A stretch of DNA of 64,000 nt from Actinopolymorpha singaporensis (GTDB lineage Bacteria; Actinomycetota; Actinomycetes; Propionibacteriales; Actinopolymorphaceae), in contig NZ_LT629732.1 in NCBI RefSeq assembly GCF_900104745.1, positions 4,513,981-4,577,980 of the forward strand, given 5' to 3'. The stretch's first letter is position 1. Every line of letters starts with the position of its first letter. Under the pieces are notes generated by a model, which made no database searches, was not told where the DNA came from, and was given only the letters and a program-made list of their open reading frames with translations. This document shows positions 1 to 64,000 of the stretch, in pieces. The translations under genes and the position numbers were made by a program.

Positions 1-1
1 G

Positions 2-880
2 CGTAGCGTCCGGGAGATTTGGCGGTTCGGCGGCCCGGAGCGCGGCCCGGGCACGCGCTTGTACGCCGGCACCGCAGACGCCGGGCTGTTCACCTCCGGC
101 GACGAAGGCGAGTCCTGGACGCTCGTGGAGAGCCTGGACGCGCACCCGACGCGGCCCTTCTGGGACGTGCCCGCCACCGCCGGCAGTCTGCACAGCGTGG
201 TGCTGGACCCCGCCGATCCCCGTCGGATGTGGGTGGGTGTCGCCGGCGCAGGCGTGTTCGGCTCCGTGGACGGCGGCGCCACCTGGGAGCCGCGCAACTA
301 CGGCCTGCCACCCGCACCGCCCGGACACCCCCATCCGGAGGTGGGCCGGCACGTGCACAAGCTCGCGATCGACCCGACGCCGCCGCACCCGCTCTACCTC
401 CAGCACCGCGGCGCCGTCTCGACGTCGACCGACGGTGGGCATTCCTGGCGGCCCGTGCCCGGGAGACTCCCTGGCGCGTTCGGCTTCCCGCTCGCCGTCG
501 ACCGACACGGAGCCCTCTACGTCGCGCCGCTGGCGGGTCCGGCCGAACGCTACATGCCAGACGGCCGGCTCGGGCTGTACCGCTCGACCGATGCCGGGAC
601 GACCTGGACCGAATGCCGGCAGGGGCTTCCGGCGACACCGCAGTACGTTTCCGTCCTCCGCGACGCGGTCGCGGTCGACGACCTCGACCCGGTGGGGGTC
701 TACTTCGGCACCACGTCAGGAGAGCTCTACGCCTCCGCCGACGGTGGCGACACCTGGCGGCGGACACCCGGACAGTTCACCCGGGTCACCAGTGTGCGAG
801 CCCGTGTGCTCGACCCCGGTGCCGCCACGTGGTTCGACGCCGAGGCCCTCACCGACCGGCTCGGCGCCGGCACGCCCTGA
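2..880 (+). CDS. Asp-box (BNR) repeat beta-propeller protein, 5' end cut by window
   Basis: The frame is open from the first bases of the window, so the gene starts upstream; the TTG at 59 is inside the protein because the residues before it (EIWRFGG) fit the fold. Five Asp-boxes of the S-x-D-x-G-x-[ST]-W type are visible (SGDEGESW, SVDGGATW, STDGGHSW, STDAGTTW, SADGGDTW), spaced about 50-60 residues apart, as in sialidase/VPS10-type propellers often annotated as exo-alpha-sialidase or photosystem-stability-like. No catalytic sialidase residues can be assigned from this fragment. The substrate is unknown. Confidence 0.85.
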   Translation, partial: RSVREIWRFGGPERGPGTRLYAGTADAGLFTSGDEGESWTLVESLDAHPTRPFWDVPATAGSLHSVVLDPADPRRMWVGVAGAGVFGSVDGGATWEPRNYGLPPAPPGHPHPEVGRHVHKLAIDPTPPHPLYLQHRGAVSTSTDGGHSWRPVPGRLPGAFGFPLAVDRHGALYVAPLAGPAERYMPDGRLGLYRSTDAGTTWTECRQGLPATPQYVSVLRDAVAVDDLDPVGVYFGTTSGELYASADGGDTWRRTPGQFTRVTSVRARVLDPGAATWFDAEALTDRLGAGTP

Positions 881-895
881 GCGGGCATGGAGCAA

Positions 896-939
896 CCACC
901 CACCCGGGGGGCTCCCACCACCCACCCAGGGGGCTCCCA
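896..939. repeat. two 22-bp direct repeats between convergent genes
   Basis: Two adjacent 22-bp units (896-917 and 918-939) beginning CCACCCACCC and differing at one base lie between the stops of the propeller gene and the minus-strand orphan. No convincing terminator stem is seen here. Confidence 0.7.
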
Positions 940-948
940 CCAAGCCGG

Positions 949-1710
949 CTAGGGACCGTCCGGGCCAGCTGCGGGGCGGGGCCGGGCACACGCGGCGACA
1001 AGGGCGCGCCGCGCGGCGTGCTCGAGCCGGCGCAGCGCCCGCCGCCGGGAGTCGGCTTCGTACGCCGACGCCGAGCCGCCCTCATCGACCAAAGCGAGCT
1101 CGCAGACCAGCAGGCACCGCCGGGCCCGGGTGGCCAGCGCCTCCGCGCGCGGGGCGTATCCGGGCGGCAGCCCGTCGCGGGAACGGCTGCCCACCTCGCG
1201 CAGGTCTGTCAGCGCCTCGGCCATCTCCGGCCGCCACCGGGCGACGTCGAGGTCGGCGAGGGTGTCAATCACCTCTTGCAGGGTGTGCGCGAGCTCCAGG
1301 GAGGCGTCGCCGAATCCCTCCGGAGGCGCGGGCGTCGCGGCGTACACGCGCCACTGGACGCCGGCCCCGATCACATGCGGCACCAGGCCGAGGCCCGCGC
1401 CCTCGCACACGACCGCCTCGCCCGCCTCGATCGCCGCCTCGGTGAACGCGGGCGGGCCGGCCAGCCCGAGCGGGTCGCCGGGCACCGGCAGGGCGGGGGA
1501 GACGGCCCGGGTGCCGAGGTTGCGCAGCGTGCCCAGCGACAGCAACAGCGGCACCGGCTCGTCCTGACCCGGCAGGCCGATGACGTGGTGGGCGGCGTCG
1601 TCGGCCCGGACGGCCTCGTCGGCCTCGTCCAGGCTGGTCGCGCCGAGCAACCAGGAGTTGGCCCAGGTCGCCAGCCGGACCGCGCGGGGCACCATCGACA
1701 TGGTCGACAT
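949..1710 (-). CDS. conserved protein of unknown function
   Basis: A 253-residue protein with no motif I recognise. I chose the ATG at 1710; longer versions start in the leader of the divergent ABC gene, and ATGs at 1701 and 1695 are alternatives. It is Ala/Leu/Gly rich, soluble-looking, and ends in a basic, Ala-rich tail. The first 60 residues (starting MSTMSMVPRAVRLATWANSW) resemble actinobacterial conserved hypotheticals. It is transcribed divergently from the ABC ATPase, 110 bp apart. Codon use is like its neighbours, so it is probably real. Confidence 0.75.
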   Translation of the reverse strand: MSTMSMVPRAVRLATWANSWLLGATSLDEADEAVRADDAAHHVIGLPGQDEPVPLLLSLGTLRNLGTRAVSPALPVPGDPLGLAGPPAFTEAAIEAGEAVVCEGAGLGLVPHVIGAGVQWRVYAATPAPPEGFGDASLELAHTLQEVIDTLADLDVARWRPEMAEALTDLREVGSRSRDGLPPGYAPRAEALATRARRCLLVCELALVDEGGSASAYEADSRRRALRRLEHAARRALVAACARPRPAAGPDGP

Positions 1711-1820
1711 GGGTTCCAGCGTAGGGTCCCGCTCCGACAGGCGCGGACCGGTGGAGGCCGGGCGGTGACGCCCTGATCCGCACGCGAGCACGGCGGCGTC
1801 GTGCCGTAGGTTGTGCACCC

Positions 1821-2606
1821 ATGGGGTCTGTACTCGAGCTCACCGACGTCACGATCACCCGTAACGGCACCAAGCTTCTCGACGCGGTGACCTGGTCCGT
1901 CGAGGACACCGACCGGTGGGTGGTGCTCGGTCCCAACGGTGCCGGCAAGACGACTCTGCTGCAGATCGCCTCCGCCCGGATGCACCCCACCAGCGGCACC
2001 GCGACCATCCTCGGGGAGACCCTGGGGCGGGTCGACGTGTTCGAGCTGCGTCCCCGTATCGGGCTCACCAGCGCGGCGATCGCCGACCGGATCCCCCGGC
2101 ACGAACGCGTCGACGACGTTGTGGTGTCGGCCTCCTACGCCGTGCTCGGCCGCTGGCGGGAGGCCTACGACGACGTCGACCACGAACGCGCCCGGCAGCT
2201 GCTCGCCTGGCTCGGTGTGGGTGAGTACGCCGACCGCACGTTCGGCACTCTGTCCGAAGGCGAACGCAAGCGGGTGCAGATCGCCCGGGCCCTGATGACC
2301 GACCCCGAGCTGCTCCTGATGGACGAGCCCGCGGCGGGTCTGGACCTCGGTGGGCGGGAGGCGCTCGTGCGCACCCTCGACGAGATCGCCTCGGACGACT
2401 TCGCCCCGGCCACGGTGCTGGTCACCCACCACGTCGAGGAGATCCCGCCGAGCTTCACCCACGTCCTGCTGCTGCGCGGCGGCACCGTGGTGGCCGCCGG
2501 CCCGATCAGGGAGACGCTCACCTCCGCGGCGTTGTCGGAGACGTTCGGCCTGCCGCTGAAGGTGGTCCGCTCCGACGACCGGTGGACCGCGCGAGCTGGC
2601 CGCTGA
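1821..2606 (+). CDS. ABC transporter ATP-binding protein (stand-alone)
   Basis: A 261-residue ATPase subunit. Walker A GPNGAGKT is at 37-44, the signature LSEGERKR at about 144-151, Walker B LLLMDEP at about 164-170, and the H-loop histidine at about 203. No permease or binding-protein gene lies next to it, so its transporter partner is elsewhere or it belongs to the ModF/YlmA-like group of single ATPases seen in actinobacteria. The substrate cannot be inferred. ATG at 1821 is only 9 bases after a GTG and has no strong Shine-Dalgarno sequence. Confidence 0.9.
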   Translation: MGSVLELTDVTITRNGTKLLDAVTWSVEDTDRWVVLGPNGAGKTTLLQIASARMHPTSGTATILGETLGRVDVFELRPRIGLTSAAIADRIPRHERVDDVVVSASYAVLGRWREAYDDVDHERARQLLAWLGVGEYADRTFGTLSEGERKRVQIARALMTDPELLLMDEPAAGLDLGGREALVRTLDEIASDDFAPATVLVTHHVEEIPPSFTHVLLLRGGTVVAAGPIRETLTSAALSETFGLPLKVVRSDDRWTARAGR

Positions 2607-2676
2607 TCTGCGGGTTGTCCACAATTTGTGACCTGCCGGTGGGCAGAAGAAGGCCGTGATCGCATAGGTTTTGACT

Positions 2677-3150
2677 ATGGGCAACCTGCTCGCCTGGATC
2701 AGCGAACACCTGTGGGTGGCGTGGGCGGTGCTCGCGGTGGCGCTGGCGGCCGTCGAGCTGCTCACGCTCGACCTGGTGTTCTTGATGGTGGCCGCGGGGG
2801 CGGCCGCCGGGGCGCTGACGGCCCTGGTCGGCGGCGGGCCGGTCATCTCGGTGGTGGTCGCCATCGTCGTGGCGATGGGAATGCTCGCGGCGGTACGCCC
2901 GGTCGCGCTCCGGCACCTCAAGGAGGCGCCGACGATCCGCACGGGTATATCCGCCCTGGTGGGCAAGACGGGTGTGGTCGTCGAAGAAGTCAACTCCCAC
3001 GGTGGGAGAGTCAAAATCGGGGGAGAGGTCTGGTCGGCTCGTCCGTACGACGAGCATTCGACGATCGAACCCGGCAAGTCCGTCGACGTTCTCTCGATCG
3101 AGGGCGTCACCGCGTACGTCCATGAATCGGAGCAGCCGTGGCACCTCTGA
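2677..3150 (+). CDS. NfeD-like membrane protein
   Basis: A 157-residue protein with hydrophobic helices at roughly residues 8-35, 38-55 and 57-73, followed by a small C-terminal OB-type domain (VGKTGVVVEEV ... GEVWSARP), the usual build of short NfeD proteins. I used the ATG at 2677; a TTG two codons upstream is possible. Its last 13 bases overlap the start of the SPFH gene. NfeD and SPFH proteins are known to work as membrane-microdomain partners, so the pair is likely co-translated. Confidence 0.9.
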   Translation: MGNLLAWISEHLWVAWAVLAVALAAVELLTLDLVFLMVAAGAAAGALTALVGGGPVISVVVAIVVAMGMLAAVRPVALRHLKEAPTIRTGISALVGKTGVVVEEVNSHGGRVKIGGEVWSARPYDEHSTIEPGKSVDVLSIEGVTAYVHESEQPWHL

Positions 3151-4304
3151 TCTTCTTTCTGGTATTAGCGATCCTCGTGGTCGTCGTCCTGGCCAGGTCG
3201 GTCCGGATCATCCCGCAGGCGCGGGCCGGCATCGTCGAGCGCCTGGGCCGGTTCGCCCGCACCCTGGGGCCCGGCCTGTCGATCATCGTCCCGTTCGTCG
3301 ACAAGGTGCGATACACCATCGACCTGCGTGAGCAGGTGGTCTCGTTCCCGCCGCAGCCGGTGATCACCGAGGACAACCTCGTCGTCTCCATCGACACGGT
3401 GATCTACTTCCAGGTGACCGACCCGGTGGCCGCGACCTACGAGATCGCCAACTACATCCAGGCGATCGAACAGCTCACCATGACCACCCTGCGCAACATC
3501 GTCGGTGGCATGGACCTCGAGCGGACCCTGACCAGCCGCGAGCAGATCAACACCGAGCTGCGCGGCGTCCTCGACGAGGCCACCGGCAAGTGGGGTGTCC
3601 GGGTCAACCGCGTCGAGCTGAAGGGCATCGACCCGCCGCCCTCCATCCAGGACTCGATGGAGAAGCAGATGCGCGCCGACCGCGACAAGCGGGCCGCGGT
3701 CCTCACCGCGGAGGGCGTCCGCCAGTCGGCGATTCTCACCGCCGAGGGTGAGAAGCAGAGCGCGATCCTCACCGCCGAGGGTGAGAAGCAGTCGCAGATC
3801 CTGCGTGCACAGGCGCAGCGGGAGTCGCAGATCCTGCGGGCCCAGGGTGAGGCACAGGCCATCGAGACGGTGTTCAACGCCATCCACGAAGGCGAGCCCG
3901 ACCAGCGCCTGCTGTCCTACCAGTACCTCCAGATGCTGCCGAAGATCGCCCAGGGCGACGCGAACAAGCTGTGGATCGTCCCCAGCGAGATCGGCAAGGC
4001 GCTGGAGGGCATCGGCTCGATGGTCGGCAAGTTCGCCGAGGAGGGTGAGACCCCGCCGGCACGTCCGGCCGACGGCATCCGCCGCCGCACGCCCAGACCC
4101 GAGGTCACCGCGGCGGCGGTCGAGGCCGAGGAGGCCACCGACACCGCCCTGCAGGACGCGGAGTCGGAGGTGCAGGCGGCGATCGCCGCTGCCGAGGACG
4201 CGGCCAAGGGCGGCCTGGGCGGGCGGCGCCAGCAGGAGACCGGGACCAACGGGGATTCGGCGGGACCGGCGCAGCCGGCCGCGCAGGAGCCCCGGCCGGA
4301 GTGA
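3138..4304 (+). CDS. SPFH/Band 7 (stomatin-like) protein
   Basis: A 388-residue protein with one N-terminal membrane helix (residues 3-20), the prohibitin/stomatin core (VERLGRFARTLGPGL, then DLREQVVSFPPQPV), and a long helical segment carrying near-identical repeats ILTAEGEKQSA and RAQ/GEAQA (about 190-240). An acidic Ala-rich tail of about 95 residues follows, longer than in typical QmcA proteins. GTG start at 3138 with GGAG seven bases upstream, overlapping nfeD out of frame. It probably scaffolds membrane microdomains and protects membrane proteases or transporters. Confidence 0.93.
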   Translation: MAPLIFFLVLAILVVVVLARSVRIIPQARAGIVERLGRFARTLGPGLSIIVPFVDKVRYTIDLREQVVSFPPQPVITEDNLVVSIDTVIYFQVTDPVAATYEIANYIQAIEQLTMTTLRNIVGGMDLERTLTSREQINTELRGVLDEATGKWGVRVNRVELKGIDPPPSIQDSMEKQMRADRDKRAAVLTAEGVRQSAILTAEGEKQSAILTAEGEKQSQILRAQAQRESQILRAQGEAQAIETVFNAIHEGEPDQRLLSYQYLQMLPKIAQGDANKLWIVPSEIGKALEGIGSMVGKFAEEGETPPARPADGIRRRTPRPEVTAAAVEAEEATDTALQDAESEVQAAIAAAEDAAKGGLGGRRQQETGTNGDSAGPAQPAAQEPRPE

Positions 4305-5062
4305 GCGAACTCGGATACCTCGCCGTCTTTCTCGCGGGGGCGGCCGCCGGCACGATCAACGCCATCGTCGGGTCGGGAACGCTGATCACGTTCCCGACCC
4401 TGATCGCGTTCGGGATCCCGCCGGTCACCGCCAACGTCTCCAACACCGTCGGGCTCGCCCCGGGATCGGCCGCGGCCGCCTGGGGCTACCGCGCCGAGCT
4501 CGCAGGGCAACGCGCCCGGCTGATCCGGCTGGGCTCGATGTCCGTGCTCGGTGCGGTCACCGGCGCGATCCTGCTGCTGGTGCTCCCCCCGAGCGCGTTC
4601 GACATGATCGTGCCGGTCCTGGTGGGCCTCGGCGTCCTGCTGGTGATCCTGCAGCCGTGGCTGTCGCGGTGGCTCGCCGACCGCCGCAAGGAGCCGGTGC
4701 ACCGCCACCACGGCGGCTGGCTGCTGATGGTGGCGATCTACCTGACCGGCGTCTACGGCGGCTACTTCGGCGCCGCCCAGGGCGTGCTGCTGATGGCCAT
4801 CCTCGGGATCGGGCTGGACGAGGCACTGCAGCGGGCGAACGCCGCCAAGAACGTCCTTGCCGGCCTCGCCAACGCCGTCGCGGCGGTCTACTTCATCTTC
4901 GTCGCGCACGTGGCCTGGATCCCTGCCCTGCTGATCGCCGCGGGTTCCATTCTCGGTGGTCTGTTCGGCGCCCGGGTGGGGCGCAGGCTGTCGCCGATGC
5001 TGCTGCGCGGCGTGATCGTCGCTGTCGGCGTGATCGCGATCGTCATGCTGCTGCGCCGGTAG
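4301..5062 (+). CDS. TauE/SafE family sulfite exporter-like permease
   Basis: A 253-residue membrane protein with about eight hydrophobic segments. It carries the family signatures GTINAIVGSGTLITFPTL near the N terminus and GVYGGYFGAAQGVLLMAILG in the second half. The GTG start overlaps the SPFH stop by four bases (GTGA), so translation is coupled. Family members export sulfite, sulfoacetate or other organic anions; the actual substrate is not shown by the sequence. Confidence 0.92.
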   Translation: MSELGYLAVFLAGAAAGTINAIVGSGTLITFPTLIAFGIPPVTANVSNTVGLAPGSAAAAWGYRAELAGQRARLIRLGSMSVLGAVTGAILLLVLPPSAFDMIVPVLVGLGVLLVILQPWLSRWLADRRKEPVHRHHGGWLLMVAIYLTGVYGGYFGAAQGVLLMAILGIGLDEALQRANAAKNVLAGLANAVAAVYFIFVAHVAWIPALLIAAGSILGGLFGARVGRRLSPMLLRGVIVAVGVIAIVMLLRR

Positions 5063-5163
5063 TCCGCCGGCGACGTCGGGCGACCGCCGTTCTCGTTGGC
5101 TTCCGGGACGGCCGCGAACCCGATAGCGTTCGGGACGAGTGTCCAGCGAATGGGGGAGCGGTC

Positions 5164-6192
5164 ATGACGGACATCGAGGACCGGCCGGCCCGGTCACGGC
5201 TCACGCTCACCGGGGTCAGCTCGCGTGCGTGGGAGCACCCCGCCGACCGCGGTGCTCTGGTCGCCGTCCGCCAGCTCAAGGGCTTCGACGTCGTACTCCG
5301 CAAACTGTCCGGCCTGATCAACGAACGCGCACTGCGGCTGATCTTCCTCGGCTCCGCGGTGCGCGCGGGCGACCGGCAGTTCCCCAAGGTGTACAGGGTG
5401 TACGCCGAGGCCGCTGCCACGCTCGACGTGCGGGAGCTGCCGGAGCTGTACGTCATGACCGGGCCGATGCCCAACGCCATGTGCATCGGGCTGGACAAAC
5501 CGTTCATCGTCGTCAACAGCGGGCTGATCGACCTCCTGGACGAGGAGGAGCTGCGGTTCGTCCTCGGCCACGAGCTCGGGCACGCCCAGAGCGGCCACGC
5601 GCTCTACCAGTCGGTGCTGGTGTTCCTGATCCGGCTCAGCGGTGCGATCGCCTGGATGCCGCTCGGGGTTCTCGGCCTGCGAGCGATCATCGCGGCCCTG
5701 ATGGAATGGTCGCGCAAGGCGGAGTTGTCAGGGGACCGGGCCGGTCTGCTGGCCTGCCAGGACCCGGCCGCCGCGCTGCGCACCCACATGAAGCTCGCCT
5801 CCGGTGGGCACCTCGAAGACGTCGACGCCACCGCGTTCCTCGCCCAGGCGGCGGAGTACGACGCCAGCGGCGACCTGCGCGACAGCGTCCTCAAACTGCT
5901 GCTCCTGGAGGCCCGCAGCCACCCGTTCCTCGCCGTCCGCGCGGCCGAGCTGCGGCACTGGGTGGACCACGGTGAGTACCGCCGCATCCTCGACGGCGAC
6001 TACCCCCGGCGCGAGGACGACGCCAACGCCCGGATGAGCGACGAGGCCCGCCGGGCGGCCGACTCCTACCGCGAGGCCTTCGCCCGGTCCCAGGACCCGC
6101 TGGCGAAGGTCTTCGCCGACCTGGGCGGCGCGGTCGACGGCGTACGCGACAAGGTGAACACCTGGTTCGGAAACCGGTCCGGCTCGAGCTGA
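5164..6192 (+). CDS. M48 family zinc metallopeptidase (HtpX-like)
   Basis: A 342-residue protein. The zinc site HELGH is at 136-140, with a conserved downstream ELSGD segment (the E is the likely third ligand). One or two hydrophobic stretches follow the active site (about 147-180). It lacks the N-terminal double membrane anchor of classical HtpX, so it may be only loosely membrane attached. GGGGGAG ends seven bases before the ATG at 5164. It follows the NfeD-SPFH-TauE run by 101 bp; SPFH proteins often control membrane proteases, which makes this neighbour suggestive. Confidence 0.9.
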   Translation: MTDIEDRPARSRLTLTGVSSRAWEHPADRGALVAVRQLKGFDVVLRKLSGLINERALRLIFLGSAVRAGDRQFPKVYRVYAEAAATLDVRELPELYVMTGPMPNAMCIGLDKPFIVVNSGLIDLLDEEELRFVLGHELGHAQSGHALYQSVLVFLIRLSGAIAWMPLGVLGLRAIIAALMEWSRKAELSGDRAGLLACQDPAAALRTHMKLASGGHLEDVDATAFLAQAAEYDASGDLRDSVLKLLLLEARSHPFLAVRAAELRHWVDHGEYRRILDGDYPRREDDANARMSDEARRAADSYREAFARSQDPLAKVFADLGGAVDGVRDKVNTWFGNRSGSS

Positions 6193-6243
6193 CCGCCGCC
6201 CCGGACGCCCCTCGGCGGCATGGGTGCGCGGCCGGTGGCAAGG

Positions 6244-6807
6244 TCAGGTTGGCAGCCCGAGGTCGTCCAGCACCTCCGCACCGGGCAACCCGGCGAGCGC
6301 CCGGCCCGGAACCAGCAGCTTCGACCGGCGCAGGCCGCTGCCCACGACGACGCCCGCCGACTCGGCCACCCGCCGGTCCACGAGCACCGGCCAGTCCGCG
6401 GGCAGCCCGAACGCGGTGATCCCGCCGTACTCCATGCCGGTGCGGGCCACCGCGTCGTCCATCGGCGCGAACGACGCCTTGCGCGCGTCCAGCCGACGCC
6501 GGACCACACCGTTGACGTCCGCCCGGGTGGTGGCGAGGACCATGCACGCGGCGTAGCGGGTCTCGCCCCCGCGTTTCCCCGCGATGATCACGCAGTTGGC
6601 GGAGGCGTCCAGCGCCACGTCGTACGCCGCGCAGAAGGCAGCCGTGTCGGCGAGTTCGGGATCGATCTCGGCGACCTGGAACTCACCGGCTGGTATGTCG
6701 GAGTGGTCCCACTCACGGATGGCAGCGGTGACCGGTGGGGCCAGCAGGTCGGTTCGGTCGAGCGCGGGCACGGCCTTCAGCGTGCCGAACGCGGAGGGGG
6801 TGCTCAT
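6244..6807 (-). CDS. YbaK/EbsC-type aminoacyl-tRNA deacylase
   Basis: A 187-residue protein of the YbaK/prolyl-tRNA deacylase fold, which hydrolyses mischarged tRNAs. Visible family pieces are the DTAAFCAAYDV segment, CVIIAGKRGG with the conserved lysine, and the glycine-rich EYGGITAFGLP near residues 125-135. Start chosen at ATG 6807, preceded by GAGGA; an ATG at 6816 is possible. It is convergent with the M48 gene (51 bp between stops). Confidence 0.88.
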   Translation of the reverse strand: MSTPSAFGTLKAVPALDRTDLLAPPVTAAIREWDHSDIPAGEFQVAEIDPELADTAAFCAAYDVALDASANCVIIAGKRGGETRYAACMVLATTRADVNGVVRRRLDARKASFAPMDDAVARTGMEYGGITAFGLPADWPVLVDRRVAESAGVVVGSGLRRSKLLVPGRALAGLPGAEVLDDLGLPT

Positions 6808-6843
6808 CGTCCTCATTGTGCCGTCAGCGGCTCCGCACGGTCC

Positions 6844-6882
6844 GCATCGACCCGGCATCGACCCGGCATCGACCCGGCATCG
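6844..6882. repeat. 11-bp tandem repeat between divergent genes
   Basis: Three perfect head-to-tail copies of GCATCGACCCG (6844-6876) plus six bases of a fourth. They lie in the 169-bp gap between the deacylase start and the winged-helix gene start, so they are likely in promoter or leader DNA and may vary in number between strains. Confidence 0.85.
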
Positions 6883-6976
6883 GGTGGATTCCCTCCGCGG
6901 CGGGGACGTGGAGGACCGCAGCTGTCCTGCACGGGTCGTACGGTCAGGCGATGAGCCCGCGAACGGAGTACGACTC

Positions 6977-7969
6977 GTGACGGCCGCCCTCAAGGTCAGC
7001 CGGGTCCAGGCGGTCGCCCACCGGCTGAGGGCACACCATCTGGTCGACCGGATGCCCGCCGGCAGCTACGTCGAGGCCGCTCGGTACGGCCTGCAGGACT
7101 CCGCCCCGCGGGCGGCACTGCTGTCACTGCATGCTCGGGTGGACGCCTGCGAGCCGACCGCGTGGGAGGCCGCCGGGTTGCTGCAGACCTACAGCCCGCG
7201 GATGGCCGTCCACGTCCTGCCGGCCGCGGACTTCGGCGTGTTCACCGTCGGGCGGGTACCCGACGATCCGGCCCTCAGGCGGGAGGTCGAGGAGGCCGCG
7301 GACGAGGCCTGCCGGGTGCTGGCGGGCGAGCCGGTGCGAGGGACCCGCCTGTCGCGGGACGAGGGTCGGCAGGTGCGGGTCGGCGCGGCCAGTGGGCGGA
7401 TCGCCGTCCGGTGGGACACCCGGTCGCTCACGGTGCGGGAGATCGCCGCACCGGACATCGACCCCGCCGTGGCTCGGGCCGAGCTCGCCCGGCGGCACCT
7501 GCACGCCTTCGGGCCGACGACACCGCGGACGTTCGCGTGGTGGGCGGGGATGCACCCACATGGCGCCCGGCAGGTGTGGCGGCAGTTGGCCGGCGAACTG
7601 CTTCCGGTCGACTTCGAGGGTCAGCCGGCGTGGATCCTGGCCGAGGACGAACACGCGGTACGCCAGGCCGGGGAGGTACGCGGGGTGCGGCTGCTGCCGG
7701 CGGAGGACCTCGGGCTGCTCGGCGCGGACCGGGCAGGGCTGTTCGTGGGCCCGGCGGCGCATCGCAAGGCCACGTCGTACGACTGGTACCACCCCAACGG
7801 CATACTGGTCGACGGTCGGCTCGCCGGGCAGTGGGGACGGCGCGGTGGCCGGGTCGAGATCGGCCTGGACCGCGCGCTCGCCGGGGCGGTGCGGGACGCC
7901 GTGGCCGCCGAGGCGCTGTCGATGCCCGTACCCGGCGCCTCGATGCGGGTGGAGTTCCTCGACCGCTAG
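6977..7969 (+). CDS. winged-helix DNA-binding protein (AlkZ/HTH_42 superfamily)
   Basis: A 330-residue protein matching the winged-helix family PF06224 that includes the DNA glycosylases AlkZ and AlkX, which unhook crosslinked or alkylated bases. Family landmarks are RAHHLVDRMP near the N terminus, LQDSAPRAALLSLHARV, PRMAVHVLPAADF, and FAWWAG near residue 187. I cannot place the catalytic QxQ/QxD motif with certainty, so it may be a non-glycosylase member. GTG at 6977 has GGAG eight bases upstream; an in-frame extension to 6584 is not protein-like. Confidence 0.85.
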   Translation: MTAALKVSRVQAVAHRLRAHHLVDRMPAGSYVEAARYGLQDSAPRAALLSLHARVDACEPTAWEAAGLLQTYSPRMAVHVLPAADFGVFTVGRVPDDPALRREVEEAADEACRVLAGEPVRGTRLSRDEGRQVRVGAASGRIAVRWDTRSLTVREIAAPDIDPAVARAELARRHLHAFGPTTPRTFAWWAGMHPHGARQVWRQLAGELLPVDFEGQPAWILAEDEHAVRQAGEVRGVRLLPAEDLGLLGADRAGLFVGPAAHRKATSYDWYHPNGILVDGRLAGQWGRRGGRVEIGLDRALAGAVRDAVAAEALSMPVPGASMRVEFLDR

Positions 7970-7978
7970 CACCGCCCC

Positions 7979-8019
7979 GCCCCGGCCCTGGCCGGCCCCG
8001 CCCCGGCCCTGGCCGGCCC
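7979..8019. repeat. two 21-bp GC-only repeats after the winged-helix gene
   Basis: The unit starting GCCCCGGCCCTGGCCGG occurs twice with a 21-bp period just after the stop. The run is self-complementary in part (GGCC cores) and may act as a transcription stop, but there is no T-tract. Confidence 0.6.
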
Positions 8020-8093
8020 TGCCCGGTGCCCATGCCTTCTCCCGTTCGCGAGGATCCCGGAGACAGCGGCGACCTACGCCTATGCCTGTACCT

Positions 8094-8107
8094 ATACCGA
8101 CCGGTAT
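8094..8107. promoter_or_regulatory. inverted repeat upstream of MFS gene (operator candidate 1)
   Basis: ATACCG-AC-CGGTAT, perfect 6-bp arms around two bases, 61 bp before the MFS start. It is AT-richer than its surroundings, as expected for a repressor site. Confidence 0.55.
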
Positions 8108-8135
8108 GGCTAGTCGGCTGCTAACCTGGCGCGGG

Positions 8136-8151
8136 TAAACCGATCGGTTTA
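8136..8151. promoter_or_regulatory. perfect 16-bp palindrome upstream of MFS gene (operator candidate 2)
   Basis: TAAACCGATCGGTTTA is its own reverse complement and ends 16 bp before the ATG at 8168, overlapping the expected promoter or leader. Palindromes of this sort are typical TetR-family operators at efflux genes; no TetR gene lies in the window. Confidence 0.65.
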
Positions 8152-8167
8152 GTCGAGGGAGCGGTGC

Positions 8168-9415
8168 ATGCGACAGCCACCCATGGCCGGGCCGGCGACG
8201 GCGACGGCGACGGACCATCGGCGCCGGAGCGAAACAGGCAGAACGGACGGCGCGATCGGCCTCGCCGCGGCCGGCATGTCCTTGATCGCGGTCTGTTACG
8301 GTCTGGCCCGGTTCGCCTACGGCCTGTTCGTGCCCACCTTCCGTGCCGAGTTCCACCTCGGCGCGGCCACCGCAGGAGCAGTGGCCGCCGGCAGCTACGC
8401 CGGCTACTGCGTGGCCATCGTCGTCGCCACCGCCGCCACCTCACGATGGGGCGCGCGGCCCGTCGCGGTCGTGGCCGGAGCATGCGCCACGGCCGGCACG
8501 GCGGTCATCGCCGCGGCACCCGGGACCCTCGTGCTCGCCTTCGGTGTCGTCCTCGCCGGGGCGAGCACCGGGCTCGCCTCGCCTCCCATGGCCGAGGCCG
8601 TCGCCCGGTCCGCGCCACCGAGCCTGGAGCCGCGGCTGCAGACCGTGGTCAACGCGGGCACCGGCCTCGGCGTGCTCGTCTCCGGGCCGGTCGCGCTGCT
8701 GTTCACTGCGAGCTGGCGGTGGGCCTGGGCGGCGTTCTCCGCCGTCGCGCTCGCGGTCACGCTGTGGGTGTGGCTCGCCGTCCCGCGGCGCGCCCGCGCC
8801 GCAGGCAGCCCGGCCGCATCTGCCGGCACGGCGTACGACAGTGACCGGGGTGAGGCGCGCCCGTCCCCGATCCGCATCCCCCGCGGCAGCTGGCGCCTTC
8901 TCGCCGCGGCCTTCTCGATGGGACTGGCCAGCGCGGCCACCTGGACGTTCGGCCGCGACCTCGTCACCACCGCCGGCAACAGCGCCCTCACCGGCGTGAC
9001 CATGTGGATCGCCCTCGGTGCCGCCGGGCTCCTCGGCGCCTTCGCCGGAGACCTCGTCACCCGGATGGGGCCGGCGCGTTGCTGGACCATCGGGATGCTG
9101 ACGCTGGGTGTGGCCACGGCCGTGCTGGCCCTCGCCGCGAGCAGCGCGGTCGTCGCCGTCACGGTCGGCGCCGCCTTCGGCGCTGTCTACATCGCGCTCA
9201 GCGGACTGCTGCTGCTCTGGGGTACGCGCGTCGTTCCCCGGCGGCCCGTGGTCGGTGTCGGCGCGGCGTTCCTGCTCCTGGCCCTCGGACAGGCAGTCGG
9301 CGCGCCGCTTCTCGGCGCCGTCGCCGACGCGGTCACGCTGCCCGGCGCCTTCGTGGTCGCCGCCGCAGCCGCCGTGCTCGGTGCCGGGGTCAGGCCGCGA
9401 CGCCTCCCGGGGTGA
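8168..9415 (+). CDS. MFS transporter (YbfB/AraJ-like)
   Basis: A 415-residue protein with about 12 hydrophobic segments in two halves and a central charged loop (about 215-245). The first helix contains CYGLARFAYGLFVP, a signature of the YbfB-type MFS subgroup. GAGGGAG sits just upstream of the ATG at 8168. Two palindromes in the leader suggest control by a repressor coded elsewhere. It is probably an exporter; the substrate is unknown. It is convergent with the next gene (10 bp). Confidence 0.9.
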   Translation: MRQPPMAGPATATATDHRRRSETGRTDGAIGLAAAGMSLIAVCYGLARFAYGLFVPTFRAEFHLGAATAGAVAAGSYAGYCVAIVVATAATSRWGARPVAVVAGACATAGTAVIAAAPGTLVLAFGVVLAGASTGLASPPMAEAVARSAPPSLEPRLQTVVNAGTGLGVLVSGPVALLFTASWRWAWAAFSAVALAVTLWVWLAVPRRARAAGSPAASAGTAYDSDRGEARPSPIRIPRGSWRLLAAAFSMGLASAATWTFGRDLVTTAGNSALTGVTMWIALGAAGLLGAFAGDLVTRMGPARCWTIGMLTLGVATAVLALAASSAVVAVTVGAAFGAVYIALSGLLLLWGTRVVPRRPVVGVGAAFLLLALGQAVGAPLLGAVADAVTLPGAFVVAAAAAVLGAGVRPRRLPG

Positions 9416-9425
9416 CCCCACGTCC

Positions 9426-10076
9426 TCAGTGAGCGTCCTGCGCCGGCGCCGCGTACCACCGCCACCGGTCGAGTTTCGCCCGGCCCGGCAGGGAGGTCCT
9501 TCCGGTGGCCCACAGCATCGCCGCCCACGGATCCTCGCCCTGCTCCACGTCGGGAAACAGCCTGGTCAGGACCCGGGCACACAGGTCCGGGTCGGGCCGC
9601 CACGCCAGCCCCAGCCCTGCGGTCACGTCGTACATGTGCACAAGCACCTCGACGATGCCCATCGCAGCGAACCCCTCCGGATCGGAGAGCCCGAAGATGT
9701 GGTGCGCGCGCACCGTCGACGGGACCGTCTTCACCATTGCCGCCAGGAACGCACCGCTCGCCTCCAGCACCTGCACCAGGCCGGCGTTACCTCCTTGCGG
9801 ATCGGCGAAGACGGTGTTGGCCGGCCCGCCCGGGCGCCGCCGCTCACACACGAACGGCACGTGGGTGTCGCGCGGAGGCCGGCGCGGTCCGAGCTGTGCG
9901 GCGTAGGCGAACAGATCGTCCGCGACGTGCTCGACGGTCTCCCAGCAGGTCCACTCCAGGTCACCAGCCGGCATCTGCCAGTCCTGTCCCTCGGCCTGTG
10001 CGAGAGTGTCCGCCGCGTACGCCACCACGGTCTCCACGTCGGCCGCACTGATGATGGGTCCCACGTTCGTTGTCAA
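9426..10076 (-). CDS. maleylpyruvate isomerase N-terminal (DinB-like) domain protein
   Basis: A 216-residue protein of the mycothiol-dependent maleylpyruvate isomerase N-domain/DinB fold: the segment around LEWTCWETVEHVADDLFAYA and the second-helix EVLVHMYDV (metal-binding His) fit. Such proteins are putative metal-dependent thiol transferases; the substrate is unknown. The start is uncertain: TTG 10076 follows AAGGAGAGG by no gap, while GTG 10064 lies 12 bases after it. The gene follows the reductase by 17 bp, probably in the same operon. Confidence 0.82.
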   Translation of the reverse strand: MTTNVGPIISAADVETVVAYAADTLAQAEGQDWQMPAGDLEWTCWETVEHVADDLFAYAAQLGPRRPPRDTHVPFVCERRRPGGPANTVFADPQGGNAGLVQVLEASGAFLAAMVKTVPSTVRAHHIFGLSDPEGFAAMGIVEVLVHMYDVTAGLGLAWRPDPDLCARVLTRLFPDVEQGEDPWAAMLWATGRTSLPGRAKLDRWRWYAAPAQDAH

Positions 10077-10093
10077 CCTCTCCTTGCCGTCGG

Positions 10094-10978
10094 TCAGTCG
10101 GTGGTCGGAATGTGGGGAGCCTGTGGCGGGCCGGCGAGGAACTCCCGGGCGCCGCGCAGTCGGGTACGAAGAAGTCCCTGGGTACGCCGGCAGTCCAGCC
10201 GCACGTCGAGCGGCCCGGGAACCGGCAGGTCTGCCCGCAGCCCAGTCGGCAGCAGCGAGGGGTCCAGTCCGTCCCGCGCGGCAACCAGGCGTCCCAGCTC
10301 GTACCTGCTGATCGGGTCGGAGCCGGCGACGTGGACGACTCCGGCGTGGCCGGAGCCAGCGAGTTCGAGCAGAGCTGCCGCCAGGTCGCCCACGTGCACC
10401 GGGCACCGCACGTCGTCGGTGAACAGCACGCCTTCGTGCACACCGGTCGCGACGGCGTGCACGAACGCCTCGTGCTCGGACGTCTCGTCGCCGAGGATCA
10501 GCGAGGTCCGCGCCACCAGGGCGGCCGGGTCGATCGCGGCGACCGCCGTCTCGGCGGCCGCCTTCGCCGCTCCGTACGGCGTCAGCGGGTCGGGAACGGC
10601 GTCCTCGGGGTAGGAGGCCGCGGCTCCGGAGAACACCGCGTCGCTGGACACGTGCACCAGCCGGGCGCCGACCCGGGCAGCGGCAAGGGCCACGTGCGCC
10701 GCGCCGTCGGCGTTCGTGCGCCAGTCCGCCTTGGCGTACGCGGCGTTCAGCACGAGGCCCGGCCGTACGTCGGCGACCAGGGCGGCGACGTCCTCACGGC
10801 GCCGGATGTCCACCGCGCGCCACCCGACGCCGGACAGGTCGCCGGCCCGGCTGACACCCGGGACCGCCGTGCGCCGGGTCGAGTGCGTGGCGACCACCTC
10901 GTGGACGGCGGCCACACCCTGGCGTACGAGCTCGGCGCCCAGGTAGCCGGTGCCGCCGACGACCAGGATCCGGGTCAT
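10094..10978 (-). CDS. RmlD-like NAD(P)-dependent sugar nucleotide reductase/epimerase
   Basis: A 294-residue extended short-chain dehydrogenase. The cofactor motif GGTGYLG is at 7-13 and the active-site pair YGAAK is visible (about 139-143), after a conserved VSSDAVFSG. The closest known relatives are dTDP-4-dehydrorhamnose reductases, but no other rhamnose genes are nearby, so the real substrate is uncertain. ATG at 10978 overlaps the stop of the upstream phosphotransferase by four bases (ATGA), implying coupled translation. Confidence 0.88.
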   Translation of the reverse strand: MTRILVVGGTGYLGAELVRQGVAAVHEVVATHSTRRTAVPGVSRAGDLSGVGWRAVDIRRREDVAALVADVRPGLVLNAAYAKADWRTNADGAAHVALAAARVGARLVHVSSDAVFSGAAASYPEDAVPDPLTPYGAAKAAAETAVAAIDPAALVARTSLILGDETSEHEAFVHAVATGVHEGVLFTDDVRCPVHVGDLAAALLELAGSGHAGVVHVAGSDPISRYELGRLVAARDGLDPSLLPTGLRADLPVPGPLDVRLDCRRTQGLLRTRLRGAREFLAGPPQAPHIPTTD

Positions 10979-11886
10979 GTCGTCCGCCAATCGTCGGTGA
11001 GTTCGGAGATGCGTTCGGGATGCCCCAGGTCCAACTGGTCGCAGACGTTCTCCGCACGGAGCCCGACGACCGCGGCGCGCACGTCCATCGGCCGGCCCGT
11101 CCGGCGTTCGTAGGCGTCGGCCAGCCGGTGCAGGAGATCCGGCGACCCGCCGGCGAAGTACCGCAGGTCTGCGGTCGGCCGGCCGCGGGCCACACAGGAG
11201 AAGTCCCACACACCGGTGAGTACGCCGACCGGCGCGTCGAGCACGAAGTTGCCGCCGTGGAAGTCGTTGTGCAGCAGTACGTCCGGACCGGGAACGCCGC
11301 CGTCCTCCCAGGCGCGGGCGTACTCCTCGATCAGCGCCTCGACCGGCGGCCGGGCCGCGCGGGGCATGAGGTGCAGGTGCGCGGCGAGGCGTTCGCTCAC
11401 CGGCCCCTCCGCAGGCTCCGGACCTGTCGCCGGCCGCGTTCCCTCCGGCGACCCCCACGCCGCCGGAATGGCGAGCTCGGCGATCCGGGCGGGGGAGAGG
11501 CAGGTGTGCATCGCGGCGAGGAAGTCCGCCAGCGAGGAGGTCAGACGGTCGCGCTCCGCGGAGGAGGCCCGCTCGTAGGCAGCAGGGTCGAACGTCGCAC
11601 CGGTCAGCCTCCGGTACGCCGCGACCCTCGTCCGGCGTCCGGTCCAGACCACCTCGGGGACGGGAACCGGCAACCGGCCGGCGACCGCGGCCAGGATCGC
11701 CAGCTCCCGCTCGAAGTCCACGCCCGGGCGAGGGAAGCGCAGGATCCAGCCGTCGCGGGTCTCCAGCACGAGGTTCTCCCAGCCCGTCCGCAGCACCGCG
11801 CCGGTCAGGTCGACGTCCTCCCGGCCCTCCGCGGCGGCCAGCGCCAGCAGGTCGGCCAGGCTGTGTTCGGCTTCGGGAATCGTCAT
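10975..11886 (-). CDS. aminoglycoside-phosphotransferase-fold kinase
   Basis: A 303-residue APH/choline-kinase-like protein. The catalytic loop LLHNDFHGGN is at about 204-213 (D208, N213) and the metal-binding DFS, replacing the usual DFG/DWE, is at about 228. A P-loop-like N lobe has WENLVLETRDGWILRFPR with the ATP-binding region. The natural substrate is unknown; resistance to aminoglycosides should not be assumed. First gene of a three-gene minus-strand run. Confidence 0.88.
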   Translation of the reverse strand: MTIPEAEHSLADLLALAAAEGREDVDLTGAVLRTGWENLVLETRDGWILRFPRPGVDFERELAILAAVAGRLPVPVPEVVWTGRRTRVAAYRRLTGATFDPAAYERASSAERDRLTSSLADFLAAMHTCLSPARIAELAIPAAWGSPEGTRPATGPEPAEGPVSERLAAHLHLMPRAARPPVEALIEEYARAWEDGGVPGPDVLLHNDFHGGNFVLDAPVGVLTGVWDFSCVARGRPTADLRYFAGGSPDLLHRLADAYERRTGRPMDVRAAVVGLRAENVCDQLDLGHPERISELTDDWRTT

Positions 11887-11908
11887 GACAGCAGGGAGGA
11901 CGGCCGGC

Positions 11909-12415
11909 TCACACGCCGACGGTTCCGTCGATCCCCTCGCGGAGGAGGTCGGCGTGGCCGCTGTGCCGGGCGTACTCGTGGATCATGTGCAACATCACCA
12001 GGCGCAACGAAACGTCCTCGCCCCAGCGCGGGTTGTGCACCACGACGTCGAGGGACTCGGCGGCCGCCTCGATCCGGCGGGAGTGCTCGACCTCGGCCTG
12101 CCAGGCCTCGAACGCCTCCGAGCGGGTGGAGCCGCTCGCGTCGTAGGCCACCTGGAAGTCGCCCCCGGCGGACCAGACCAGCGGAACGTCCTCGCCGTCG
12201 ATCACCCGGCGAAACCACGCACGCTCGACCTCGGCCATATGGCGCACCAGCCCCAGCAGGGACAGCGTGGACGGCGGCATCGACTGCCGGCGCAGCTCCT
12301 CGTCGGTCAGCCCCTCGCACTTCATCGCGATCGTGCCGCGGTGGAAGTCGAGGAAGGCGCGCAGCATCTCCCGCTCGCCGGCGATCATGGGCGGGTCGGG
12401 GCGTTCGATCGTCAC
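11909..12415 (-). CDS. DinB family protein (DUF664 type)
   Basis: A 168-residue four-helix protein. The metal-binding histidines are probably in GLVRHMAEVERAWF, and in MLHMIHEYARHSGHADLLRE, a strong DUF664 signature. The family is made of putative thiol-dependent metalloenzymes related to the maleylpyruvate isomerase N domain. Start at GTG 12415, with GGAGGAGAGG about nine bases upstream. It is 22 bp ahead of the phosphotransferase gene and may share its operon. Confidence 0.9.
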   Translation of the reverse strand: MTIERPDPPMIAGEREMLRAFLDFHRGTIAMKCEGLTDEELRRQSMPPSTLSLLGLVRHMAEVERAWFRRVIDGEDVPLVWSAGGDFQVAYDASGSTRSEAFEAWQAEVEHSRRIEAAAESLDVVVHNPRWGEDVSLRLVMLHMIHEYARHSGHADLLREGIDGTVGV

Positions 12416-12482
12416 CGGGGCATCCTCTCCTCCGGCGACCGGGCGTTGCAAACGGGTCCGGCCCGATCAGGGCGCCAGGCGG

Positions 12483-12854
12483 TCACTCCCCGAGCCAGAG
12501 GCAGAACGGGTGCCCGTCCGGATCCAGGCACACGCGTACGTCGTCCTGGGGCTGGTGGTCTGCGAACGCCGCTCCACACGCGGCGGCGTGCGCCGCCGCG
12601 CCGGCCAGGTCGTCGACCCTGATCTCCAGGTGCATCATCATCTGCTGCTCGGTGGGGGTGGACGGCCACACCGGGCGGACGTAGGCCCGGTCGTACTCGA
12701 ACGACAACGCCACACCGCCGGCCGGGTTGGCAAGCCTGACCCAGTGCGGCTCCTCGGCCGTGATCTCCCAGCCCAGCAGCCGGTGGTAGAAGCGGGCCAG
12801 CCCGGGAGGGTCCGGAGTGGCGAGGTTGACGGTGGTCAGGGTCAGCTCGGCCAT
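12483..12854 (-). CDS. VOC family (glyoxalase/bleomycin-resistance fold) protein
   Basis: A 123-residue protein made of two beta-alpha-beta-beta-beta modules: LTTVNLATPDPPGLARFYHRLLGW at the start and DDVRVCLDPDGHPFCLW at the end, the usual ends of this fold. Metal ligands are likely H86-type and E-type residues but cannot be fixed. The substrate is unknown. Confidence 0.9.
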   Translation of the reverse strand: MAELTLTTVNLATPDPPGLARFYHRLLGWEITAEEPHWVRLANPAGGVALSFEYDRAYVRPVWPSTPTEQQMMMHLEIRVDDLAGAAAHAAACGAAFADHQPQDDVRVCLDPDGHPFCLWLGE

Positions 12855-12932
12855 GGTGCCTCCCTCGTCCAGGTCGACTGCCGCGGCCTGGGCCGGGGCG
12901 GCCGAACATCGTGCGCCACGAGGTCTACGCCC

Positions 12933-14243
12933 TCACCGGTCCTTCGTGCAAGAGGGGCTGCGGTGCCCGGGCCGGTCACCGATGCCGGCGGCCCGCAGCC
13001 GCTGGTACACCTCGGGCCACTCCGGGCCGACCTGCTCGCCGGCACGAGCAGTACTGCCACCGCTGCCGACGGCCCGGTCCTTGAACCCGCTGGAGGTGGA
13101 CACGCACACCACAGGGCCGCCCAGGTCCGGCGAACTCCCCATGGCCCGGAGAGCACGCAACCCGGCCAGCCCCGCGGCGGCGGACAGCTCGGCCCACAGG
13201 CCGGTGCGCGCGAGCTCGGCCTGTGCCGCTGTCAACTGCTCGTTGTCGACCAGGACGACGCGCCCGCCGCTCTCGCGCACCGCCACCACGCCGCGGTAGC
13301 CGCCGACGGAACAGGCGATGCCGTACGCATCCGTCGGACCGACGTCGACGTGGGCGGCCGGAACGCCGTCCCGCAACGCCCGGGCCAGCGGGCCGCCCGC
13401 CGCCGGTTCGCACGCGTACATCACCGGAACGCGGTCGGTGACCCCGAGCCGGCGTAGCTCGGTGAAGCCCTTCCACACCCCGAAGAGCAGTTCGGCGTAC
13501 CCGGTGGGTGCGAACACCGCCGCCGGGATCCCGACGTCGGCATGGATCTCGTACGCGATGGTCTTGTAACCCTCGGGCCCGAACGCGTGACCGGTGTGTG
13601 TCAACGTCAGGTTGCTCACCGGGTGCAGACCGAACTCCTCCACCACGCGGCGCACCAACGGCCACCGCGCTGCCACCGGTACCGGCAGCACCACCGCGCC
13701 GTAGGCGTGCAGGAACGCGTCCACGGCAGGCGGGAGATCCTCCCCGGTGAACACCACGCACCGCAGCCCGGCCCGGGCCGCGTACGCCGCCGCCGACGCG
13801 CCGTGGTTCCCGCTCGAGGCGACGACCACGCCCGGTGCGCCGAGCCGGGCCGCCGCGCTGACCGCGACCCGGTTGTACCGGTCCTTGTGGCTCCACGTCG
13901 GATTGCGCGACTCGTCCTTCATCCAGACGCCGGGTTCCAACTCCACCAGAGGTGTACCGCCCTCACCGAGGCCGGGCACGTCGAGCGGGGGGAGTAGCGG
14001 CGCCCACCGGTCCAGCCCGGCGGACCGGGACGGCGAGGCGCCGGGGGAGAAGAGGCCGCGGGGCGCCTGGTCGTAGGCGTAGTCAACCTCGACCGGACAG
14101 GCGATCTCCTCGGTGCTCGTCCGCGGGCACCCGCTGGTCAGTGGCGGCCACAGCGGGTACGTGACGTCCGGGTCACCCAGGGAGCGCTGGCAGGTCGCCA
14201 GGCTCACCGCGTCAGCTGCTGGAGCCGATGTTGTCAGGTCCAC
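12933..14243 (-). CDS. PLP-dependent threonine-synthase-like enzyme
   Basis: A 436-residue fold-type II PLP enzyme. The PLP lysine is K120 in WSHKDR, and the phosphate/substrate loop SSGNHG is at about 143-148. The N terminus carries CxxxxG-x-DYAYD-like residues (CPVEVDYAYD) as in threonine synthase. The PLP-phosphate glycine-rich loop of true threonine synthase is not obvious, and no homoserine genes are near, so a diaminopropionate-ammonia-lyase or threonine-dehydratase-like role is possible. GTG start at 14243 with a weak ribosome site. Confidence 0.85.
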   Translation of the reverse strand: MDLTTSAPAADAVSLATCQRSLGDPDVTYPLWPPLTSGCPRTSTEEIACPVEVDYAYDQAPRGLFSPGASPSRSAGLDRWAPLLPPLDVPGLGEGGTPLVELEPGVWMKDESRNPTWSHKDRYNRVAVSAAARLGAPGVVVASSGNHGASAAAYAARAGLRCVVFTGEDLPPAVDAFLHAYGAVVLPVPVAARWPLVRRVVEEFGLHPVSNLTLTHTGHAFGPEGYKTIAYEIHADVGIPAAVFAPTGYAELLFGVWKGFTELRRLGVTDRVPVMYACEPAAGGPLARALRDGVPAAHVDVGPTDAYGIACSVGGYRGVVAVRESGGRVVLVDNEQLTAAQAELARTGLWAELSAAAGLAGLRALRAMGSSPDLGGPVVCVSTSSGFKDRAVGSGGSTARAGEQVGPEWPEVYQRLRAAGIGDRPGHRSPSCTKDR

Positions 14244-14273
14244 GCCGCCCGAGCGTACGCGGAACCTCCGACG

Positions 14274-14711
14274 TCAGCGCCGGGTGAGTGTGTGCCACAG
14301 CCTCGCCGTGCTCCGCCACCGTCCCCACGCGACCAATGCCGAAAGGACCAGCAGCCCCACCGGCAGGACGACGCTGCCGCCGGCGACGGCCACCGTCACG
14401 ACGGCCGCCCCGACCATCAGCGCCACGAACGCCAGCCCGGCCAGGCCCGCCAGCGGCGGAACGAGCAACGCCACCGCGCCGAGAAGCTCCAGAACACCAA
14501 TGACATAACGGAACCAGTCGCCGAACCCGATTCTGTCGAACGTCGCGACGACCATCGGGTCCCCGCCGAACTTGCCCAGGGCGGCGAGGACGAACGCCAG
14601 CGCGGTGACGACCTGAACGACCCACAGGCCGACGTTGACGGCTCGGCCGGTGGACGCGGGTGATGCGGTGGCAGTGCGATTCGTGCCCCGCCGGGAGATG
14701 GATTCGGACAT
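14274..14711 (-). CDS. DoxX family membrane protein
   Basis: A 145-residue protein with four hydrophobic helices (about 27-48, 68-90, 93-115 and 118-132), containing ALGKFGGDPMV and RYVIGVLELLGAVALLVP, typical of DoxX. ATG at 14711 has AGGAGGG upstream. DoxX proteins appear next to ECF41 sigma factors and redox genes; here it lies 190 bp downstream of the sigma gene on the same strand. Its exact role is unknown. Confidence 0.88.
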   Translation of the reverse strand: MSESISRRGTNRTATASPASTGRAVNVGLWVVQVVTALAFVLAALGKFGGDPMVVATFDRIGFGDWFRYVIGVLELLGAVALLVPPLAGLAGLAFVALMVGAAVVTVAVAGGSVVLPVGLLVLSALVAWGRWRSTARLWHTLTRR

Positions 14712-14901
14712 CGTGAGTGGCCCTCCTGTGCTCGTCCGGGGCCCGTCATGGGGCCTCGTCTTCGGTCTCGCCATGGGAGCCATTCCACGGCAGACGGCAC
14801 AGGTACCGACAGGGCTGGGCGTCGGTTCGGCGTACGACGAAAGGAGCCTCCGCGAGCCCCGCGACCGACTTTCGTAGGTTCGCGGCTCGCGGCGGGCCGG
14901 A

Positions 14902-15834
14902 TCAGCGGCTCATCGCGGTCTCCCGCTGGATACGGGACAGCTTCTCCGGGTTGCGCACGTAGTAGAACGCGGTCACCAGGCCGTCCTCGACACGCACCGA
15001 CAAGATGCCGTCGATCTGGCCGTCCAGCCGGGTGAGCAGTGCCGGGCCGCCGTTGACCTGGACCAGTTCGGCCGACATCTGGGCGCCGAACTTGCGCATC
15101 CCGCCGATGAACAGGCGGGCCACCTTCTCGGCCCCGACGACCGGCCGCAGGACGGCCTGCTTGATCCCGCCGCCGTCGCCCATCGCGACGACGTTCGGTG
15201 CGAGCTGGTCCAGCAGGCCCCGCAGGTCGCCGGTCTCCACCGCGAGCTTGAACGCCTCCAGAGCACGGCGGGCCTGGCCGGCGGACACCGACTCACGCGG
15301 TCGGCGGGCGGCCACGTGTGCCCGCGCCCGGTGAGCGATCTGCCGGACGGCGACCGGGGTCTTGTCCACGGCGTCGGCGATCTCGTCGTACTCCACGTCG
15401 AACACCTCGCGCAGCACGAACACCGCCCGCTCGGTCGGCGTGAGGGTCTCCAGCACCAGCAGCATCGCCGTCGACACGCTCTCGGCCAGCTCGACGTCCT
15501 CGGCCACGTCAGGCGCGGTCAGCAGCGGCTCGGGCAGCCAGGGGCCGACGTAGGACTCCTTGCGCCGGCCGAGGGTACGCAGGTGGTTCAGCGCCTGCCG
15601 GGTGGTGATCCGGACGAGATACGCCCGCGGCTCCCGCACCGTGTCCGGGTCGACGCCCACCCAGCGCAGCCACGTCTCCTGCAGGACGTCCTCGGCGTCG
15701 GCGGCCGAGCCGAGCATCTCGTAGGCGATGGTGAAGAGGAGGTTCCGGTGAGTGACGAACGCCTCGGTGAGCCGGCTGGTCCGGCCCTCGTCAGCCGCTG
15801 ACGATCGCGACGAGTCCGTCGTTCGCTCACTCAT
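14902..15834 (-). CDS. sigJ: ECF41-type RNA polymerase sigma factor (SigJ-like)
   Basis: A 310-residue sigma factor: region 2 (HRNLLFTIAYEMLGSAADAEDVLQ) and region 4 (LTPTERAVFVLREVFDVEYDEIA) are followed by a SnoaL-like C-terminal domain. That domain carries the two ECF41 hallmarks, DGGG in MGDGGGIKQ and a NPDKL-like motif in RNPEKLSRI, which are known to control the sigma factor in cis. ATG at 15834 has AGAGGAG upstream. The neighbouring SDR and carboxymuconolactone-decarboxylase-like genes are the classical ECF41 targets. Confidence 0.93.
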   Translation of the reverse strand: MSERTTDSSRSSAADEGRTSRLTEAFVTHRNLLFTIAYEMLGSAADAEDVLQETWLRWVGVDPDTVREPRAYLVRITTRQALNHLRTLGRRKESYVGPWLPEPLLTAPDVAEDVELAESVSTAMLLVLETLTPTERAVFVLREVFDVEYDEIADAVDKTPVAVRQIAHRARAHVAARRPRESVSAGQARRALEAFKLAVETGDLRGLLDQLAPNVVAMGDGGGIKQAVLRPVVGAEKVARLFIGGMRKFGAQMSAELVQVNGGPALLTRLDGQIDGILSVRVEDGLVTAFYYVRNPEKLSRIQRETAMSR

Positions 15835-15846
15835 GGCCGGCTCCTC

Positions 15847-15873
15847 TGTTCGGTCTGTTCGGTCTGTTCCGTC
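15847..15873. repeat. 9-bp triplicated repeat in the sigma factor leader
   Basis: TGTTCGGTC occurs twice in a row and a third time as TGTTCCGTC, between the predicted promoter and the ATG of the ECF41 gene, so it lies in the untranslated leader. A further TGTTCGGTC copy is near 15881. Confidence 0.8.
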
Positions 15874-15912
15874 GCTGTAACTGTTCGGTCGCGGTCCACC
15901 GCGGCACACCCA

Positions 15913-15942
15913 CACGATGCCGCTGCGGACCATCCTGTGACA
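15913..15942 (-). promoter_or_regulatory. ECF41-type promoter of the sigma factor gene
   Basis: Reading the minus strand, TGTCACA (15942-15936) is followed after exactly 19 bases by CGTG (15916-15913). This is the known ECF41 pattern of a TGTCACA -35 and a CGT-type -10. Transcription would start about 70 bases before the ATG at 15834, so the sigma factor probably drives its own gene. Confidence 0.65.
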
Positions 15943-16012
15943 CCCGCGGCGCGTGGCGTACGTCACATCCAGCCTTTCCAGCCGGGGAGATCCGGCACGG
16001 ACGTCGATCCAA

Positions 16013-16042
16013 TGTCACAAACGGCCCGGTTCCTGCGACGTA
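16013..16042 (+). promoter_or_regulatory. ECF41-type promoter of the SDR gene
   Basis: TGTCACA at 16013-16019, 19 bases, then CGTA at 16039-16042. Motif and spacing match the divergent site for the sigma gene, 70 bp away. The SDR ATG follows at 16078. Confidence 0.65.
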
Positions 16043-16077
16043 GGGGAACACCTGCCCACGAACCCCGGAGCCTGATC

Positions 16078-16845
16078 ATGAACGAACACAGCACGCACCA
16101 GAAGATCGCTCTCGTCACCGGCGCCAACAAGGGGATCGGCGCCGCGGTCGCCGAGCAGCTCGCCGCGCTCGGGATGACGGTCCTGATCGGCGCCAGGAAC
16201 CAACAGCGTGGCGAGGAAGCCGCCGCACGGGTGCGTGCGGCGGGTGGCGACGCGCGTGCGGTCACGCTGGACGTCACCGACCCTGCCACCATCCGCGAGA
16301 CAGCGAAGCTGGTCGACGACCTCCTCGGCCACCTGGACGTGTTGGTCAACAACGCCGCCATCACCGGCTCCGGTCAGGTCTCGCCGGAGAACGCCGTCGA
16401 CCAGACCCCGAGCACGGTCGACCTGGACATGGTCCGTTCGGTGTTCGAGACCAACGTCTTCGGGGTGATCGCGGTGACCAATGCGATGCTCCCGCTGCTG
16501 CGGCGCTCACCGGCACCGCGCATCGTCAACCTCAGCAGCGGTGTCGCATCCCTCACCATCGCCGGCGACCCGAACGGGCCGCTGGCGGGACTTCCGGCCT
16601 CGGCCGCGTACGCACCGTCCAAAACCGCTCTGAACGCGCTGACAGTCCAGTACGCCAACGAACTGCGCAAGGACGGCATTCTCGTCAACATCGCCGACCC
16701 CGGCTACGTCGACACCGACATCAACAATCACCAGGGGTATCTCACGCCCGCGCAGGCAGCCGCGGTCGTGGTGCGCCTGGCCACCCTCGGAGCGGGCGGA
16801 CCCACCGGCGGCTTCTTCAACGAGGACGGCCCGTTGCCCTGGTAG
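16078..16845 (+). CDS. SDR family oxidoreductase
   Basis: A 255-residue classical short-chain dehydrogenase. The cofactor motif is GANKGIG (13-19), the structural NNAA is at about 88-91, and the catalytic residues are a Ser in NLSSGVAS with a downstream YAPSK. It closely resembles carbonyl-reductase-like SDRs. ATG at 16078 is preceded by GGAG with seven-base spacing. It sits behind an ECF41-type promoter, divergent from the sigma gene, as expected for the oxidoreductase partner of an ECF41 locus. Confidence 0.92.
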   Translation: MNEHSTHQKIALVTGANKGIGAAVAEQLAALGMTVLIGARNQQRGEEAAARVRAAGGDARAVTLDVTDPATIRETAKLVDDLLGHLDVLVNNAAITGSGQVSPENAVDQTPSTVDLDMVRSVFETNVFGVIAVTNAMLPLLRRSPAPRIVNLSSGVASLTIAGDPNGPLAGLPASAAYAPSKTALNALTVQYANELRKDGILVNIADPGYVDTDINNHQGYLTPAQAAAVVVRLATLGAGGPTGGFFNEDGPLPW

Positions 16846-16972
16846 TGGGCGCCGAGCGCGGCCCGAGTCGCCGGGTGGCGTACGTCACCCGGCAGCGCCG
16901 TCACACACCTCGGCCCGCCGGGGTCTTGTGGTTGTCCAGTACGCAGAACCCATCGCCGCAAGGGAGAACGAA

Positions 16973-17461
16973 GTGACGGAACCCCGGCTCAACCTGTTCG
17001 AGAACGAGATCGGCGCGAGGTTCGCCAAGCGGTTCGCGAACGCCGGCATGGTGGTCATGCAGTCCTCGTTGCCGCACGCCACCCAGGAGCTCGTGTCGTT
17101 GCGGGCCAGCCAGATCAACGGTTGCGGCTGGTGCATCGACATGCACACCAAGGAGGCGGCCGCCGCCGGTGAGACCGCGGTACGGCTCCACCTGGTGGCC
17201 GCGTGGCGGGAGTCCACGGTGTTCAGCGAGGCCGAGCGGGCCGCTCTGGCGTTCGCCGAGGAGGGCACGCGGCTCGCCGACGCCTACCAGGGCGTGTCCG
17301 ACGACACCTGGGCCCAGGTGCGCAAGCACTACGACGACGACCAGATCGCCGCGCTGGTCTGCCTCGTCGCCCTGATCAACGCCGCCAACCGGATGGCCGT
17401 GATCGTGCACCAGCAGGGTGGTTCGTACGAACCAGGGATGTTCACCGCCGCGATGAGCTGA
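16973..17461 (+). CDS. carboxymuconolactone decarboxylase/AhpD-like protein
   Basis: A 162-residue AhpD-fold protein. The redox pair and proton relay are in NGCGWCIDMHT (CxxC then H), as in alkylhydroperoxidase AhpD-like proteins. Start at GTG 16973 with GGGAGA upstream. It is the third typical member of an ECF41 gene set (sigma, SDR, CMD). A weak ECF41-like element (CGTCACA at 16899) lies upstream but its -10 is poor. It probably reduces peroxides or related electrophiles. Confidence 0.92.
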   Translation: MTEPRLNLFENEIGARFAKRFANAGMVVMQSSLPHATQELVSLRASQINGCGWCIDMHTKEAAAAGETAVRLHLVAAWRESTVFSEAERAALAFAEEGTRLADAYQGVSDDTWAQVRKHYDDDQIAALVCLVALINAANRMAVIVHQQGGSYEPGMFTAAMS

Positions 17462-17471
17462 TCGGCGGAAA

Positions 17472-17512
17472 GTCGGCCCGGCTCGGGGTCACCCGAACCG
17501 AGCCGGGCCGAC
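17472..17512 (+). terminator. hairpin terminator of the AhpD-like gene
   Basis: Perfect 15-bp stem (GTCGGCCCGGCTCGG with its complement) around an 11-base loop, starting 10 bases after the stop. There is no clear T-tract, which is usual in actinobacteria. Confidence 0.85.
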
Positions 17513-17520
17513 GATCGGGG

Positions 17521-17547
17521 AAGGGGTCCGGAAGCGCGGGACCCCTT
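17521..17547 (-). terminator. hairpin terminator of the DUF8129-like gene
   Basis: Perfect 9-bp stem AAGGGGTCC/GGACCCCTT with a 9-base loop, two bases beyond the stop of the minus-strand gene. With the previous hairpin it separates two convergent genes. Confidence 0.75.
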
Positions 17548-17549
17548 CG

Positions 17550-17870
17550 TCAGTCCCGGCCGCGCTTCGGGGTCTGCCCGGCGACCCCGTGCCGAAGCGG
17601 TGTGCCGGAGTCGGCGCCCGTGCCAGGCTCCACCTGGGACCCACCCGCCGGGGCGCCGGTCTGTTCGGGGCGTACGTCCTGACCACCCTCACTGGGGGAA
17701 GCACCGCTGTGCAGCTGCTCGATCCGCGCCTCCAGCACCGTGATCACGGGCAGCCGGTTCCCGTGCTCGCGCTCGTAGTCCAACAGGGTGCCGATCTCGT
17801 CGGCACTCAGCGAACGGATGCGGTGTTGCAGGCTTCCCTCTGGCAGGTGGTCGTAGTCGGGCAGCGGCAA
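17550..17870 (-). CDS. small lipid-droplet-associated-like protein (DUF8129 type), start uncertain
   Basis: About 106 residues. The well-conserved actinobacterial block is LPLPDYDHLPEGSLQHRIRS, continuing DEIGTLLDYEREHGNRLPV, then a Ser/Gly/Pro tail. No in-frame ATG or GTG lies close upstream. The TTG at 17870 is two bases after GGGAGG, which is tight. An ATG at 17887 has an ideal GGGAGG spacing but is in the wrong frame, needing one extra base to join the conserved block. The gene may carry a frameshift or use TTG. Function unknown. Confidence 0.7.
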   Translation of the reverse strand: MPLPDYDHLPEGSLQHRIRSLSADEIGTLLDYEREHGNRLPVITVLEARIEQLHSGASPSEGGQDVRPEQTGAPAGGSQVEPGTGADSGTPLRHGVAGQTPKRGRD

Positions 17871-18065
17871 CGCCTCCCGGTCGGCATGAGCATCCTCCCT
17901 GTGCGTACTCGCGTACTTACCTCGATGCTTCTTCGCGTCTGCGGTTCCGCCTACCCGTCGAGAGCGTCGGTACTCGTGGGATAGCGCGCGGGGAGCCGAC
18001 ACGACGCTTGGTGAGAGTCGCAGGGACGTATCGGCAGTGTTCGCCTCGTCTGCCAAACTGCTCAA

Positions 18066-18530
18066 GTGATCGTCAGACTCGCACGGGAGGAGGACCTCCC
18101 TGGCTTTCTCGGGCTGGCGGCACAGGTCGAGCACTGGTTCGGGCCGATGGTCGACAACCCCGGTTTTCACAGAGCCCTGGACAAGCACATTCGTCAGTCC
18201 GCCGCGCTCGTCGCCGCCGATTCGGGGCCCAATCTTCTCGGCGGCCTGCTCTTTGGTGCGACGCCACCGACCTACCACATCCACTGGCTCGTCGTCTCCG
18301 AACAGGCGCGCGGGATGGGCGTCGGTCGTGCGCTGATGTCGGACGCTACACGTAGGTTCGTGCATGGTCCGGGCAGCATCGAGGTGGTCACCTTTGGATC
18401 CGATCACCCGGGCGCCGTTGCCAGTGGCGCACGCGTCTTCTACGAATCCCTCGGTTTCACACCGGCCGAGGCCGCCGACCCCGGCCCGGAAGGTGGTTCC
18501 CGGCAGGTCTATCGCCGGGCCAGCACCTGA
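18066..18530 (+). CDS. GNAT family N-acetyltransferase
   Basis: A 154-residue acetyltransferase. The acetyl-CoA loop is QARGMGVGRALM (about 81-92), followed by FYESLGFTP near the end, both diagnostic for GNAT. GTG start at 18066 has no clear ribosome site, so it may be leaderless. Substrate unknown. It is convergent with the secreted-protein gene (29 bp). Confidence 0.88.
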   Translation: MIVRLAREEDLPGFLGLAAQVEHWFGPMVDNPGFHRALDKHIRQSAALVAADSGPNLLGGLLFGATPPTYHIHWLVVSEQARGMGVGRALMSDATRRFVHGPGSIEVVTFGSDHPGAVASGARVFYESLGFTPAEAADPGPEGGSRQVYRRAST

Positions 18531-18559
18531 CTCCGGCGACGTTGCACCGGCCACAACGT

Positions 18560-19960
18560 CTAGCGCACCGTGTAGCTGAGCCGGTAGTGGGCGCCCCGCC
18601 GCTTGAAGGTCAGGATGCCCCCGTCCCTGCGCGGCTTGAGTTTGTGCTGACCGAGGTAGTCGTCACTGTCCGGATCGTCCTTCTCGTACAGCCTGACGCG
18701 GGCGTTGCCGGTGAACTGGACGGTCTTCCTGATCCGCTTGCGCTCGCCCTGTTCGATGTCGATCGTCCTGCCCACCTTGCTGCCCTCGACGACGACGGCG
18801 ATCTCGTCGTCGCCGAAGAAGTCCTGCTGCTTCTTCGAGTGCAGCGTGCCCAGCCTCAGCGTGCCACCGGGAATTCCGGTCAGTTCGCCGAGCCGTGCCG
18901 TGTGCGTTCCCGGGATGACGTTCTTCGCCCTGCGTCCGCTGGTGCCGTCGAACTCGTACGACCCGGACTCGAAGTTCAGGTACACCCTCCCGCCAGGGGT
19001 GACGGCGATGCCCTGCGCCATCGTCGGGGCGCGGAAGCAGCGTGGCGAGGCCCTGTCGAGGTTGGTCTCCGCCGCGTTGGTCACGTAGAGGTTGCTGCGC
19101 CTGTCGCGTCCGCTGGAGGTGCTGAACAGGAACCGGTTGCCAGTCTTGGCGACGCCCTGGGTAGAGGCCGGGGTCTCCCATCGAAGACCCCGGTTGGTGC
19201 CGGGCTTGGGATCGAGTGTCAACTTCCCGTTGCTCTGGATGGTGTAGCGGTACATCCAGTCGCGGTAGCCGTGGAAGTTGAACCTGCCCGCGTAGAGGTG
19301 GCGGCCGTCGGCGGTGAGGAAGGAGGCGCCGTAGACCGTCGTCTGCGCGTCGTGGTCCAGGCTTCCGCCTCCTGCCCTCAGCTCGGCGCGCAGCGCGTCC
19401 AGCCGGTAGGAGCTGACGGTGTGCCGGCTCCCGTTCTTCGGCCCGTCGACGAAGAGCCACCGGCCGTTGAGGCCGAGGGCGCCGGCGTGGGTCGGGCCCA
19501 GTGCCACGATGCCGACGACCTTGCCCGGCTCACGGGGGTCCAGACCGATCAGGTGCCCGTTCGCGTCGCCCTGGTCGTGGGCGGAGACCAGAAGCAGGTC
19601 GTCGCCCTTGCCGTTCCAGTCGCCCCACCAGGCGACGCCCTGCGGGGTGTGGCGGCGCAGTTCCTCGTGCGGGACGGTCGGCCCAGGGGAGAACCTGCGG
19701 TCGTACAGGTAGGAGGCGGACGGGCCGTCGTACAGGCGTGCGGTCCTGCCGCTGGAGTCCTTCTCGCACCGGATGGTCGTCGAGGCCACGGTGGGTGGCG
19801 GTGGCTTGTCCCCGGCCACAGCTCGCGGCTCCGTCGCAGTGGGGCGCCGGGGCCCGGCGGCTTTCGCGGGCTCCGGCCCGGCGCCGCCGACCACCGCGGA
19901 GGCCACCACCAAGGCGGCCGAACCGAGTGCCGCCGCGGCCCTGCTCGGATGCTTGCTCAC
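18560..19960 (-). CDS. secreted protein of unknown function, beta-rich
   Basis: A 466-residue protein with a clear export signal: SKHPSRAAA, then a hydrophobic run ALGSAALVVASAVVGGAG and a likely AKA-type cleavage near residue 35. The body has repeated blade-like segments (TPQGVAWWGDWNG, GASFLTADGRHLYAG, GIAVTPGGRVYLNFES), which suggests a beta-propeller, and an Asp/Lys-rich C-terminal end. No catalytic motif is recognised. GTG 19960 with GGGGAG nine bases upstream is preferred over TTG 19966. Confidence 0.82.
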   Translation of the reverse strand: MSKHPSRAAAALGSAALVVASAVVGGAGPEPAKAAGPRRPTATEPRAVAGDKPPPPTVASTTIRCEKDSSGRTARLYDGPSASYLYDRRFSPGPTVPHEELRRHTPQGVAWWGDWNGKGDDLLLVSAHDQGDANGHLIGLDPREPGKVVGIVALGPTHAGALGLNGRWLFVDGPKNGSRHTVSSYRLDALRAELRAGGGSLDHDAQTTVYGASFLTADGRHLYAGRFNFHGYRDWMYRYTIQSNGKLTLDPKPGTNRGLRWETPASTQGVAKTGNRFLFSTSSGRDRRSNLYVTNAAETNLDRASPRCFRAPTMAQGIAVTPGGRVYLNFESGSYEFDGTSGRRAKNVIPGTHTARLGELTGIPGGTLRLGTLHSKKQQDFFGDDEIAVVVEGSKVGRTIDIEQGERKRIRKTVQFTGNARVRLYEKDDPDSDDYLGQHKLKPRRDGGILTFKRRGAHYRLSYTVR

Positions 19961-20062
19961 GATCAATCGCTCCCCGTCAGATTCGATTGCTCGATCCGTA
20001 CGAAGCTAACACGATTGCCCGAATTGCCGCATTTTGCAGGCCGGGCGGCCGCGCCGTCGCGC

Positions 20063-21304
20063 CTATCCGAGTTGGTCGCGGCGGCGCTTCAGGTACGCGA
20101 TCTCGGCGCTGTTGCCCGCCAGTTCGATGGCCCTGTCGTACGCCCCCCGCGAGTCCCGGCCGCGGCCCAGCCGGCGCAGCAGGTCCGCGCGGGTCGCGTG
20201 GTAGGCGTGGTAGCCGGCCAGCCTGTCCGCGAGCCGGTCGACGGCCGCCAGCGCCACCTCCGGACCGTCGAGCTCGGCGACCGCGATGGCCCGGTTGAGC
20301 GCGACGATCGGGGACCGGTCGATCCGGACCAGCTGGTCGTAGAGAGCGACGACCTGGGACCAGTCGGTGTCCCGCGCGTCCCTGGCGTAGGTGTGCACCG
20401 CGTTGATCGCCGCCAGGATCTGGTAGCGACCCGGGGCCACCCCGGCGGCCGCGGCGGCCAGGCGCTCGCGTACCAGCCGATGCCCCTCGGCGATGAGCGC
20501 GGCGTCCCAGGCTCCACGGTCCTGCTCGGCGAGGGAGACCAGTTCACCGCTCGCCGAGACCCGGGCGGTGCGGCGGGCCTCGGTGAGGAGCATCAGCGCC
20601 AGCAGGCCGGCCACCTCACCGTCGTCGGGCAGGAGGACCCGGATCAGGCGGGTGAGCCGGATCGCCTCGGCGGTCAGGTCGTGGCGTACCGGATCGGAGT
20701 CCGGGCCGGTCGCCAGGTAGCCCTCGTTGAAGACCAGGAAGAGGACGGCGAGTACGCCGGACACGCGAGCCGGAAGGTCCTCCGCGGACGGCACGCGGTA
20801 GGGGATGCGGGCAGCCTTGATCTTCGCCTTCGCCCGGGTGATCCGCTGCCCCATGGCGGCCTCCTGCACCAGGAAGGCCCGGGCGATCTCGGGCACCGTC
20901 AGCCCGCCGACCATGCGCAGCGTCAGCGCCACCCGGGCCTCCATCGCCAGCGCCGGGTGACAGCAGGTGAAGACCAGCCGAAGACGCTCGTCGTCGATGG
21001 CGCCCAGAGGCTCGGGCGGGTCGTCGTCGGACAGCATCCGAGCCTCCCTCTGCTTGTCGTCGCGCTTGTTCTCACGCCGGATCCGGTCGATGGCCTTGCG
21101 GTTGGCGGTGGTGGTCAGCCAGGCACCGGGATTGGGGGGTACGCCGTCGACCGGCCACCGCTCGACGGCCGTCGCGAACGCCTCGGCAGCCGCCTCCTCG
21201 GCGATGTCGAGGTCACCGAAACGCCTGGTGAGAGAGGCGACCACCCGTGCCCATTCCTCGCGATGGGCCCGGGTGATCGCCTCCTGTACGCCGCCCGTGG
21301 TCAC
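20063..21304 (-). CDS. ECF42-type RNA polymerase sigma factor with C-terminal TPR-like domain
   Basis: A 413-residue sigma factor, much longer than simple ECF factors. Region 2 is RRFGDLDIAEEAAAEAFATA, region 4 LTVPEIARAFLVQEAAMGQRI, followed by a long helical extension with DAALIAEGHRL, AINAVHTYARDA and ALNRAIAVAELDGP, the ECF42 signature region needed for activity. GTG at 21304 overlaps the stop of the YCII gene by four bases. Two ECF42-type promoters lie upstream of that gene, suggesting autoregulation. Confidence 0.93.
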   Translation of the reverse strand: MTTGGVQEAITRAHREEWARVVASLTRRFGDLDIAEEAAAEAFATAVERWPVDGVPPNPGAWLTTTANRKAIDRIRRENKRDDKQREARMLSDDDPPEPLGAIDDERLRLVFTCCHPALAMEARVALTLRMVGGLTVPEIARAFLVQEAAMGQRITRAKAKIKAARIPYRVPSAEDLPARVSGVLAVLFLVFNEGYLATGPDSDPVRHDLTAEAIRLTRLIRVLLPDDGEVAGLLALMLLTEARRTARVSASGELVSLAEQDRGAWDAALIAEGHRLVRERLAAAAAGVAPGRYQILAAINAVHTYARDARDTDWSQVVALYDQLVRIDRSPIVALNRAIAVAELDGPEVALAAVDRLADRLAGYHAYHATRADLLRRLGRGRDSRGAYDRAIELAGNSAEIAYLKRRRDQLG

Positions 21305-21624
21305 AGGAACGGCCGCACCTCGACCTTCCGGTTGCACGCCTTCGAGCCCGCGGCGGCGAGCTTGAGCGCCACGTCGAGGTCCGGGGCCTCCATGATCCAG
21401 AAGCCGGCGAGGTGCTCCTTGGCCTCCAGAAACGGGCCGTCGGTGACCAGCGCCTCCTCGCCGCGGTTGTCGATGACGGTGGCGGCGCTGGGGGACGCGA
21501 GGCCACCGGCGAAGACCCAGTGGCCCTCGGCGCGGAGACCGTCGTTGAACTCGTCGATGGCGGCCATCTCGTCGGAGGTGGCAAGGCCGGCGGTGTCGTC
21601 GATCACGGAAACGAGGTACTGCAT
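21301..21624 (-). CDS. YCII-related (DGPF) protein, ECF42 partner
   Basis: A 107-residue ferredoxin-like protein. The DGPF signature is present (VTDGPFLEAKEHLAGFW), together with the N-terminal MQYLVSVIDD strand. DGPF proteins are the standard target and genomic partner of ECF42 sigma factors; here the gene is first in the pair and ends inside the sigma start codon. ATG at 21624 follows AGGGGAT. Biochemical role unknown. Confidence 0.92.
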   Translation of the reverse strand: MQYLVSVIDDTAGLATSDEMAAIDEFNDGLRAEGHWVFAGGLASPSAATVIDNRGEEALVTDGPFLEAKEHLAGFWIMEAPDLDVALKLAAAGSKACNRKVEVRPFL

Positions 21625-21631
21625 GCCGGAA

Positions 21632-21892
21632 TCATCCCCTGCGGTTGTGGGCGCCCGTCGTGAGCAGCCGTTCACCCTTGCTACGAACGTCTGCGCCCCG
21701 ATCCGACACCGTCTCCCGGACTGCTTTCAGGAACCTTCTGGTGCGAACTCCCGGGAAGCGGCTCGTGAGCGATCCGAGACCGACGTTATCCGGCTTCGGC
21801 CGGAACGCGCGCCGGGCCCGCTCGAGCCGGTGGGCCTGCTCCGCCCTGATCAGGTCCGGGGTCAACCGTGTACTGAAAATGATGTGCCTCAC
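21632..21892 (-). CDS. possible small ORF upstream of the YCII gene
   Basis: An 86-codon frame beginning at GTG 21892 (VRHIIFSTRLTPDLIRAEQA...) and ending eight bases before the YCII start, on the same strand and downstream of the distal ECF42-type promoter. It is rich in Arg and would contain the proximal promoter. I know no family for it, its codon use is not clearly coding, and it has only a weak ribosome site. Treat it as tentative. Confidence 0.25.
   Translation of the reverse strand: MRHIIFSTRLTPDLIRAEQAHRLERARRAFRPKPDNVGLGSLTSRFPGVRTRRFLKAVRETVSDRGADVRSKGERLLTTGAHNRRG
21680..21708 (-). promoter_or_regulatory. proximal ECF42-type promoter
   Basis: On the minus strand TGTCGG (21708-21703), 17 bases, then CGTAGC (21685-21680). 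It points to the YCII-sigma pair, about 55 bases ahead of the ATG. It lies in a 63-bp segment (21673-21735) that is a diverged copy of 21928-21987. Confidence 0.55.
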
Positions 21893-21934
21893 CTCGGTGG
21901 TTCTGGCGCCTCTCGTAGGCGGCCTCGCACCATT

Positions 21935-21963
21935 GCGACGAACATCCCGGGCGGGATTCGACA
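21935..21963 (-). promoter_or_regulatory. distal ECF42-type promoter
   Basis: Minus strand TGTCGA (21963-21958), 17 bases, CGTCGC (21940-21935). This matches the published ECF42 pattern (TGTCGA and CG[AT]C, recalled from the literature) better than the proximal copy and has identical spacing. Confidence 0.55.
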
Positions 21964-22048
21964 CGTCTCCCCGGACTTTCAGGGACCGGGCTGGTGAAGA
22001 GGGGTCGGTGACGGGGGAGAGGCGGGCAGATCTCACGTTCATGGGCGT

Positions 22049-22064
22049 CCATGACGCGTCATGG
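22049..22064. repeat. perfect 16-bp palindrome
   Basis: CCATGACGCGTCATGG equals its reverse complement. It lies 244 bp from dif in the non-coding stretch. No adjacent promoter or gene start explains it. Confidence 0.8.
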
Positions 22065-22199
22065 CGTACTTCTGCGTTATGCGACGTGGATGGTCGCTCG
22101 GCCCGGACGGTGCGGGATGGCTGGACGTCGCGCTCGGCCACGAAGAAGACGGAGGCAGTGATGTCGTGTCGGCGCGGCCACGAGGGTTCCGCCAGGCGC

Positions 22200-22225
22200 G
22201 GCGTACGTGGGCGTCCACGTACGCC
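22200..22225. repeat. inverted repeat with 11-bp arms
   Basis: GGCGTACGTGG, four bases, CCACGTACGCC: a perfect stem that could fold as a hairpin or bind a dimeric protein, 83 bp from dif. Confidence 0.8.
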
Positions 22226-22307
22226 GGTGAGTGCCCACGCCAGCAGGGATTTCGCATCCGAGCGCGAGGCTCGGGCAGAGGAGAGGGTCGGGGCACCAGC
22301 GTCCGTC

Positions 22308-22335
22308 GGTTGACATAATGTTCATTATCGGCGTT
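22308..22335 (-). other. dif: probable chromosome dimer resolution site dif
   Basis: Read on the minus strand, the 28-mer has core CCGATAATGAACATTATG and ends GTCAACC. Compared with the actinobacterial dif consensus as I remember it (TTSRCCGATAAT-VN-ACATTATGTCAAGT, in two parts), 24 of 28 positions agree and the four mismatches are the outermost two at each end. Both XerC- and XerD-arm cores and the central hexamer spacing are intact. It lies in a gene-poor stretch, as dif usually does. XerC/XerD would recombine here with FtsK at the terminus. Confidence 0.85.
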
Positions 22336-22766
22336 CTACCAGGATGGCTCAGGACGGCCGAGAGGGGCTCCGGACGACGGGCCCGGAGCGCTCCATGCAG
22401 CACCCGAGCTTCGCACTGCCGGCTCTCCACTTCGGCAGACCGCGCCGTACGTTCCGCCCGTGTTTCCCTGCGTGCTTCCGCTGACGACGCCTGCCGCCTG
22501 TGCGTTCGAGTCGTCCGTACACGAACGCCGACGGACGGGCCGTGGACAGGACTCACCGGATTTGGCCCGGGTTCGGCGGCGTCGGCGGTGCGGCCCCGGC
22601 GAAGGCGCCGAACCCCGGCCTCGGCGGGCCCCCGCCTGCAGACCACGCGGATCATGGCCGCCAGCGACTTGGTGACGCCGCGTAGCGACAACGCATCCGA
22701 GGCGGCGCCAGGCATGCCCGTGACGGAATGTCGAGGGCGGAGATCGGACCGTCACACGATCGAATT

Positions 22767-22796
22767 CATGTCGTGTAATAGCACTTACACGACATG
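22767..22796. promoter_or_regulatory. 12-bp-arm inverted repeat directly before the recombinase gene
   Basis: CATGTCGTGTAA, six bases (TAGCAC), then the exact reverse complement TTACACGACATG. It ends 14 bases before the ATG of the tyrosine recombinase. Two ~12-bp inverted arms around a 6-bp spacer is the geometry of a tyrosine-recombinase core site; it could equally be an operator controlling the gene. Confidence 0.7.
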
Positions 22797-22810
22797 GTAG
22801 GTTCTGGGCC

Positions 22811-23872
22811 ATGAGTGAGCCGAAATCGGTGTCGACAGTGACCGTGCACGATGCCGTGCTGGAGTATCTCGAGGTGCTCGAGCGGCGCGTCATGCGTTCC
22901 CAGCTCAGCCCCGCCACTCTGCACGCCTACCGCCGTGACCTCATCGACTTCACCACTCTCCTGGGCCCCGACACGGTGCTCGACTCCATCGAGGCCGACC
23001 AACTGGAAGTCGCGTTGACGGCCATCGCCAGGGCGCCCGATCGCCGTTACACGAAGGGCCTGAAGATCGCCGAGGACGGCTCCACTCCCCCAGGTCGCGG
23101 CCAGCACCTGCTGGCGCGCTGGTTCGCCGCCGTACGCGGGCTGTTTCGCTGGGCCACCGACAAGGGTTACGTCCAGGTCGATCCCACCACCCGGGTGGCC
23201 GCGCCGCGTACGCCGCGGAGGGCTGCCGGTTCCCGGCTCGGGCTTCGGGTCGACGAGGCGCTGGTGCTGCGGGCTTCGCCGAGCCGACGGGCACAGGAAC
23301 CCCTGCGCGCCGACCAGAAGCTGTCCGTCCGCGACGAGGCGATCCTGCGGCTCCTGGTCGAGTCGGGCCCACGGGTGTCGGAGCTGTGCGGCGCCAACCG
23401 CAGCGACATCCGGTTGCACGAGGAAACCCGCACGCCGGTTCTGCACGTACGCGGAAAGGGCGGCAAGACTCGCGACCTGCCGCTGTCGCCGGCGACCTTC
23501 AGGACCATCGAGAGGTACCTCGCCGAGGAGCGTCCGCCGCCCCCGCAGCCGACGTCCCTGGACCGCGCGGAGCGCATCAGGGTCGAGGACGCGGCCAGCG
23601 CGTTGTTCGTCTCCGTACGCGGGAAGCGGCTCTGTCCACGTGATCTCCAGCGGATGGTCGAGCGCTACACCAAGGGGTACCTCGGCCGCCGGGCGACACC
23701 GCACGCTCTTCGGCACACCGCGCTGACCGTGCTGGCCCGGGCCGGGGTGGACATCGCGACGGTCGCCCAGATCGCCGGCCACTCCAGTCTGGCCACGACG
23801 TCTGTCTACATGGACGAATCGATGAGTGCCGCTGCCGAGGCCATCGACAGCTCGCCCCTCGCCGCCGACTGA
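22811..23872 (+). CDS. tyrosine recombinase (XerC/XerD-like)
   Basis: A 353-residue recombinase, longer than XerC/D (about 300). An N-terminal SAM-like domain (about 10-130) includes QLSPATLHAYRRDL and RGLFRWATDKGYVQVDPT. The catalytic set is complete: R188 (GPRVSEL), K219 (GKGGKT), H298-x-x-R301 (HALRHT), H324 (GHSS) and nucleophile Y333. It lies 475 bp from the dif site and directly behind a perfect inverted repeat. It may be a third Xer-type enzyme or a remnant integrase. No phage or conjugation genes are nearby. ATG at 22811. Confidence 0.93.
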   Translation: MSEPKSVSTVTVHDAVLEYLEVLERRVMRSQLSPATLHAYRRDLIDFTTLLGPDTVLDSIEADQLEVALTAIARAPDRRYTKGLKIAEDGSTPPGRGQHLLARWFAAVRGLFRWATDKGYVQVDPTTRVAAPRTPRRAAGSRLGLRVDEALVLRASPSRRAQEPLRADQKLSVRDEAILRLLVESGPRVSELCGANRSDIRLHEETRTPVLHVRGKGGKTRDLPLSPATFRTIERYLAEERPPPPQPTSLDRAERIRVEDAASALFVSVRGKRLCPRDLQRMVERYTKGYLGRRATPHALRHTALTVLARAGVDIATVAQIAGHSSLATTSVYMDESMSAAAEAIDSSPLAAD

Positions 23873-23896
23873 GGAGGCGGTGGGTCACGTGCGGCA

Positions 23897-23945
23897 CCCT
23901 TGGCGAACGCCGTGTCCGAGGCCGGAACCCGGCGTTCGCCAAGGG
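23897..23945. terminator. bidirectional hairpin between recombinase and VOC genes
   Basis: Perfect 16-bp stem (CCCTTGGCGAACGCCG and its complement) with a 17-base loop, between two convergent stops (23872 and 23954). Confidence 0.88.
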
Positions 23946-23953
23946 CGGTCGAC

Positions 23954-24565
23954 TCAGGCCGCCGTGTCCCAGGCGAACCCGTCGGGGTCGGTGAACGGCC
24001 CCGCGTCGGTGCCGATGACGATACGGTGCGAGCCGGAGCCGTCCGGATCCACGCCGACGTCCTTGGCCGCGGCCTTACGCCCGTAGAGCGCCAGCTTGAC
24101 CGACGAGGAGGAGCCGTCGAACTCGACGTACTTCCTGCCGAAGCTCCGGCTCACTGTCAAACCGTGGTTGACATAGAATTCCTTGCTGGCCTTGACGTCT
24201 CCCACGCCGAGCAGCAACACGATGTCGTCGACGTCTCTGGTGACCGGGCCGGTGTCCTTCTTCGCCGAGGTCGCGACCTTCCAGATCGTGCCGTCCGGCG
24301 CCTGGACGACTCCCCCGTAACCCCAGAAGCTCTTCGTGGCGGGCTTGAGCGTCGTGGCGCCCGCCTCCACGGCGGTGCCGATCAGGCTGTCGACGGTGCC
24401 CGGTTGGGACACCACCAGCGACAGCGCGCACCCGCGGAAGCCGGCCGTCGGAGCGTCGCCGGCGCGAGTGCGGATCGTGTCGCCCAGCCCGAAAGCCTTG
24501 TCGTAGAAGGCGTTCGCCGCGTCGGGGTCGGGTGCCTCGATGATGATCGACCTGATGGCTGCCAT
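23954..24565 (-). CDS. VOC family protein, two modules
   Basis: A 203-residue glyoxalase-fold protein with two half-modules: AIRSIIIEAPDPDAANAFYDKAF at the start and DIVLLLGVGDVKASKEFYVNHG from about residue 110, ending DPDGFAWD. ATG at 24565 lies one base after the stop of the next VOC gene, so the two are cotranscribed. Role unknown; such proteins often detoxify or bind small molecules. Confidence 0.9.
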   Translation of the reverse strand: MAAIRSIIIEAPDPDAANAFYDKAFGLGDTIRTRAGDAPTAGFRGCALSLVVSQPGTVDSLIGTAVEAGATTLKPATKSFWGYGGVVQAPDGTIWKVATSAKKDTGPVTRDVDDIVLLLGVGDVKASKEFYVNHGLTVSRSFGRKYVEFDGSSSSVKLALYGRKAAAKDVGVDPDGSGSHRIVIGTDAGPFTDPDGFAWDTAA

Positions 24566-24566
24566 G

Positions 24567-24986
24567 TCAGCGAACCTCCTGGATGCGGACCATGTTGCCC
24601 GCGGGGTCCCGGAAGGCGCAGTCGCGTACGCCGTACGGCTGGTCGGTCGGCTCCTGGACGACCTCCACGTCGCCCGACTGGATCTTCTCGAACGTGCCGT
24701 CGAGATCCTTGGTTGCCAGCAGGATCCAGCCGTAGGTGCCCTTGGCCATCATCTCCGAGACGGTGCGGCGCTCGTCCTCGGTGATGCCCGGGTCGGCGAA
24801 CGGCGGCGCCAGCAGGATCGAGGTCTCGGGCTGACCGGGCGGGCCGACGGTGATCCAGCGCATGGTGCCCTGTCCGACGTCCTGGCGGACCTCGAAGCCG
24901 AGCCGGTCGCGGTAGAAGGCCAGGGAGGCCTCCGGGTCCTCGTGCGGGAGGACGCTGGTGTGAATGGTGATGTCCATGTCAGTCAC
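24567..24986 (-). CDS. VOC family protein
   Basis: About 139 residues. A glyoxalase fold with MDITIHTSVLPHEDPEASLAFYRDRLGF at the start (shown in two parts here: THTSV-type first strand, then SLAFYRDRLGF) and CAFRDPAGNMVRIQE at the end. GTG 24986 has GGTGGAG 11 bases upstream; ATG 24977 is the alternative start. It lies between the AraC regulator and the second VOC gene, in one probable operon. Confidence 0.88.
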   Translation of the reverse strand: MTDMDITIHTSVLPHEDPEASLAFYRDRLGFEVRQDVGQGTMRWITVGPPGQPETSILLAPPFADPGITEDERRTVSEMMAKGTYGWILLATKDLDGTFEKIQSGDVEVVQEPTDQPYGVRDCAFRDPAGNMVRIQEVR

Positions 24987-24991
24987 GCTAA

Positions 24992-25429
24992 CTACGGCTC
25001 CACCAGCCGTGCTTCTTGATTCCTGATCGGTCTGGTCACCTGTTTTGCGACACACGCCGGCAGCTGCGCACTCCCCTGTGCCGCCGCGCGTTTGTAGACG
25101 CTGGGCGGCATACCGACAAGTTCTGCGAATCGGGTACTGAAGGTGCCCAGCGACGCGCAGCCGACCGCGAAGCACACCTCGGTGACGCTGAGATCACCGC
25201 GCCGCAGGAGTGCCATCGCCCGCTCGATGCGCCGGGTCATCAGATAGCCGTACGGCGACTCTCCGTAGGCCTGCCGGAACTGCCGGCTCAGGTGTCCGGC
25301 GGACATGTGCACGCCACGGGCGAGCGCCTCGACGTCCAGTGGCTGGGCGTACTCGCGGTCGATCCGGTCGCGGACGCGGCGGAGCAGGGCGAGGTCGCGC
25401 AGGCGCTGCTCGGACGGGGTGTTGCTCAC
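24992..25429 (-). CDS. AraC family transcriptional regulator
   Basis: A 145-residue protein that is essentially only the double helix-turn-helix DNA-binding domain: helix-turn-helix 1 in DVEALARGVHMSAGHLSRQF and 2 in VTEVCFAVGCASLGTFSTRF, with the conserved PSVYKR end. It lacks a ligand domain. It ends five bases before the first VOC gene, so it probably regulates its own operon. Start at GTG 25429; a longer start at 25471 is possible. Confidence 0.9.
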   Translation of the reverse strand: MSNTPSEQRLRDLALLRRVRDRIDREYAQPLDVEALARGVHMSAGHLSRQFRQAYGESPYGYLMTRRIERAMALLRRGDLSVTEVCFAVGCASLGTFSTRFAELVGMPPSVYKRAAAQGSAQLPACVAKQVTRPIRNQEARLVEP

Positions 25430-25538
25430 GTTCGAGATCCTGCCATGCCGGGCCGCGCCGGGCGGCTCCACGTCGGCGTCACCAGCCCGGTCGGGTGCCC
25501 GGTTCGCCAGGCTCGGGCCGCTTTGCCCGGCCGGGCTG

Positions 25539-26918
25539 TCAGGGGGCGAAGAGCCGGGACGGCCGCTTGGGGAACAACGCGTTCACCAACGGCCCGGCCT
25601 CACCGCCGGTGCCGACGTCTGGGTAGGCGGTACGGAGCTCGTCCAGCGACGCGTGCCCGAACAGCGACCGCAGGAACACCAGCGGCGGGAAGCCGGCCCG
25701 CGGAGTCCGGTCGTGCCGGCCTGCCGGGCCCTGGTCGCGTACGTCGCCGAGCCGGCCGTCGGTGAAGGTCAGTCGTACGGCGGTGCGGTAGAAGTCGAGC
25801 AGCAGGTCGCCGTCGTAGCCGGCCACTGACGATTCCGCCAGCCGGCGTTCGAGAACGGGGGCGATCCGGCGCAGCACAGCGGGCAGGTCCGGCACCCGGA
25901 CGTACCACGCGTACGGCGGCTGCTGCCGGGGTTCGTACTCGTGCGGGATCACCTGGTAGAACGGATGGTCGCGGCCGAGTTCGAAGACGAGTCTGGTGAT
26001 CGGCTCGTCGTCCGGTGTGAGCTTGTCCGCGGAGAGGTTCACCAGCGCCCGCACAAGTGAGGGCCGAATTCGGGCCAGGTTGGTGCCGGGGGTGAATTCC
26101 ATCAGGGCGACCCGGAAATGCGTGCCGCTCCCCTGCGCCACCACCAGCCCGCAGAACTCTCCCGTGCCGGACTCGACAATCCGTACGCGGACAAAGCCCA
26201 GCATGGCGTCGGGTTCGTTCTCCGCGTCGATGTTGTACGTCCAGAAGCGTTCATCCAGCCGGGAGACCACCAGACTCCCCCGCTGGCTCTGCTCGTAACA
26301 GGCGATCAGCGCGGGAACGTCTTCCCTGGTTGCCTTCCGCAGCCGGTACGGCTCGGCCTCGCCGTCCTTCGCCTTCGGCAGCAGCGAGACCGGGACGGTG
26401 ACGCTGCCGCCGAGATCGACGGCGTACTCGTAACCGAACTGCCGGTAGAAGTTGGGAATCCCGGTGATCGACTGGACGAGTTTGCCGTCGTGTTCGCACC
26501 GGTCGTGGATGGCGCCGAAAAGCGTTCGGACAAGTCCTCGCCGACGGTAATCCGGGTCCGCGGCGACGATTTCCGGTCGGCCCACCGGGAGCGAAACGCC
26601 GTCGTAGGTCCATTCCTCGTGCTGGTAACACGCACAGGCGACGAACCTCTTCCGGTCGGCGCGGGTGTCCTCGACCACGATGTAGTCGTGGGGCCCGAGC
26701 AGGGGATGGTCGCCGCGCATGTGGCGGCGCACCATGTTCATCAGGAACGCGTTGGGCGGGCCGTCGTCGTTGTCGCGGAACACCGCGCCGGCGAGGTCCG
26801 CGATCGCGTCTGTGTCCGCGGGTGTCGACCAGCGCAGCACCAGGCCGTCACCCAGGTCGCGGCGGAGGTCGCCGGTGGGGTCGCCGGTGGTGTCGTCGGT
26901 TCGTACGGTCGAAGTCAT
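25539..26918 (-). CDS. Eis-like GNAT acetyltransferase with SCP2-like tail
   Basis: A 459-residue protein built like Eis enzymes: an N-terminal GNAT domain (VVAxDPDYRRRGLVRTLF is the acetyl-CoA loop, about 140-155, followed by GIPNFYRQFGYEYAV), a second GNAT-like domain, and a C-terminal SCP2-like part. Eis proteins acetylate amines on multiple positions; the natural substrate here is unknown. ATG at 26918. A much longer frame running to 28781 is antisense to other genes and not real. Confidence 0.85.
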   Translation of the reverse strand: MTSTVRTDDTTGDPTGDLRRDLGDGLVLRWSTPADTDAIADLAGAVFRDNDDGPPNAFLMNMVRRHMRGDHPLLGPHDYIVVEDTRADRKRFVACACYQHEEWTYDGVSLPVGRPEIVAADPDYRRRGLVRTLFGAIHDRCEHDGKLVQSITGIPNFYRQFGYEYAVDLGGSVTVPVSLLPKAKDGEAEPYRLRKATREDVPALIACYEQSQRGSLVVSRLDERFWTYNIDAENEPDAMLGFVRVRIVESGTGEFCGLVVAQGSGTHFRVALMEFTPGTNLARIRPSLVRALVNLSADKLTPDDEPITRLVFELGRDHPFYQVIPHEYEPRQQPPYAWYVRVPDLPAVLRRIAPVLERRLAESSVAGYDGDLLLDFYRTAVRLTFTDGRLGDVRDQGPAGRHDRTPRAGFPPLVFLRSLFGHASLDELRTAYPDVGTGGEAGPLVNALFPKRPSRLFAP

Positions 26919-26994
26919 CGCCGCCGACACTAGGGCCGCGAGACGGTGCGGGCCACCCCTTATCCGCGCGGCCGTCGCGCGGAGATCCTTACCG

Positions 26995-27552
26995 TCAGAC
27001 GCCCACGTCGCGGGGCGGGTCCTCCCAGCGGCCGGCGAGGATTTCCGGGAACAGCTCGGGCAGCCGGCGGGGCGCGAACACGGCCGCGTCGGCGGGACCG
27101 GCCTCCAGGTCGCCCCGGCTCCACCACCGGTAGGCCTGGTGGCCGTCACGCGCCGACCACGGGTCTCCGATGGCGTGGATCGCCGGAGTGTTGGGCGCGC
27201 GGTAGACGAAGAACTGCTCGCGTTGGTCCAGCAGGTCCCCGTCGCTCCCAGTTCCCTCGCCGCGCTCGACGACGGCCGCACGCGGGTCCTCCGTGCCGCC
27301 GACAGGGACGACGTGCCGGCGGGTCCACACCGGACCCCGGATGCGGTCGGGGTCGACCTCGAGACCGGTCTCCTCCCGCAGTTCGCGGGCAGCCGCCTCC
27401 AGCGCCGACTCCCCCGCCTCGACGCCTCCCCCGGGACAGAACCAGAACCCGTCCCCTGGACCGGGTCCGGGGTGTGCGTGGAAGAGGAGGAGCCGGTCCA
27501 GCGGGTCGACGACCAGCAGGCGCACGGCAGAACGTATGCGGGATCCGGGCAC
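26995..27552 (-). CDS. Nudix hydrolase
   Basis: A 185-residue protein. The Nudix box is complete: GGGVEAGESALEAAARELREE followed by TGLE (GX5EX7REUXEEXGU). It hydrolyses nucleoside diphosphate derivatives; substrate unknown. The GTG at 27552 is used; a GTG at 27525 is possible. Upstream is the divergent thiolase gene. Confidence 0.9.
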   Translation of the reverse strand: MPGSRIRSAVRLLVVDPLDRLLLFHAHPGPGPGDGFWFCPGGGVEAGESALEAAARELREETGLEVDPDRIRGPVWTRRHVVPVGGTEDPRAAVVERGEGTGSDGDLLDQREQFFVYRAPNTPAIHAIGDPWSARDGHQAYRWWSRGDLEAGPADAAVFAPRRLPELFPEILAGRWEDPPRDVGV

Positions 27553-27731
27553 GTGCCGAACGATATAACCGAGATCAACTTCTTCCGAATTCCGTCCGCC
27601 GCCGGACGTGGCTCGACACCCGCGGTGCAGCCGTCGAGGATGGGCGGCACGCCGCGCCCGGTCGGGCCGGCCCGGGCCGGCGGCTGGAGTGTCGGCTGGG
27701 CGGCCGAGTAGGACGGGAAGGAGCAGGTGCG

Positions 27732-28913
27732 GTGACCAACCCGGTGTTCGTGCTCGACGCCGTGCGTACGCCGATCGGCCGGTACGCCGGAGGGCTGGCC
27801 GACGTACGCCCGGACGACCTCGCCGCCCACGTCGTCGGCGAACTCGTCCACCGCAACCCTGGACTGGACCCGGCACGCGTCGACGACGTGGTGTTCGGTG
27901 CCGCCAACGGCGCGGGCGAGGACAACCGCAACGTCGCCCGGATGGCTGTGCTGCTGGCGGGGCTGCCGAGTTCGGTGCCCGGCGTCACCGTCAACCGGCT
28001 GTGCGGCTCGGGGATGGAGGCGGTGATGGCGGCCAGCCGCACCATCGCCACCGGTGAGGCGTCCCTGTGCGTCGCGGGCGGGGTGGAGTCGATGAGCCGC
28101 GCGCCGTGGGTGATGCCCAAGCCCGAGCGGGGTTTCCCGCGTGAGTCGCAGACGCTGCACTCGACGACGCTGGGCTGGCGCATGGTCAACCCGGCGATGC
28201 CGCCCGAGTGGACCGTGTCGCTGGGTGAGGCCACCGAGGCGCTGGCGGGCGAGTACGGCATCTCGCGGGCGGCGCAGGACGCGTTCGCCGTAGGAAGTCA
28301 CCGGCGGGCCGCCGCCGCGTGGGCGGCCGGGGAGTTCGCCGAGGAGGTGGTGGCCGTGCCCGGCTGTGACCTGGACCGCGACGAGAGCGTCCGTCCGGAC
28401 ACCTCGGTGGAGGCCCTCGCCGCGCTGCGGCCGGCGTTCCGCCCGGACGGGTCGGTCACGGCGGGCAACTCCTCTCCCCTGAACGACGGGGCGGCGGCGC
28501 TCTTGCTCGGCGACCGGGACGCGGCCCGCTCGATCGGGGTGGAACCGCTGGCCCGGGTGGTGTCCCGGGGCGTCGCCGCGGTCGAGCCGCAGTTGTTCGG
28601 TATCGGCCCGGTGCGCGCCGCCGAACAGGCGCTGGCCCGGGCCGGACTCGGCTGGGCCGACCTGGACGTGGTGGAGCTGAACGAGGCGTTCGCCGCCCAG
28701 GTGCTGGCGTGCCTGGCGCATTGGCCCGATCTCGACCCCGAGATCGTCAACCCGCGCGGCGGTGCCGTCGCCCTCGGGCACCCGCTCGGGGCCTCGGGTG
28801 CGCGGATCGTCGCCTCGCTGGCCTGGCAGTTGCGCCGTCGCGGCGGCGGGCGCGGCCTCGCCGCCCTGTGCATCGGGGTCGGGCAGGGACTCGCGGTCGT
28901 CCTCGAGGCCTGA
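27732..28913 (+). CDS. acetyl-CoA acetyltransferase/beta-ketoadipyl-CoA thiolase-type
   Basis: A 393-residue thiolase. The acylated cysteine is C91 in NRLCGSGMEAV; the base pair of the second half is H350 in GHPLGASGAR and C380 in CIGVGQG. The VRTPIGRYAG start is like PcaF/ThlA. It cleaves or condenses acyl-CoA esters. GTG at 27732 has AAGGAG nine bases before it. No other beta-oxidation genes are adjacent, so the pathway is not fixed. Confidence 0.95.
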   Translation: MTNPVFVLDAVRTPIGRYAGGLADVRPDDLAAHVVGELVHRNPGLDPARVDDVVFGAANGAGEDNRNVARMAVLLAGLPSSVPGVTVNRLCGSGMEAVMAASRTIATGEASLCVAGGVESMSRAPWVMPKPERGFPRESQTLHSTTLGWRMVNPAMPPEWTVSLGEATEALAGEYGISRAAQDAFAVGSHRRAAAAWAAGEFAEEVVAVPGCDLDRDESVRPDTSVEALAALRPAFRPDGSVTAGNSSPLNDGAAALLLGDRDAARSIGVEPLARVVSRGVAAVEPQLFGIGPVRAAEQALARAGLGWADLDVVELNEAFAAQVLACLAHWPDLDPEIVNPRGGAVALGHPLGASGARIVASLAWQLRRRGGGRGLAALCIGVGQGLAVVLEA

Positions 28914-28932
28914 CTCTCGGCCCCTTCCGGAT

Positions 28933-28948
28933 TAGTCAGGGTTGACTA
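28933..28948. promoter_or_regulatory. PadR-type operator candidate
   Basis: TAGTCA, four bases, TGACTA: a perfect 6-bp-arm inverted repeat 30 bp before the PadR start, with a further TAGTC half-site at about 28962. It overlaps the likely promoter and suggests autoregulation by PadR. Confidence 0.55.
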
Positions 28949-28977
28949 TATCCAGCCGGTTAGTCGATCCTGACCAA

Positions 28978-29601
28978 GTGAAGAAACGCAAGGTCAACAA
29001 TCTGCTGGCGCTGGCCGTGTTGTCGTACCTCACCCAGCGGCCGATGCATCCGTACGAGCTGAGCAGGTCCCTGCGCGACAACGGCGACGACCGCAGCATC
29101 AAGTTCACCCACGCCTCGCTCTACATGGTGGTCGGTCAGCTCGCCAGGGCCGGGTTCGTCACCGAGCACGAGACCACCCGCGAGGGCGGGCGCCCCGAGC
29201 GGACGGTCTACGCCCTCACCGACGCCGGGCGGGAGGAGCTGCACGACTGGATGCGCGAGCTGGTCGGGGAACCGAGCCACGAGTACCCCCAGTTCGTCGC
29301 CGCACTCTCCCTGATCGCGGCCCTGCCGCCGCAGGAAGTGCTCGACCTGCTCGACCACCGTCTCGCCCGCCTTGCCGAACAACGGGCCGAGATTCGCGAG
29401 CTGGTCGACCGGGCGGTCGCGGGTGGCGTCCACCCGCTGTTCCTGGTCGAGGAGGAGTACCGCCTCGCGCTCCTGGACGCCGAGGCCGAGTTCGTACGGG
29501 ACTTCGTTCGGCGCATCACCGATCCCGAGGCCGGCTGGGGGCCCCTGTGGGCGACCTTCCACGACCGGACGGGCGATCTCGAGGAAAGGCAGAACTCATG
29601 A
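28978..29601 (+). CDS. PadR family transcriptional regulator
   Basis: A 207-residue regulator. The N-terminal winged helix is intact (KVNNLLALAVLSYLTQRPMH, HASLYMVVGQLARAGFV, GRPERTVYALTDAGREEL) and a C-terminal helical dimerisation region follows. GTG 28978 was chosen because the family begins at this residue; the TTG at 28942 would put the operator inside the gene. Its stop overlaps the ATG of the FAD monooxygenase (ATGA), so it likely controls that enzyme in response to its substrate. Confidence 0.92.
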   Translation: MKKRKVNNLLALAVLSYLTQRPMHPYELSRSLRDNGDDRSIKFTHASLYMVVGQLARAGFVTEHETTREGGRPERTVYALTDAGREELHDWMRELVGEPSHEYPQFVAALSLIAALPPQEVLDLLDHRLARLAEQRAEIRELVDRAVAGGVHPLFLVEEEYRLALLDAEAEFVRDFVRRITDPEAGWGPLWATFHDRTGDLEERQNS

Positions 29602-30821
29602 CACCTCCCCGTACCGCTCTGGTCATCGGCGCCGGCATTGCCGGTCCCGCGGTGGCCATGGCACTGCAGAAGGCGGGCATCGAACCCGTCGTGTACGAAG
29701 CGCACCCCTCCGGCGCCGACGACCTCGGTGTCTTCCTCACCCTCGGCTCCAACGGTGTGCACGCACTGCGGGTGCTCGACGCGGCCGAACCCGTGCTGGC
29801 GCTGGGCTTCCCCACGCCGGGCGTCACCCTGCGCAATCACCGGGGCAGGCGGCTGGGCAGCAGCCGCATCGGGGTGCCACTGGCAGACGGCACCACCAGC
29901 CAGACCCTCAGGCGGGCCGATCTCTACCGCGTGCTCCGCGAGATCGCCGTGGCCCGGGGTGTCCGATTCGAGTACGGCCGGCGGCTGGTCGCGGCGCACG
30001 ACACCGGTGACGCCGTGCACGCGGAGTTCGCCGACGGCAGTGAGACGTACGGCGACGTCCTCGTCGGCTGCGACGGCATCAACTCGACCGTGCGGACGAT
30101 CATCGACCCGGCGGCTCCGGCGCCCACCTACACCGGGCTGGTCGGCACCGGCGGCTACGCGCGCGGTGTCGCGGTGGACGTGGAGCCCGGAAGCTACGAG
30201 ATGGTGTTCGGCCGGCGGGCGTTCTTCGGCTACGCCCTGGAGCCGGGCGGTGAGGTGTGGTGGTTCGCCAACCTGCCCCGGCCGCACGAACCGGCACGGA
30301 GTGAGCTCGAGGCGACCACGGAGTCGCGGTGGCGGGAGGAACTCGAGTCGGCCTTCGCCGCAGACCGCGGTCCGCTGCTCCCGCTGGTCCGGGCCACGCC
30401 GCGGTTGCTGGGCACCGGCCCGATCCACTCGATGCCGCATCTGCCCCTCTGGCATCGGGGCCGGATGGTCGTGGTGGGCGACGCCTCGCACGCGCCCTCG
30501 CCGACGTCCGGCCAGGGTGCCTCGCTCGCCGTCGAGGACGCGGTGGTGCTGGCGAGGTGCCTGCGCGACCTGCCGGATCCGGTGGCGGCGCTGCGGGAGT
30601 TCGAGCAGGCCAGGCGGCCCCGGGTCGAGCGGATCATCGCGCAGGCGGCCCGCGTCAACAACGCCAAGGCGCCGGGACCGGTCGGCCGGGTCGTCCGGGA
30701 CGCGATGTTGCCGCTGGTCCTCCGGCTGACCGCGGACAGCAAGGCGCTACGCGAGTCCTACGGGTATCGCGTGGAGTGGGCGGCTCCGGCGACGACGGCG
30801 GGCTTTGGGGGTGGTGCCTGA
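29598..30821 (+). CDS. FAD-dependent monooxygenase
   Basis: A 407-residue flavoprotein of the PHBH-like group A family: dinucleotide motif GAGIAGPAVAMAL (about 10-22), the DG motif VGCDGINSTVR (about 150-160), and the second FAD motif GDASHAPSPTSGQGASLAVEDA (in two parts: GDASHAPSP then GQGAS). It hydroxylates a small, probably aromatic substrate; PadR coupling makes a phenolic inducer plausible. ATG overlaps the PadR stop; GAGGAAAGG is upstream. Confidence 0.92.
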   Translation: MTPPRTALVIGAGIAGPAVAMALQKAGIEPVVYEAHPSGADDLGVFLTLGSNGVHALRVLDAAEPVLALGFPTPGVTLRNHRGRRLGSSRIGVPLADGTTSQTLRRADLYRVLREIAVARGVRFEYGRRLVAAHDTGDAVHAEFADGSETYGDVLVGCDGINSTVRTIIDPAAPAPTYTGLVGTGGYARGVAVDVEPGSYEMVFGRRAFFGYALEPGGEVWWFANLPRPHEPARSELEATTESRWREELESAFAADRGPLLPLVRATPRLLGTGPIHSMPHLPLWHRGRMVVVGDASHAPSPTSGQGASLAVEDAVVLARCLRDLPDPVAALREFEQARRPRVERIIAQAARVNNAKAPGPVGRVVRDAMLPLVLRLTADSKALRESYGYRVEWAAPATTAGFGGGA

Positions 30822-30851
30822 GAAGGTGTCCCGGCGTCGAGGGGCGACAGC

Positions 30852-30882
30852 TTGCCCTCAACCATGGTTGGGGTTCTAGCGT
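30852..30882 (+). promoter_or_regulatory. MerR-type promoter upstream of the ABC exporter
   Basis: The perfect palindrome CAACCATGGTTG (30859-30870) lies between a -35-like TTGCCC (30852-30857) and a -10-like TAGCGT (30877-30882), a 19-bp spacer, the hallmark of MerR-activated promoters. The ABC exporter ATG is 84 bp further on. No MerR gene is found in the window. Confidence 0.5.
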
Positions 30883-30966
30883 CGCCCTCGTCGACCTCCG
30901 TACGACGTCGACGTCTGCCCCCGGCAGACGATGCGCGGGCCACCGAGGTGAAGGGACCAAGCGGGC

Positions 30967-32931
30967 ATGGACATGGAGACCACCGCGTGGATGTCGCTGT
31001 ACCACGCGATGAACGCCGAGGACGAACGCCGGCCGTTCTCCCGTGCGACCCTGCGGCGGATCGGCCGGTTCGCCGCGCCGCACCGTGCCCAGCTCACGAA
31101 GTTCCTGATGCTGAGTGTCGTGACCGCGGTCCTGACCGTGGCGACCCCGGTGCTGGCCGGGCGGGTCCTGGACGCGATCGTGGAACGCTCCTCCCTGCGG
31201 GTGGTTCTCACCCTGGCCGCGGTGATCGCGGTCATCGCCGTCGCCGAGGCAGGGCTCGGGATCCTCACCCGGCTGCTGTCCGCCCGCATCGGCGAGGGAC
31301 TGATCCTCGACCTGCGCACGGCCGTGTTCGACCACGTTCAGCGGATGCCGGTCGCGTTCTTCACCCGCACCCGGACCGGCGCGCTGGTGAGCCGGCTCAA
31401 CAACGACGTGCTCGGCGCGCAGCGTGCCTTCAGCGACACGCTGTCCGGGGTGGTGAGCAACCTCGTCACCCTGGTCCTCACCCTCGCGGTGATGGTCGGG
31501 CTGTCCTGGCAGGTGACCGTCCTCGCGCTGGTGCTGCTGCCGATCTTCGTGGTGCCGGCGCGGCGGATGGGCAACCGGCTGGCCCGGCTGGAGCGCGAGG
31601 CGGCCAACCACAACTCCGCGATGAGCACCCAGATGACCGAGCGCTTCTCCGCGCCCGGTGCCACACTGGTCAAGCTGTTCGGGCGGCCCGACAACGAGTC
31701 CGCCGAGTTCGCGGTGCGTGCCCGGCGGGTGCGCGACATCGGCGTGCGCAGCGCGATGGTGCAGTGGGTCTTCATCGCCGCGCTCACACTGGTCTCCGCG
31801 CTGGCCCTGGCGCTGGTCTACGGGCTCGGCGGCTACTACGCCCTCGCCGGCTCGCTCGATCCCGGCGACGTGGTGGCGCTGGCGCTGCTGCTCACCAGGC
31901 TGTACGCCCCGCTGACCGCGCTGGCCAGCGCCCGGGTGGAGGTGATGAGCGCGCTGGTCAGCTTCGAGCGGGTCTTCGAGGTGCTCGACCTGGCGCCGCT
32001 GATCGACCAGAAGCCGGACGCCGTACGCGTCCCGGACGGGCCGGTGTCGGTGGAGTTCGAGCATGTCCGGTTCGCCTACCCGGCCGCCGACAAGGTCTCC
32101 CTGGCATCGCTGGAGGAGGTCGCGAAGCTGGACGCGCGCGGCGGTGAGGAGGTGCTGCACGACGTGTCGTTCCGGGTCGAGCCGGGCGCCATGGTCGCGC
32201 TGGTGGGCTCCTCCGGTGCGGGAAAGTCCACCATCGCTTCGCTGATCCCCCGGCTGTACGACGTGGACGGGGGCGCGGTACGGCTGTCCGGCGTCGACGT
32301 ACGCGACCTGACCTTCGATTCGCTGCGGGAAACGATCGGAATGGTCACCCAGGACGGCCACCTGTTCCACGAGTCGCTGCGGGCCAACCTCCTGCTCGCC
32401 CGGCCGGAGGCCGGCGACGACGAGCTGTGGGAGGCGCTGCGCCGGGCTCGGCTGGACGACCTGGTGGCAAGCCTGCCCGAGGGCCTGGACACGGTGGTCG
32501 GCGAACGCGGCTACCGGCTGTCCGGGGGCGAACGCCAGCGGCTGACCATCGCCCGGCTGCTGCTCGCCCAGCCGCGGGTGGTGATCCTGGACGAGGCGAC
32601 CGCCCACCTCGACTCCACCTCCGAGGCCGCCGTACAGGCCGCGCTCGGTGAGGCGCTGGCCGACCGCACCGCCGTGGTCATCGCGCACCGGCTGTCCACG
32701 GTCCGGGCCGCGGACCTGATCCTGGTGCTCGAAGCCGGCCGGGTGGTCGAACGCGGCACCCACCACGAGCTGCTCGGCCGCGGCGGCCGCTACGCCGAGC
32801 TGCACCGTACACAGTTCGACGTCGAGGAGAGCGCCGCCGACGACGACCCCGCCGGCGGCCCCACCGGCGGCCCCGTGACCGTCTCGCCGGAGCCGTCCAC
32901 GGCGGCGAGCGTCGCGACCCCAGCCGGGTAG
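30967..32931 (+). CDS. ABC exporter, fused membrane and ATPase domains
   Basis: A 654-residue half transporter. The first 320 residues hold about six membrane helices (LTKFLMLSVVTAVLTVATPVL onwards). The ATPase part has Walker A GSSGAGKST, signature LSGGERQRL and Walker B VVILDEAT, with a conserved D-loop HLDS. A 25-residue insertion (DKVSLASLEEVAKLDARG) precedes Walker A. It probably works as a homodimer exporting a drug, lipid or peptide; the MerR-type promoter favours a stress or drug role. GAAGGGA is upstream of the ATG. Confidence 0.93.
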   Translation: MDMETTAWMSLYHAMNAEDERRPFSRATLRRIGRFAAPHRAQLTKFLMLSVVTAVLTVATPVLAGRVLDAIVERSSLRVVLTLAAVIAVIAVAEAGLGILTRLLSARIGEGLILDLRTAVFDHVQRMPVAFFTRTRTGALVSRLNNDVLGAQRAFSDTLSGVVSNLVTLVLTLAVMVGLSWQVTVLALVLLPIFVVPARRMGNRLARLEREAANHNSAMSTQMTERFSAPGATLVKLFGRPDNESAEFAVRARRVRDIGVRSAMVQWVFIAALTLVSALALALVYGLGGYYALAGSLDPGDVVALALLLTRLYAPLTALASARVEVMSALVSFERVFEVLDLAPLIDQKPDAVRVPDGPVSVEFEHVRFAYPAADKVSLASLEEVAKLDARGGEEVLHDVSFRVEPGAMVALVGSSGAGKSTIASLIPRLYDVDGGAVRLSGVDVRDLTFDSLRETIGMVTQDGHLFHESLRANLLLARPEAGDDELWEALRRARLDDLVASLPEGLDTVVGERGYRLSGGERQRLTIARLLLAQPRVVILDEATAHLDSTSEAAVQAALGEALADRTAVVIAHRLSTVRAADLILVLEAGRVVERGTHHELLGRGGRYAELHRTQFDVEESAADDDPAGGPTGGPVTVSPEPSTAASVATPAG

Positions 32932-32941
32932 TGTCGGCGCC

Positions 32942-35011
32942 ATGCCGACTGCACCCCGTCCCGAGCAGCGTCCCTTCGTCCACCGCCACCACGGTGACGA
33001 GCGGGTCGACGAGTACGCCTGGCTGCGCGACCGGGAGGACCCGGCCGTGCTCGCCCACCTGAAGGCCGAGAACGCCCATACCGAGGAATCCCTCGCACAT
33101 CTGGCCGGCCTGCGCGAGGAGCTGTTCGAGGAGTACCGCTCGCGGATCAAGGAGACCGACGAGGACGTCCCGGCCCGCGACGGCGCGTGGGAGTACTTCA
33201 CCCGCACCCAGGAGGGCAAGCAGTACCCACTCTTCGTGCGGCAGCCGGTCGGTGGGGTCGACGGGGACAGCGCCGGAGCCGGTGACCGGGAGGAGGTGCT
33301 GCTGGACTGCAACGAGGCGGCCGAGGGCACCGACTACTTCGCGCTGGGTGCGTTCGCGGTCTCGCCGAGCGGCCATCTGCTCGCCTACTCGGTGGACACC
33401 GACGGCAGCGAGGAGTTCCGGATGCGGGTGAAGGACCTCCGCACCGGCGAGCACCTGCCCGACACGATCAGCCCCACGGGGTACGGCGCGGCCTGGTCGG
33501 CAGACGAAGGTTTCCTCTTCTACACCACCCTCGACCCGGCCCACCGGCCGTGGAAGCTGTGGCGGCACCGGCTGGGCACCGACCAGTCCGAGGACGTGCT
33601 GATCTTCACCGAGGAGGACGAGTCGTTCTACCTCGGCATCTCCCGGACCCGCTCACGGGAGTGGCTGGTGCTGGACCTGCACGCCACCGAGTCCAGCGAG
33701 GTGCACGTCCTGCCCACCGACGACCCCGAAGGACAGTGGCGCCTCGTCGCCGCGCGCCGGCCCGGCGTGGAGTACTCCCTGGAGCATCACACCGACCGGT
33801 TCCTGTTCGTCACCAACGACCAGGGCCCGGACTTCCGCCTGGCCCAGGCGCCGGTGGAGGACCCCAGCCCGGAACGCTGGACGGACGTGATCCCGCACCA
33901 GGAAGGTGTTCGGATCGTGTCGGTCGACGCCTTCACCGACCACCTGGTGGTGGCGTTGCGGGCCGACGGGCGCACCGAACTCGATGTGATCACCGTCGCC
34001 GACGCCGAGCGCCGCCGGATGATCTTCGAGGAGCCGATCTACACCGTCGACGTCGGCACCAACCGGGAGTTCGACACCACCACACTGCGGATCGACTACA
34101 CCTCGCTGACCACGCCGAACTCCGTCATCGACGTCGACCTGGCCACCGACGCGCGCCGGCTGCGCAAACGGCAGCCGGTGCTGAACGTCGACCTCGACCG
34201 GTACCAGTCGACCCGGGAGTGGGCCACTGCCCCGGACGGGACCAAGGTGCCGATCTCGCTGGTGTGGCGCGACGACCGTCCCGAGGGCGGGCCCGTGCTG
34301 CTGTACGGCTACGGATCGTACGAACACTCGATGGACCCGTGGTTCTCCACCCTGCGGCTGTCGCTGCTGGACCGGGGTGTGGCGTTTGCCATCGCGCATG
34401 TGCGCGGCGGCGGTGAGCTCGGCCGGTCGTGGTACGAACACGGCAAGCGGCTGGAGAAGGCCAACACCTTCACCGACTTCGTGGCCGCCGCCGACTACCT
34501 CGTGGACAACGGCTGGACCACCCGGGACGGACTGGCGATCCGGGGCGGGTCGGCGGGCGGGCTGCTGGTCGGTGCTGTGCTGAACCTCCGGCCGGACCTG
34601 TGCGCCGCGGCGGTGGCGGAGGTGCCGTTCGTGGACGCGCTCACCACCATCCTCGACCCGTCGCTGCCGTTGACGGTGCGGGAGTGGGACGAGTGGGGAA
34701 ACCCGGTGGCCGACCCGCGGGTGTACGCCGCGATGAAGGCGTACTCGCCCTTCGACAACGTCTCGGCCAGCCGCTACCCCGCGATCTACGCCACCGCCGG
34801 GCTGAACGACCCGCGGGTGAGCTACTGGGAGCCGGCGAAGTGGGTCGCCCGGCTGCGTGACCGGATGACCGGTGGCGGACCGGTGCTGCTGAAGACCGAA
34901 CTCGGCGCCGGCCACGGCGGTCCTTCGGGCAGGTACGACGCCTGGCGGGACGAGGCGCAGGTGCACGCGTTCGTCCTCGACCAGGTGGGCGTCGCGAAGA
35001 CGTCCGCGTAG
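32942..35011 (+). CDS. ptrB: oligopeptidase B (S9A serine peptidase)
   Basis: A 689-residue peptidase of full family length: N-terminal seven-blade propeller (about 70-390) and C-terminal alpha/beta-hydrolase. The catalytic Ser is in RGGSAGGLLVGA (about 535), the His in GAGHGGPSGR (about 657), and the acidic residue in NDPRV-containing YATAGLNDPR region. It cleaves after basic residues in short peptides. ATG at 32942, 11 bases after the ABC exporter stop, so probably cotranscribed. Confidence 0.93.
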   Translation: MPTAPRPEQRPFVHRHHGDERVDEYAWLRDREDPAVLAHLKAENAHTEESLAHLAGLREELFEEYRSRIKETDEDVPARDGAWEYFTRTQEGKQYPLFVRQPVGGVDGDSAGAGDREEVLLDCNEAAEGTDYFALGAFAVSPSGHLLAYSVDTDGSEEFRMRVKDLRTGEHLPDTISPTGYGAAWSADEGFLFYTTLDPAHRPWKLWRHRLGTDQSEDVLIFTEEDESFYLGISRTRSREWLVLDLHATESSEVHVLPTDDPEGQWRLVAARRPGVEYSLEHHTDRFLFVTNDQGPDFRLAQAPVEDPSPERWTDVIPHQEGVRIVSVDAFTDHLVVALRADGRTELDVITVADAERRRMIFEEPIYTVDVGTNREFDTTTLRIDYTSLTTPNSVIDVDLATDARRLRKRQPVLNVDLDRYQSTREWATAPDGTKVPISLVWRDDRPEGGPVLLYGYGSYEHSMDPWFSTLRLSLLDRGVAFAIAHVRGGGELGRSWYEHGKRLEKANTFTDFVAAADYLVDNGWTTRDGLAIRGGSAGGLLVGAVLNLRPDLCAAAVAEVPFVDALTTILDPSLPLTVREWDEWGNPVADPRVYAAMKAYSPFDNVSASRYPAIYATAGLNDPRVSYWEPAKWVARLRDRMTGGGPVLLKTELGAGHGGPSGRYDAWRDEAQVHAFVLDQVGVAKTSA

Positions 35012-35108
35012 GCGCCGAGGGCGTCCCGCGTAGGCCAGGCCTGGTCGATTTAGCCCTTGCGGGGTCCGCGCGGAGGTAACCTCCCGCCAACCGCGAGGAG
35101 GTGGCCGC

Positions 35109-35822
35109 ATGGACCCCGACGTACACCGGTCCCTGGTCTGGTGCAAGGACGCCGGCGCTGAGCTCGCCGAGGTGAAGCTGGCGCGCGGGCACCTGTCCGC
35201 GGTCGGTTCGGCGATCGGGGCGGACCCGGTGCCGTATCGGCTGGAGTACGCCCTCACCACCGGCGACGACTACGCCACGTCGTCGCTGCGGGTGCACGCG
35301 TTCGGCGTCGGCTGGCGTCGGGTGCTGGAGCTGCGCCGCGACGGCGCCGGCCGCTGGGAGATCTTCGCCGACGCCGAAGGACACCTGGACGCACCGCCGC
35401 CCGGTGGCCAGGCAACCCGCTACACCGAAGCGCTGGACTGCGACCTGGGGTTGTCCCCGCTCACCAACACCATGCCGGTGCGGCGGCACGGGCTGCTCAC
35501 CGGAGGTGGCCCGGTCGAGCTGCTGACGGCGTGGGTGTCGGTGCCCGACCTGTCGGTACGCCCGAGCCGGCAGCGCTACACCCACGTACGTGCCGATGGT
35601 GACGGCGTGGTGGTCCGCCTCGACAGCGACGACTTCACCGCCGACATCACCTTCGACCGGGACGGCCTGGTCGTCGACTACCCGGGAATCGCCCGCCGTG
35701 TCGGCCCTGCCGAGACGACGGCGGCCAGCATCGAACTCGCCGGCCGGGCGCACCTCACCAGCAGCGCTCGGCCGGGCGACGAGCCGGACGGCGCCACCGG
35801 CGACGTCCTCGCGGCGACCTAG
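35109..35822 (+). CDS. putative glycolipid-binding protein (PF06475 family)
   Basis: A 237-residue beta-rich protein with the family features RSLVWCKDAGAELAEVKL at the N terminus, YRLEYALTTGDDYATSSL, and LDCDLGLSPLTNTMPVRR. The family was named from a glycolipid-binding fold; no enzyme activity is known. GAGGAGG lies seven bases before the ATG at 35109. Confidence 0.85.
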   Translation: MDPDVHRSLVWCKDAGAELAEVKLARGHLSAVGSAIGADPVPYRLEYALTTGDDYATSSLRVHAFGVGWRRVLELRRDGAGRWEIFADAEGHLDAPPPGGQATRYTEALDCDLGLSPLTNTMPVRRHGLLTGGGPVELLTAWVSVPDLSVRPSRQRYTHVRADGDGVVVRLDSDDFTADITFDRDGLVVDYPGIARRVGPAETTAASIELAGRAHLTSSARPGDEPDGATGDVLAAT

Positions 35823-35857
35823 GTTCTGTTGTCAGGACGGACGGACCGGCTGCCGAG

Positions 35858-36538
35858 CTAGTTGGTGCCGCTCTGCGGGCCGGGCGCCGGCATGTGACGC
35901 TGGTTCCCGCGCGGGTTCCCGCGGAGGTTCGCGCGCTGCCCGAGATCGGCCAGGTCGACGATCCGGACGGCGGTCGAGGTGTCGCCGCTGACAGTGGCGA
36001 CGACAGCGACCTGCTGGCCCTTACCGATCGACCCGATGCCTTCCCGGCGCGCGTCGACTCTGGTCCTGGCGTCGACGACATAGGAGTGGGTGTAGCCGTC
36101 CGTGCTCTTCACCGTGATCGCGGTGGAGCTGACCGACTCGACGCTGCCTCGCTGGATGGCGACGGTCCGGTGGCCTCCGCCCGGCTTGGCGACGACGAAC
36201 TCACCGTGCAGGGCCCGGCCGGCCAGCCCGATGCCTCCGGGCCCGAACCGCTCGGCCCCGAACCGGTCAGGCCCGAACCGGTCAGGCCCGCCCAGCCGGC
36301 CGGGGTGCCGCGAGGTGCCGCGTTCCCTCGGTGCCGGCACCGCGGTCGGTTTACCTGTCGGCGTGGCGGTGGGCGTGGCGGTGGGCGTGGCCCGCGGCTG
36401 CGCGGCGACCTTGGCGTGGGGGCCGGAGTCGTTGTCGGCAAGCGCGATGCCGCCCACCACGAGCCCGGAGACGGTCGCCGCGACGACGGCCACCCCGACC
36501 ACAGTGGTCCGACTGACAGTGCGTCCTGCAGGGCTCAT
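35858..36538 (-). CDS. membrane-anchored protein with DUF5666-like domain
   Basis: A 226-residue protein: a single membrane helix (about 10-32), a low-complexity linker with PTATPTATPTGKPT and a GPDRFGPDRFGAERFG run, and a C-terminal beta domain (VESVSSTAITVKSTDG, GQQVAVVATVSGD) like DUF5666. Both linkers are encoded by short tandem DNA repeats (36247-36293 and 36361-36396). Probably anchored in the membrane facing out. ATG at 36538 has GGAG six bases upstream. Role unknown. Confidence 0.75.
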   Translation of the reverse strand: MSPAGRTVSRTTVVGVAVVAATVSGLVVGGIALADNDSGPHAKVAAQPRATPTATPTATPTGKPTAVPAPRERGTSRHPGRLGGPDRFGPDRFGAERFGPGGIGLAGRALHGEFVVAKPGGGHRTVAIQRGSVESVSSTAITVKSTDGYTHSYVVDARTRVDARREGIGSIGKGQQVAVVATVSGDTSTAVRIVDLADLGQRANLRGNPRGNQRHMPAPGPQSGTN

Positions 36539-36704
36539 GCTCAGCTCCGTTCGTCGGGCGGCTCTGGCCACCTGTCCGTACGCCGGCCGTGCGGCGACAG
36601 CCGCGCGGAACAGCACACCAGTGATCGCGCACCAGTATCGGTTCCGAACCTGGGAAACACCTGAAGAAAACCTGGGAGTTGCCGATGCGGCATGCTGGGC
36701 AGTC

Positions 36705-37577
36705 ATGCGTTCGGTGTACCTGTCCCACGTCGGCTGCTGGGTCCGCTACCTCGACCTGCCCGGCGACTCCCCCGGCCGCGACGGCGCCGGTTCGTCGAAT
36801 GCCTCCGGTCCACCCAACGCCTCCGGATCCCGGGATGCCACCGATTTCCCGGACCCGTTGTTCGTCTACGTCGCGGGCCTCGGAGCGGCCACCTCCGCCG
36901 ACTTCCCGCACGTGGCGACTCACCCGGCACTGCGGCGTCATCGGTCGCTGCTGGTCGACCTGGTGGGCACCGGATGGAGCGACCAGGCCGACTCCGAGCG
37001 GTTCGGATACACCGTGGAGGACCATGCCGACGCGGTCGCCGCGGTCCTCGACGCCGACGGCGTCAGGGGCGCCACAGTTGTCGGCCACAGCCTCGGCGGT
37101 TCGGTGGCCATCGCGCTCGCCCACCGCCGGCCCGAACTCGTGGGCACCCTGGTCGCCTGCGAACCCAATCTCGACCCCGGCGTGGGAGACCTCAGCGCAC
37201 ACGTCGCCGCCCAGACCGAGGAAGCGTTCGTCCGCCGCGGCTACGACGCCCTGCGCGCGGTCGTCGCCCGGGACGAACACGCCGCCGGCAAGTCGGTGCT
37301 CCACGCCACCACCGGACGCTGGACGGCGGTCGGGATGCACCGTACGTCGGTGTCGATGCTGGCCGACCGCGATCCGACGTTCCGTACGCAGTTCGCACAG
37401 GCGACCATGCCGCGGGCCTTGCTGGTCGGCGAGCGGACCACCGACGTGGACCTGACCGGATTGGAGCCGGCCGGTGTGGCCGTGCACGTCGTGCCGAGCG
37501 CCGGTCACGTGATGACGTACGACAATCCCGCCGGCTTCGCCGCCACCATCGCGGCAGCGGTCGAGCAGGCTCACTGA
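36705..37577 (+). CDS. alpha/beta hydrolase
   Basis: A 290-residue hydrolase. The nucleophile elbow is VVGHSLGGS (Ser about 122), an oxyanion glycine region is VAGLGAATSADF, and the catalytic His is probably in PSAGHVM near the C terminus. A Ser/Gly/Asn-rich insertion (SSNASGPPNASGS) lies near residue 30. It is divergent from the DUF5666-like gene. Substrate unknown. The ATG at 36705 has a weak ribosome site. Confidence 0.87.
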   Translation: MRSVYLSHVGCWVRYLDLPGDSPGRDGAGSSNASGPPNASGSRDATDFPDPLFVYVAGLGAATSADFPHVATHPALRRHRSLLVDLVGTGWSDQADSERFGYTVEDHADAVAAVLDADGVRGATVVGHSLGGSVAIALAHRRPELVGTLVACEPNLDPGVGDLSAHVAAQTEEAFVRRGYDALRAVVARDEHAAGKSVLHATTGRWTAVGMHRTSVSMLADRDPTFRTQFAQATMPRALLVGERTTDVDLTGLEPAGVAVHVVPSAGHVMTYDNPAGFAATIAAAVEQAH

Positions 37578-39001
37578 GCCTCCGTTCCGCGTACGTCCCA
37601 TGAGGGCTTCGGCGCGGGGAGCATCCGGCCCAGGCGGGCGAGCGGGGACACCGCCATCAGCGCCGGAGACAGCAGCATGCCGGCGGCCGTCACCAGCAGG
37701 CTGGTGCGCAGGTCCCAGCGTTCGGCGAGGAAACCGCCGAGCAGGGAGCCGAGAGGTGTCAGCCCCATGCCCACGAACGTGATCGTGGCGGCCGCGCGGC
37801 CCTGCAGCGCGGCCGGGGTCACGGCCTGCCGGACGGCCATCACGGTGACGTTCACCAGCTGCCCGAAGGCTCCGAAGACGAAGTTGACCGCGAGCAGTAC
37901 GGCGACCGTCGCCGACGACGAGCCGTGCAGCGCCGGCACAGCGAGGAACGCGCCGTCCCCGAGCGCTGCCGCGGCGACGAGTACGACGCCGTATCCGAAC
38001 CGGCGCGGGAGGCGCGCGGCCAGCAGGGCGCCCACGAGCGCGCCCGGACCGACGGCCGCGAGGGTCAGCCCTACGGCGGTTCCGGACAGGTGCAGCACCC
38101 GCGGCACGAACAACAGGTAGCCGGTCATCGTCGCCGCCAGCCAGAACTGGAAAGCGGCCGAGGCGAGGCACACCGTCCGCAGCGAGGAGTCGGCGGCGAC
38201 GAAACGGAGGCCTTCCCCGATCCGCCGCCAGACCGGTTCGCGGGTGCCGGTGCGCTCGCCTGTACGCCCGCCGGTGTCCTCGCCGGTGCGGTCCGGCAGC
38301 TGTTCGCGGTGCCGGATCCCCCGGATCGACAGACAGGACACGGCGAAGAACGCCGCGCTGGTCGCGGCGCCGACCGGGACGGACAGCAGCGACACCATGG
38401 CGCCGCCGAGGGCGGGCCCACCGATCTGAGCGGCCGAGCGGCTGCCCTCGAGCGCGCTGTTGCCCCACACCAGCTGGTCGCGGCGGGCCAGCCGGGCCAG
38501 CGCCGTCTGGTAGGCGACGTCGAAGAACACCGACAGGGCGCCCACGGCGAACGCGACGACGACCAGCGCCGGCAGGCCGAGGAGACCGAGCAGGCCCGCG
38601 ACCGCGGCGGCGCCCAGCGCCATGGCGCGGCCGGCGTCGGTGGCCACCATCACCGTTCGGGTGCGCCACCGGTCCACCCATGCACCGGCTACGAGGGAGA
38701 ACAGCAGGATCGGCGCCTGGCCCACCGCGCGGAGCAGGCCCAGCTGGCCCGGGTCGGCATGCAAGGTCAGCACGGCGATCAGCGGCAGGAGCATCAGGGC
38801 CGAGTGTTCGCCGAGCTGGGAGGCGGCCTGCCCGGCCCAGAGCCGGCGGAAGTCCCGGTCGCGCCACAGATCCGGCGTACCGGAGGAGCCGGCAGCGGTC
38901 GCGGACGGAGTGGCTGGGATGGGAGGAGTGGTTGGGGTGGGTGGAGTGGTTGGGGTGGGTGGAGTGGCTGGGGTGGGTGGAGTGGCTGGGGTGGACGGCA
39001 C
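37571..39001 (-). CDS. MFS transporter (enterobactin exporter-like) with repeat N terminus
   Basis: A 476-residue MFS protein (EntS/MdtH-like) with about 12 helices, starting FRRLWAGQAASQLGEHSALMLLPL. The first 35 residues are a Thr/Pro repeat (TPATPPTPTTPP), encoded by five 18-bp DNA repeats. GTG 39001 has GAGGGG nine bases upstream, so the repeat is translated. It overlaps the hydrolase by seven bases convergently. Substrate unknown. Confidence 0.88.
   Translation of the reverse strand: MPSTPATPPTPATPPTPTTPPTPTTPPIPATPSATAAGSSGTPDLWRDRDFRRLWAGQAASQLGEHSALMLLPLIAVLTLHADPGQLGLLRAVGQAPILLFSLVAGAWVDRWRTRTVMVATDAGRAMALGAAAVAGLLGLLGLPALVVVAFAVGALSVFFDVAYQTALARLARRDQLVWGNSALEGSRSAAQIGGPALGGAMVSLLSVPVGAATSAAFFAVSCLSIRGIRHREQLPDRTGEDTGGRTGERTGTREPVWRRIGEGLRFVAADSSLRTVCLASAAFQFWLAATMTGYLLFVPRVLHLSGTAVGLTLAAVGPGALVGALLAARLPRRFGYGVVLVAAAALGDGAFLAVPALHGSSSATVAVLLAVNFVFGAFGQLVNVTVMAVRQAVTPAALQGRAAATITFVGMGLTPLGSLLGGFLAERWDLRTSLLVTAAGMLLSPALMAVSPLARLGRMLPAPKPSWDVRGTEAQ
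38907..38996. repeat. five 18-bp tandem repeats in the MFS N terminus
   Basis: The unit GGAGTGG[CT]TGGGGTGGGT is repeated five times with few changes and, being 18 bp, keeps the reading frame. It codes for the Thr/Pro tail and lies two codons after the start, so copy-number change would alter only the length of the N terminus. Confidence 0.92.
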
Positions 39002-39279
39002 GGGCGGGAACCCCTCGGAGTGAGATGACAGGCCCGGTGACCGGCACGCGAAACGCGCCGGTGGTTTCGGGCAGCGGCGGATTCGCTGTGCCGCGCGTCA
39101 GGGGCAGCACGCGATGACAGGCCGAGTACGGCCCAGGAGGTCAACGCGTGCTCGAACGACCGGGCATGTTCGCAGCTCCTCGGGGGTTCACTTCTGTCCG
39201 GGACCCTAACCCGGGCGGGCCGGATGGGGAAAGGCCGTTTCCGCCGTCCGGCGCCCCTTCTCCGCCGGACGAACGCCTG

Positions 39280-40824
39280 TCAACTGCCGCTTGCGGCGTG
39301 GTGGTCGTCCCACCAGGGGCCCAGCGCCTGCGCGACGGCGACGAACCGGCGGTAGGCGTCGGCGAGCACCGCCTGCCGGGCGGGATCGGGCACGTGCCGG
39401 CGCACGATCCGTACGGTCTGCGCGGTCTCGGCCAGCGAGGAGTACCACCCGACGCCGAGCGCCGCCAGCAGCGCCGCGCCCCGAGCACCCAGCTCCGTGC
39501 CGGCGGCGACCTCGATCTCGAGGTCCAGGGCGTCGGCGAACATCTGTGACCACACCGCGCTGCGTGCCGCGCCACCGGACAGCCGGGCGACGTCGGCCAG
39601 CGCGAAGCGTTCCCGCAGCGCGTCCACGTGCACCCGGTGGCCGAGCACCACGCCCTCCAGCAGGCCGCGGACGAGGTCGCCGCGGGTGTGCCAGCCGCGT
39701 ACGCCGAGGAACGCCGCGCTGGCGGTCTCGCCGTACGGCGAGCCGTACAGGAACGGGTGGTAGACCAGCTGGCTCGGACCGGCGAGCGCGTCGGCGGCCT
39801 CGCGTTCCAGCGTGGCGTACCCATCATCGGTCCCGGGCACGCCGAACGCCGTGCGCCACCAGTCGAGGTTGGTGGCCGAGGAGGCGGAGGTGGACATCGC
39901 CAGCCAGCGTCCCGGTTCGACGAACGTACGCGCCTGCCAGCGTTCGTCCACCACGACGTCGGCGCTGACCACCTGGTTGATGCTGAACGTCCCGGCGACC
40001 AGGCTGAGCAGCCCGGGTTCGACCGCGCCGAGCCCCACTGCTGTGCCGTCCACGTCGTGCGCCCCGGTGACGACCGGCGTGCCGGCGGCCAGGCCGGTGG
40101 CGGCCGCACCGGCGGCGTTCACCTCCCCCGCGACCGCGGCGCTGGGCAGCAGCGGCGGCAGCCGGTCGGCCAGGCCGAGCCCGCCGGGACCACCCAGCTC
40201 ACCCAGCCCGTACAGGTCGAGTGCCTCGGGCGCGTAGTCCTGGGTACGCACGGAGGTGAACGCGCAGCTGGCCTCGCTGGGGTCGGTGGCGATCGCGCCG
40301 GTGAGGCGGTAGCGCAACCAGTCCTTGCAGAACAGCACCCAGCGCGTGCGGTCGAGCACGTCCGGGTCGTGCCGGGCGAACCACGCCAGCAGCGTGGACG
40401 GCGAACCCGCGTACGGCACCTGCCCGGTCAGCTCCAGGGCGCGGGCCCACACCGGGCCGGCGCGCCAGTCCCGCAGCACGTCGTGCGCGCGGGTGTCCAT
40501 CGCGGTGACCGCCGGGCGCACCGGACGGCCCGCCCCGTCGAGGAGGTACAGCCCGTCGTTGTGGCCGACGATGCCGACCGCGCCCACGCGGGCACCATTC
40601 ACCCCGGCGGCAGTCAGCGCCGCGCCGATCGCGGCGACGGTCGCCGTCCACACCTCGTCGAGGTCGCGTTCGACCCAGTTCGGCCGCGGGCTGTGCACCC
40701 GGACCCGGGCGGTCCCGGCGCCGAGTTCGCGGCCCTCGCGGTCGAAGACACACGCCTTGGTGACGGTCTGCCCGGCGTCAACCCCGAGTAGCAGGTCGGC
40801 TGCCCCGCCCCTCGTCGCGGTCAC
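39280..40824 (-). CDS. FGGY family carbohydrate kinase
   Basis: A 514-residue kinase. N-terminal phosphate motif LLLGVDAGQTVTKACVFD (about 11-28), the FGGY signature region 1 in GHNDGLYLLDGAGRP, and region 2 around residues 400-430 (VRGLLEGVVLGHRVHVDALR, LSGGAARSAVWSQMFAD). Family members phosphorylate ketoses, glycerol or erythritol; the sequence looks closest to the erythritol/xylulose-type group, but substrate is not fixed. GTG at 40824 lies four bases after the dehydrogenase stop. Confidence 0.9.
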   Translation of the reverse strand: MTATRGGAADLLLGVDAGQTVTKACVFDREGRELGAGTARVRVHSPRPNWVERDLDEVWTATVAAIGAALTAAGVNGARVGAVGIVGHNDGLYLLDGAGRPVRPAVTAMDTRAHDVLRDWRAGPVWARALELTGQVPYAGSPSTLLAWFARHDPDVLDRTRWVLFCKDWLRYRLTGAIATDPSEASCAFTSVRTQDYAPEALDLYGLGELGGPGGLGLADRLPPLLPSAAVAGEVNAAGAAATGLAAGTPVVTGAHDVDGTAVGLGAVEPGLLSLVAGTFSINQVVSADVVVDERWQARTFVEPGRWLAMSTSASSATNLDWWRTAFGVPGTDDGYATLEREAADALAGPSQLVYHPFLYGSPYGETASAAFLGVRGWHTRGDLVRGLLEGVVLGHRVHVDALRERFALADVARLSGGAARSAVWSQMFADALDLEIEVAAGTELGARGAALLAALGVGWYSSLAETAQTVRIVRRHVPDPARQAVLADAYRRFVAVAQALGPWWDDHHAASGS

Positions 40825-40828
40825 CGGG

Positions 40829-41872
40829 TCAGGCCCAGCCGAGCGCGGACGCGTTCACCGCCGACGCCACCTGCCCGGTGCGGTGCAGTTCGGCGATCGC
40901 CTCGGCCACCAGCCGGGCCGAGCGGGTGTTGGTGGTGTGGGTCTCCCCACCGAAGTGCGTGGTGAGCGTGACGTTGTCCAGGGAACGCCAGGGACTGTCG
41001 GGCGGCAGCGGCTCGCTGTCGTACACGTCCAGTCCGGCACCGGCGATCCGGCCCTCGGCCAGCGCGTCGTACAGCGCGTCGTGGTCGACCAGGCGGGCGC
41101 GGGAGGTGTTGACGAAGTACGCGGTCGGCTTCATCAGCGCGAACTGCGCGGCACCGACGAACCGCTCGGTCTCCGGGGTGAGCCGGGCCAGCACGTGCAC
41201 GAAGTCGGACTCGGCGAAGACTGTGTCAAGGTCCACCCGGGTGGCGTCGTGCGCGGCGAGTACGTCGTCGTCGACGTACGGGTCGGCGACCAGCAGCCGC
41301 ACGCCGAACCCGCGCAGCCGCCGGGCCAGCTCCCGGCCCACGTGGCCGAACCCCACCAGGCCGACGGTGCTGCCGCCGATCTCGGTGCCCGGCCCGCCGA
41401 AGTCCTTGCGCCACCCGCCGGCCTTCACCGACGCGTCGGCGCGGGCCACGCTGCGGCCCTCGCTGATCATCAGGCCGATGGCGAGTTCGGCCACGCCGGA
41501 GGCGTTGCGGCCGGCGATCGGCACCACCGCGATGCCGCGGGCGGTGGCCGCCTCGATGTCGACGTTCTCCAGTCCGGCCCGGGCCACCACGACCGCGCGC
41601 AGGTCGGGGCCCGCGTCCAGCACCGCGGCGGGCACCGGCGCGAAGTGCAGCGCCAGTGCCTGCGCGTCACCCACTGCGGCGACGATCTCGGCGGGCACCG
41701 GTACGACGCCGGGCCCTTCCTTCTCCATCCGCTGCTGGGCGGCGTGCTGGTCGGCCTTCCCACCGGACCAGTCGACGGTACGGACGCCCGCGGGGTCCAG
41801 GCCAGCCCCGGCGAGGGCCTCGACGTAGGCGGAGGCCGGGATGTAGTGGTCGCCGATCACGAGTGTGCGCAC
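40829..41872 (-). CDS. D-2-hydroxyacid dehydrogenase (PGDH-like)
   Basis: A 347-residue NAD-dependent enzyme. The cofactor loop is VGFGHVGRELA (about 170-180), and the catalytic triad is R in NTSRARLVD, E in DVYDSEPLP and H in TTHFGGETH. It is third in the minus-strand operon regulator, PfkB kinase, dehydrogenase, FGGY kinase. Its substrate is probably a sugar acid or phosphorylated hydroxy acid linked to the sugar route, but this is inference. GTG start at 41872. Confidence 0.9.
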   Translation of the reverse strand: MRTLVIGDHYIPASAYVEALAGAGLDPAGVRTVDWSGGKADQHAAQQRMEKEGPGVVPVPAEIVAAVGDAQALALHFAPVPAAVLDAGPDLRAVVVARAGLENVDIEAATARGIAVVPIAGRNASGVAELAIGLMISEGRSVARADASVKAGGWRKDFGGPGTEIGGSTVGLVGFGHVGRELARRLRGFGVRLLVADPYVDDDVLAAHDATRVDLDTVFAESDFVHVLARLTPETERFVGAAQFALMKPTAYFVNTSRARLVDHDALYDALAEGRIAGAGLDVYDSEPLPPDSPWRSLDNVTLTTHFGGETHTTNTRSARLVAEAIAELHRTGQVASAVNASALGWA

Positions 41873-41943
41873 GTCCGGAACCTACCCGACCACGACCGGC
41901 CGGCTCTGCTCACCCGTGATCAGCGGAGCACACCGGAGCACGC

Positions 41944-42861
41944 TCACCCGAGCACGACCAGCGCGCGGTCGTCGTCTGTGACCGGGCCGGCCAGGCTGCG
42001 CGGGCTGCGCACAGCCGCGGTGCCCCACGCCACCGCCTCGCGCAACCGGTGGGCGGGGGGACCGTCCACCGCGAGGAAGCCGGCCAGCAGGTTGTCCCCC
42101 GCCCCGACGGTGCTGGCGACCCGAACGGGCTTGCCCGCCCGGGCGCGCAGCGGCGGCCCGCCCCCGACCAGCACCGCACCCTCCTCACCGAGGCTCACCA
42201 GGACGTCGGCGCCGGAGGTACGGCGTACCTTCGCCGCGGCGGTGAGCACGTCGCCGAGGGTGGACAGGGTGTCGCCGGTGAGTTCGGCGAGCTCCTCCCG
42301 GTTGGGCTTGACCAGCGCCGGCCGCCCGGCCAGTCCCTTCCGCAGCGCCGCGCCGCTGGAGTCCAGTGCGAACCGCCCGCCGGCCAGGCGTACCCGTTCG
42401 GCGAGGTCGGCGTAGAAGTCGTCGGAAACCCCGCGCGGCAACGTGCCCGCGCCGACCACCCAGTCGCCGCGGCCGAGGTGGGTGAGCACGGCCTCCGCGA
42501 GCGCCTCGGCCTCGCCCCAGCTGAGGATGGGACCCGGCTCGTTGACCTTGGTGACGACACCGTCGGGGGTGCGCAGGGAGATGTTGACCCGGACCGGCTC
42601 GGTCACGGGCACGCCGACGTACGCCACCGACTCCTCCTCCAGCAGCCGGCGCAACTGGTCGCCCTCGGTGCCGCCGATGGGCAGGACCGCGCGCGACCGG
42701 ACGCCGTTGGCTGCCAGCGCACGGGTGACGTTGACGCCCTTGCCGCTCGGCTCGACGTGCGCACCGGTCGCGCGGTTGACCGCACCGGAAACCAGGGAGG
42801 TGACGTCCAGAGTGCGGTCCACACTCGGGTTGGGGGTCACGGTGACGATCACGGCACTCAC
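41944..42861 (-). CDS. 1-phosphofructokinase/tagatose-6-phosphate kinase-type PfkB kinase
   Basis: A 305-residue PfkB kinase: NPSVDRTLDV at the N terminus, GGKGVNVTRAL-like loop (SGKGVNVTRAL), and the C-terminal anion-hole motif VGAGDNLLAGFL with the catalytic Asp. The TPNPSVDRT and GKGVNVTR signatures are those of FruK/LacC. No fructose PTS gene is present, so it probably works on a ketose-1- or -6-phosphate from the neighbouring kinase. GTG 42861 overlaps the DeoR stop by four bases. Confidence 0.9.
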   Translation of the reverse strand: MSAVIVTVTPNPSVDRTLDVTSLVSGAVNRATGAHVEPSGKGVNVTRALAANGVRSRAVLPIGGTEGDQLRRLLEEESVAYVGVPVTEPVRVNISLRTPDGVVTKVNEPGPILSWGEAEALAEAVLTHLGRGDWVVGAGTLPRGVSDDFYADLAERVRLAGGRFALDSSGAALRKGLAGRPALVKPNREELAELTGDTLSTLGDVLTAAAKVRRTSGADVLVSLGEEGAVLVGGGPPLRARAGKPVRVASTVGAGDNLLAGFLAVDGPPAHRLREAVAWGTAAVRSPRSLAGPVTDDDRALVVLG

Positions 42862-43619
42862 GCCCGCACCACGGTGGGCCCGGCCGCCTCGACCTCGGCG
42901 ACCGCGTCCTCACCGAGCTCGGTGCCGGTGACCACCACGTCGAAGTCCGCCAGGTCGGCGAACCGGCAGAAGCTGGTACGGCCGAACTTCGAGTGGTCGG
43001 CGAGCAGCACCCGCCGCTTGCCCGCCGCCACCATCGCCGCCTTCACCGCCGCCTCGGTCGGCAACGGCGTGCTCAGCCCGTGGCTCGCGGTCACACCGTT
43101 GGTGCCGAGGAACGCCACCTCCACCGACAGCTCCTCCAACTGCCGCCGGGCCCAGTCGTCGACGGTGGCGTAGGTGCGCCCGCGGACCAGACCGCCGAGA
43201 CTCCACACCGACAGCCGGGGCCGGTCGGCGAGCAACGTGGCGATCGGCAGCGAGTTGGTCACCACCGTGAGCTCGCGGTCGGTGGGCAGCAGGCGGGCCA
43301 GCGCCTCCGGGGTGGAGCCGCTGTCGAGGAGCACCGCGCCCTCGGCGGGGAGCTGGTCCAGGGCCGCCCGGGCGATCCGCGCCTTCTCCTCGCGCTGTTG
43401 TTCGCGGCGGGTGGCGAGCCGGGGTTCGTAGCCGAGCCGCTCCACCGGGATCGCGCCGCCGTGTACCCGTCGGAGCAGGCCCTGGCGTTCGAGCACGGTG
43501 AGGTCGCGCCGCACGGTCTCCTGGGTGACCTTCAGCGCGTCGGCCAGCCCCGCCACCTCGACCCGCCCGCGCGCCCGGGCGCGGGTGAGGATCTCGAACT
43601 GGCGCTCCTCGGCGTACAT
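42858..43619 (-). CDS. DeoR/GlpR family transcriptional regulator
   Basis: A 253-residue repressor. The N-terminal helix-turn-helix is MYAEERQFEIL and VTQETVRRDLTVLERQGLLRRVHGG (in two parts: VTQETVRRDL, RRVHGGAI); the C-terminal effector domain has LLDSGSTPEALA and GTNGVTASHGLST, which bind sugar phosphates. ATG 43619 was chosen because family proteins begin there; an ATG at 43673 is a longer alternative. It heads the kinase operon and probably represses it and the divergent transporter in the absence of sugar phosphate. Confidence 0.9.
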   Translation of the reverse strand: MYAEERQFEILTRARARGRVEVAGLADALKVTQETVRRDLTVLERQGLLRRVHGGAIPVERLGYEPRLATRREQQREEKARIARAALDQLPAEGAVLLDSGSTPEALARLLPTDRELTVVTNSLPIATLLADRPRLSVWSLGGLVRGRTYATVDDWARRQLEELSVEVAFLGTNGVTASHGLSTPLPTEAAVKAAMVAAGKRRVLLADHSKFGRTSFCRFADLADFDVVVTGTELGEDAVAEVEAAGPTVVRA

Positions 43620-43706
43620 CCCGGCTGCCCGACCGAGCCCGAGTCTGTCCGGTCGGTTGTCCGCCTCGACCATCACCCGCCGAGCATGCCGGAAACCTCG
43701 GCACCT

Positions 43707-43727
43707 CCACAAGGGTAGTCCATGTGG
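43707..43727. promoter_or_regulatory. operator candidate between DeoR and the transporter
   Basis: CCACA, 11 bases, TGTGG inverted repeat. Further TGTGGTT direct copies follow at about 43723 and 43745. The site lies in the divergent region between the regulator and the binding-protein gene and would suit DeoR control of both. Confidence 0.45.
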
Positions 43728-43829
43728 TTTCCGGCCCGGACTCCTGTGGTTGTGTGGGTTGTCAGCTTGACTTGGATACGAACCCGGGTGGATGGTCGGT
43801 GGACCTGCCCGTACTACGGAGGTTCGGAC

Positions 43830-45341
43830 ATGAGCGGAGCCACCCACAGATCCAGCAGGAGAGCCGAACCGGGGGCCGGCCCACCTCCCGCCGCCGTCGG
43901 CACCACCCGCCGGACCCTGCTCCGCGGCCTCGCCGGCGCGGCCGGCGCCGGGCTCACCGGAGCCGCGCTGTCCGGCTGCTCCTCACCCAAGGACGTCGCC
44001 CGTGCCTCCACGAGCGATCCGTGGCGGCAGTTCGCCGGGACCACGCTCAACTTCATCTCCGAGAACACCGCGCCCACCGCGGCCATCGCCGCCAACCTCG
44101 CGCCGTTCACCGAACTCACCGGCATCCGGGTCAACATCGTGACGCTGGAGCTCACCGCGCTGGTGCAGAAGGTCGCCCTCGACCTGGCCTCGGGCCAGTC
44201 GCAGTACCAGATCATCTACGCCGACCCCTACCAGGTGCTCGCGCCGTACTCCAAGGGCCTGGTCGACCTCCGCGAGCTGGCGGCGGACTCCTCGGTCCCC
44301 CACCTGACCGGCGGGTTCGGCGACTTCATCCCCACCCAGCTGGAGGCGGCGGGCAAGTTCGAGGACCGCGACAAGGTCTTCGCCCTGCCCTACGACTGCC
44401 CGACGATGATCTGGCACTACCGCAAGGACCTGTTCGACAAGCACCACGACGCGATGTCGAACGACCTGGGCTTCGACCCCACCCCGAGCGCGGACACCAC
44501 CTGGGACCAGTACGCCGCGATCGCGAAATGGTTCAACGACAAGACCGACGACATCCCGTACGGCACCGGCCACCAGGCCAAGCAGCACGACTCGCTGATG
44601 TGCGACTTCTCCAACGTGTTGTGGTCCTACGGCGGCGACTACTTCGACAACGGCAAGGCGGTCGGCAGCCTGGGCACCACCGACCCCGGCAGGTGCCGGC
44701 TGGGCAGTGACGAGGCAGCCGAGGCGGCCGCGTTCTACGACCGGCTGCTGGCCTCCGCCGACCCGGCGTCGCGCACGTGGGACTGGGACGGCGTCGGCGC
44801 GGCCTTCCGGGCCGGCCGGATCGCGATGTGCCCCAACTGGCACGAGTTCGCCGCCAGCAACGAGGCCACCATGCCGGGCAAGGTCGGCTACGCCCGGCTG
44901 CCGAAGGGGCCGGCCCGTTCGGCCAGCCACTACGGCGGCACCGGCATCGGCATCAGCGCCAACACCCTGCCCAACGAACGCCGGGCCGCGTGGCTGTTCA
45001 CAGTGTGGGCGACCGCGCCGCGCACCCAGCTCGCCAACCTCAAGAGCAGGGCCGGCGGCGGGACACCCACCCGTACCTCGGTCTATGAGCTGCCGGAGGT
45101 GCGCAAGGCGGAGAAGCGGCCGTCGGCGATGCCCAACATGCTCACCGCGAACGCCGTCGACGAGGCGTGGAAACCGGCCAACATCGGCCTGCGGCCGAAG
45201 ATCCCGATGTGGAACGAATGTGACACCGCCATCTACACCCAGTTGTCACGCATGCTGCTCGGCGACGCCAAACCGGCGGAGGCGATGCGCGACACCGCCG
45301 ACCGGATCGACCGGATCGTTGCCCGAGGGTGGGTGAGCTGA
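43830..45341 (+). CDS. sugar ABC transporter solute-binding lipoprotein
   Basis: A 503-residue binding protein. It carries a Tat-type twin arginine (TTRRTLLRGLAG) and a lipobox ALSGC, so it is exported folded and anchored at the membrane. The body is a family 1 sugar-binding fold with FISENTAPTAAIAANLAPF and the DFIPTQLEAAGKF region. GGAGG lies before the ATG at 43830. It binds a sugar or polyol for the two permeases downstream. Confidence 0.92.
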   Translation: MSGATHRSSRRAEPGAGPPPAAVGTTRRTLLRGLAGAAGAGLTGAALSGCSSPKDVARASTSDPWRQFAGTTLNFISENTAPTAAIAANLAPFTELTGIRVNIVTLELTALVQKVALDLASGQSQYQIIYADPYQVLAPYSKGLVDLRELAADSSVPHLTGGFGDFIPTQLEAAGKFEDRDKVFALPYDCPTMIWHYRKDLFDKHHDAMSNDLGFDPTPSADTTWDQYAAIAKWFNDKTDDIPYGTGHQAKQHDSLMCDFSNVLWSYGGDYFDNGKAVGSLGTTDPGRCRLGSDEAAEAAAFYDRLLASADPASRTWDWDGVGAAFRAGRIAMCPNWHEFAASNEATMPGKVGYARLPKGPARSASHYGGTGIGISANTLPNERRAAWLFTVWATAPRTQLANLKSRAGGGTPTRTSVYELPEVRKAEKRPSAMPNMLTANAVDEAWKPANIGLRPKIPMWNECDTAIYTQLSRMLLGDAKPAEAMRDTADRIDRIVARGWVS

Positions 45342-45343
45342 CG

Positions 45344-46267
45344 ATGAGCGACACCCTCACCGGCGTCTCCGAGAGCGGCGCCCAGCGCACCGGCCGGCGC
45401 CGATCCCGGCTTGCCTTCGAGGGCCGGCTGATGGCGCCCGGCGTCATCCTGCTGGCCGCCCTGTCGATCGTGCCGTTCCTCGCGATCATCTGGATGAACT
45501 TCTCCCAGGTACGCCTGCTCGGCGGGGTCGCCACCAGCTGGGTCGGTCTCGACAACTGGGCGCGGTTCTTCACCGACGTCGACATGGCCGCCACCTGGCT
45601 GCGGACGGCCGCGTTCTTCCTCCTCACCGTCGGCCTGGAGATGGTCGGCGGGGTGGTGCTCGCGCTGTGCCTGTGGCGGGTGGTGCGCGGCCGCAATCTC
45701 GTCCTCAGCCTGCTCCTGCTGCCGATGTTCGTGGCACCGGTCGTGGTCGGCCTGCTCGGCAGGTTCCTCACCGACTCCACGTTCGGCCTGTACGCCTGGC
45801 TGCTGCGCGGCGCCGGCTACACCGGCGACATCCTCGGCGGGAAGTACTCCGCGTTCGCCGCCGTGGTGGCGATGGACGTGTGGGAGTGGACGCCGCTGAT
45901 CGCGCTGATCACCCTGGCCGGGCTGTCCTCGGTGCCGCTGTCGGTGCGCGAGGCGGCCGCGATCGACGGGGCGAGCGGCTGGAAGTCGCTGCGCCACATC
46001 GTTCTGCCGTCCATCTCCAACGTGTTGCTGGTGGCGCTGCTGATCAGGTCCATGGACGCCATCCGCTACTTCGACATCATCTGGGTCACCACCAACGGCG
46101 GCCCGGCCGACGCCACCAAGACGGTGCCGGTGCGGCTGTACGAAACGGCGTTCCGGTTCTTCGACCTCGGGTACGCCGCGACGATCGGCCTGGTGATGCT
46201 CGCGGTCTCGATCGCGATCGCCCGGACCTTCGTCCGGCTCCTCGACCAGAAGGGACTCACCCGATGA
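45344..46267 (+). CDS. sugar ABC transporter permease 1
   Basis: A 307-residue permease with about six membrane helices, and the EAA loop LSVREAAAIDGASGWKSLRHIVLP, typical of MalF-type proteins (in parts: EAAAIDGASGW, HIVLP). ATG 45344 follows the binding protein stop by two bases. Its stop overlaps the next permease. Confidence 0.92.
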   Translation: MSDTLTGVSESGAQRTGRRRSRLAFEGRLMAPGVILLAALSIVPFLAIIWMNFSQVRLLGGVATSWVGLDNWARFFTDVDMAATWLRTAAFFLLTVGLEMVGGVVLALCLWRVVRGRNLVLSLLLLPMFVAPVVVGLLGRFLTDSTFGLYAWLLRGAGYTGDILGGKYSAFAAVVAMDVWEWTPLIALITLAGLSSVPLSVREAAAIDGASGWKSLRHIVLPSISNVLLVALLIRSMDAIRYFDIIWVTTNGGPADATKTVPVRLYETAFRFFDLGYAATIGLVMLAVSIAIARTFVRLLDQKGLTR

Positions 46268-47124
46268 GCGCCACCGCCCCCACCAGCCCACTGGAGCGGG
46301 GCACCAAGAGCTCCCGCACGCTCGCCTGGGTGCTGCTCGCGGTCGGCCTGGTGTGGACGCTCGTGCCGCTGGTGTGGATGCTGTCGTCGTCGCTGAAGTC
46401 CAAGGCGGACGTGACCTCGGGTACGCCGAAGTTCTTCTTCGCCCCCACCCTGGACAACTACCGCAACCTGTTCTCCGGCGCCAACGACCTCACGCCGTAC
46501 CTCCTGCACAGCATCGTCGCGGGCGGTGTGTCGGCCGTGCTCGCCGTGGCGCTCGGCGCCCTCGCCGGGTACGGCCTGTCCCGCACCCGGATGCGCGGCC
46601 GCCGGCACCTGTCGTTCTGGATCATCTCCACCCGGATGGCGCCGATCGCGGCCGTCGTGCTCCCGCTGTTCCTGATCTTCCGGCAGCTCGACCTGATCGA
46701 CTCGGTGTTCGGGCTGGTGCTGGCCTACCTCACCTTCGACCTGCCGTTCGCCATCTGGCTGATGAGCGCGTTCTTCGCCGACGTGCCACCCTCGCTGGAG
46801 GAGTCGGCGCTGGTCGCCGGCTGCTCGCGCTGGCAGGCGTTCTGGCGGGTGGTGCTGCCGCTGACCAAGGCCGGACTGGTGACGACGTTCGTGCTGTGCC
46901 TGGTGTTCGCGTGGAACGACTACGCGTTCGCGCTGGTGTTCAGCGGCCCCAACTCCCAGACGCTGCCGATCGCGGCGAGCCAGCTGGTGACACAGACCGG
47001 CATCGACTGGGGCCAGCTGTGCGCGATCGGTACGTTCGTGGTGGTCCCGATGATGCTGGCGGGGCTCGCCGTGCGCCGGTGGCTGGTCACCGGGCTGACG
47101 CTCGGCGCCGTCACCGGAGAATGA
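46264..47124 (+). CDS. sugar ABC transporter permease 2
   Basis: A 286-residue MalG-type permease, six helices, with EAA loop EESALVAGCSRWQAFWRVVLP. ATG 46264 overlaps the previous stop (ATGA). No ATP-binding gene follows, so the transporter probably uses a shared MsiK-type ATPase encoded elsewhere. Confidence 0.92.
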   Translation: MSATAPTSPLERGTKSSRTLAWVLLAVGLVWTLVPLVWMLSSSLKSKADVTSGTPKFFFAPTLDNYRNLFSGANDLTPYLLHSIVAGGVSAVLAVALGALAGYGLSRTRMRGRRHLSFWIISTRMAPIAAVVLPLFLIFRQLDLIDSVFGLVLAYLTFDLPFAIWLMSAFFADVPPSLEESALVAGCSRWQAFWRVVLPLTKAGLVTTFVLCLVFAWNDYAFALVFSGPNSQTLPIAASQLVTQTGIDWGQLCAIGTFVVVPMMLAGLAVRRWLVTGLTLGAVTGE

Positions 47125-47149
47125 GCCGGAACTGAGAGGGAGTACGACG

Positions 47150-48202
47150 ATGGGCGAAGCGGTTCCCCCGACCATGCGGGCCGCGGTCCTGCGTTCGGTG
47201 AAGGACCTCGCCGTGGAGGAGCGGCCGGTCCCGACGCCGGGTCCGCGCGAGGTGCTGATCCAGGTGCGCTCGGTGGGCACCTGCGGTTCCGACGTCCACT
47301 ACTACGAACACGGCCGGATCGGCGACTTCGTCGTCCGCGCGCCGCTGGTCCTCGGGCACGAGGCGAGCGGGGTCGTGGTGGGGCGCGGCTCCGCCGCCAC
47401 CCGGCACGAGGTCGGGCAGCGGGTGTCACTGGAACCGGGCGTGCCCTGCTTCACCTGCGCGCAGTGCCGCGCGGGCCGTTACAACCTCTGCCCGGACATG
47501 CGGTTCTTCGCTACTCCGCCGATCGACGGGGCGTTCTGCGAGTACGTCGTCCTGCACGAGGAGTTCGCCCACCCGGTGCCCGACACGCTGTCCGACGACG
47601 CGGCAGCGCTGCTGGAGCCGCTGTCGGTCGGGGTGTGGAGCTCGCAGAAGGCGAGGGTCGGCCCGGGCACCCGGGTGCTCGTCACCGGTGCCGGGCCAAT
47701 CGGCCTGGTCGCCCTGCAGGCCGCACGCGCGTTCGGGGCCACCGAGGTGGTGGTCACCGACGTACGCGCCCAACGGCTGGAGACCGCGCGGGCGCTCGGC
47801 GCGACCACGGTGAACGTGAACGAGACCTCCCTCGCCGACGCCGGTGTCGAGGCGGACGTGCTGATCGAGTGCTCCGGGTTCCCGTCCGCGATCGGCGAGG
47901 CGATCCGGCGGGTGCGCCCAGCCGGCCGGGTGGTGCTGGTCGGCATGGGCGGGGACGAGATCCCGCTGCCGCTGGCGCACGTGCAGAACCGCGAGATCGA
48001 GGTGACCGGGACGTTCCGGTACGCCAACACCTGGCCGACCGCGATCGCGCTGGCCGCCGGCGGCGAGGTCGACCTGGACCGGCTGGCCACCCACCACTTC
48101 GGGCTGGCCGGCACCGAGCAGGCGCTCACCGCCCTGGCCCGCGACGAGAGCACCATCAAGGCCATGGTCCACCCGTCCCAACCCGAGAAGGAGTCCCGGT
48201 GA
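47150..48202 (+). CDS. zinc-dependent polyol (sorbitol/xylitol-type) dehydrogenase
   Basis: A 350-residue medium-chain dehydrogenase. The catalytic zinc site has C in VGTCGSDVHYYEHG and the GHEASG motif; a structural zinc cluster is in PCFTCAQCRAGRYNLC. The NAD loop is VTGAGPIGLVAL (about 176-187). The GSDVHYYEHGRIG signature is that of sorbitol and xylitol dehydrogenases, which oxidise polyols to ketoses. ATG at 47150 with GAGAGGGAG upstream. Confidence 0.92.
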   Translation: MGEAVPPTMRAAVLRSVKDLAVEERPVPTPGPREVLIQVRSVGTCGSDVHYYEHGRIGDFVVRAPLVLGHEASGVVVGRGSAATRHEVGQRVSLEPGVPCFTCAQCRAGRYNLCPDMRFFATPPIDGAFCEYVVLHEEFAHPVPDTLSDDAAALLEPLSVGVWSSQKARVGPGTRVLVTGAGPIGLVALQAARAFGATEVVVTDVRAQRLETARALGATTVNVNETSLADAGVEADVLIECSGFPSAIGEAIRRVRPAGRVVLVGMGGDEIPLPLAHVQNREIEVTGTFRYANTWPTAIALAAGGEVDLDRLATHHFGLAGTEQALTALARDESTIKAMVHPSQPEKESR

Positions 48203-49194
48203 AAGCCGCCGTCATCAGTGCACCCGGTGAGGTCAGTGTCGAGAGTGTTCCGGACCCCACCCCGGGACCGCGCGACGTGGTGGTCAAGGTCGCCGCGTGC
48301 GGGATCTGCGGCACCGACCTGCACATCCTGGAAGGCGAGTTCGCCCCTACTCTGCCGGTGGTGCCCGGCCACGAGTTCGCCGGCGAGGTGGTCGCGGTGG
48401 GTGCCGACGTCACCGAGTTCGCCACCGGTGACCAGGTGGCGGTCGACCCGTCCCTGCACTGCGGGGAGTGCCACTACTGCCGCCGGGCACGGGGGAACCT
48501 CTGCGAGAACTGGGCCGCGATCGGGGTGACGACCGCCGGTGGCGCGGCCGAGTACGCCCTCGCCCCGGTGAAGAACTGCTACCGGCTGCCCGACAGCGTC
48601 CGGACCGGCGACGCCGCGCTGATCGAGCCGCTGTCGTGCGCGGTCCGCGGGTTCGACGTACTCCCCCGCGTCCTCGCCGACCACTACCTCATCTACGGCG
48701 CCGGCACGATGGGCCTGATGATGATGGAACTCGCCAAGCGGGCCGGAGCGGGCAGTGTCAACGTCGTCGACCTCAACCCCAAGCGCCTGGAGACCGCCCG
48801 CGAACTCGGCTGCTCGGCAACGGCCACCAGCGCCGACGAACTCGCCGAGGGGTTCCCGCGCGGCTGGGACGTCGTGGTCGACTGCACCGGGGTCGCGGCC
48901 GCGATCTCCGACGGGCTGTCGCGGGTCGGGCGGGGCGGGACGTTCCTGCAGTTCGGGGTGGCCGCCTACGACGCACGGGTGCAGATCGAGCCGTACAAGA
49001 TCTACAACCAGGAGATCACGATCACGGGTTCGATGGCGGTGCTGCACAGCTTCGAACGCGCCGGCGACCTGTTCGTCAACGGCGCCCTGCGGCCGGACGT
49101 GATGATAAGCGACCGCTTCCCGCTGGCCGACTACGCCGCCGCGCTCGAGCAGTTCAAGGCAGGCGTGGGGCGCAAGATCCAGGTCGTCCCCTGA
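48199..49194 (+). CDS. second zinc-dependent alcohol dehydrogenase
   Basis: A 331-residue medium-chain dehydrogenase. Catalytic zinc motif ACGICGTDLHILEG with PGHEFAG, and a structural cluster CGECHYCRRARGNLC. The NAD loop is YGAGTMGLM. GTG 48199 overlaps the stop of the first dehydrogenase by four bases and has AGAAGGAG upstream, so both are cotranslated. Two related dehydrogenases in one operon suggest oxidation of two stereoisomers, or two steps, of a polyol. Confidence 0.92.
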   Translation: MKAAVISAPGEVSVESVPDPTPGPRDVVVKVAACGICGTDLHILEGEFAPTLPVVPGHEFAGEVVAVGADVTEFATGDQVAVDPSLHCGECHYCRRARGNLCENWAAIGVTTAGGAAEYALAPVKNCYRLPDSVRTGDAALIEPLSCAVRGFDVLPRVLADHYLIYGAGTMGLMMMELAKRAGAGSVNVVDLNPKRLETARELGCSATATSADELAEGFPRGWDVVVDCTGVAAAISDGLSRVGRGGTFLQFGVAAYDARVQIEPYKIYNQEITITGSMAVLHSFERAGDLFVNGALRPDVMISDRFPLADYAAALEQFKAGVGRKIQVVP

Positions 49195-49254
49195 GCCGTC
49201 TGCCCTGACGGGCCCGGCGTTTCGCAGGCTCGGCGTTTCACCGGCTCATACGCC

Positions 49255-49297
49255 ACGGAGGTCCCGGCACCCCTCGGTGGGATGCCGGGACCTCCGT
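49255..49297. terminator. hairpin between the dehydrogenase operon and beta-mannosidase
   Basis: Perfect 15-bp stem (ACGGAGGTCCCGGCA and complement) with a 13-base loop, between the convergent stops at 49194 and 49351. Confidence 0.88.
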
Positions 49298-49350
49298 CGT
49301 TGCGGTCCCCTACGTCCGGGCCACTCGCCGGCCTGTGCGCCTGGTCCGCG

Positions 49351-51936
49351 TCACTTCGCGGGGCTCACGGTGTCGTTTGCGCAGCGCAGCACCGGCCGCC
49401 CGCTGACCTCCGCCACGTCCACCGGCCTGGTGAGCCCGCTGATCCGGAACGTGTGCGACTCTCCCGGCAGCAACGTGACCAGCATGTCGTCCACGCCGGC
49501 GGCCGGGTCGAGCCGGTCGGCGAACAACGCGAGGTCGCGCACCAGCGTCCGCGCCGTCACGGTCACCCGGGTCGCCGGGCCGTCGGCGGTGACCTCGACG
49601 TCCCACTCCGGTGCGGGGTAGGCCAGGTCCTTGTCCGCGGCGAAGAACCACGTCGTACGCCGGTCGCCCGCGACGACCAGGACGTACTCCCGGGACGGGT
49701 CGGTCGTGGTGGCGACGTCGACCGGCACCCGCACCGACGCCGTGGCCGCCGGGTCGACGCTCACCGAGGTCGACCAGTGTGCGAGCACCTCGCCGGTGAA
49801 CGTACGGCGCTCGACCGCGAGGTCGGTCCGCCACACTCCGCCGGCCCGGGCGCCGTTGTCCCCGCCTGTCAGGCCCTCGTTGACAAGGAACACCGTCAGG
49901 CCCTCCGGGCGAGGCTGGACGGTGACCAGCCGCGGGTCGTACACCTTGCGCAGCGCGTACCACAGCGGCTTGGGCCGGGCGTCCCCGTCGACGGCCGCCC
50001 AGGAGGTGACCGGCCAGCAGTCGTTGATCTGCCACACGACCGTGCCCATGCAGCGTCCCCGGTGGGAGCGGTAGTGCTCGATCCCCACCGTGAGCGCACG
50101 GGCCTGGTTGAGCTGGGTGGACCAGTGCCAGTCCTCGACGTCGGCCGGCTCGGGGAAGTGCGGCGTGAGGCCGCGGGCGAGCTTGGCGTTGCCGTCGGTG
50201 GCCTTCTGGTGGCTGAGTACGCCGGGAGAGTCGGCCGCCAGCGGGTCGTCGTGCACCGCGCGGGTCAGCGTGGCCCAGGTGGGCGGGCCCTGCCAGCCGA
50301 ACTCGGCCACGAACCGCGGCACGTAGGTGCGGTAGACGGAGTAGTCGACCTGGTTCCACACGTCCCAGACGTGCTTGCAGCCGTGCTCGTCGGTGTTGGG
50401 GTGGCGGTCCATGGAGCCGGAGTACGGGCTGCCCGGCCAGTACGGCCGGCTCGGGTCGGTCTCACCGACCACCCTCGGCAACAGGTCGAGGTAGTAGCCC
50501 GCGCCCCAGGTGCGGTCGCCGACCTTCGGCTGCCAGCCCCAGTCGAACCACGCCCAGATGTTCTCGTTGTTGCCGTTCCAGAGCACCAGGCTCGGGTGCG
50601 GCATCAGCCGGGCGACGTTCTCGCGGGCCTCGGCCTCCACCTCCTCCGCGATCGGCGACTCCTCCGGGTAGGCCGCGCAGGCGAACAGGAAGTCCTGCCA
50701 GACGAGGATGCCGAGCTCGTCGGCGGCGTCGTAGAAGGTGTCCTGCTCGTACAGGCCACCGCCCCACACCCGCAGCAGGTCGATGTGGGCGTCCTTGGCC
50801 TGCTGGAGCCGGGCGCGGTAGCGGGCGGCGTCGACGCGGGACGGGAAGCAGTCGTCGGGGATCCAGTTGGCGCCGCGGGCGAAGACCGGCACGCCGTTGA
50901 CGACGAGGGTGAACGCCGAACCGGCCTCGGGGTCCGCGGCGTCGTCGGGTTCGGTGTCAAGCTGCACCTGACGGAACCCGACGCGGCGCGACCAGCCGTC
51001 CAGCGTGCCTTCGGAGCCGCCGGAGAGTTCGACCGCCAGGTCGTACAGCGGTTGTTCGCCGTGCCCGTGCGGCCACCACAGCCTGGGGTTGTCGACGCTC
51101 AGCTCCACCTCGGCGCTGGTGGCGCCGGCCGGAACCTCCACCTCCGCCCGGGATCCCGCCACGCTCGCGGTCAGCGTCAAGCCAGCCTTGACGCCACCGC
51201 CGGCGGCACCGCTGTCGCCGTCGCTGCCTGCCAACGCGGGACCGGCGTACTCCACGTCGGCCAGCACCCGCACCCGGCCGGCGGTCGCGACGTCGCGCTG
51301 CTCACCCAGGTCGACGTCCACCACGGGACGGACCCGGGCCAGCCGTGCGCCGCTCCAGCTGTGCAGGCCGATCGACTTCCAGATGCCCGCGGTGACCAGC
51401 ACCGGGCCCCAGTCCCAGCCGAAGTTGCAGGCCATCTTGCGGATGAAGTTGAACGGCTCCGGGGTCGCGGAGTTGGGGCCCGGCAGGTCGCCGAGCTCGT
51501 CCCGCAGCCGTTCGGCGTACGCCTGGGCCGACGCGAACGTCACCACCAGCTCGTTGCGGCCCTCCCGCAGCCTGCCGCCGACGTCGAACCGGTAGGAGCG
51601 GTGCATGTTCTGGGTGGTGGCCACCACCTCGCCGTTCAGCTCGACGGTGGCCACGGTGTCCAGCCCGTCGCAGACCAGGTCGACGCGGTCCGAGCCGTCC
51701 GGCGTCCAGTCGAAGGAGGTGGCGTAGCGCCAGCAGGCCCGGCCGATCCAGGCCAGGTCGTACTCGTTGCGGTCGAGGTAGGGGTCTGGGATCAGGTCCG
51801 CCGCGAGCAGGTCGGTGTGCACACAGCCCGGTACCGTCGCCGGCACCACCGCGTCCGCGACCTCGCGCGGAACGCCGTCGGCCTCCCCCACCACCTGCAG
51901 CGTCCAACCCTCGTGCAGCTCTCGCCACTGACTCAT
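49351..51936 (-). CDS. beta-mannosidase (glycoside hydrolase family 2)
   Basis: An 861-residue GH2 enzyme. The acid/base Glu is in WNGNNENIWAW and the nucleophile Glu in VAEFGWQGPP; FIRKMACNFGWDWGPV in the N domain is characteristic of beta-mannosidases. It releases mannose from manno-oligosaccharide ends; no secretion signal, so it acts inside the cell on imported sugars. AGGAGGATTCGCGG precedes the ATG at 51936. It stands at the end of the sugar island and may supply substrates to it. Confidence 0.93.
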   Translation of the reverse strand: MSQWRELHEGWTLQVVGEADGVPREVADAVVPATVPGCVHTDLLAADLIPDPYLDRNEYDLAWIGRACWRYATSFDWTPDGSDRVDLVCDGLDTVATVELNGEVVATTQNMHRSYRFDVGGRLREGRNELVVTFASAQAYAERLRDELGDLPGPNSATPEPFNFIRKMACNFGWDWGPVLVTAGIWKSIGLHSWSGARLARVRPVVDVDLGEQRDVATAGRVRVLADVEYAGPALAGSDGDSGAAGGGVKAGLTLTASVAGSRAEVEVPAGATSAEVELSVDNPRLWWPHGHGEQPLYDLAVELSGGSEGTLDGWSRRVGFRQVQLDTEPDDAADPEAGSAFTLVVNGVPVFARGANWIPDDCFPSRVDAARYRARLQQAKDAHIDLLRVWGGGLYEQDTFYDAADELGILVWQDFLFACAAYPEESPIAEEVEAEARENVARLMPHPSLVLWNGNNENIWAWFDWGWQPKVGDRTWGAGYYLDLLPRVVGETDPSRPYWPGSPYSGSMDRHPNTDEHGCKHVWDVWNQVDYSVYRTYVPRFVAEFGWQGPPTWATLTRAVHDDPLAADSPGVLSHQKATDGNAKLARGLTPHFPEPADVEDWHWSTQLNQARALTVGIEHYRSHRGRCMGTVVWQINDCWPVTSWAAVDGDARPKPLWYALRKVYDPRLVTVQPRPEGLTVFLVNEGLTGGDNGARAGGVWRTDLAVERRTFTGEVLAHWSTSVSVDPAATASVRVPVDVATTTDPSREYVLVVAGDRRTTWFFAADKDLAYPAPEWDVEVTADGPATRVTVTARTLVRDLALFADRLDPAAGVDDMLVTLLPGESHTFRISGLTRPVDVAEVSGRPVLRCANDTVSPAK

Positions 51937-52123
51937 CCGCGAATCCTCCTGCCCGCTACACCGGTCCTGGCCGACGGCCCGTCGACCCGGATGACCTCGA
52001 GGCCGCAACCGAACGGTCCTCGTCGACCGGCCGGAGATCGACCGCTCTTACCTTCCCGCATCCGGGCCGTGAAGTCGTCACCGGGCGAGCCCCCTTGCGC
52101 CGCGGACATCGGTCAGCGCACTA

Positions 52124-52145
52124 TTGTGCCAAGTGCTCGGTACAA
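52124..52145. promoter_or_regulatory. imperfect inverted repeat upstream of membrane-GntR pair
   Basis: TTGTGCC, eight bases, GGTACAA (6 of 7 pair), 43 bp before the membrane protein start in the divergent region between the mannosidase and this pair. A plausible GntR (YtrA-type) operator, not proven. Confidence 0.35.
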
Positions 52146-52188
52146 ACGAGTCCGGTACTCACCGGCTCGGCGCGAACGGGGTTCGACG

Positions 52189-52950
52189 ATGGGTTCCAGG
52201 GGACTGGCGGAGCTGGTGATCTACGGCGCCGTCGTGGCCGTGGTAGGCGTACTCGCCTGGAAGTTGGTCATTCGGGTCGGCCCGGTGCAGGGCTTGGTGA
52301 TGCTGCAGCGGTGGGGCATCGCCGAGCCGACCCGGGAGCAGGGCGAGGCCGCCGCGGACTACCTGCGCGAGCGGCGCCGGCTCTGTCTGCTCGTCCTGAT
52401 CGCGCTCGCGATCCTGCTGTCGATCGTCTACCGGCTCGCAGGTCAGGGTTCGATCGGCGAGTCTCCGGTCGTGCTGGGCGCGCTGCTGGGCACCCTGCTG
52501 GTCGGTGAACTCGTCGCGGCCCTGCGCCGCCCGGCGTCCACCGCCCGGGTCGCCACCCTGGTGCCGCGGCGGCTGCCCGACCTGGGGCCATGGGCATGGC
52601 TCGCCGCCTCCGCCGGTCTGTTCGTACTCGCCGTCCTGTGTGTCGTTCCCGCACTCGCCGCGCAGGCGTGGGTGGACGACGTACGCGCGTGGGTCGCCCG
52701 CCACCTGGCCACCGGAACGTCGGTCCTGCTCGTACTCGGACTCTCCGCCACGTTGACGGACCGGATCATCGTGCTGGTCAGGACGGATCCGCCGGCCGGT
52801 CTCGGCTTCCCGGTCCTCGACTCCTGGCTGGTGTCGACCTGGTCGGCCGTCAACACGATCGGCATCATCTACCCGCTCCTCGGCCTGGCCGTCTGGTGTG
52901 CGCTCGTCGCGCCGTGGCGGCGGCAGCGGTTGGTGGAGGCCACCCGGTGA
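52189..52950 (+). CDS. multi-pass membrane protein of unknown function
   Basis: A 253-residue protein with about five to six hydrophobic helices (8-25, 62-80, 90-105, 133-155, 165-185, 215-235). It looks like the DUF1648-type membrane proteins often paired with YtrA regulators, but I cannot name a family with confidence. Its stop overlaps the GntR start (GTGA), so the two are cotranslated. Confidence 0.8.
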   Translation: MGSRGLAELVIYGAVVAVVGVLAWKLVIRVGPVQGLVMLQRWGIAEPTREQGEAAADYLRERRRLCLLVLIALAILLSIVYRLAGQGSIGESPVVLGALLGTLLVGELVAALRRPASTARVATLVPRRLPDLGPWAWLAASAGLFVLAVLCVVPALAAQAWVDDVRAWVARHLATGTSVLLVLGLSATLTDRIIVLVRTDPPAGLGFPVLDSWLVSTWSAVNTIGIIYPLLGLAVWCALVAPWRRQRLVEATR

Positions 52951-53333
52951 GCTCCTCCTCAGGTCCGGTCGCGCGGATCACCGTCGACGTGGCCGGGGGC
53001 GTCGCGCCCTGGCGGCAGGTACGCGACCAGATCCTCGGCCTGGTCGAACGCGGCCAGCTCCCGATCGGCGCCCGGCTGCCCGCGATCCGCCAGCTCGCCA
53101 CCGACCTCGGCATCGCCCCTGGCACGGTCGCCCGCGCCTACAGGGAACTGGAGGGCGAGGGCATCCTGGCCACGGCCCGCCGGCACGGGACGGTGGTCGC
53201 CGCCGCTCCGGCCGGCGCGGCCGACCCGCTGCGGTCGGCGGCACAGGAGTACGTCGACACCGCGCGCTCCCTCGGCGCCGACGCCCGTACCGCGACGGCC
53301 ATGGTGCAGCGGCTCTTCGATCGGCCAGACTGA
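52947..53333 (+). CDS. GntR family (YtrA-type) regulator
   Basis: A 128-residue short GntR protein: a winged helix (PWRQVRDQILGLVERGQLPIG, then LPAIRQLATDLGIAPGTVARAYRELEGEGIL in part) and a short helical tail, without an effector domain, as in YtrA. Translationally coupled to the membrane protein ahead of it. Confidence 0.92.
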   Translation: MSSSSGPVARITVDVAGGVAPWRQVRDQILGLVERGQLPIGARLPAIRQLATDLGIAPGTVARAYRELEGEGILATARRHGTVVAAAPAGAADPLRSAAQEYVDTARSLGADARTATAMVQRLFDRPD

Positions 53334-53338
53334 TCGAC

Positions 53339-54367
53339 ATGCCGACCGGAGCGCCCCAGTCCGAACTCTCCCAGGCCGAACTCTCCCAGGCCGAACTCTC
53401 CCAGGCCGAACTCTCCCAGGCCGAACTGTCCCAGGCCGAACTGTCCCAGGCCGACGTCCGAGCCGACGCGCGACCCGACGCCGAACACAGGGCCGGAGTC
53501 AGCGCCCAGCTGAAGGCCGAACTGGATGCAGAGCTCGACGCGTTGCCGGGCCGGGCGTCGGTGTGGTTCGGCCGGCCCGGCCAGGCACCGGCGTACGTCC
53601 GGGAACCCGACGCCACCCACTACGCCGCCAGCACCATGAAGGTCGCGGTGCTGGCGGCGGCGTACCGGCTGGCCGACGAGGGCCTGCTCGACCTGGACGA
53701 GCAGGTGCCGGTGCACGACGACTTCGAGTCCGCGACCGGCGACGGCACCAGCTACCACGCCACCGCCGACTACGACAGCGATCCCGAACCCTGGGCGCTT
53801 CTCGGCCGGTCGGCCGGCCTGCGCTGGCTGGCCCGGCGGATGATCGTACGATCCAGCAACCTCGCCACCAACCTCGTTCTGGAGCGGGTGGGGCTGCCGG
53901 CCGTGGCCGCGGCGTGGGCGACCGCAGGGGCGCGGTCCTCGGTGGTGGCCCGCGGAATCCAGGACTACGGCGCCGAGCAGGCCGGCCTGTCCAACCTGGT
54001 GACCGCCGCCGACCTCGCCGGCCTGTTCACCGCCCTCTACGACGGAACCCTCGCCTCTGCCCCGGCGTGCGCGCAGATGCTGACCGTGCTGCTCGGCCAG
54101 GAGGTGACCCAGGACGTCGTACGCGGACTGCCTCCCGGCACGCCGGTGGCCCACAAGAACGGCTGGGTGGAGGGGATCCGGCACAGCGCGGCGCTGGTGC
54201 TGCCCGGGGACGCGCCCCCCTACGTCCTGGTGACGTGTGTGAGTGCCGACCTCGACGAGGACGCCGGTTGTGCCGTGGTCGCACGCGTAGCCGCCGCCAC
54301 GTGGAAGGTTCGGGCGGATGCCGGTACCTCCGAAACCGGCGCGGCGTCCCCCGTTCCCCGCGATTGA
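53339..54367 (+). CDS. beta-lactamase-fold serine hydrolase with repeat N terminus
   Basis: A 342-residue class A beta-lactamase-like protein. The Ser-x-x-Lys motif is STMK in YAASTMKVAVLAA, an SxN-like motif is SSN in VRSSNLATN, and a KTG-like motif is KNG in AHKNGW. No export signal, so it is likely cytoplasmic. The first 40 residues contain a repeated ELSQA run encoded by 15-bp DNA repeats. ATG at 53339, five bases after the GntR stop. The physiological substrate is unknown; drug resistance should not be assumed. Confidence 0.85.
   Translation: MPTGAPQSELSQAELSQAELSQAELSQAELSQAELSQADVRADARPDAEHRAGVSAQLKAELDAELDALPGRASVWFGRPGQAPAYVREPDATHYAASTMKVAVLAAAYRLADEGLLDLDEQVPVHDDFESATGDGTSYHATADYDSDPEPWALLGRSAGLRWLARRMIVRSSNLATNLVLERVGLPAVAAAWATAGARSSVVARGIQDYGAEQAGLSNLVTAADLAGLFTALYDGTLASAPACAQMLTVLLGQEVTQDVVRGLPPGTPVAHKNGWVEGIRHSAALVLPGDAPPYVLVTCVSADLDEDAGCAVVARVAAATWKVRADAGTSETGAASPVPRD
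53361..53450. repeat. six 15-bp tandem repeats in the hydrolase N terminus
   Basis: The unit CCGAACTCTCCCAGG is repeated six times (53361-53450) with single changes in the last two, encoding the ELSQA pentapeptide repeat in phase. Confidence 0.92.
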
Positions 54368-54593
54368 TAACTCACTGTTACCGAATCTCTGAAAAATGTC
54401 ACGGAAAGTCTTGCGCGCGATCGCGTGCTGTTGGTAGTCGTATGAACACCTGAAGTGTGCGTGAGTGTCGACGGAGGAGGGAGCCGCCGACATCCACCAC
54501 GACCGGCAGGTGGCACGGTCGCCGAAACCCCGGGCGGCGCCGGGCCGCCTGGGTTTCCGGGTGCGCGCGTGACTGCGGGAGGACGAAACACCG
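54368..54593. other. intergenic region before the LanKC-like locus
   Basis: About 226 bases with a low-GC stretch (54364-54400, TTGATAACTCACTG onward), likely a promoter region, then a short frame at 54457 with no family features. No hairpin is clear. Confidence 0.45.
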
Positions 54594-54710
54594 GTGACGC
54601 CACACGAGGACGGCCCGCCTGAGGTGCGCTCACGACTGCTGCGGCCTCAAACCCGGCCCGGGGGTTGGTTCCGGTCCCCGGACTCGCTCCGACTTCCGGG
54701 GAGGTGCTGA
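54594..54710 (+). CDS. tiny ORF, candidate lanthipeptide precursor
   Basis: A 38-codon frame starting GTG 54594 with GGGAGGA about nine bases upstream, and ending two bases before the start codon of the LanKC-like gene. The peptide begins TPHEDGPPE and ends SPDSLRLPGRC. The end shows Ser-x-x-Ser followed by Cys after six residues, close to the class III labionin pattern (Ser-x2-Ser-x2 to 5-Cys). The usual leader motif is not evident. It may be a chance small ORF. Confidence 0.35.
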   Translation: MTPHEDGPPEVRSRLLRPQTRPGGWFRSPDSLRLPGRC

Positions 54711-54712
54711 CT

Positions 54713-56836
54713 GTGTACCCACCCGACGACGCGGTATTCGCCCGAATCGATGTGGTGTTCACCCGAATCGCCACCCGGATGGGCGCCGAGTTGCGGGCAG
54801 CTGCCCGGCCCCGGCTCCGGACCGCCCAGACCGAGGTGCCCGGCCCGCGCGGGCTGGCCCGGTCGGCGGTGGACCCGCGGGCGGGTTCGGGACGGGGTTC
54901 GCCGGGGGCCGCCGAGAACGGCTTCTGGGTCAGGCAGTCCACCGGGGACGACCCGGCCGAGGAACCCCCACCAGGTGAGACCCTTCGGCAGTGGGTACGC
55001 CGCCACTGCGCCGGCGGCGCGGGCGTACCCGCCGACCTGGCCGTGATGATGGCCCGCCGCCTGGTCGCTGTCGTCGGCGCCGCCCACCGGGCCGGTTGCC
55101 CGCTGGGCGACCTGTCACCGGACCGGTTCGTGGTGCACGTCGACGGCTCGCTGACGGTCTCGGATCCGTCGGTGCCGACCACCTCCGCGTCGACCTCCTC
55201 TACGTCGACCGCACGTCTCGCGTACTCCGCGCCTGGCCGCGACGCGGCGTCGCACGGTCTGGCTTCCGTCGCCGGGGACCTCTACGGCTTGGGCTGCCTG
55301 TTCTTCCTGCTCGCCACCGGCACCGATCCGCTGCTTCCGCCCGACGACCCCGACGCCGCGCTCCACCGGTGCCATCGCGACCGGCTGGCGGCCTGGCTGG
55401 CGGTGATCGCACCGTACGGCGACACGGCCCGGCTGTTCGCACCGGCGATCGGTGAACTGCTCGCCCCGCACCCCGCCGACCGATGCGACCTCGCGGCACT
55501 CGAGCGCCTGCTCTGCGACGCCGTGCCCGAGCCGTCCGTGCCGGCGGCCATGCCGACGCCTGGTGCCCCGGTGAACGGCCAGCCGAGCGGGGAGGATCTC
55601 CTCGCCGACGGCCTCGACCATCTCACCGTGCGGATGTGCCCCGACGGCGACCGGCTGTGGGTCACCGGCGCCGAGGGAACCCGCACCGACCCGTGCGACG
55701 TCCAGCACGGCGCCGCCGGAGTCCTCGCCGTACTCCTGCGTGCACACGGCCACGGGGCCTCCTTCGACCTCGCACCCGTCACGCTGGACGCCGCCGCACG
55801 CAAGGCCGCCGGCTGGCTGGCCGAGCGGGCGGAAGGTGCCGGCCGGATCGGCCCGGCGCTGCCGGGCCTGTACTCCGGACGGGCCGGAGTGGCCTGGGTG
55901 CTGGCCGAGGCGGCGGCCGTCCTCGGTGAACCCCCGCTCTTCGGCCAGGCTGAGCGGCTGGCTCTGCGGTTGCCGACCAGTTGGCCGACCGCCGACGTCG
56001 CGCACGGACTGGCCGGGGCAGCCCTGACCCACCTGCACCTGGCGGCGCTCACCTGTGACGACGCCAGGCCGACCGTGCGCGACACTCGCTTCGGTGCGCG
56101 TGCCGCCGCCTACGCCCAGGCTCTGTGGTCGGCGGCCGAGCCCGGGCCGCACGGTCCCACCTGGCCCGCCCGGGTCTCCTCCACCGGTCCCGAACCCGCC
56201 TGCGGGCCGTACGGCTTCGCCCACGGCGTCGCCGGCATCGGGTACACCCTGCTCGCCCTGGGTACGGCGCTGGGCGACTCGGCGGCGCTCACCCTGGCGG
56301 GCGAGGCGGGCGACGCGCTGTGCCGGGCGGCGCACACCGACGAGGACGGCGCCGCCTGGTGGCCGGCCGGTCCGCACGAGGCGGGCTGGCGGCCGCACTG
56401 GTGCAGCGGGTCCTCCGGCGTGGGCACGTTCCTGCTCCGGTTGTACGCCGTCACCGGTGAGCAGCGCTTCGCCGAGTACGCCCGTGCGGCCGCCGGCGCC
56501 GCCTACCGCGCCCGGTGGACGGCATCGCCGGTCGCCTGCCACGGCCTCGCCGGGGACGGGGAGTTCCTGCTGGACGCGGCCGAGCTTCTCGACGACCCCA
56601 CCTACCGCGCCTGGGCGGAGGACCTCGTGCCGCTGCTCGCGGCCCGGCACTGCCGGCGCGGCGGCAAGGCGCTCGTCGCCGACGACACGCTGACCGGTGT
56701 GGTCGCCGACTACAACGTCGGCCTGGCCGGGGTGCTGGCCTTCCTCACCCGGCTGCGCTACGGCGGACGGCGGATGTTCCTGGTCGACGAACTGCTGGTG
56801 GAGGACCACCTCTGGGGACGCCCCGCCCGGCGGTGA
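54713..56836 (+). CDS. LanKC-like protein with truncated kinase part and LanC cyclase
   Basis: A 707-residue protein. Residues about 90-290 match the C lobe of the LanKC pseudokinase/kinase domain (AHRAGCPLGDLSPDRF, then DLYGLGCLFFLLATG). Residues about 300-707 are a LanC domain with the complete zinc set C564 (HWCSG), C609 and H610 (CHGLAG). The N-terminal lyase domain and kinase N lobe of normal class III/IV synthetases are missing, and the preceding gene leaves no room for them. It may be a divergent cyclase or a stand-alone LanC fused to a pseudokinase. GTG 54713 with GGGGAGG upstream. Confidence 0.85.
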   Translation: MYPPDDAVFARIDVVFTRIATRMGAELRAAARPRLRTAQTEVPGPRGLARSAVDPRAGSGRGSPGAAENGFWVRQSTGDDPAEEPPPGETLRQWVRRHCAGGAGVPADLAVMMARRLVAVVGAAHRAGCPLGDLSPDRFVVHVDGSLTVSDPSVPTTSASTSSTSTARLAYSAPGRDAASHGLASVAGDLYGLGCLFFLLATGTDPLLPPDDPDAALHRCHRDRLAAWLAVIAPYGDTARLFAPAIGELLAPHPADRCDLAALERLLCDAVPEPSVPAAMPTPGAPVNGQPSGEDLLADGLDHLTVRMCPDGDRLWVTGAEGTRTDPCDVQHGAAGVLAVLLRAHGHGASFDLAPVTLDAAARKAAGWLAERAEGAGRIGPALPGLYSGRAGVAWVLAEAAAVLGEPPLFGQAERLALRLPTSWPTADVAHGLAGAALTHLHLAALTCDDARPTVRDTRFGARAAAYAQALWSAAEPGPHGPTWPARVSSTGPEPACGPYGFAHGVAGIGYTLLALGTALGDSAALTLAGEAGDALCRAAHTDEDGAAWWPAGPHEAGWRPHWCSGSSGVGTFLLRLYAVTGEQRFAEYARAAAGAAYRARWTASPVACHGLAGDGEFLLDAAELLDDPTYRAWAEDLVPLLAARHCRRGGKALVADDTLTGVVADYNVGLAGVLAFLTRLRYGGRRMFLVDELLVEDHLWGRPARR

Positions 56837-56956
56837 CGCGCTCCGTGCGCCGCCGGTCGCCGCGGCTGCGGTGATGTCACGGGCACGGCGGGTTCACCGT
56901 CTGACGGGTGTACTCACCGACATACGCACCGACGTAGACCAGGAGGAGCCCAGACC

Positions 56957-57361
56957 ATGGCCGAGACATCCTCGAGCACCGTGGAGGCGCCGTTCGCGCG
57001 GTTCGCCCGGCAGCGCACGGTCGTGCTGACCACCTTCCGGCGCGACGGCACCCCCGTACCCACGGCGGTCCATGTCGTCGTCGACGGGCCACACGCCTAC
57101 TTCCGTACCTACTCCGCGGCGGGGAAGGCCAAGCGGCTGCGCCGCGACCCCCGGGTGGAGATCGCGCCGTCCACCGCGGGCGGGCGGCCGACGGGGCCGG
57201 CGGTCGACGCCACCGCCCGGCTGCTCGGCGAGGCGGAGGCCAGGCCCGTTCGCCGGCTGCTGCGCCGCAAGTACCCCCTGCTGCAGGGGGTCGCGGTGCC
57301 GGTGTTCCACCGCCTCGCCCGATACCGCACGCTGCACTACGAGCTGAGCAGGACCGAGTAG
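56957..57361 (+). CDS. F420-type/PPOX flavin oxidoreductase
   Basis: A 134-residue split-barrel protein of the pyridoxamine-5-phosphate-oxidase-like F420-dependent group: RTVVLTTFRRDGTPVPTAVH at the N terminus, AYFRTYSAAGKAKRLRRDPRVEIAPS with the cofactor-binding lysines, and RKYPLL near the end. Such enzymes reduce or sequester small molecules with F420 or flavin. AGGAGGAG precedes the ATG. Confidence 0.88.
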   Translation: MAETSSSTVEAPFARFARQRTVVLTTFRRDGTPVPTAVHVVVDGPHAYFRTYSAAGKAKRLRRDPRVEIAPSTAGGRPTGPAVDATARLLGEAEARPVRRLLRRKYPLLQGVAVPVFHRLARYRTLHYELSRTE

Positions 57362-57384
57362 GGCGACCTGGCCGGGCCGGATTC

Positions 57385-58125
57385 GTGGAGCAGATGTCGC
57401 GTGCCTGCCGGCGATCTGGTCTGCTGGGCCATGTGGGTGACCCCGAGCACGGGTGGCCGGACGCCCCGGCCGAACTCGCCGAGCTGCAGGCCGAACTCGG
57501 CGCCCGCTCCCCCGTGCCCTGGCGGCCGCCGACGGACCGGCCGACCCGGATCGGCGGCTGCTTCTGCTGCTTCCCGCGCGGGGTGGAGGGCTTCGGCGAG
57601 CGCGGTGATCCGCTGTGGGTCGCGGCGGTGACGTATGAGGAGAGGCGTCGGCTCGCCTCGGTCGTGCGCACCGACCGGGCCCGCGCCCCCTACGTCGCCG
57701 GGCTGCTGGCCATGCGGGAGGGCCCCGCACTGGCGGCCGCGGTGGCGGAGCTCACCGTCGCTCCGGAGGTCCTGCTGGTGAACGCCACCGGGCGCGACCA
57801 TCCTCGCGCGGCCGGCCTGGCGTACCACCTCGGCGCGGCCCTGGACCTGCCGACCGTCGGAGTCACGCACCGGCCGCTGCTCGCCACCGGCGACTGGCCC
57901 GCGGACGCTCCGGGGGCCGCCGCCACGTTGACGCTGTCGGGCACTCCGGTCGGCGCGTGGGTACGCACCCGTGCCGGTCGCCGTCCTCTGGTCGCGCACG
58001 CCGGCTGGCGGACCGACCCCGGCACCGCCGTCGAGGTCGTACGACTGGCCACCGGAACCGCCCGAACCCCCGTACCGCTGCGGGAGGCGCGCCGACTCGC
58101 CCGGCGCGCCCGGGCACTACGGTGA
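57385..58125 (+). CDS. endonuclease V homologue lacking catalytic residues
   Basis: A 246-residue EndoV-fold protein. It keeps the pattern YVAGLLAMREGPALAAAV, HPRAAGLAYHLGAALDLPTVGV and GWRTDPGTAVEVV. Where the active enzyme has G-[AV]-D-V, it has GGCFCCF; where the enzyme has VDGHG-S-HPR it has VNATGRDHPR; the GHR of the C-terminal motif is GWR. So at least two of the metal-binding Asp residues and a His are changed, while the Glu in MREGP remains. It is probably not an active nuclease. GTG 57385; ATG 57394 is also possible. Confidence 0.82.
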   Translation: MEQMSRACRRSGLLGHVGDPEHGWPDAPAELAELQAELGARSPVPWRPPTDRPTRIGGCFCCFPRGVEGFGERGDPLWVAAVTYEERRRLASVVRTDRARAPYVAGLLAMREGPALAAAVAELTVAPEVLLVNATGRDHPRAAGLAYHLGAALDLPTVGVTHRPLLATGDWPADAPGAAATLTLSGTPVGAWVRTRAGRRPLVAHAGWRTDPGTAVEVVRLATGTARTPVPLREARRLARRARALR

Positions 58126-58130
58126 CGTGC

Positions 58131-59114
58131 ATGCCCGCTCCGGATCTTTCCGTCTCCGCGACGTCGGCCGTCCGGGTCGCCGCCACCGTGTTGTGGACCG
58201 GCCCCGACGCGCACCGCGAGATCGACGCCCCGATCGTGGCCGCCGTACCCGACCCGCGTGCCTGGGCAGCGGGTCTGGACGTACCGGCCCGACGCGACCT
58301 GGACAACCGGGTGCTCACCCAGCTCCTGGCCGGCGAACCGGTGGACGTACTCGAGGAGCGCGGCGACTGGCTGCGGGTGGTCGCGCCCTGGCAGCCCTCC
58401 GACCTGGACCCGCGCGGCTACCCGGGCTGGGTGCCCCGTGCCCACGTGGCGCCGGCCGCGGCACCGGCGCGCAGGGAGGCCGCGGTCACCGTCGAGGCCG
58501 TACGCCTGGAGCCGGACCCGGGACGCCGCGGAGACGACCTGCCCGCCGAACTCACCTACGCCACGATCCTTCCCGTACTCGCCGAGACCGGCGACGCACA
58601 GCACACCGAGCACACCGGATCCGGTGAGGCCGCACCCGGCGCGCGGGTGCGGGTGGCGCTGCCCGGCGGCAGTTCCGGCTGGGTGGACGCGCGGGCCTGT
58701 GCGGTCCGGCCGACCGGCGACGGCAGGCCGGTGCGGCCCGAGGCCGTGCTCGCACAGGCACGCCGGTTCGTGGGGCTGCCCTACCTGTGGGGCGGGATGT
58801 CGGCATTCGGGCTGGACTGTTCGGGACTGGTGCACATCGCGTTCCGGGCGCTCGGCCGGATCGTCCCTCGCGACGCCCACGACCAGGCCGAGGCGGCCGG
58901 GCGGGTCCCGGTGGGCGAGGCCCGGCCGGGCGACCTGTACTTCTTCGCCCGGCCGGAGAAGTCGATCCACCACGTGGGGTTCGCGGCAGGGCAACCGGGT
59001 TCGGACGGCGTACTCCTGCACGCGCCTGGTACCGGCGAGCAGGTCCGGGAGGAGCAGTTGAACGCCGACCGGCGGGCGACCCTGGTCGACCTCGCCGGCC
59101 GACTGGCCGACTGA
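58131..59114 (+). CDS. NlpC/P60 peptidase with SH3-like domains
   Basis: A 327-residue C40-family peptidase: two SH3b-like segments (about 60-105 and 115-195, ERGDWLRVVAPW, GSSGWVDARAC), then the catalytic domain LDCSGLVHIAF (Cys about 230) with His in KSIHHVGFAAG. It cleaves cell wall peptides (gamma-D-Glu-dipeptide). There is no signal peptide, like the cytoplasmic recycling type (YkfC-like). ATG 58131, five bases after the EndoV-like gene. Confidence 0.9.
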   Translation: MPAPDLSVSATSAVRVAATVLWTGPDAHREIDAPIVAAVPDPRAWAAGLDVPARRDLDNRVLTQLLAGEPVDVLEERGDWLRVVAPWQPSDLDPRGYPGWVPRAHVAPAAAPARREAAVTVEAVRLEPDPGRRGDDLPAELTYATILPVLAETGDAQHTEHTGSGEAAPGARVRVALPGGSSGWVDARACAVRPTGDGRPVRPEAVLAQARRFVGLPYLWGGMSAFGLDCSGLVHIAFRALGRIVPRDAHDQAEAAGRVPVGEARPGDLYFFARPEKSIHHVGFAAGQPGSDGVLLHAPGTGEQVREEQLNADRRATLVDLAGRLAD

Positions 59115-59155
59115 GCCGGCCCACCGAACCAGGTCGCGGACCTCCCGGCCCGCGG

Positions 59156-60172
59156 TCAGTCGGCGGACCGGGAGCTGCGGGCCGGCTCCTCCTGCTTGCG
59201 GCGCTCGGTCTGCCGGCTCTTCATCAGGCTGGCCACCGTGGTCACCAGCAACGTGCCGACGATCACCGACAGGGACACGGCGATGCCGATGTCGGGTACG
59301 GAGTGCATCGGCTCGCCGCCGTTCAGGAACGGCAGGTTGTTCTCGTGCAGCGCGTGCAGGATGAGCTTGACGCCGATGAAGCCGAGGATGACCGCGAGCC
59401 CGATCGGCAGGTAGACCAGCCGGGTGACCAGCCCGCCGATCAGGAAGTACAGCTGGCGCAGCCCCATCAGCGCGAAGACGTTCGCCGCGAAGACGAGGTA
59501 GGGCTCCTTGGTCAGGCCGTAGATGGCGGGGATGGAGTCCAGCGCGAACAGCAGGTCGGTGGTGCCGAGCGCGATCATCACCATCAGCATCGGCGTGACC
59601 AGGCGCCTGCCGTTCTCCACCAGGGTGAGCTTCACGCCGTTGTACTGGTCGGTCGCCGGGAGGTGGTTCTTCGCCCAGCGGATCAGCGCGTTCTCCTTGT
59701 AGTCGGAGTCGTGGTCGTTGCCGCTGCGGACGAACTGGATGGCGGTGTAGATCAGGATGGCGCCGAAGATGTAGAAGACCCAGGCGAACGCGTTGATCGC
59801 CGCGGCGCCGAGCGCGATGAAGATACCGCGCATGATCAGCGCCAGGATGATGCCGATCAGCAGGGCGGTCTGCTGGTATGCCCTGGGTACGCCGAACCTG
59901 GTGAGGATGACCAGGAAGACGAAGAGGTTGTCGATCGACAGGCTGTACTCGGTGATCCACCCGGCGAAGAACTCCCCGGCGTACTGCCCGCCTGCGAAGA
60001 AGAAGACGCCTATCCCGAAGAGCACCGCCAGCCCGACGTACATCCCGATCCAGGTGGTGCACTCGCGCATCGACGGCTCGTGCGGCCGGCGGCCGATCAC
60101 CAGGACGTCGACGAGGAGGATGGCGACCAGGACGCCGATGGTGGCGAACCAGACCCAGGGGTGGACAGTCAC
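59156..60172 (-). CDS. TerC/Alx-type membrane protein, probable manganese exporter
   Basis: A 338-residue TerC family protein with about eight to nine helices. The conserved acidic motifs EYSLSIDNLFVFLVI and LGTTDLLFALDSIPAI (two metal-binding Asp pairs) are present. Homologues export Mn(II). GTG 60172 has GGAGG eight bases upstream, and this ribosome site can pair with an upstream CCTCCGAG. A probable yybP-ykoY riboswitch lies in its leader. The very long upstream in-frame extension is not coding. Confidence 0.92.
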   Translation of the reverse strand: MTVHPWVWFATIGVLVAILLVDVLVIGRRPHEPSMRECTTWIGMYVGLAVLFGIGVFFFAGGQYAGEFFAGWITEYSLSIDNLFVFLVILTRFGVPRAYQQTALLIGIILALIMRGIFIALGAAAINAFAWVFYIFGAILIYTAIQFVRSGNDHDSDYKENALIRWAKNHLPATDQYNGVKLTLVENGRRLVTPMLMVMIALGTTDLLFALDSIPAIYGLTKEPYLVFAANVFALMGLRQLYFLIGGLVTRLVYLPIGLAVILGFIGVKLILHALHENNLPFLNGGEPMHSVPDIGIAVSLSVIVGTLLVTTVASLMKSRQTERRKQEEPARSSRSAD

Positions 60173-60180
60173 GCGCTGAA

Positions 60181-60214
60181 CCTCCGAGAGAAGTGACGAT
60201 TGCTCCCTCGGAGG
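60181..60214 (-). promoter_or_regulatory. ribosome-binding-site sequestering hairpin in the terC leader
   Basis: CTCGGAGG at the ribosome site (60188-60181 on the minus strand) is perfectly complementary to CCTCCGAG (60214-60207), which belongs to the 3' end of the predicted aptamer. The two could therefore switch between aptamer pairing (site free) and hairpin pairing (site blocked). Confidence 0.6.
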
Positions 60215-60320
60215 TCTCTTCCGCCCGGATTGCGGGCCGACGGCACCGGGCAGGTCGACGCGGAGGCCGTACTGACCGTGATGACGATGCCGCCGCGAAG
60301 GAATACTCCCCTCACGATGC
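60205..60320 (-). ncRNA. probable yybP-ykoY manganese riboswitch
   Basis: On the minus strand the leader has GTGAGGGGAGTATTCC, later CGTCATCA, CGTCGACC and CGGGCGGAAGAGACC. This matches the yybP-ykoY layout as I remember it: GGGGAGTA opening, a central GTCGAC-type bulge and a closing AAGACC-like motif. The aptamer class binds Mn(II) and sits in front of TerC/MntP genes, agreeing with the gene downstream. No model search was run. Confidence 0.75.
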
Positions 60321-60326
60321 GCCCCC

Positions 60327-60356
60327 ATTGTCACGTACCCGCGGCGATCAGGCCAA
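60327..60356 (-). promoter_or_regulatory. promoter of terC leader
   Basis: On the minus strand, TTGGCC (-35), 18 bases, then GACAAT (-10). The start would be about seven bases before the riboswitch begins, consistent with a short 5' end. Confidence 0.5.
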
Positions 60357-60429
60357 CCGGGGTACGGGAAGCACCTCGGGATGTGTCGCGAAGTGGGTGC
60401 CCGCTTCACGGCACACCTAAAGTGGGGCC

Positions 60430-62106
60430 ATGACGCCCACCGTGCTCGAACTGGACCTGACCGTTCCCCTGCTGGAGGCGCCGCCGCAGGACGCCATCGG
60501 CGCGGTGCTGCACCGGCGCCGGCCGTTGCTGCGGGATCTGGTCGAGGGGCTTCGGCTGGCGGCGTACGACCCCTCGGTGACCGGGCTGGTCGCCCACGTG
60601 GGCGGTCAGGGGCCGACGTTCGCACAGGTACAGGAGTTGCGGGCGGCGGTGCGCGTGTTCGCCGACGCGGGCAAGCCGACGGTCGCCTGGTCGGAGACCT
60701 ACGGCGAGTTCGGTCCGGGGACGCTTCCCTACTATCTCGCGTCGGCGTTCGACCAGGTGTGGCTGCAGCCGTCCGGTGACGTCGGCCTGACCGGCATCAT
60801 GGCGGAGGCCGTCTTCGTCAAGGACGCCTTGACAAAGCTCGGTGTAGTGCCGGAGATGTCGCGCCGGCACGAGTACAAGAACGCCGCGGACACCTTCCTG
60901 GCAACGCAGATGAGCGATGCGCACAGGGAGGCGGCCGGGCGGCTGGCGGCCTCGGCGATGGAGCAGGTCGTCGAGGGAGTCAGCACCCACCGGAAGCTCG
61001 CGTCCACGCAGGTGCGCGAGCTGGTCGACCGTTCGCCGCTGTCGGCGAAGGACGCGCTTGCCGCCGGGCTGGTCGACAGGTTGGGCTACCGCGACGAGGT
61101 GTACACCGAGCTGCGCAAGCGACTCGGGGAGGTCACCTTCCGCTACGTCCAGCGTTACCGCCAGGCCCGCCAGCGGGAGCCCCGCCAGGCGCTGAGCAGG
61201 CTCCAGCGCTCCCCCGGCGTCGCCGTCGTGTACGGGACCGGGCCCATCCACCTCGGCCGGTCCAGCCGCCGAGGTCTCAGCTCCACCTCGATCGGCTCCG
61301 ACACCGTGACCGGGGCGCTGCGGTCCGCCGCCGCCGACCCGAAGGTCCGCGCGGTGGTCCTGCGCGTGGACAGCCCCGGCGGCTCCTACGTCGCCTCCGA
61401 CGCGGTACGCCGGGAGGTCGTCCGGCTCCGGGAGGCGGGCAAGCCCGTGGTGGTGTCGATGGGCACGGTCGCGGCCTCCGGCGGGTACTTCGTGTCGATG
61501 GCGGCCGACAGCCTCGTCGCCCAGCCGGGCACCCTCACCGGGTCGATCGGGGTGTTCGGGGGAAAGGCGGTCGTCCGCGACATGCTCGACCGGGTGGGCA
61601 TCGCCCGGGACGGAGTGGCCGAGGGCCGCAACGCCGCGATGTTCTCCGCGTACCACCGCTTCACCGCCGACGAGTGGCGCCGGCTGGAGGAGTGGCTGGA
61701 CCAGGTGTACGACGACTTCACCGCCAAGGTCGCCGCCGACCGCGGCCTGTCGCGAGAGCACGTGGAGAAGGCCGCCCGGGGCCGGGTGTGGACTGGTGCC
61801 GACGCCCGCGAGCGCGGCCTGGTCGACGAGTTGGGCGGGTTCGAACGCGCCGTGGAGATCGCCTGTGCCCGGGTCGGCATCGGGCGGGAGGAGGCCACGC
61901 TGCGGTTCCCCGCCCGCGTCGGCGTGGTCGAACGCCTGCGCGGGCCGGAGTCCAGCGAGCGCGCCGCGGCCAGTGCCGGTCTGGGTTCCGGCCTGGGGTT
62001 GCCGGCGGCGTCCGGCCCGGCCCGGATGCTCGCCGAGCTGACGTCGGCGCTCGGCCTCGGCCACGCCGGGGTGCTGACCGCGCCGGTGCTGTGGGAGCTG
62101 CGCTGA
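60430..62106 (+). CDS. signal peptide peptidase SppA-type S49 protease
   Basis: A 558-residue two-domain S49 peptidase. The catalytic lysine is K150 (HEYKNAADTF) and the nucleophile is S350 in VAASGGYF, as in the long form (SppA 67K) where both domains contribute. GSIGVFGGK is the conserved loop following the active site. It has no N-terminal membrane anchor, unusual for SppA, so it may be cytoplasmic. ATG 60430, divergent from terC with a 257-bp gap. Confidence 0.9.
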   Translation: MTPTVLELDLTVPLLEAPPQDAIGAVLHRRRPLLRDLVEGLRLAAYDPSVTGLVAHVGGQGPTFAQVQELRAAVRVFADAGKPTVAWSETYGEFGPGTLPYYLASAFDQVWLQPSGDVGLTGIMAEAVFVKDALTKLGVVPEMSRRHEYKNAADTFLATQMSDAHREAAGRLAASAMEQVVEGVSTHRKLASTQVRELVDRSPLSAKDALAAGLVDRLGYRDEVYTELRKRLGEVTFRYVQRYRQARQREPRQALSRLQRSPGVAVVYGTGPIHLGRSSRRGLSSTSIGSDTVTGALRSAAADPKVRAVVLRVDSPGGSYVASDAVRREVVRLREAGKPVVVSMGTVAASGGYFVSMAADSLVAQPGTLTGSIGVFGGKAVVRDMLDRVGIARDGVAEGRNAAMFSAYHRFTADEWRRLEEWLDQVYDDFTAKVAADRGLSREHVEKAARGRVWTGADARERGLVDELGGFERAVEIACARVGIGREEATLRFPARVGVVERLRGPESSERAAASAGLGSGLGLPAASGPARMLAELTSALGLGHAGVLTAPVLWELR

Positions 62107-62268
62107 CTCCGCCGCGTTGCGCTGAGTGCCGAGAATGCGGAGCTGCGCTGAGGAACGCCGTGCGTGGTGGACCCCGCTCGGTGATCGTCCGCCCGGTGAT
62201 CGTCCGGTCGCGGCGTTCGGGGTGACCCGTGCGCGGCCCGGCCCCGCCCGTCAGGAAGGATGGCGGGT

Positions 62269-64000
62269 ATGGCTACCCGCTCCGACCTCCGTAATGTCGC
62301 GATCATCGCCCACGTCGACCACGGAAAAACCACCCTCGTCGACTCGATGCTCTGGCAGTCCGGGGTGTTCCGGGACAACCAGGACGTAGCCGAACGAGTC
62401 ATGGACTCGATGGACCTCGAACGCGAGAAGGGCATCACCATCCTCGCGAAGAACACCGCGGTCCGCTGGCAGACCCCCGACGGTCCGGTGACGCTGAACA
62501 TCGTCGACACCCCGGGCCACGCCGACTTCGGCGGCGAGGTCGAACGCGCCCTGGAGATGGTCGACGGCGTGCTGCTGCTGGTCGACGCGTCGGAGGGCCC
62601 GCTCCCCCAGACCCGGTTCGTCCTGCGCAAGGCGCTGCGCAAGCGGCTGCCGGTGGTCCTGGTCATCAACAAGGTGGACCGGCCCGACAGCCGGATCGCC
62701 GAGGTGGTCGACCAGACGTACGAACTCTTCCTCGATCTGCTGGACGACCCCTCGGCCGACGCCGCCGCGCTGGACTTTCCGATCGTGTACGCCTCGGCGC
62801 GTGCGGGCCGGGCCACGCTGGAGCAGCCGGCCGACGGGACCCTTCCCGACAACACCGATCTGCAGCCGCTGTTCGAGACGATCCTGTCCACCGTGCCGCC
62901 GCCCACCTACACCGAGGGCGCGCCGTTGCAGGCGCACGTCACCAACCTGGACGCCTCGCCCTACCTCGGCCGGCTGGCGCTGTGCCGGGTGCACCAGGGT
63001 GAGCTGGTCCGCGGCGCGACGGTCGCCTGGTGCCGGGCCGACGGGTCGGTCGAGCGCGTCCGGATCACCGACATGATGATGACCGAGGCGCTGGACCGCG
63101 TTCCCGCCGACAAGGCCGGCCCCGGTGACATCGTGGCGATCGCGGGCATCGCCGACATCACCATCGGCGAGACGCTGGCCGACCCCGACGACCCGAAGCC
63201 GCTGCCGGTGATCCGGGTCGACGAACCCTCGATCTCGGTCACCATCGGCATCAACACCTCGCCGCTTTCGGGACAGAGCGGGGACAAGGTCACCGCGCGG
63301 CTGGTGAAGAACCGCCTGGACGCGGAGACCATCGGCAACGTCTCCATCCGGGTGCAGAACACCGAGCGTCCCGACACCTGGGAGGTGCAGGGCCGCGGCG
63401 AACTCCAGCTCGCCGTGCTCGTGGAGCTGATGCGCCGCGAGGGGTTCGAGCTCACCGTCGGCAAGCCGCAGGTCGTCACCCAGGAGGTCGACGGCAAGCG
63501 GATGGAGCCGGTGGAACGGGTCACCATCGACGTCCCGGACGAGTACGTCGGCGTGGTCACCCAGCTGCTCGGCCTGCGCAAGGGCCGGCTGGAGCAGATG
63601 GTCAACCACGGCACCGGCTGGGTACGCCTGGACTACCTCGTACCCGCTCGCGGCCTGATCGGGTTCCGCACCGAGTTCCTCACCGAGACCCGCGGCACCG
63701 GCCTGATCCACCACGTGTTCGAGGGGTACGAGCCGTGGGCGGGTGAGCTGCGTACGCGTCCGCGCGGCTCGCTGGTGGCCGACCGGCGGGGTGCGGTCAC
63801 CGCGTACGCCTGCTTCAACATGCAGGAGCGCGGGACGCTGTTCGTCAAGCCGGGCACCGAGGTCTACGAGGGCATGCTGGTCGGGGAGAACTCCCGGCCC
63901 GAGGACATGGACGTCAACGCCACCCGGGAGAAGAAGCTGACCAACGTCCGCTCCTCCACCGCCGACGAACTCGAACGTCTGGTGCCGCCGCGGGAGATGG
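62269..64000 (+). CDS. typA: translational GTPase TypA/BipA, 3' end beyond window
   Basis: 577 codons visible with no stop. GTP motifs: [10 protein letters not shown] (P-loop G1), GITI (G2), [12 protein letters not shown] (G3), NKVDRPD (G4), and SARAG (G5), and EF-G-like domains follow ([38 protein letters not shown] in part). The C-terminal TypA signature [18 protein letters not shown] (in part [10 protein letters not shown]) is present. It acts on ribosomes in stress and cold growth. The ATG at 62269 follows AGGAAGG; an ATG at 62260 is out of spacing. Confidence 0.97.

Follow-up and report, generated by a model that had tools for sequence, protein, structure and literature searches.

The window, a stretch of 64,000 nucleotides from the chromosome of Actinopolymorpha singaporensis (contig NZ_LT629732.1, positions 4,513,981 to 4,577,980), contains an intergenic gap of 1,135 bp between a gene for a YCII-domain protein and a gene for an Xer-like tyrosine recombinase (Table 1). 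Two short elements were located in this gap, namely, a dif-like 28-mer and a palindrome designated site A, which precedes the recombinase gene, designated type A. The gap was the seventh longest according to a rough ORF filter, which misses real genes, e.g., the Pfam-supported ORFs at 24567-25471. An earlier note on this DNA had covered dif alone, placing it in the largest gene-poor stretch of the window, and the adjacent recombinase and site A go beyond it.

Table 1. Features of the dif locus, in window coordinates.
Feature	Position	Strand	Sequence or size	Basis
Intergenic gap, YCII-domain gene to recombinase gene; contains dif and site A	21676..22810	.		
Polarity-change interval of GGGGGAG (convergence zone)	22013..23085	.	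1.07 kb	Best single switch
dif	22308..22335	-	AACGCCGATAATGAACATTATGTCAACC (28-mer)	Core search, shuffles, relatives, polarity switch
Parts of dif		-	XerC-side arm AACGCCGATAA, centre TGAACA, XerD-side arm TTATGTCAACC	
Site A, 30-bp palindrome	22767..22796	+	CATGTCGTGTAA-TAGCAC-TTACACGACATG, 12-6-12	Conservation, symmetry
Type A Xer-like tyrosine recombinase	22811..23872	+	353 aa	Pfam Phage_integrase

The 28-mer is almost certainly a canonical XerCD/dif site, of the kind found on actinobacterial chromosomes. A dif-like element of 28 bp on the minus strand, as claimed in the earlier note, was confirmed at this position, and none of 100 dinucleotide-preserving shuffles of the window matched it at up to 3 mismatches. 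When the single-contig genome of 6,403,569 bp was searched with the 18 specified bases of the dif core, allowing up to 3 mismatches, this was the only match, in line with the expectation of one dif per genome. A dif-like core was present in all 97 genomes searched from the genus, family, and order, the own genome included, and extra matches with 2–3 mismatches were found in some of them. The two arms were named XerC side and XerD side by a presumed analogy with E. coli dif. The agreement at 24 of 28 positions given in the earlier note was reproduced by eye against the dif of Frankia alni, as it appears in the part of Kono et al. (2011; PMC3025954) used here. However, the differences were at positions 1, 14, 27, and 28 and not at the two outermost bases of each end, which indicates that the consensus used in the earlier note was slightly different.

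The chromosomal position of dif was 4,536,290. As dnaA was located at 1,202,028 and five perfect parS copies at 1,193,546–1,198,940, with an antipode at approximately 4.40 Mb, the offset of dif was 132 kb, i.e., 7.4 degrees, and dif was thus roughly opposite oriC, as had been proposed. The mean GC skew was +0.012 and -0.013 for the two arms divided at dif (66 samples, 1.30 Mb, 33 per arm). The skew was noisy, and the samples just before dif (4.44–4.53 Mb) were already negative. Since GC skew alone could not finely place the switch, strand-biased words were learned instead from 45 samples, all outside 4.15–4.90 Mb. The strongest strand-biased heptamer was GGGGGAG (139 vs. 24 in the samples). 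Within the window, where it occurred between 1495 and 62602, the side to the left of dif had seven forward copies and one reversed copy, and all 12 copies to the right were reversed. The resulting interval of polarity change spans dif and site A and extends into the recombinase gene, and the GC skew agreed with it at a scale of approximately 100 kb. The polarity was equal at both contig ends, as in a circle. Consequently, the placing of dif at a skew switch and of the window at the replication terminus was borne out by the antipode position and the strand polarity, and the identity of dif was supported by its uniqueness, its position opposite the origin, and the switch of strand composition. 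GGGGGAG was also strongly polar along the chromosome and could be the FtsK-guiding motif of the genus.

The catalytic residues of the type A recombinase were R188, K216, H298, R301, H324, and Y333. Its scores against the NCBIfam models of XerC and XerD (147 and 123 bits) were below both cut-offs (335 and 330), and its score against XerS (88 bits) was below the cut-off of 267. It was distinct from the XerC and XerD of the genome, both of which are encoded elsewhere. The XerD-like protein (L003) scored 340 bits, above the NCBIfam cut-off, and is encoded beside parA-like and ald-like ORFs; the XerC-like protein (L004), for which XerC was the best model at 291 bits, below the cut-off of 335, is encoded beside a dprA-like ORF, these neighbors being named by eye. 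A structure prediction of the type A recombinase from a 5-row alignment was set aside at a mean pLDDT of 51. The second site was recognized by its conservation and symmetry. Site A has the geometry of an Xer core site and looks like a second, putative recombination site. It occurred once in the window, was matched in none of 100 shuffles, and was single in the genome when both strands were searched with up to 3 mismatches allowed.

The type A gene adjoined dif in all five other sampled genomes of the genus and in G006 of the same family, and it was absent at the dif of G007. It was present in 10 of 297 Pseudonocardiaceae genomes (9 full-length and 1 fragment), while at the ortholog level the genome of the window was the only one among 396 genomes of the phylum. 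Distant matches (36–43% identity) in 12 of these 396 genomes were not accepted as members because no convincing dif was present in their loci (matches with 4 mismatches only, in 3) and they fell on the XerC/XerD side of the trees. In all 16 full-length carriers (9 Pseudonocardiaceae and 7 from the own family, including the own genome), dif was 309–1883 bp upstream of the gene, site A began 43–71 bp upstream of the start codon, and dif, site A, and the gene were all within 1.9 kb. Moreover, site A was detected in 7 of 13 close genomes, the same 7 with a type A gene beside dif; among the 6 genomes lacking it, the search for the gene covered all but G008 and G011. In the 7 carriers, site A was single and had no second flanking copy in the scan of these 13 genomes, except for 3-mismatch matches in G005 and G006.

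When the own genome was compared with G006 or Saccharomonospora NB11 over 9.4 kb on either side, DNA similarity extended from -47/-49 to the end of the gene, and none was found at 1e-5 outside the gene and palindrome. Thus, the shared unit is the site plus the gene. In the own clade (G000, G001, G003, and G004), which formed one group on the gene tree, dif was inverted relative to the type A gene. Accordingly, site A was on the XerC side of dif in this clade and on the XerD side in G002, G005, G006, and the 9 Pseudonocardiaceae carriers. The flipped segment is small. A GAGAGGGG stretch was observed on the gene side of dif in both orientations (window 22308-22335 vs. L048 and L051). In the fragment carrier, G698, the expected place of dif was in or near an assembly gap (G698:C46; L079, L158). 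In this close relative of G651, site A was separated from the recombinase promoter by a 1.1-kb insertion with a lipase-like frame, as judged by eye. The dN/dS of type A was 0.07–0.18 in 9 pairs, and no plasmid match at 1e-30 and no phage match at 1e-20 were found. A link between the module and an altered XerD arm of dif (GTTAA and GTAAA in Pseudonocardiaceae carriers) was considered and dropped, as the same variants were present in non-carriers.

A different recombinase, designated group K, was found near dif in 13 of 20 Kribbella-like (g5) loci. All 13 loci also had a K palindrome near dif, and neither gene nor palindrome was found in the other 7; the 13 include G068, chosen after its match had already been seen, and the 7 include L179, whose sequence stops, on the side expected for the gene, 60 bp after the dif core begins. 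No A- or K-type recombinase gene was found in 20 loci of families f2 and f4, which we take to be Propionibacteriaceae and Nocardioidaceae. The K palindrome, TCATGCATAA-n6-TTATGCATGA or its GGATAA or GTGCATAA variant, differs from site A, and a search for its pattern, with up to 2 mismatches allowed, gave no match in 1.2 Mb from the own genome or in 180 kb of f2/f4 loci. A second inverted repeat, approximately GTTGCT-n3-AGCAAC, was observed between the palindrome and the K gene in many Kribbella-like loci (L167–L186) and is possibly regulatory.

In Pseudonocardiaceae, a K protein was detected at 1e-60 in 166 of 297 genomes, and the other 131 had no match at this threshold. Among the 150 of the 166 matches listed, 120 were K1 (66–86% identity) and 30 were K2 (50–53%). 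Among the matches listed, 73 genomes had the K1 gene and dif on the same contig, and the two were at most 7 kb apart in 72 of these and at most 2 kb apart in 58; 74 genomes were in both lists, one of them with the gene and dif on two contigs. In the case of K2, none of 5 genes among the matches listed was within 7 kb of dif, the distances being 143–862 kb, and 6 more were on other contigs. In 40 Pseudonocardiaceae dif loci, a set without type A carriers, the palindrome was present in 26 of 26 carriers of the K gene and in none of 14 non-carriers. For 20 of these 40 loci, the outcome had been predicted beforehand, and the palindrome was found in 9 of 9 K2 genomes (including G563 and G690, with unlisted gene position and assigned to K2 by E-value), at 339–512 bp from dif on the XerC side, and in 0 of 11 genomes without K. 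These 20 stretches, covering 2.5 kb on either side of dif, contained no K or A gene. A palindrome at 344–517 bp from dif was likewise present in four K2 genomes of the initial 20 Pseudonocardiaceae loci, while no palindrome was present at the K2 gene itself in the 10 gene loci read.

The same separation was observed in G514, where the K gene was 530 kb away, the palindrome was 539 bp from dif, and none was near the moved gene. When 30 further K1 loci were taken around the gene, 28 included dif and all 28 had the palindrome, as did 1 of the 2 without dif in the stretch. In 9 K1 loci with a more distant gene, the palindrome was found in all 9, and in 8 it was 0.3–0.6 kb from dif. The assumption that the K site always stays with dif was rejected on one exception, the K1 genome G744 (L263), where the site was at the gene, following it, 4.2 kb from dif. 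In every K locus read that contains both, the site was on the XerC side of dif. Overall, the distance between the second site and dif in the loci read was approximately 0.26–4.2 kb and in most cases 0.3–0.6 kb. Since the K palindrome was beside dif with the gene often far away, it is more than a promoter operator. No phage match was found for K at 1e-20, and none was found in viral contigs.

A search at 1e-30 detected relatives of K on 59 plasmids, the majority from Mycobacterium and Rhodococcus, with 37–40% identity among the 20 matches listed. Three plasmids were read, all circular and of 127–264 kb, and each had a GGATAA-type palindrome directly above the recombinase gene, that of the Mycobacterium marinum plasmid (L258) being reported only in a reading with an 8-bp centre. 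A seemingly weaker second copy was noticed by eye approximately 80 bp above the latter palindrome. On circular plasmids, the pairing of a recombinase with one symmetrical site is a usual layout for multimer resolution, and this layout suggested the resolution function proposed below for the module. A dif-like 28-mer with 2 core mismatches (L257, ~3508-3535) was located approximately 30–35 bp behind the K-type gene on the plasmid of Mycolicibacterium rufum, and two other plasmids matched part of this stretch at 72–74%. No dif was found at up to 2 mismatches in 2 of the 3 plasmid stretches read (6 kb each), both of which contain the module.

The R-K-H-R-H-Y hexad was intact in all 58 aligned type A, K1, K2, and plasmid proteins. 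In the tree, K1 was set apart from all other proteins by one branch (support 100/99) and A by another (100/100), and the branch separating A, K, and the plasmid proteins from XerC, XerD, and the 12 phylum matches had a support of 89/91, which is not decisive. In pairwise comparison, K1 was 24.7% identical to A, 29.9% to XerC, and 31.6% to XerD. As K was no closer to A than to XerC or XerD, groups A and K may have separate origins and functions. In the tree without XerC, which was used for the own-clade grouping and for the nesting of K1, the Kribbella-like K1 proteins were placed within those of Pseudonocardiaceae.

Taken together, these sequence comparisons suggest that a second resolution system, based on a single recombinase, probably adjoins the canonical XerCD/dif. 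It would be an independent module, consisting of a dedicated Xer-like tyrosine recombinase and its own palindromic core site, that is kept at the terminus. In a chromosome dimer, two termini would be positioned at the division plane, where polarized motifs converge. Four copies of the one recombinase would synapse two copies of its site, and strands would be exchanged twice, yielding monomers. The module would thus work like XerS/difSL or Cre/loxP, beside XerCD/dif rather than instead of it. Like single-recombinase Xer modules, it has a tyrosine recombinase with the R-K-H-R-H-Y residues and a single-copy palindrome of its own near the terminus. However, it does not replace XerCD/dif, because dif and XerC- and XerD-like proteins coexist with it in the genome of the window; the other carriers have dif as well, and the coexistence with XerC/XerD was established in the window's own genome. 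The action of the recombinase on its site, the resolution of dimers, and the reason for keeping a second system are what we infer from sequence. A counterpoint is the patchy distribution, with no module in 20 f2/f4 loci or at G007 and no K in 131 of 297 Pseudonocardiaceae genomes.

The location of site A a short distance upstream of the start codon, where a TATGAT-like -10 box (read by eye) adjoins it in most Pseudonocardiaceae type A loci, would also be expected if only dif mattered, the neighbor being a stray recombinase and the palindrome an operator of its own promoter for autoregulation. The site at the gene in G744, 4.2 kb from dif, fits this as well. We regard it as quite unlikely, because the K palindrome is often beside dif when the gene is at a distance of 1.6–5 kb or 530 kb or is on another contig, and because it is lacking at the moved G514 gene and at 10 of 10 K2 genes read. 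Moreover, the spacing of the type A site to the start codon varies while its sequence is kept, and the insertion in G698 separates site A from the gene. As the site is at its own promoter in the 16 full-length carriers, an operator role could still apply to type A alone.

It is unlikely, too, that a selfish or mobile module, either IMEX-like or derived from a plasmid, entered at or close to dif and has persisted there through drift or its own activity without benefiting dimer resolution. Dif-integrating mobile elements are known, according to the parts of PMC5357621 and PMC9765430 used here. The same module is carried by the plasmid relatives, one of the three read also having a dif-like sequence behind the gene, while group A is found in two orders and the Kribbella-like K1 is nested within Pseudonocardiaceae K1, as expected from transfer. 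However, an integrated element would have two flanking att or dif copies, and one dif and one site A were found here, with no second flanking copy in 7 carriers save the 3-mismatch matches noted above. The lack of phage matches for A and K at 1e-20 and of K in viral contigs, the low dN/dS of type A, and the retention of both gene and site where K2 has separated them also argue against it. The proximity to dif and the constant XerC side of the K site would suit a recombinase that serves as a terminus-marking DNA-binding protein or as a partner of XerC/XerD at dif, with the palindrome as a terminus-setting binding site and not a crossover site. This is very improbable, since the catalytic hexad is intact in 58 of 58 proteins, the side of the type A site varies, and the module occurs without a dif match in two of the plasmid stretches.

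With a second resolution system beside XerCD/dif as the preferred reading, a wider proposal can be made tentatively. Many filamentous actinobacteria may run two dimer-resolution systems at one terminus, the second having been recruited in two or more groups of recombinases, one group being related to plasmid resolution modules, and this may be a living intermediate toward the replacement of XerCD. No description of a second module was found in the literature searched, most subscription journals being outside its scope. The question raised is why one chromosome has two resolution sites. We assume that the carriers, as named or inferred, are mycelial genera and that the f2/f4 families, with 20 loci lacking the module, are mostly unicellular. 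Hyphae with multiple genomes could be the reason for a second system, which we offer only as a lead. A possible application of the enzymes and sites is the excision of markers in these antibiotic producers.

In plasmid multimer-resolution recombinases of the Cre/loxP type, the gene adjoins one symmetrical site. All 3 of the plasmid relatives of K read here share this layout, while the chromosomal copies are instead at the terminus beside dif. The dif of the window is a 28-bp core-site sequence and, as in actinobacterial dif/XerCD in the portion of the literature used here, it is present in a single copy near the skew switch, opposite oriC, in a genome encoding XerC- and XerD-like proteins. It shares the arm-6-arm layout with the F. 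alni dif in the part of PMC3025954 considered, varying only at outer and central bases, and the neighboring module is an addition here. In the sections of PMC5357621 considered, XerS/difSL of streptococci and lactococci is likewise a single Xer-like recombinase of approximately 350 aa directly adjoining its own palindromic site. However, difSL measures 31 bp, of which 11 bp form the centre, and functions in the absence of XerCD, whereas the centre here looks to be 6 bp and XerCD is present together with dif. XerH/difH of Helicobacter and Campylobacter also has a single recombinase (354–362 aa) and a nearby site and, unlike the module here, serves without XerCD (same sections of PMC5357621); the XerH structure was matched weakly by sequence (25 bits). 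XerL/dif of Legionellales, in the part of PMC9765430 considered, has uninterrupted inverted-repeat arms and a gene that may be hundreds of kb away, as in K2, and the copy on a Coxiella plasmid is comparable to the relatives of K on plasmids. XerL/dif is the only such system that this part reports in its hosts, whereas the module here is a second system. XerS, XerH, and XerL replace XerCD in their hosts, and the origin of single-recombinase systems is posed as a question in the review PMC5357621 (parts of PMC5357621 and PMC9765430). A module beside an intact dif, in two recombinase groups and with plasmid relatives, makes this question of origin testable.
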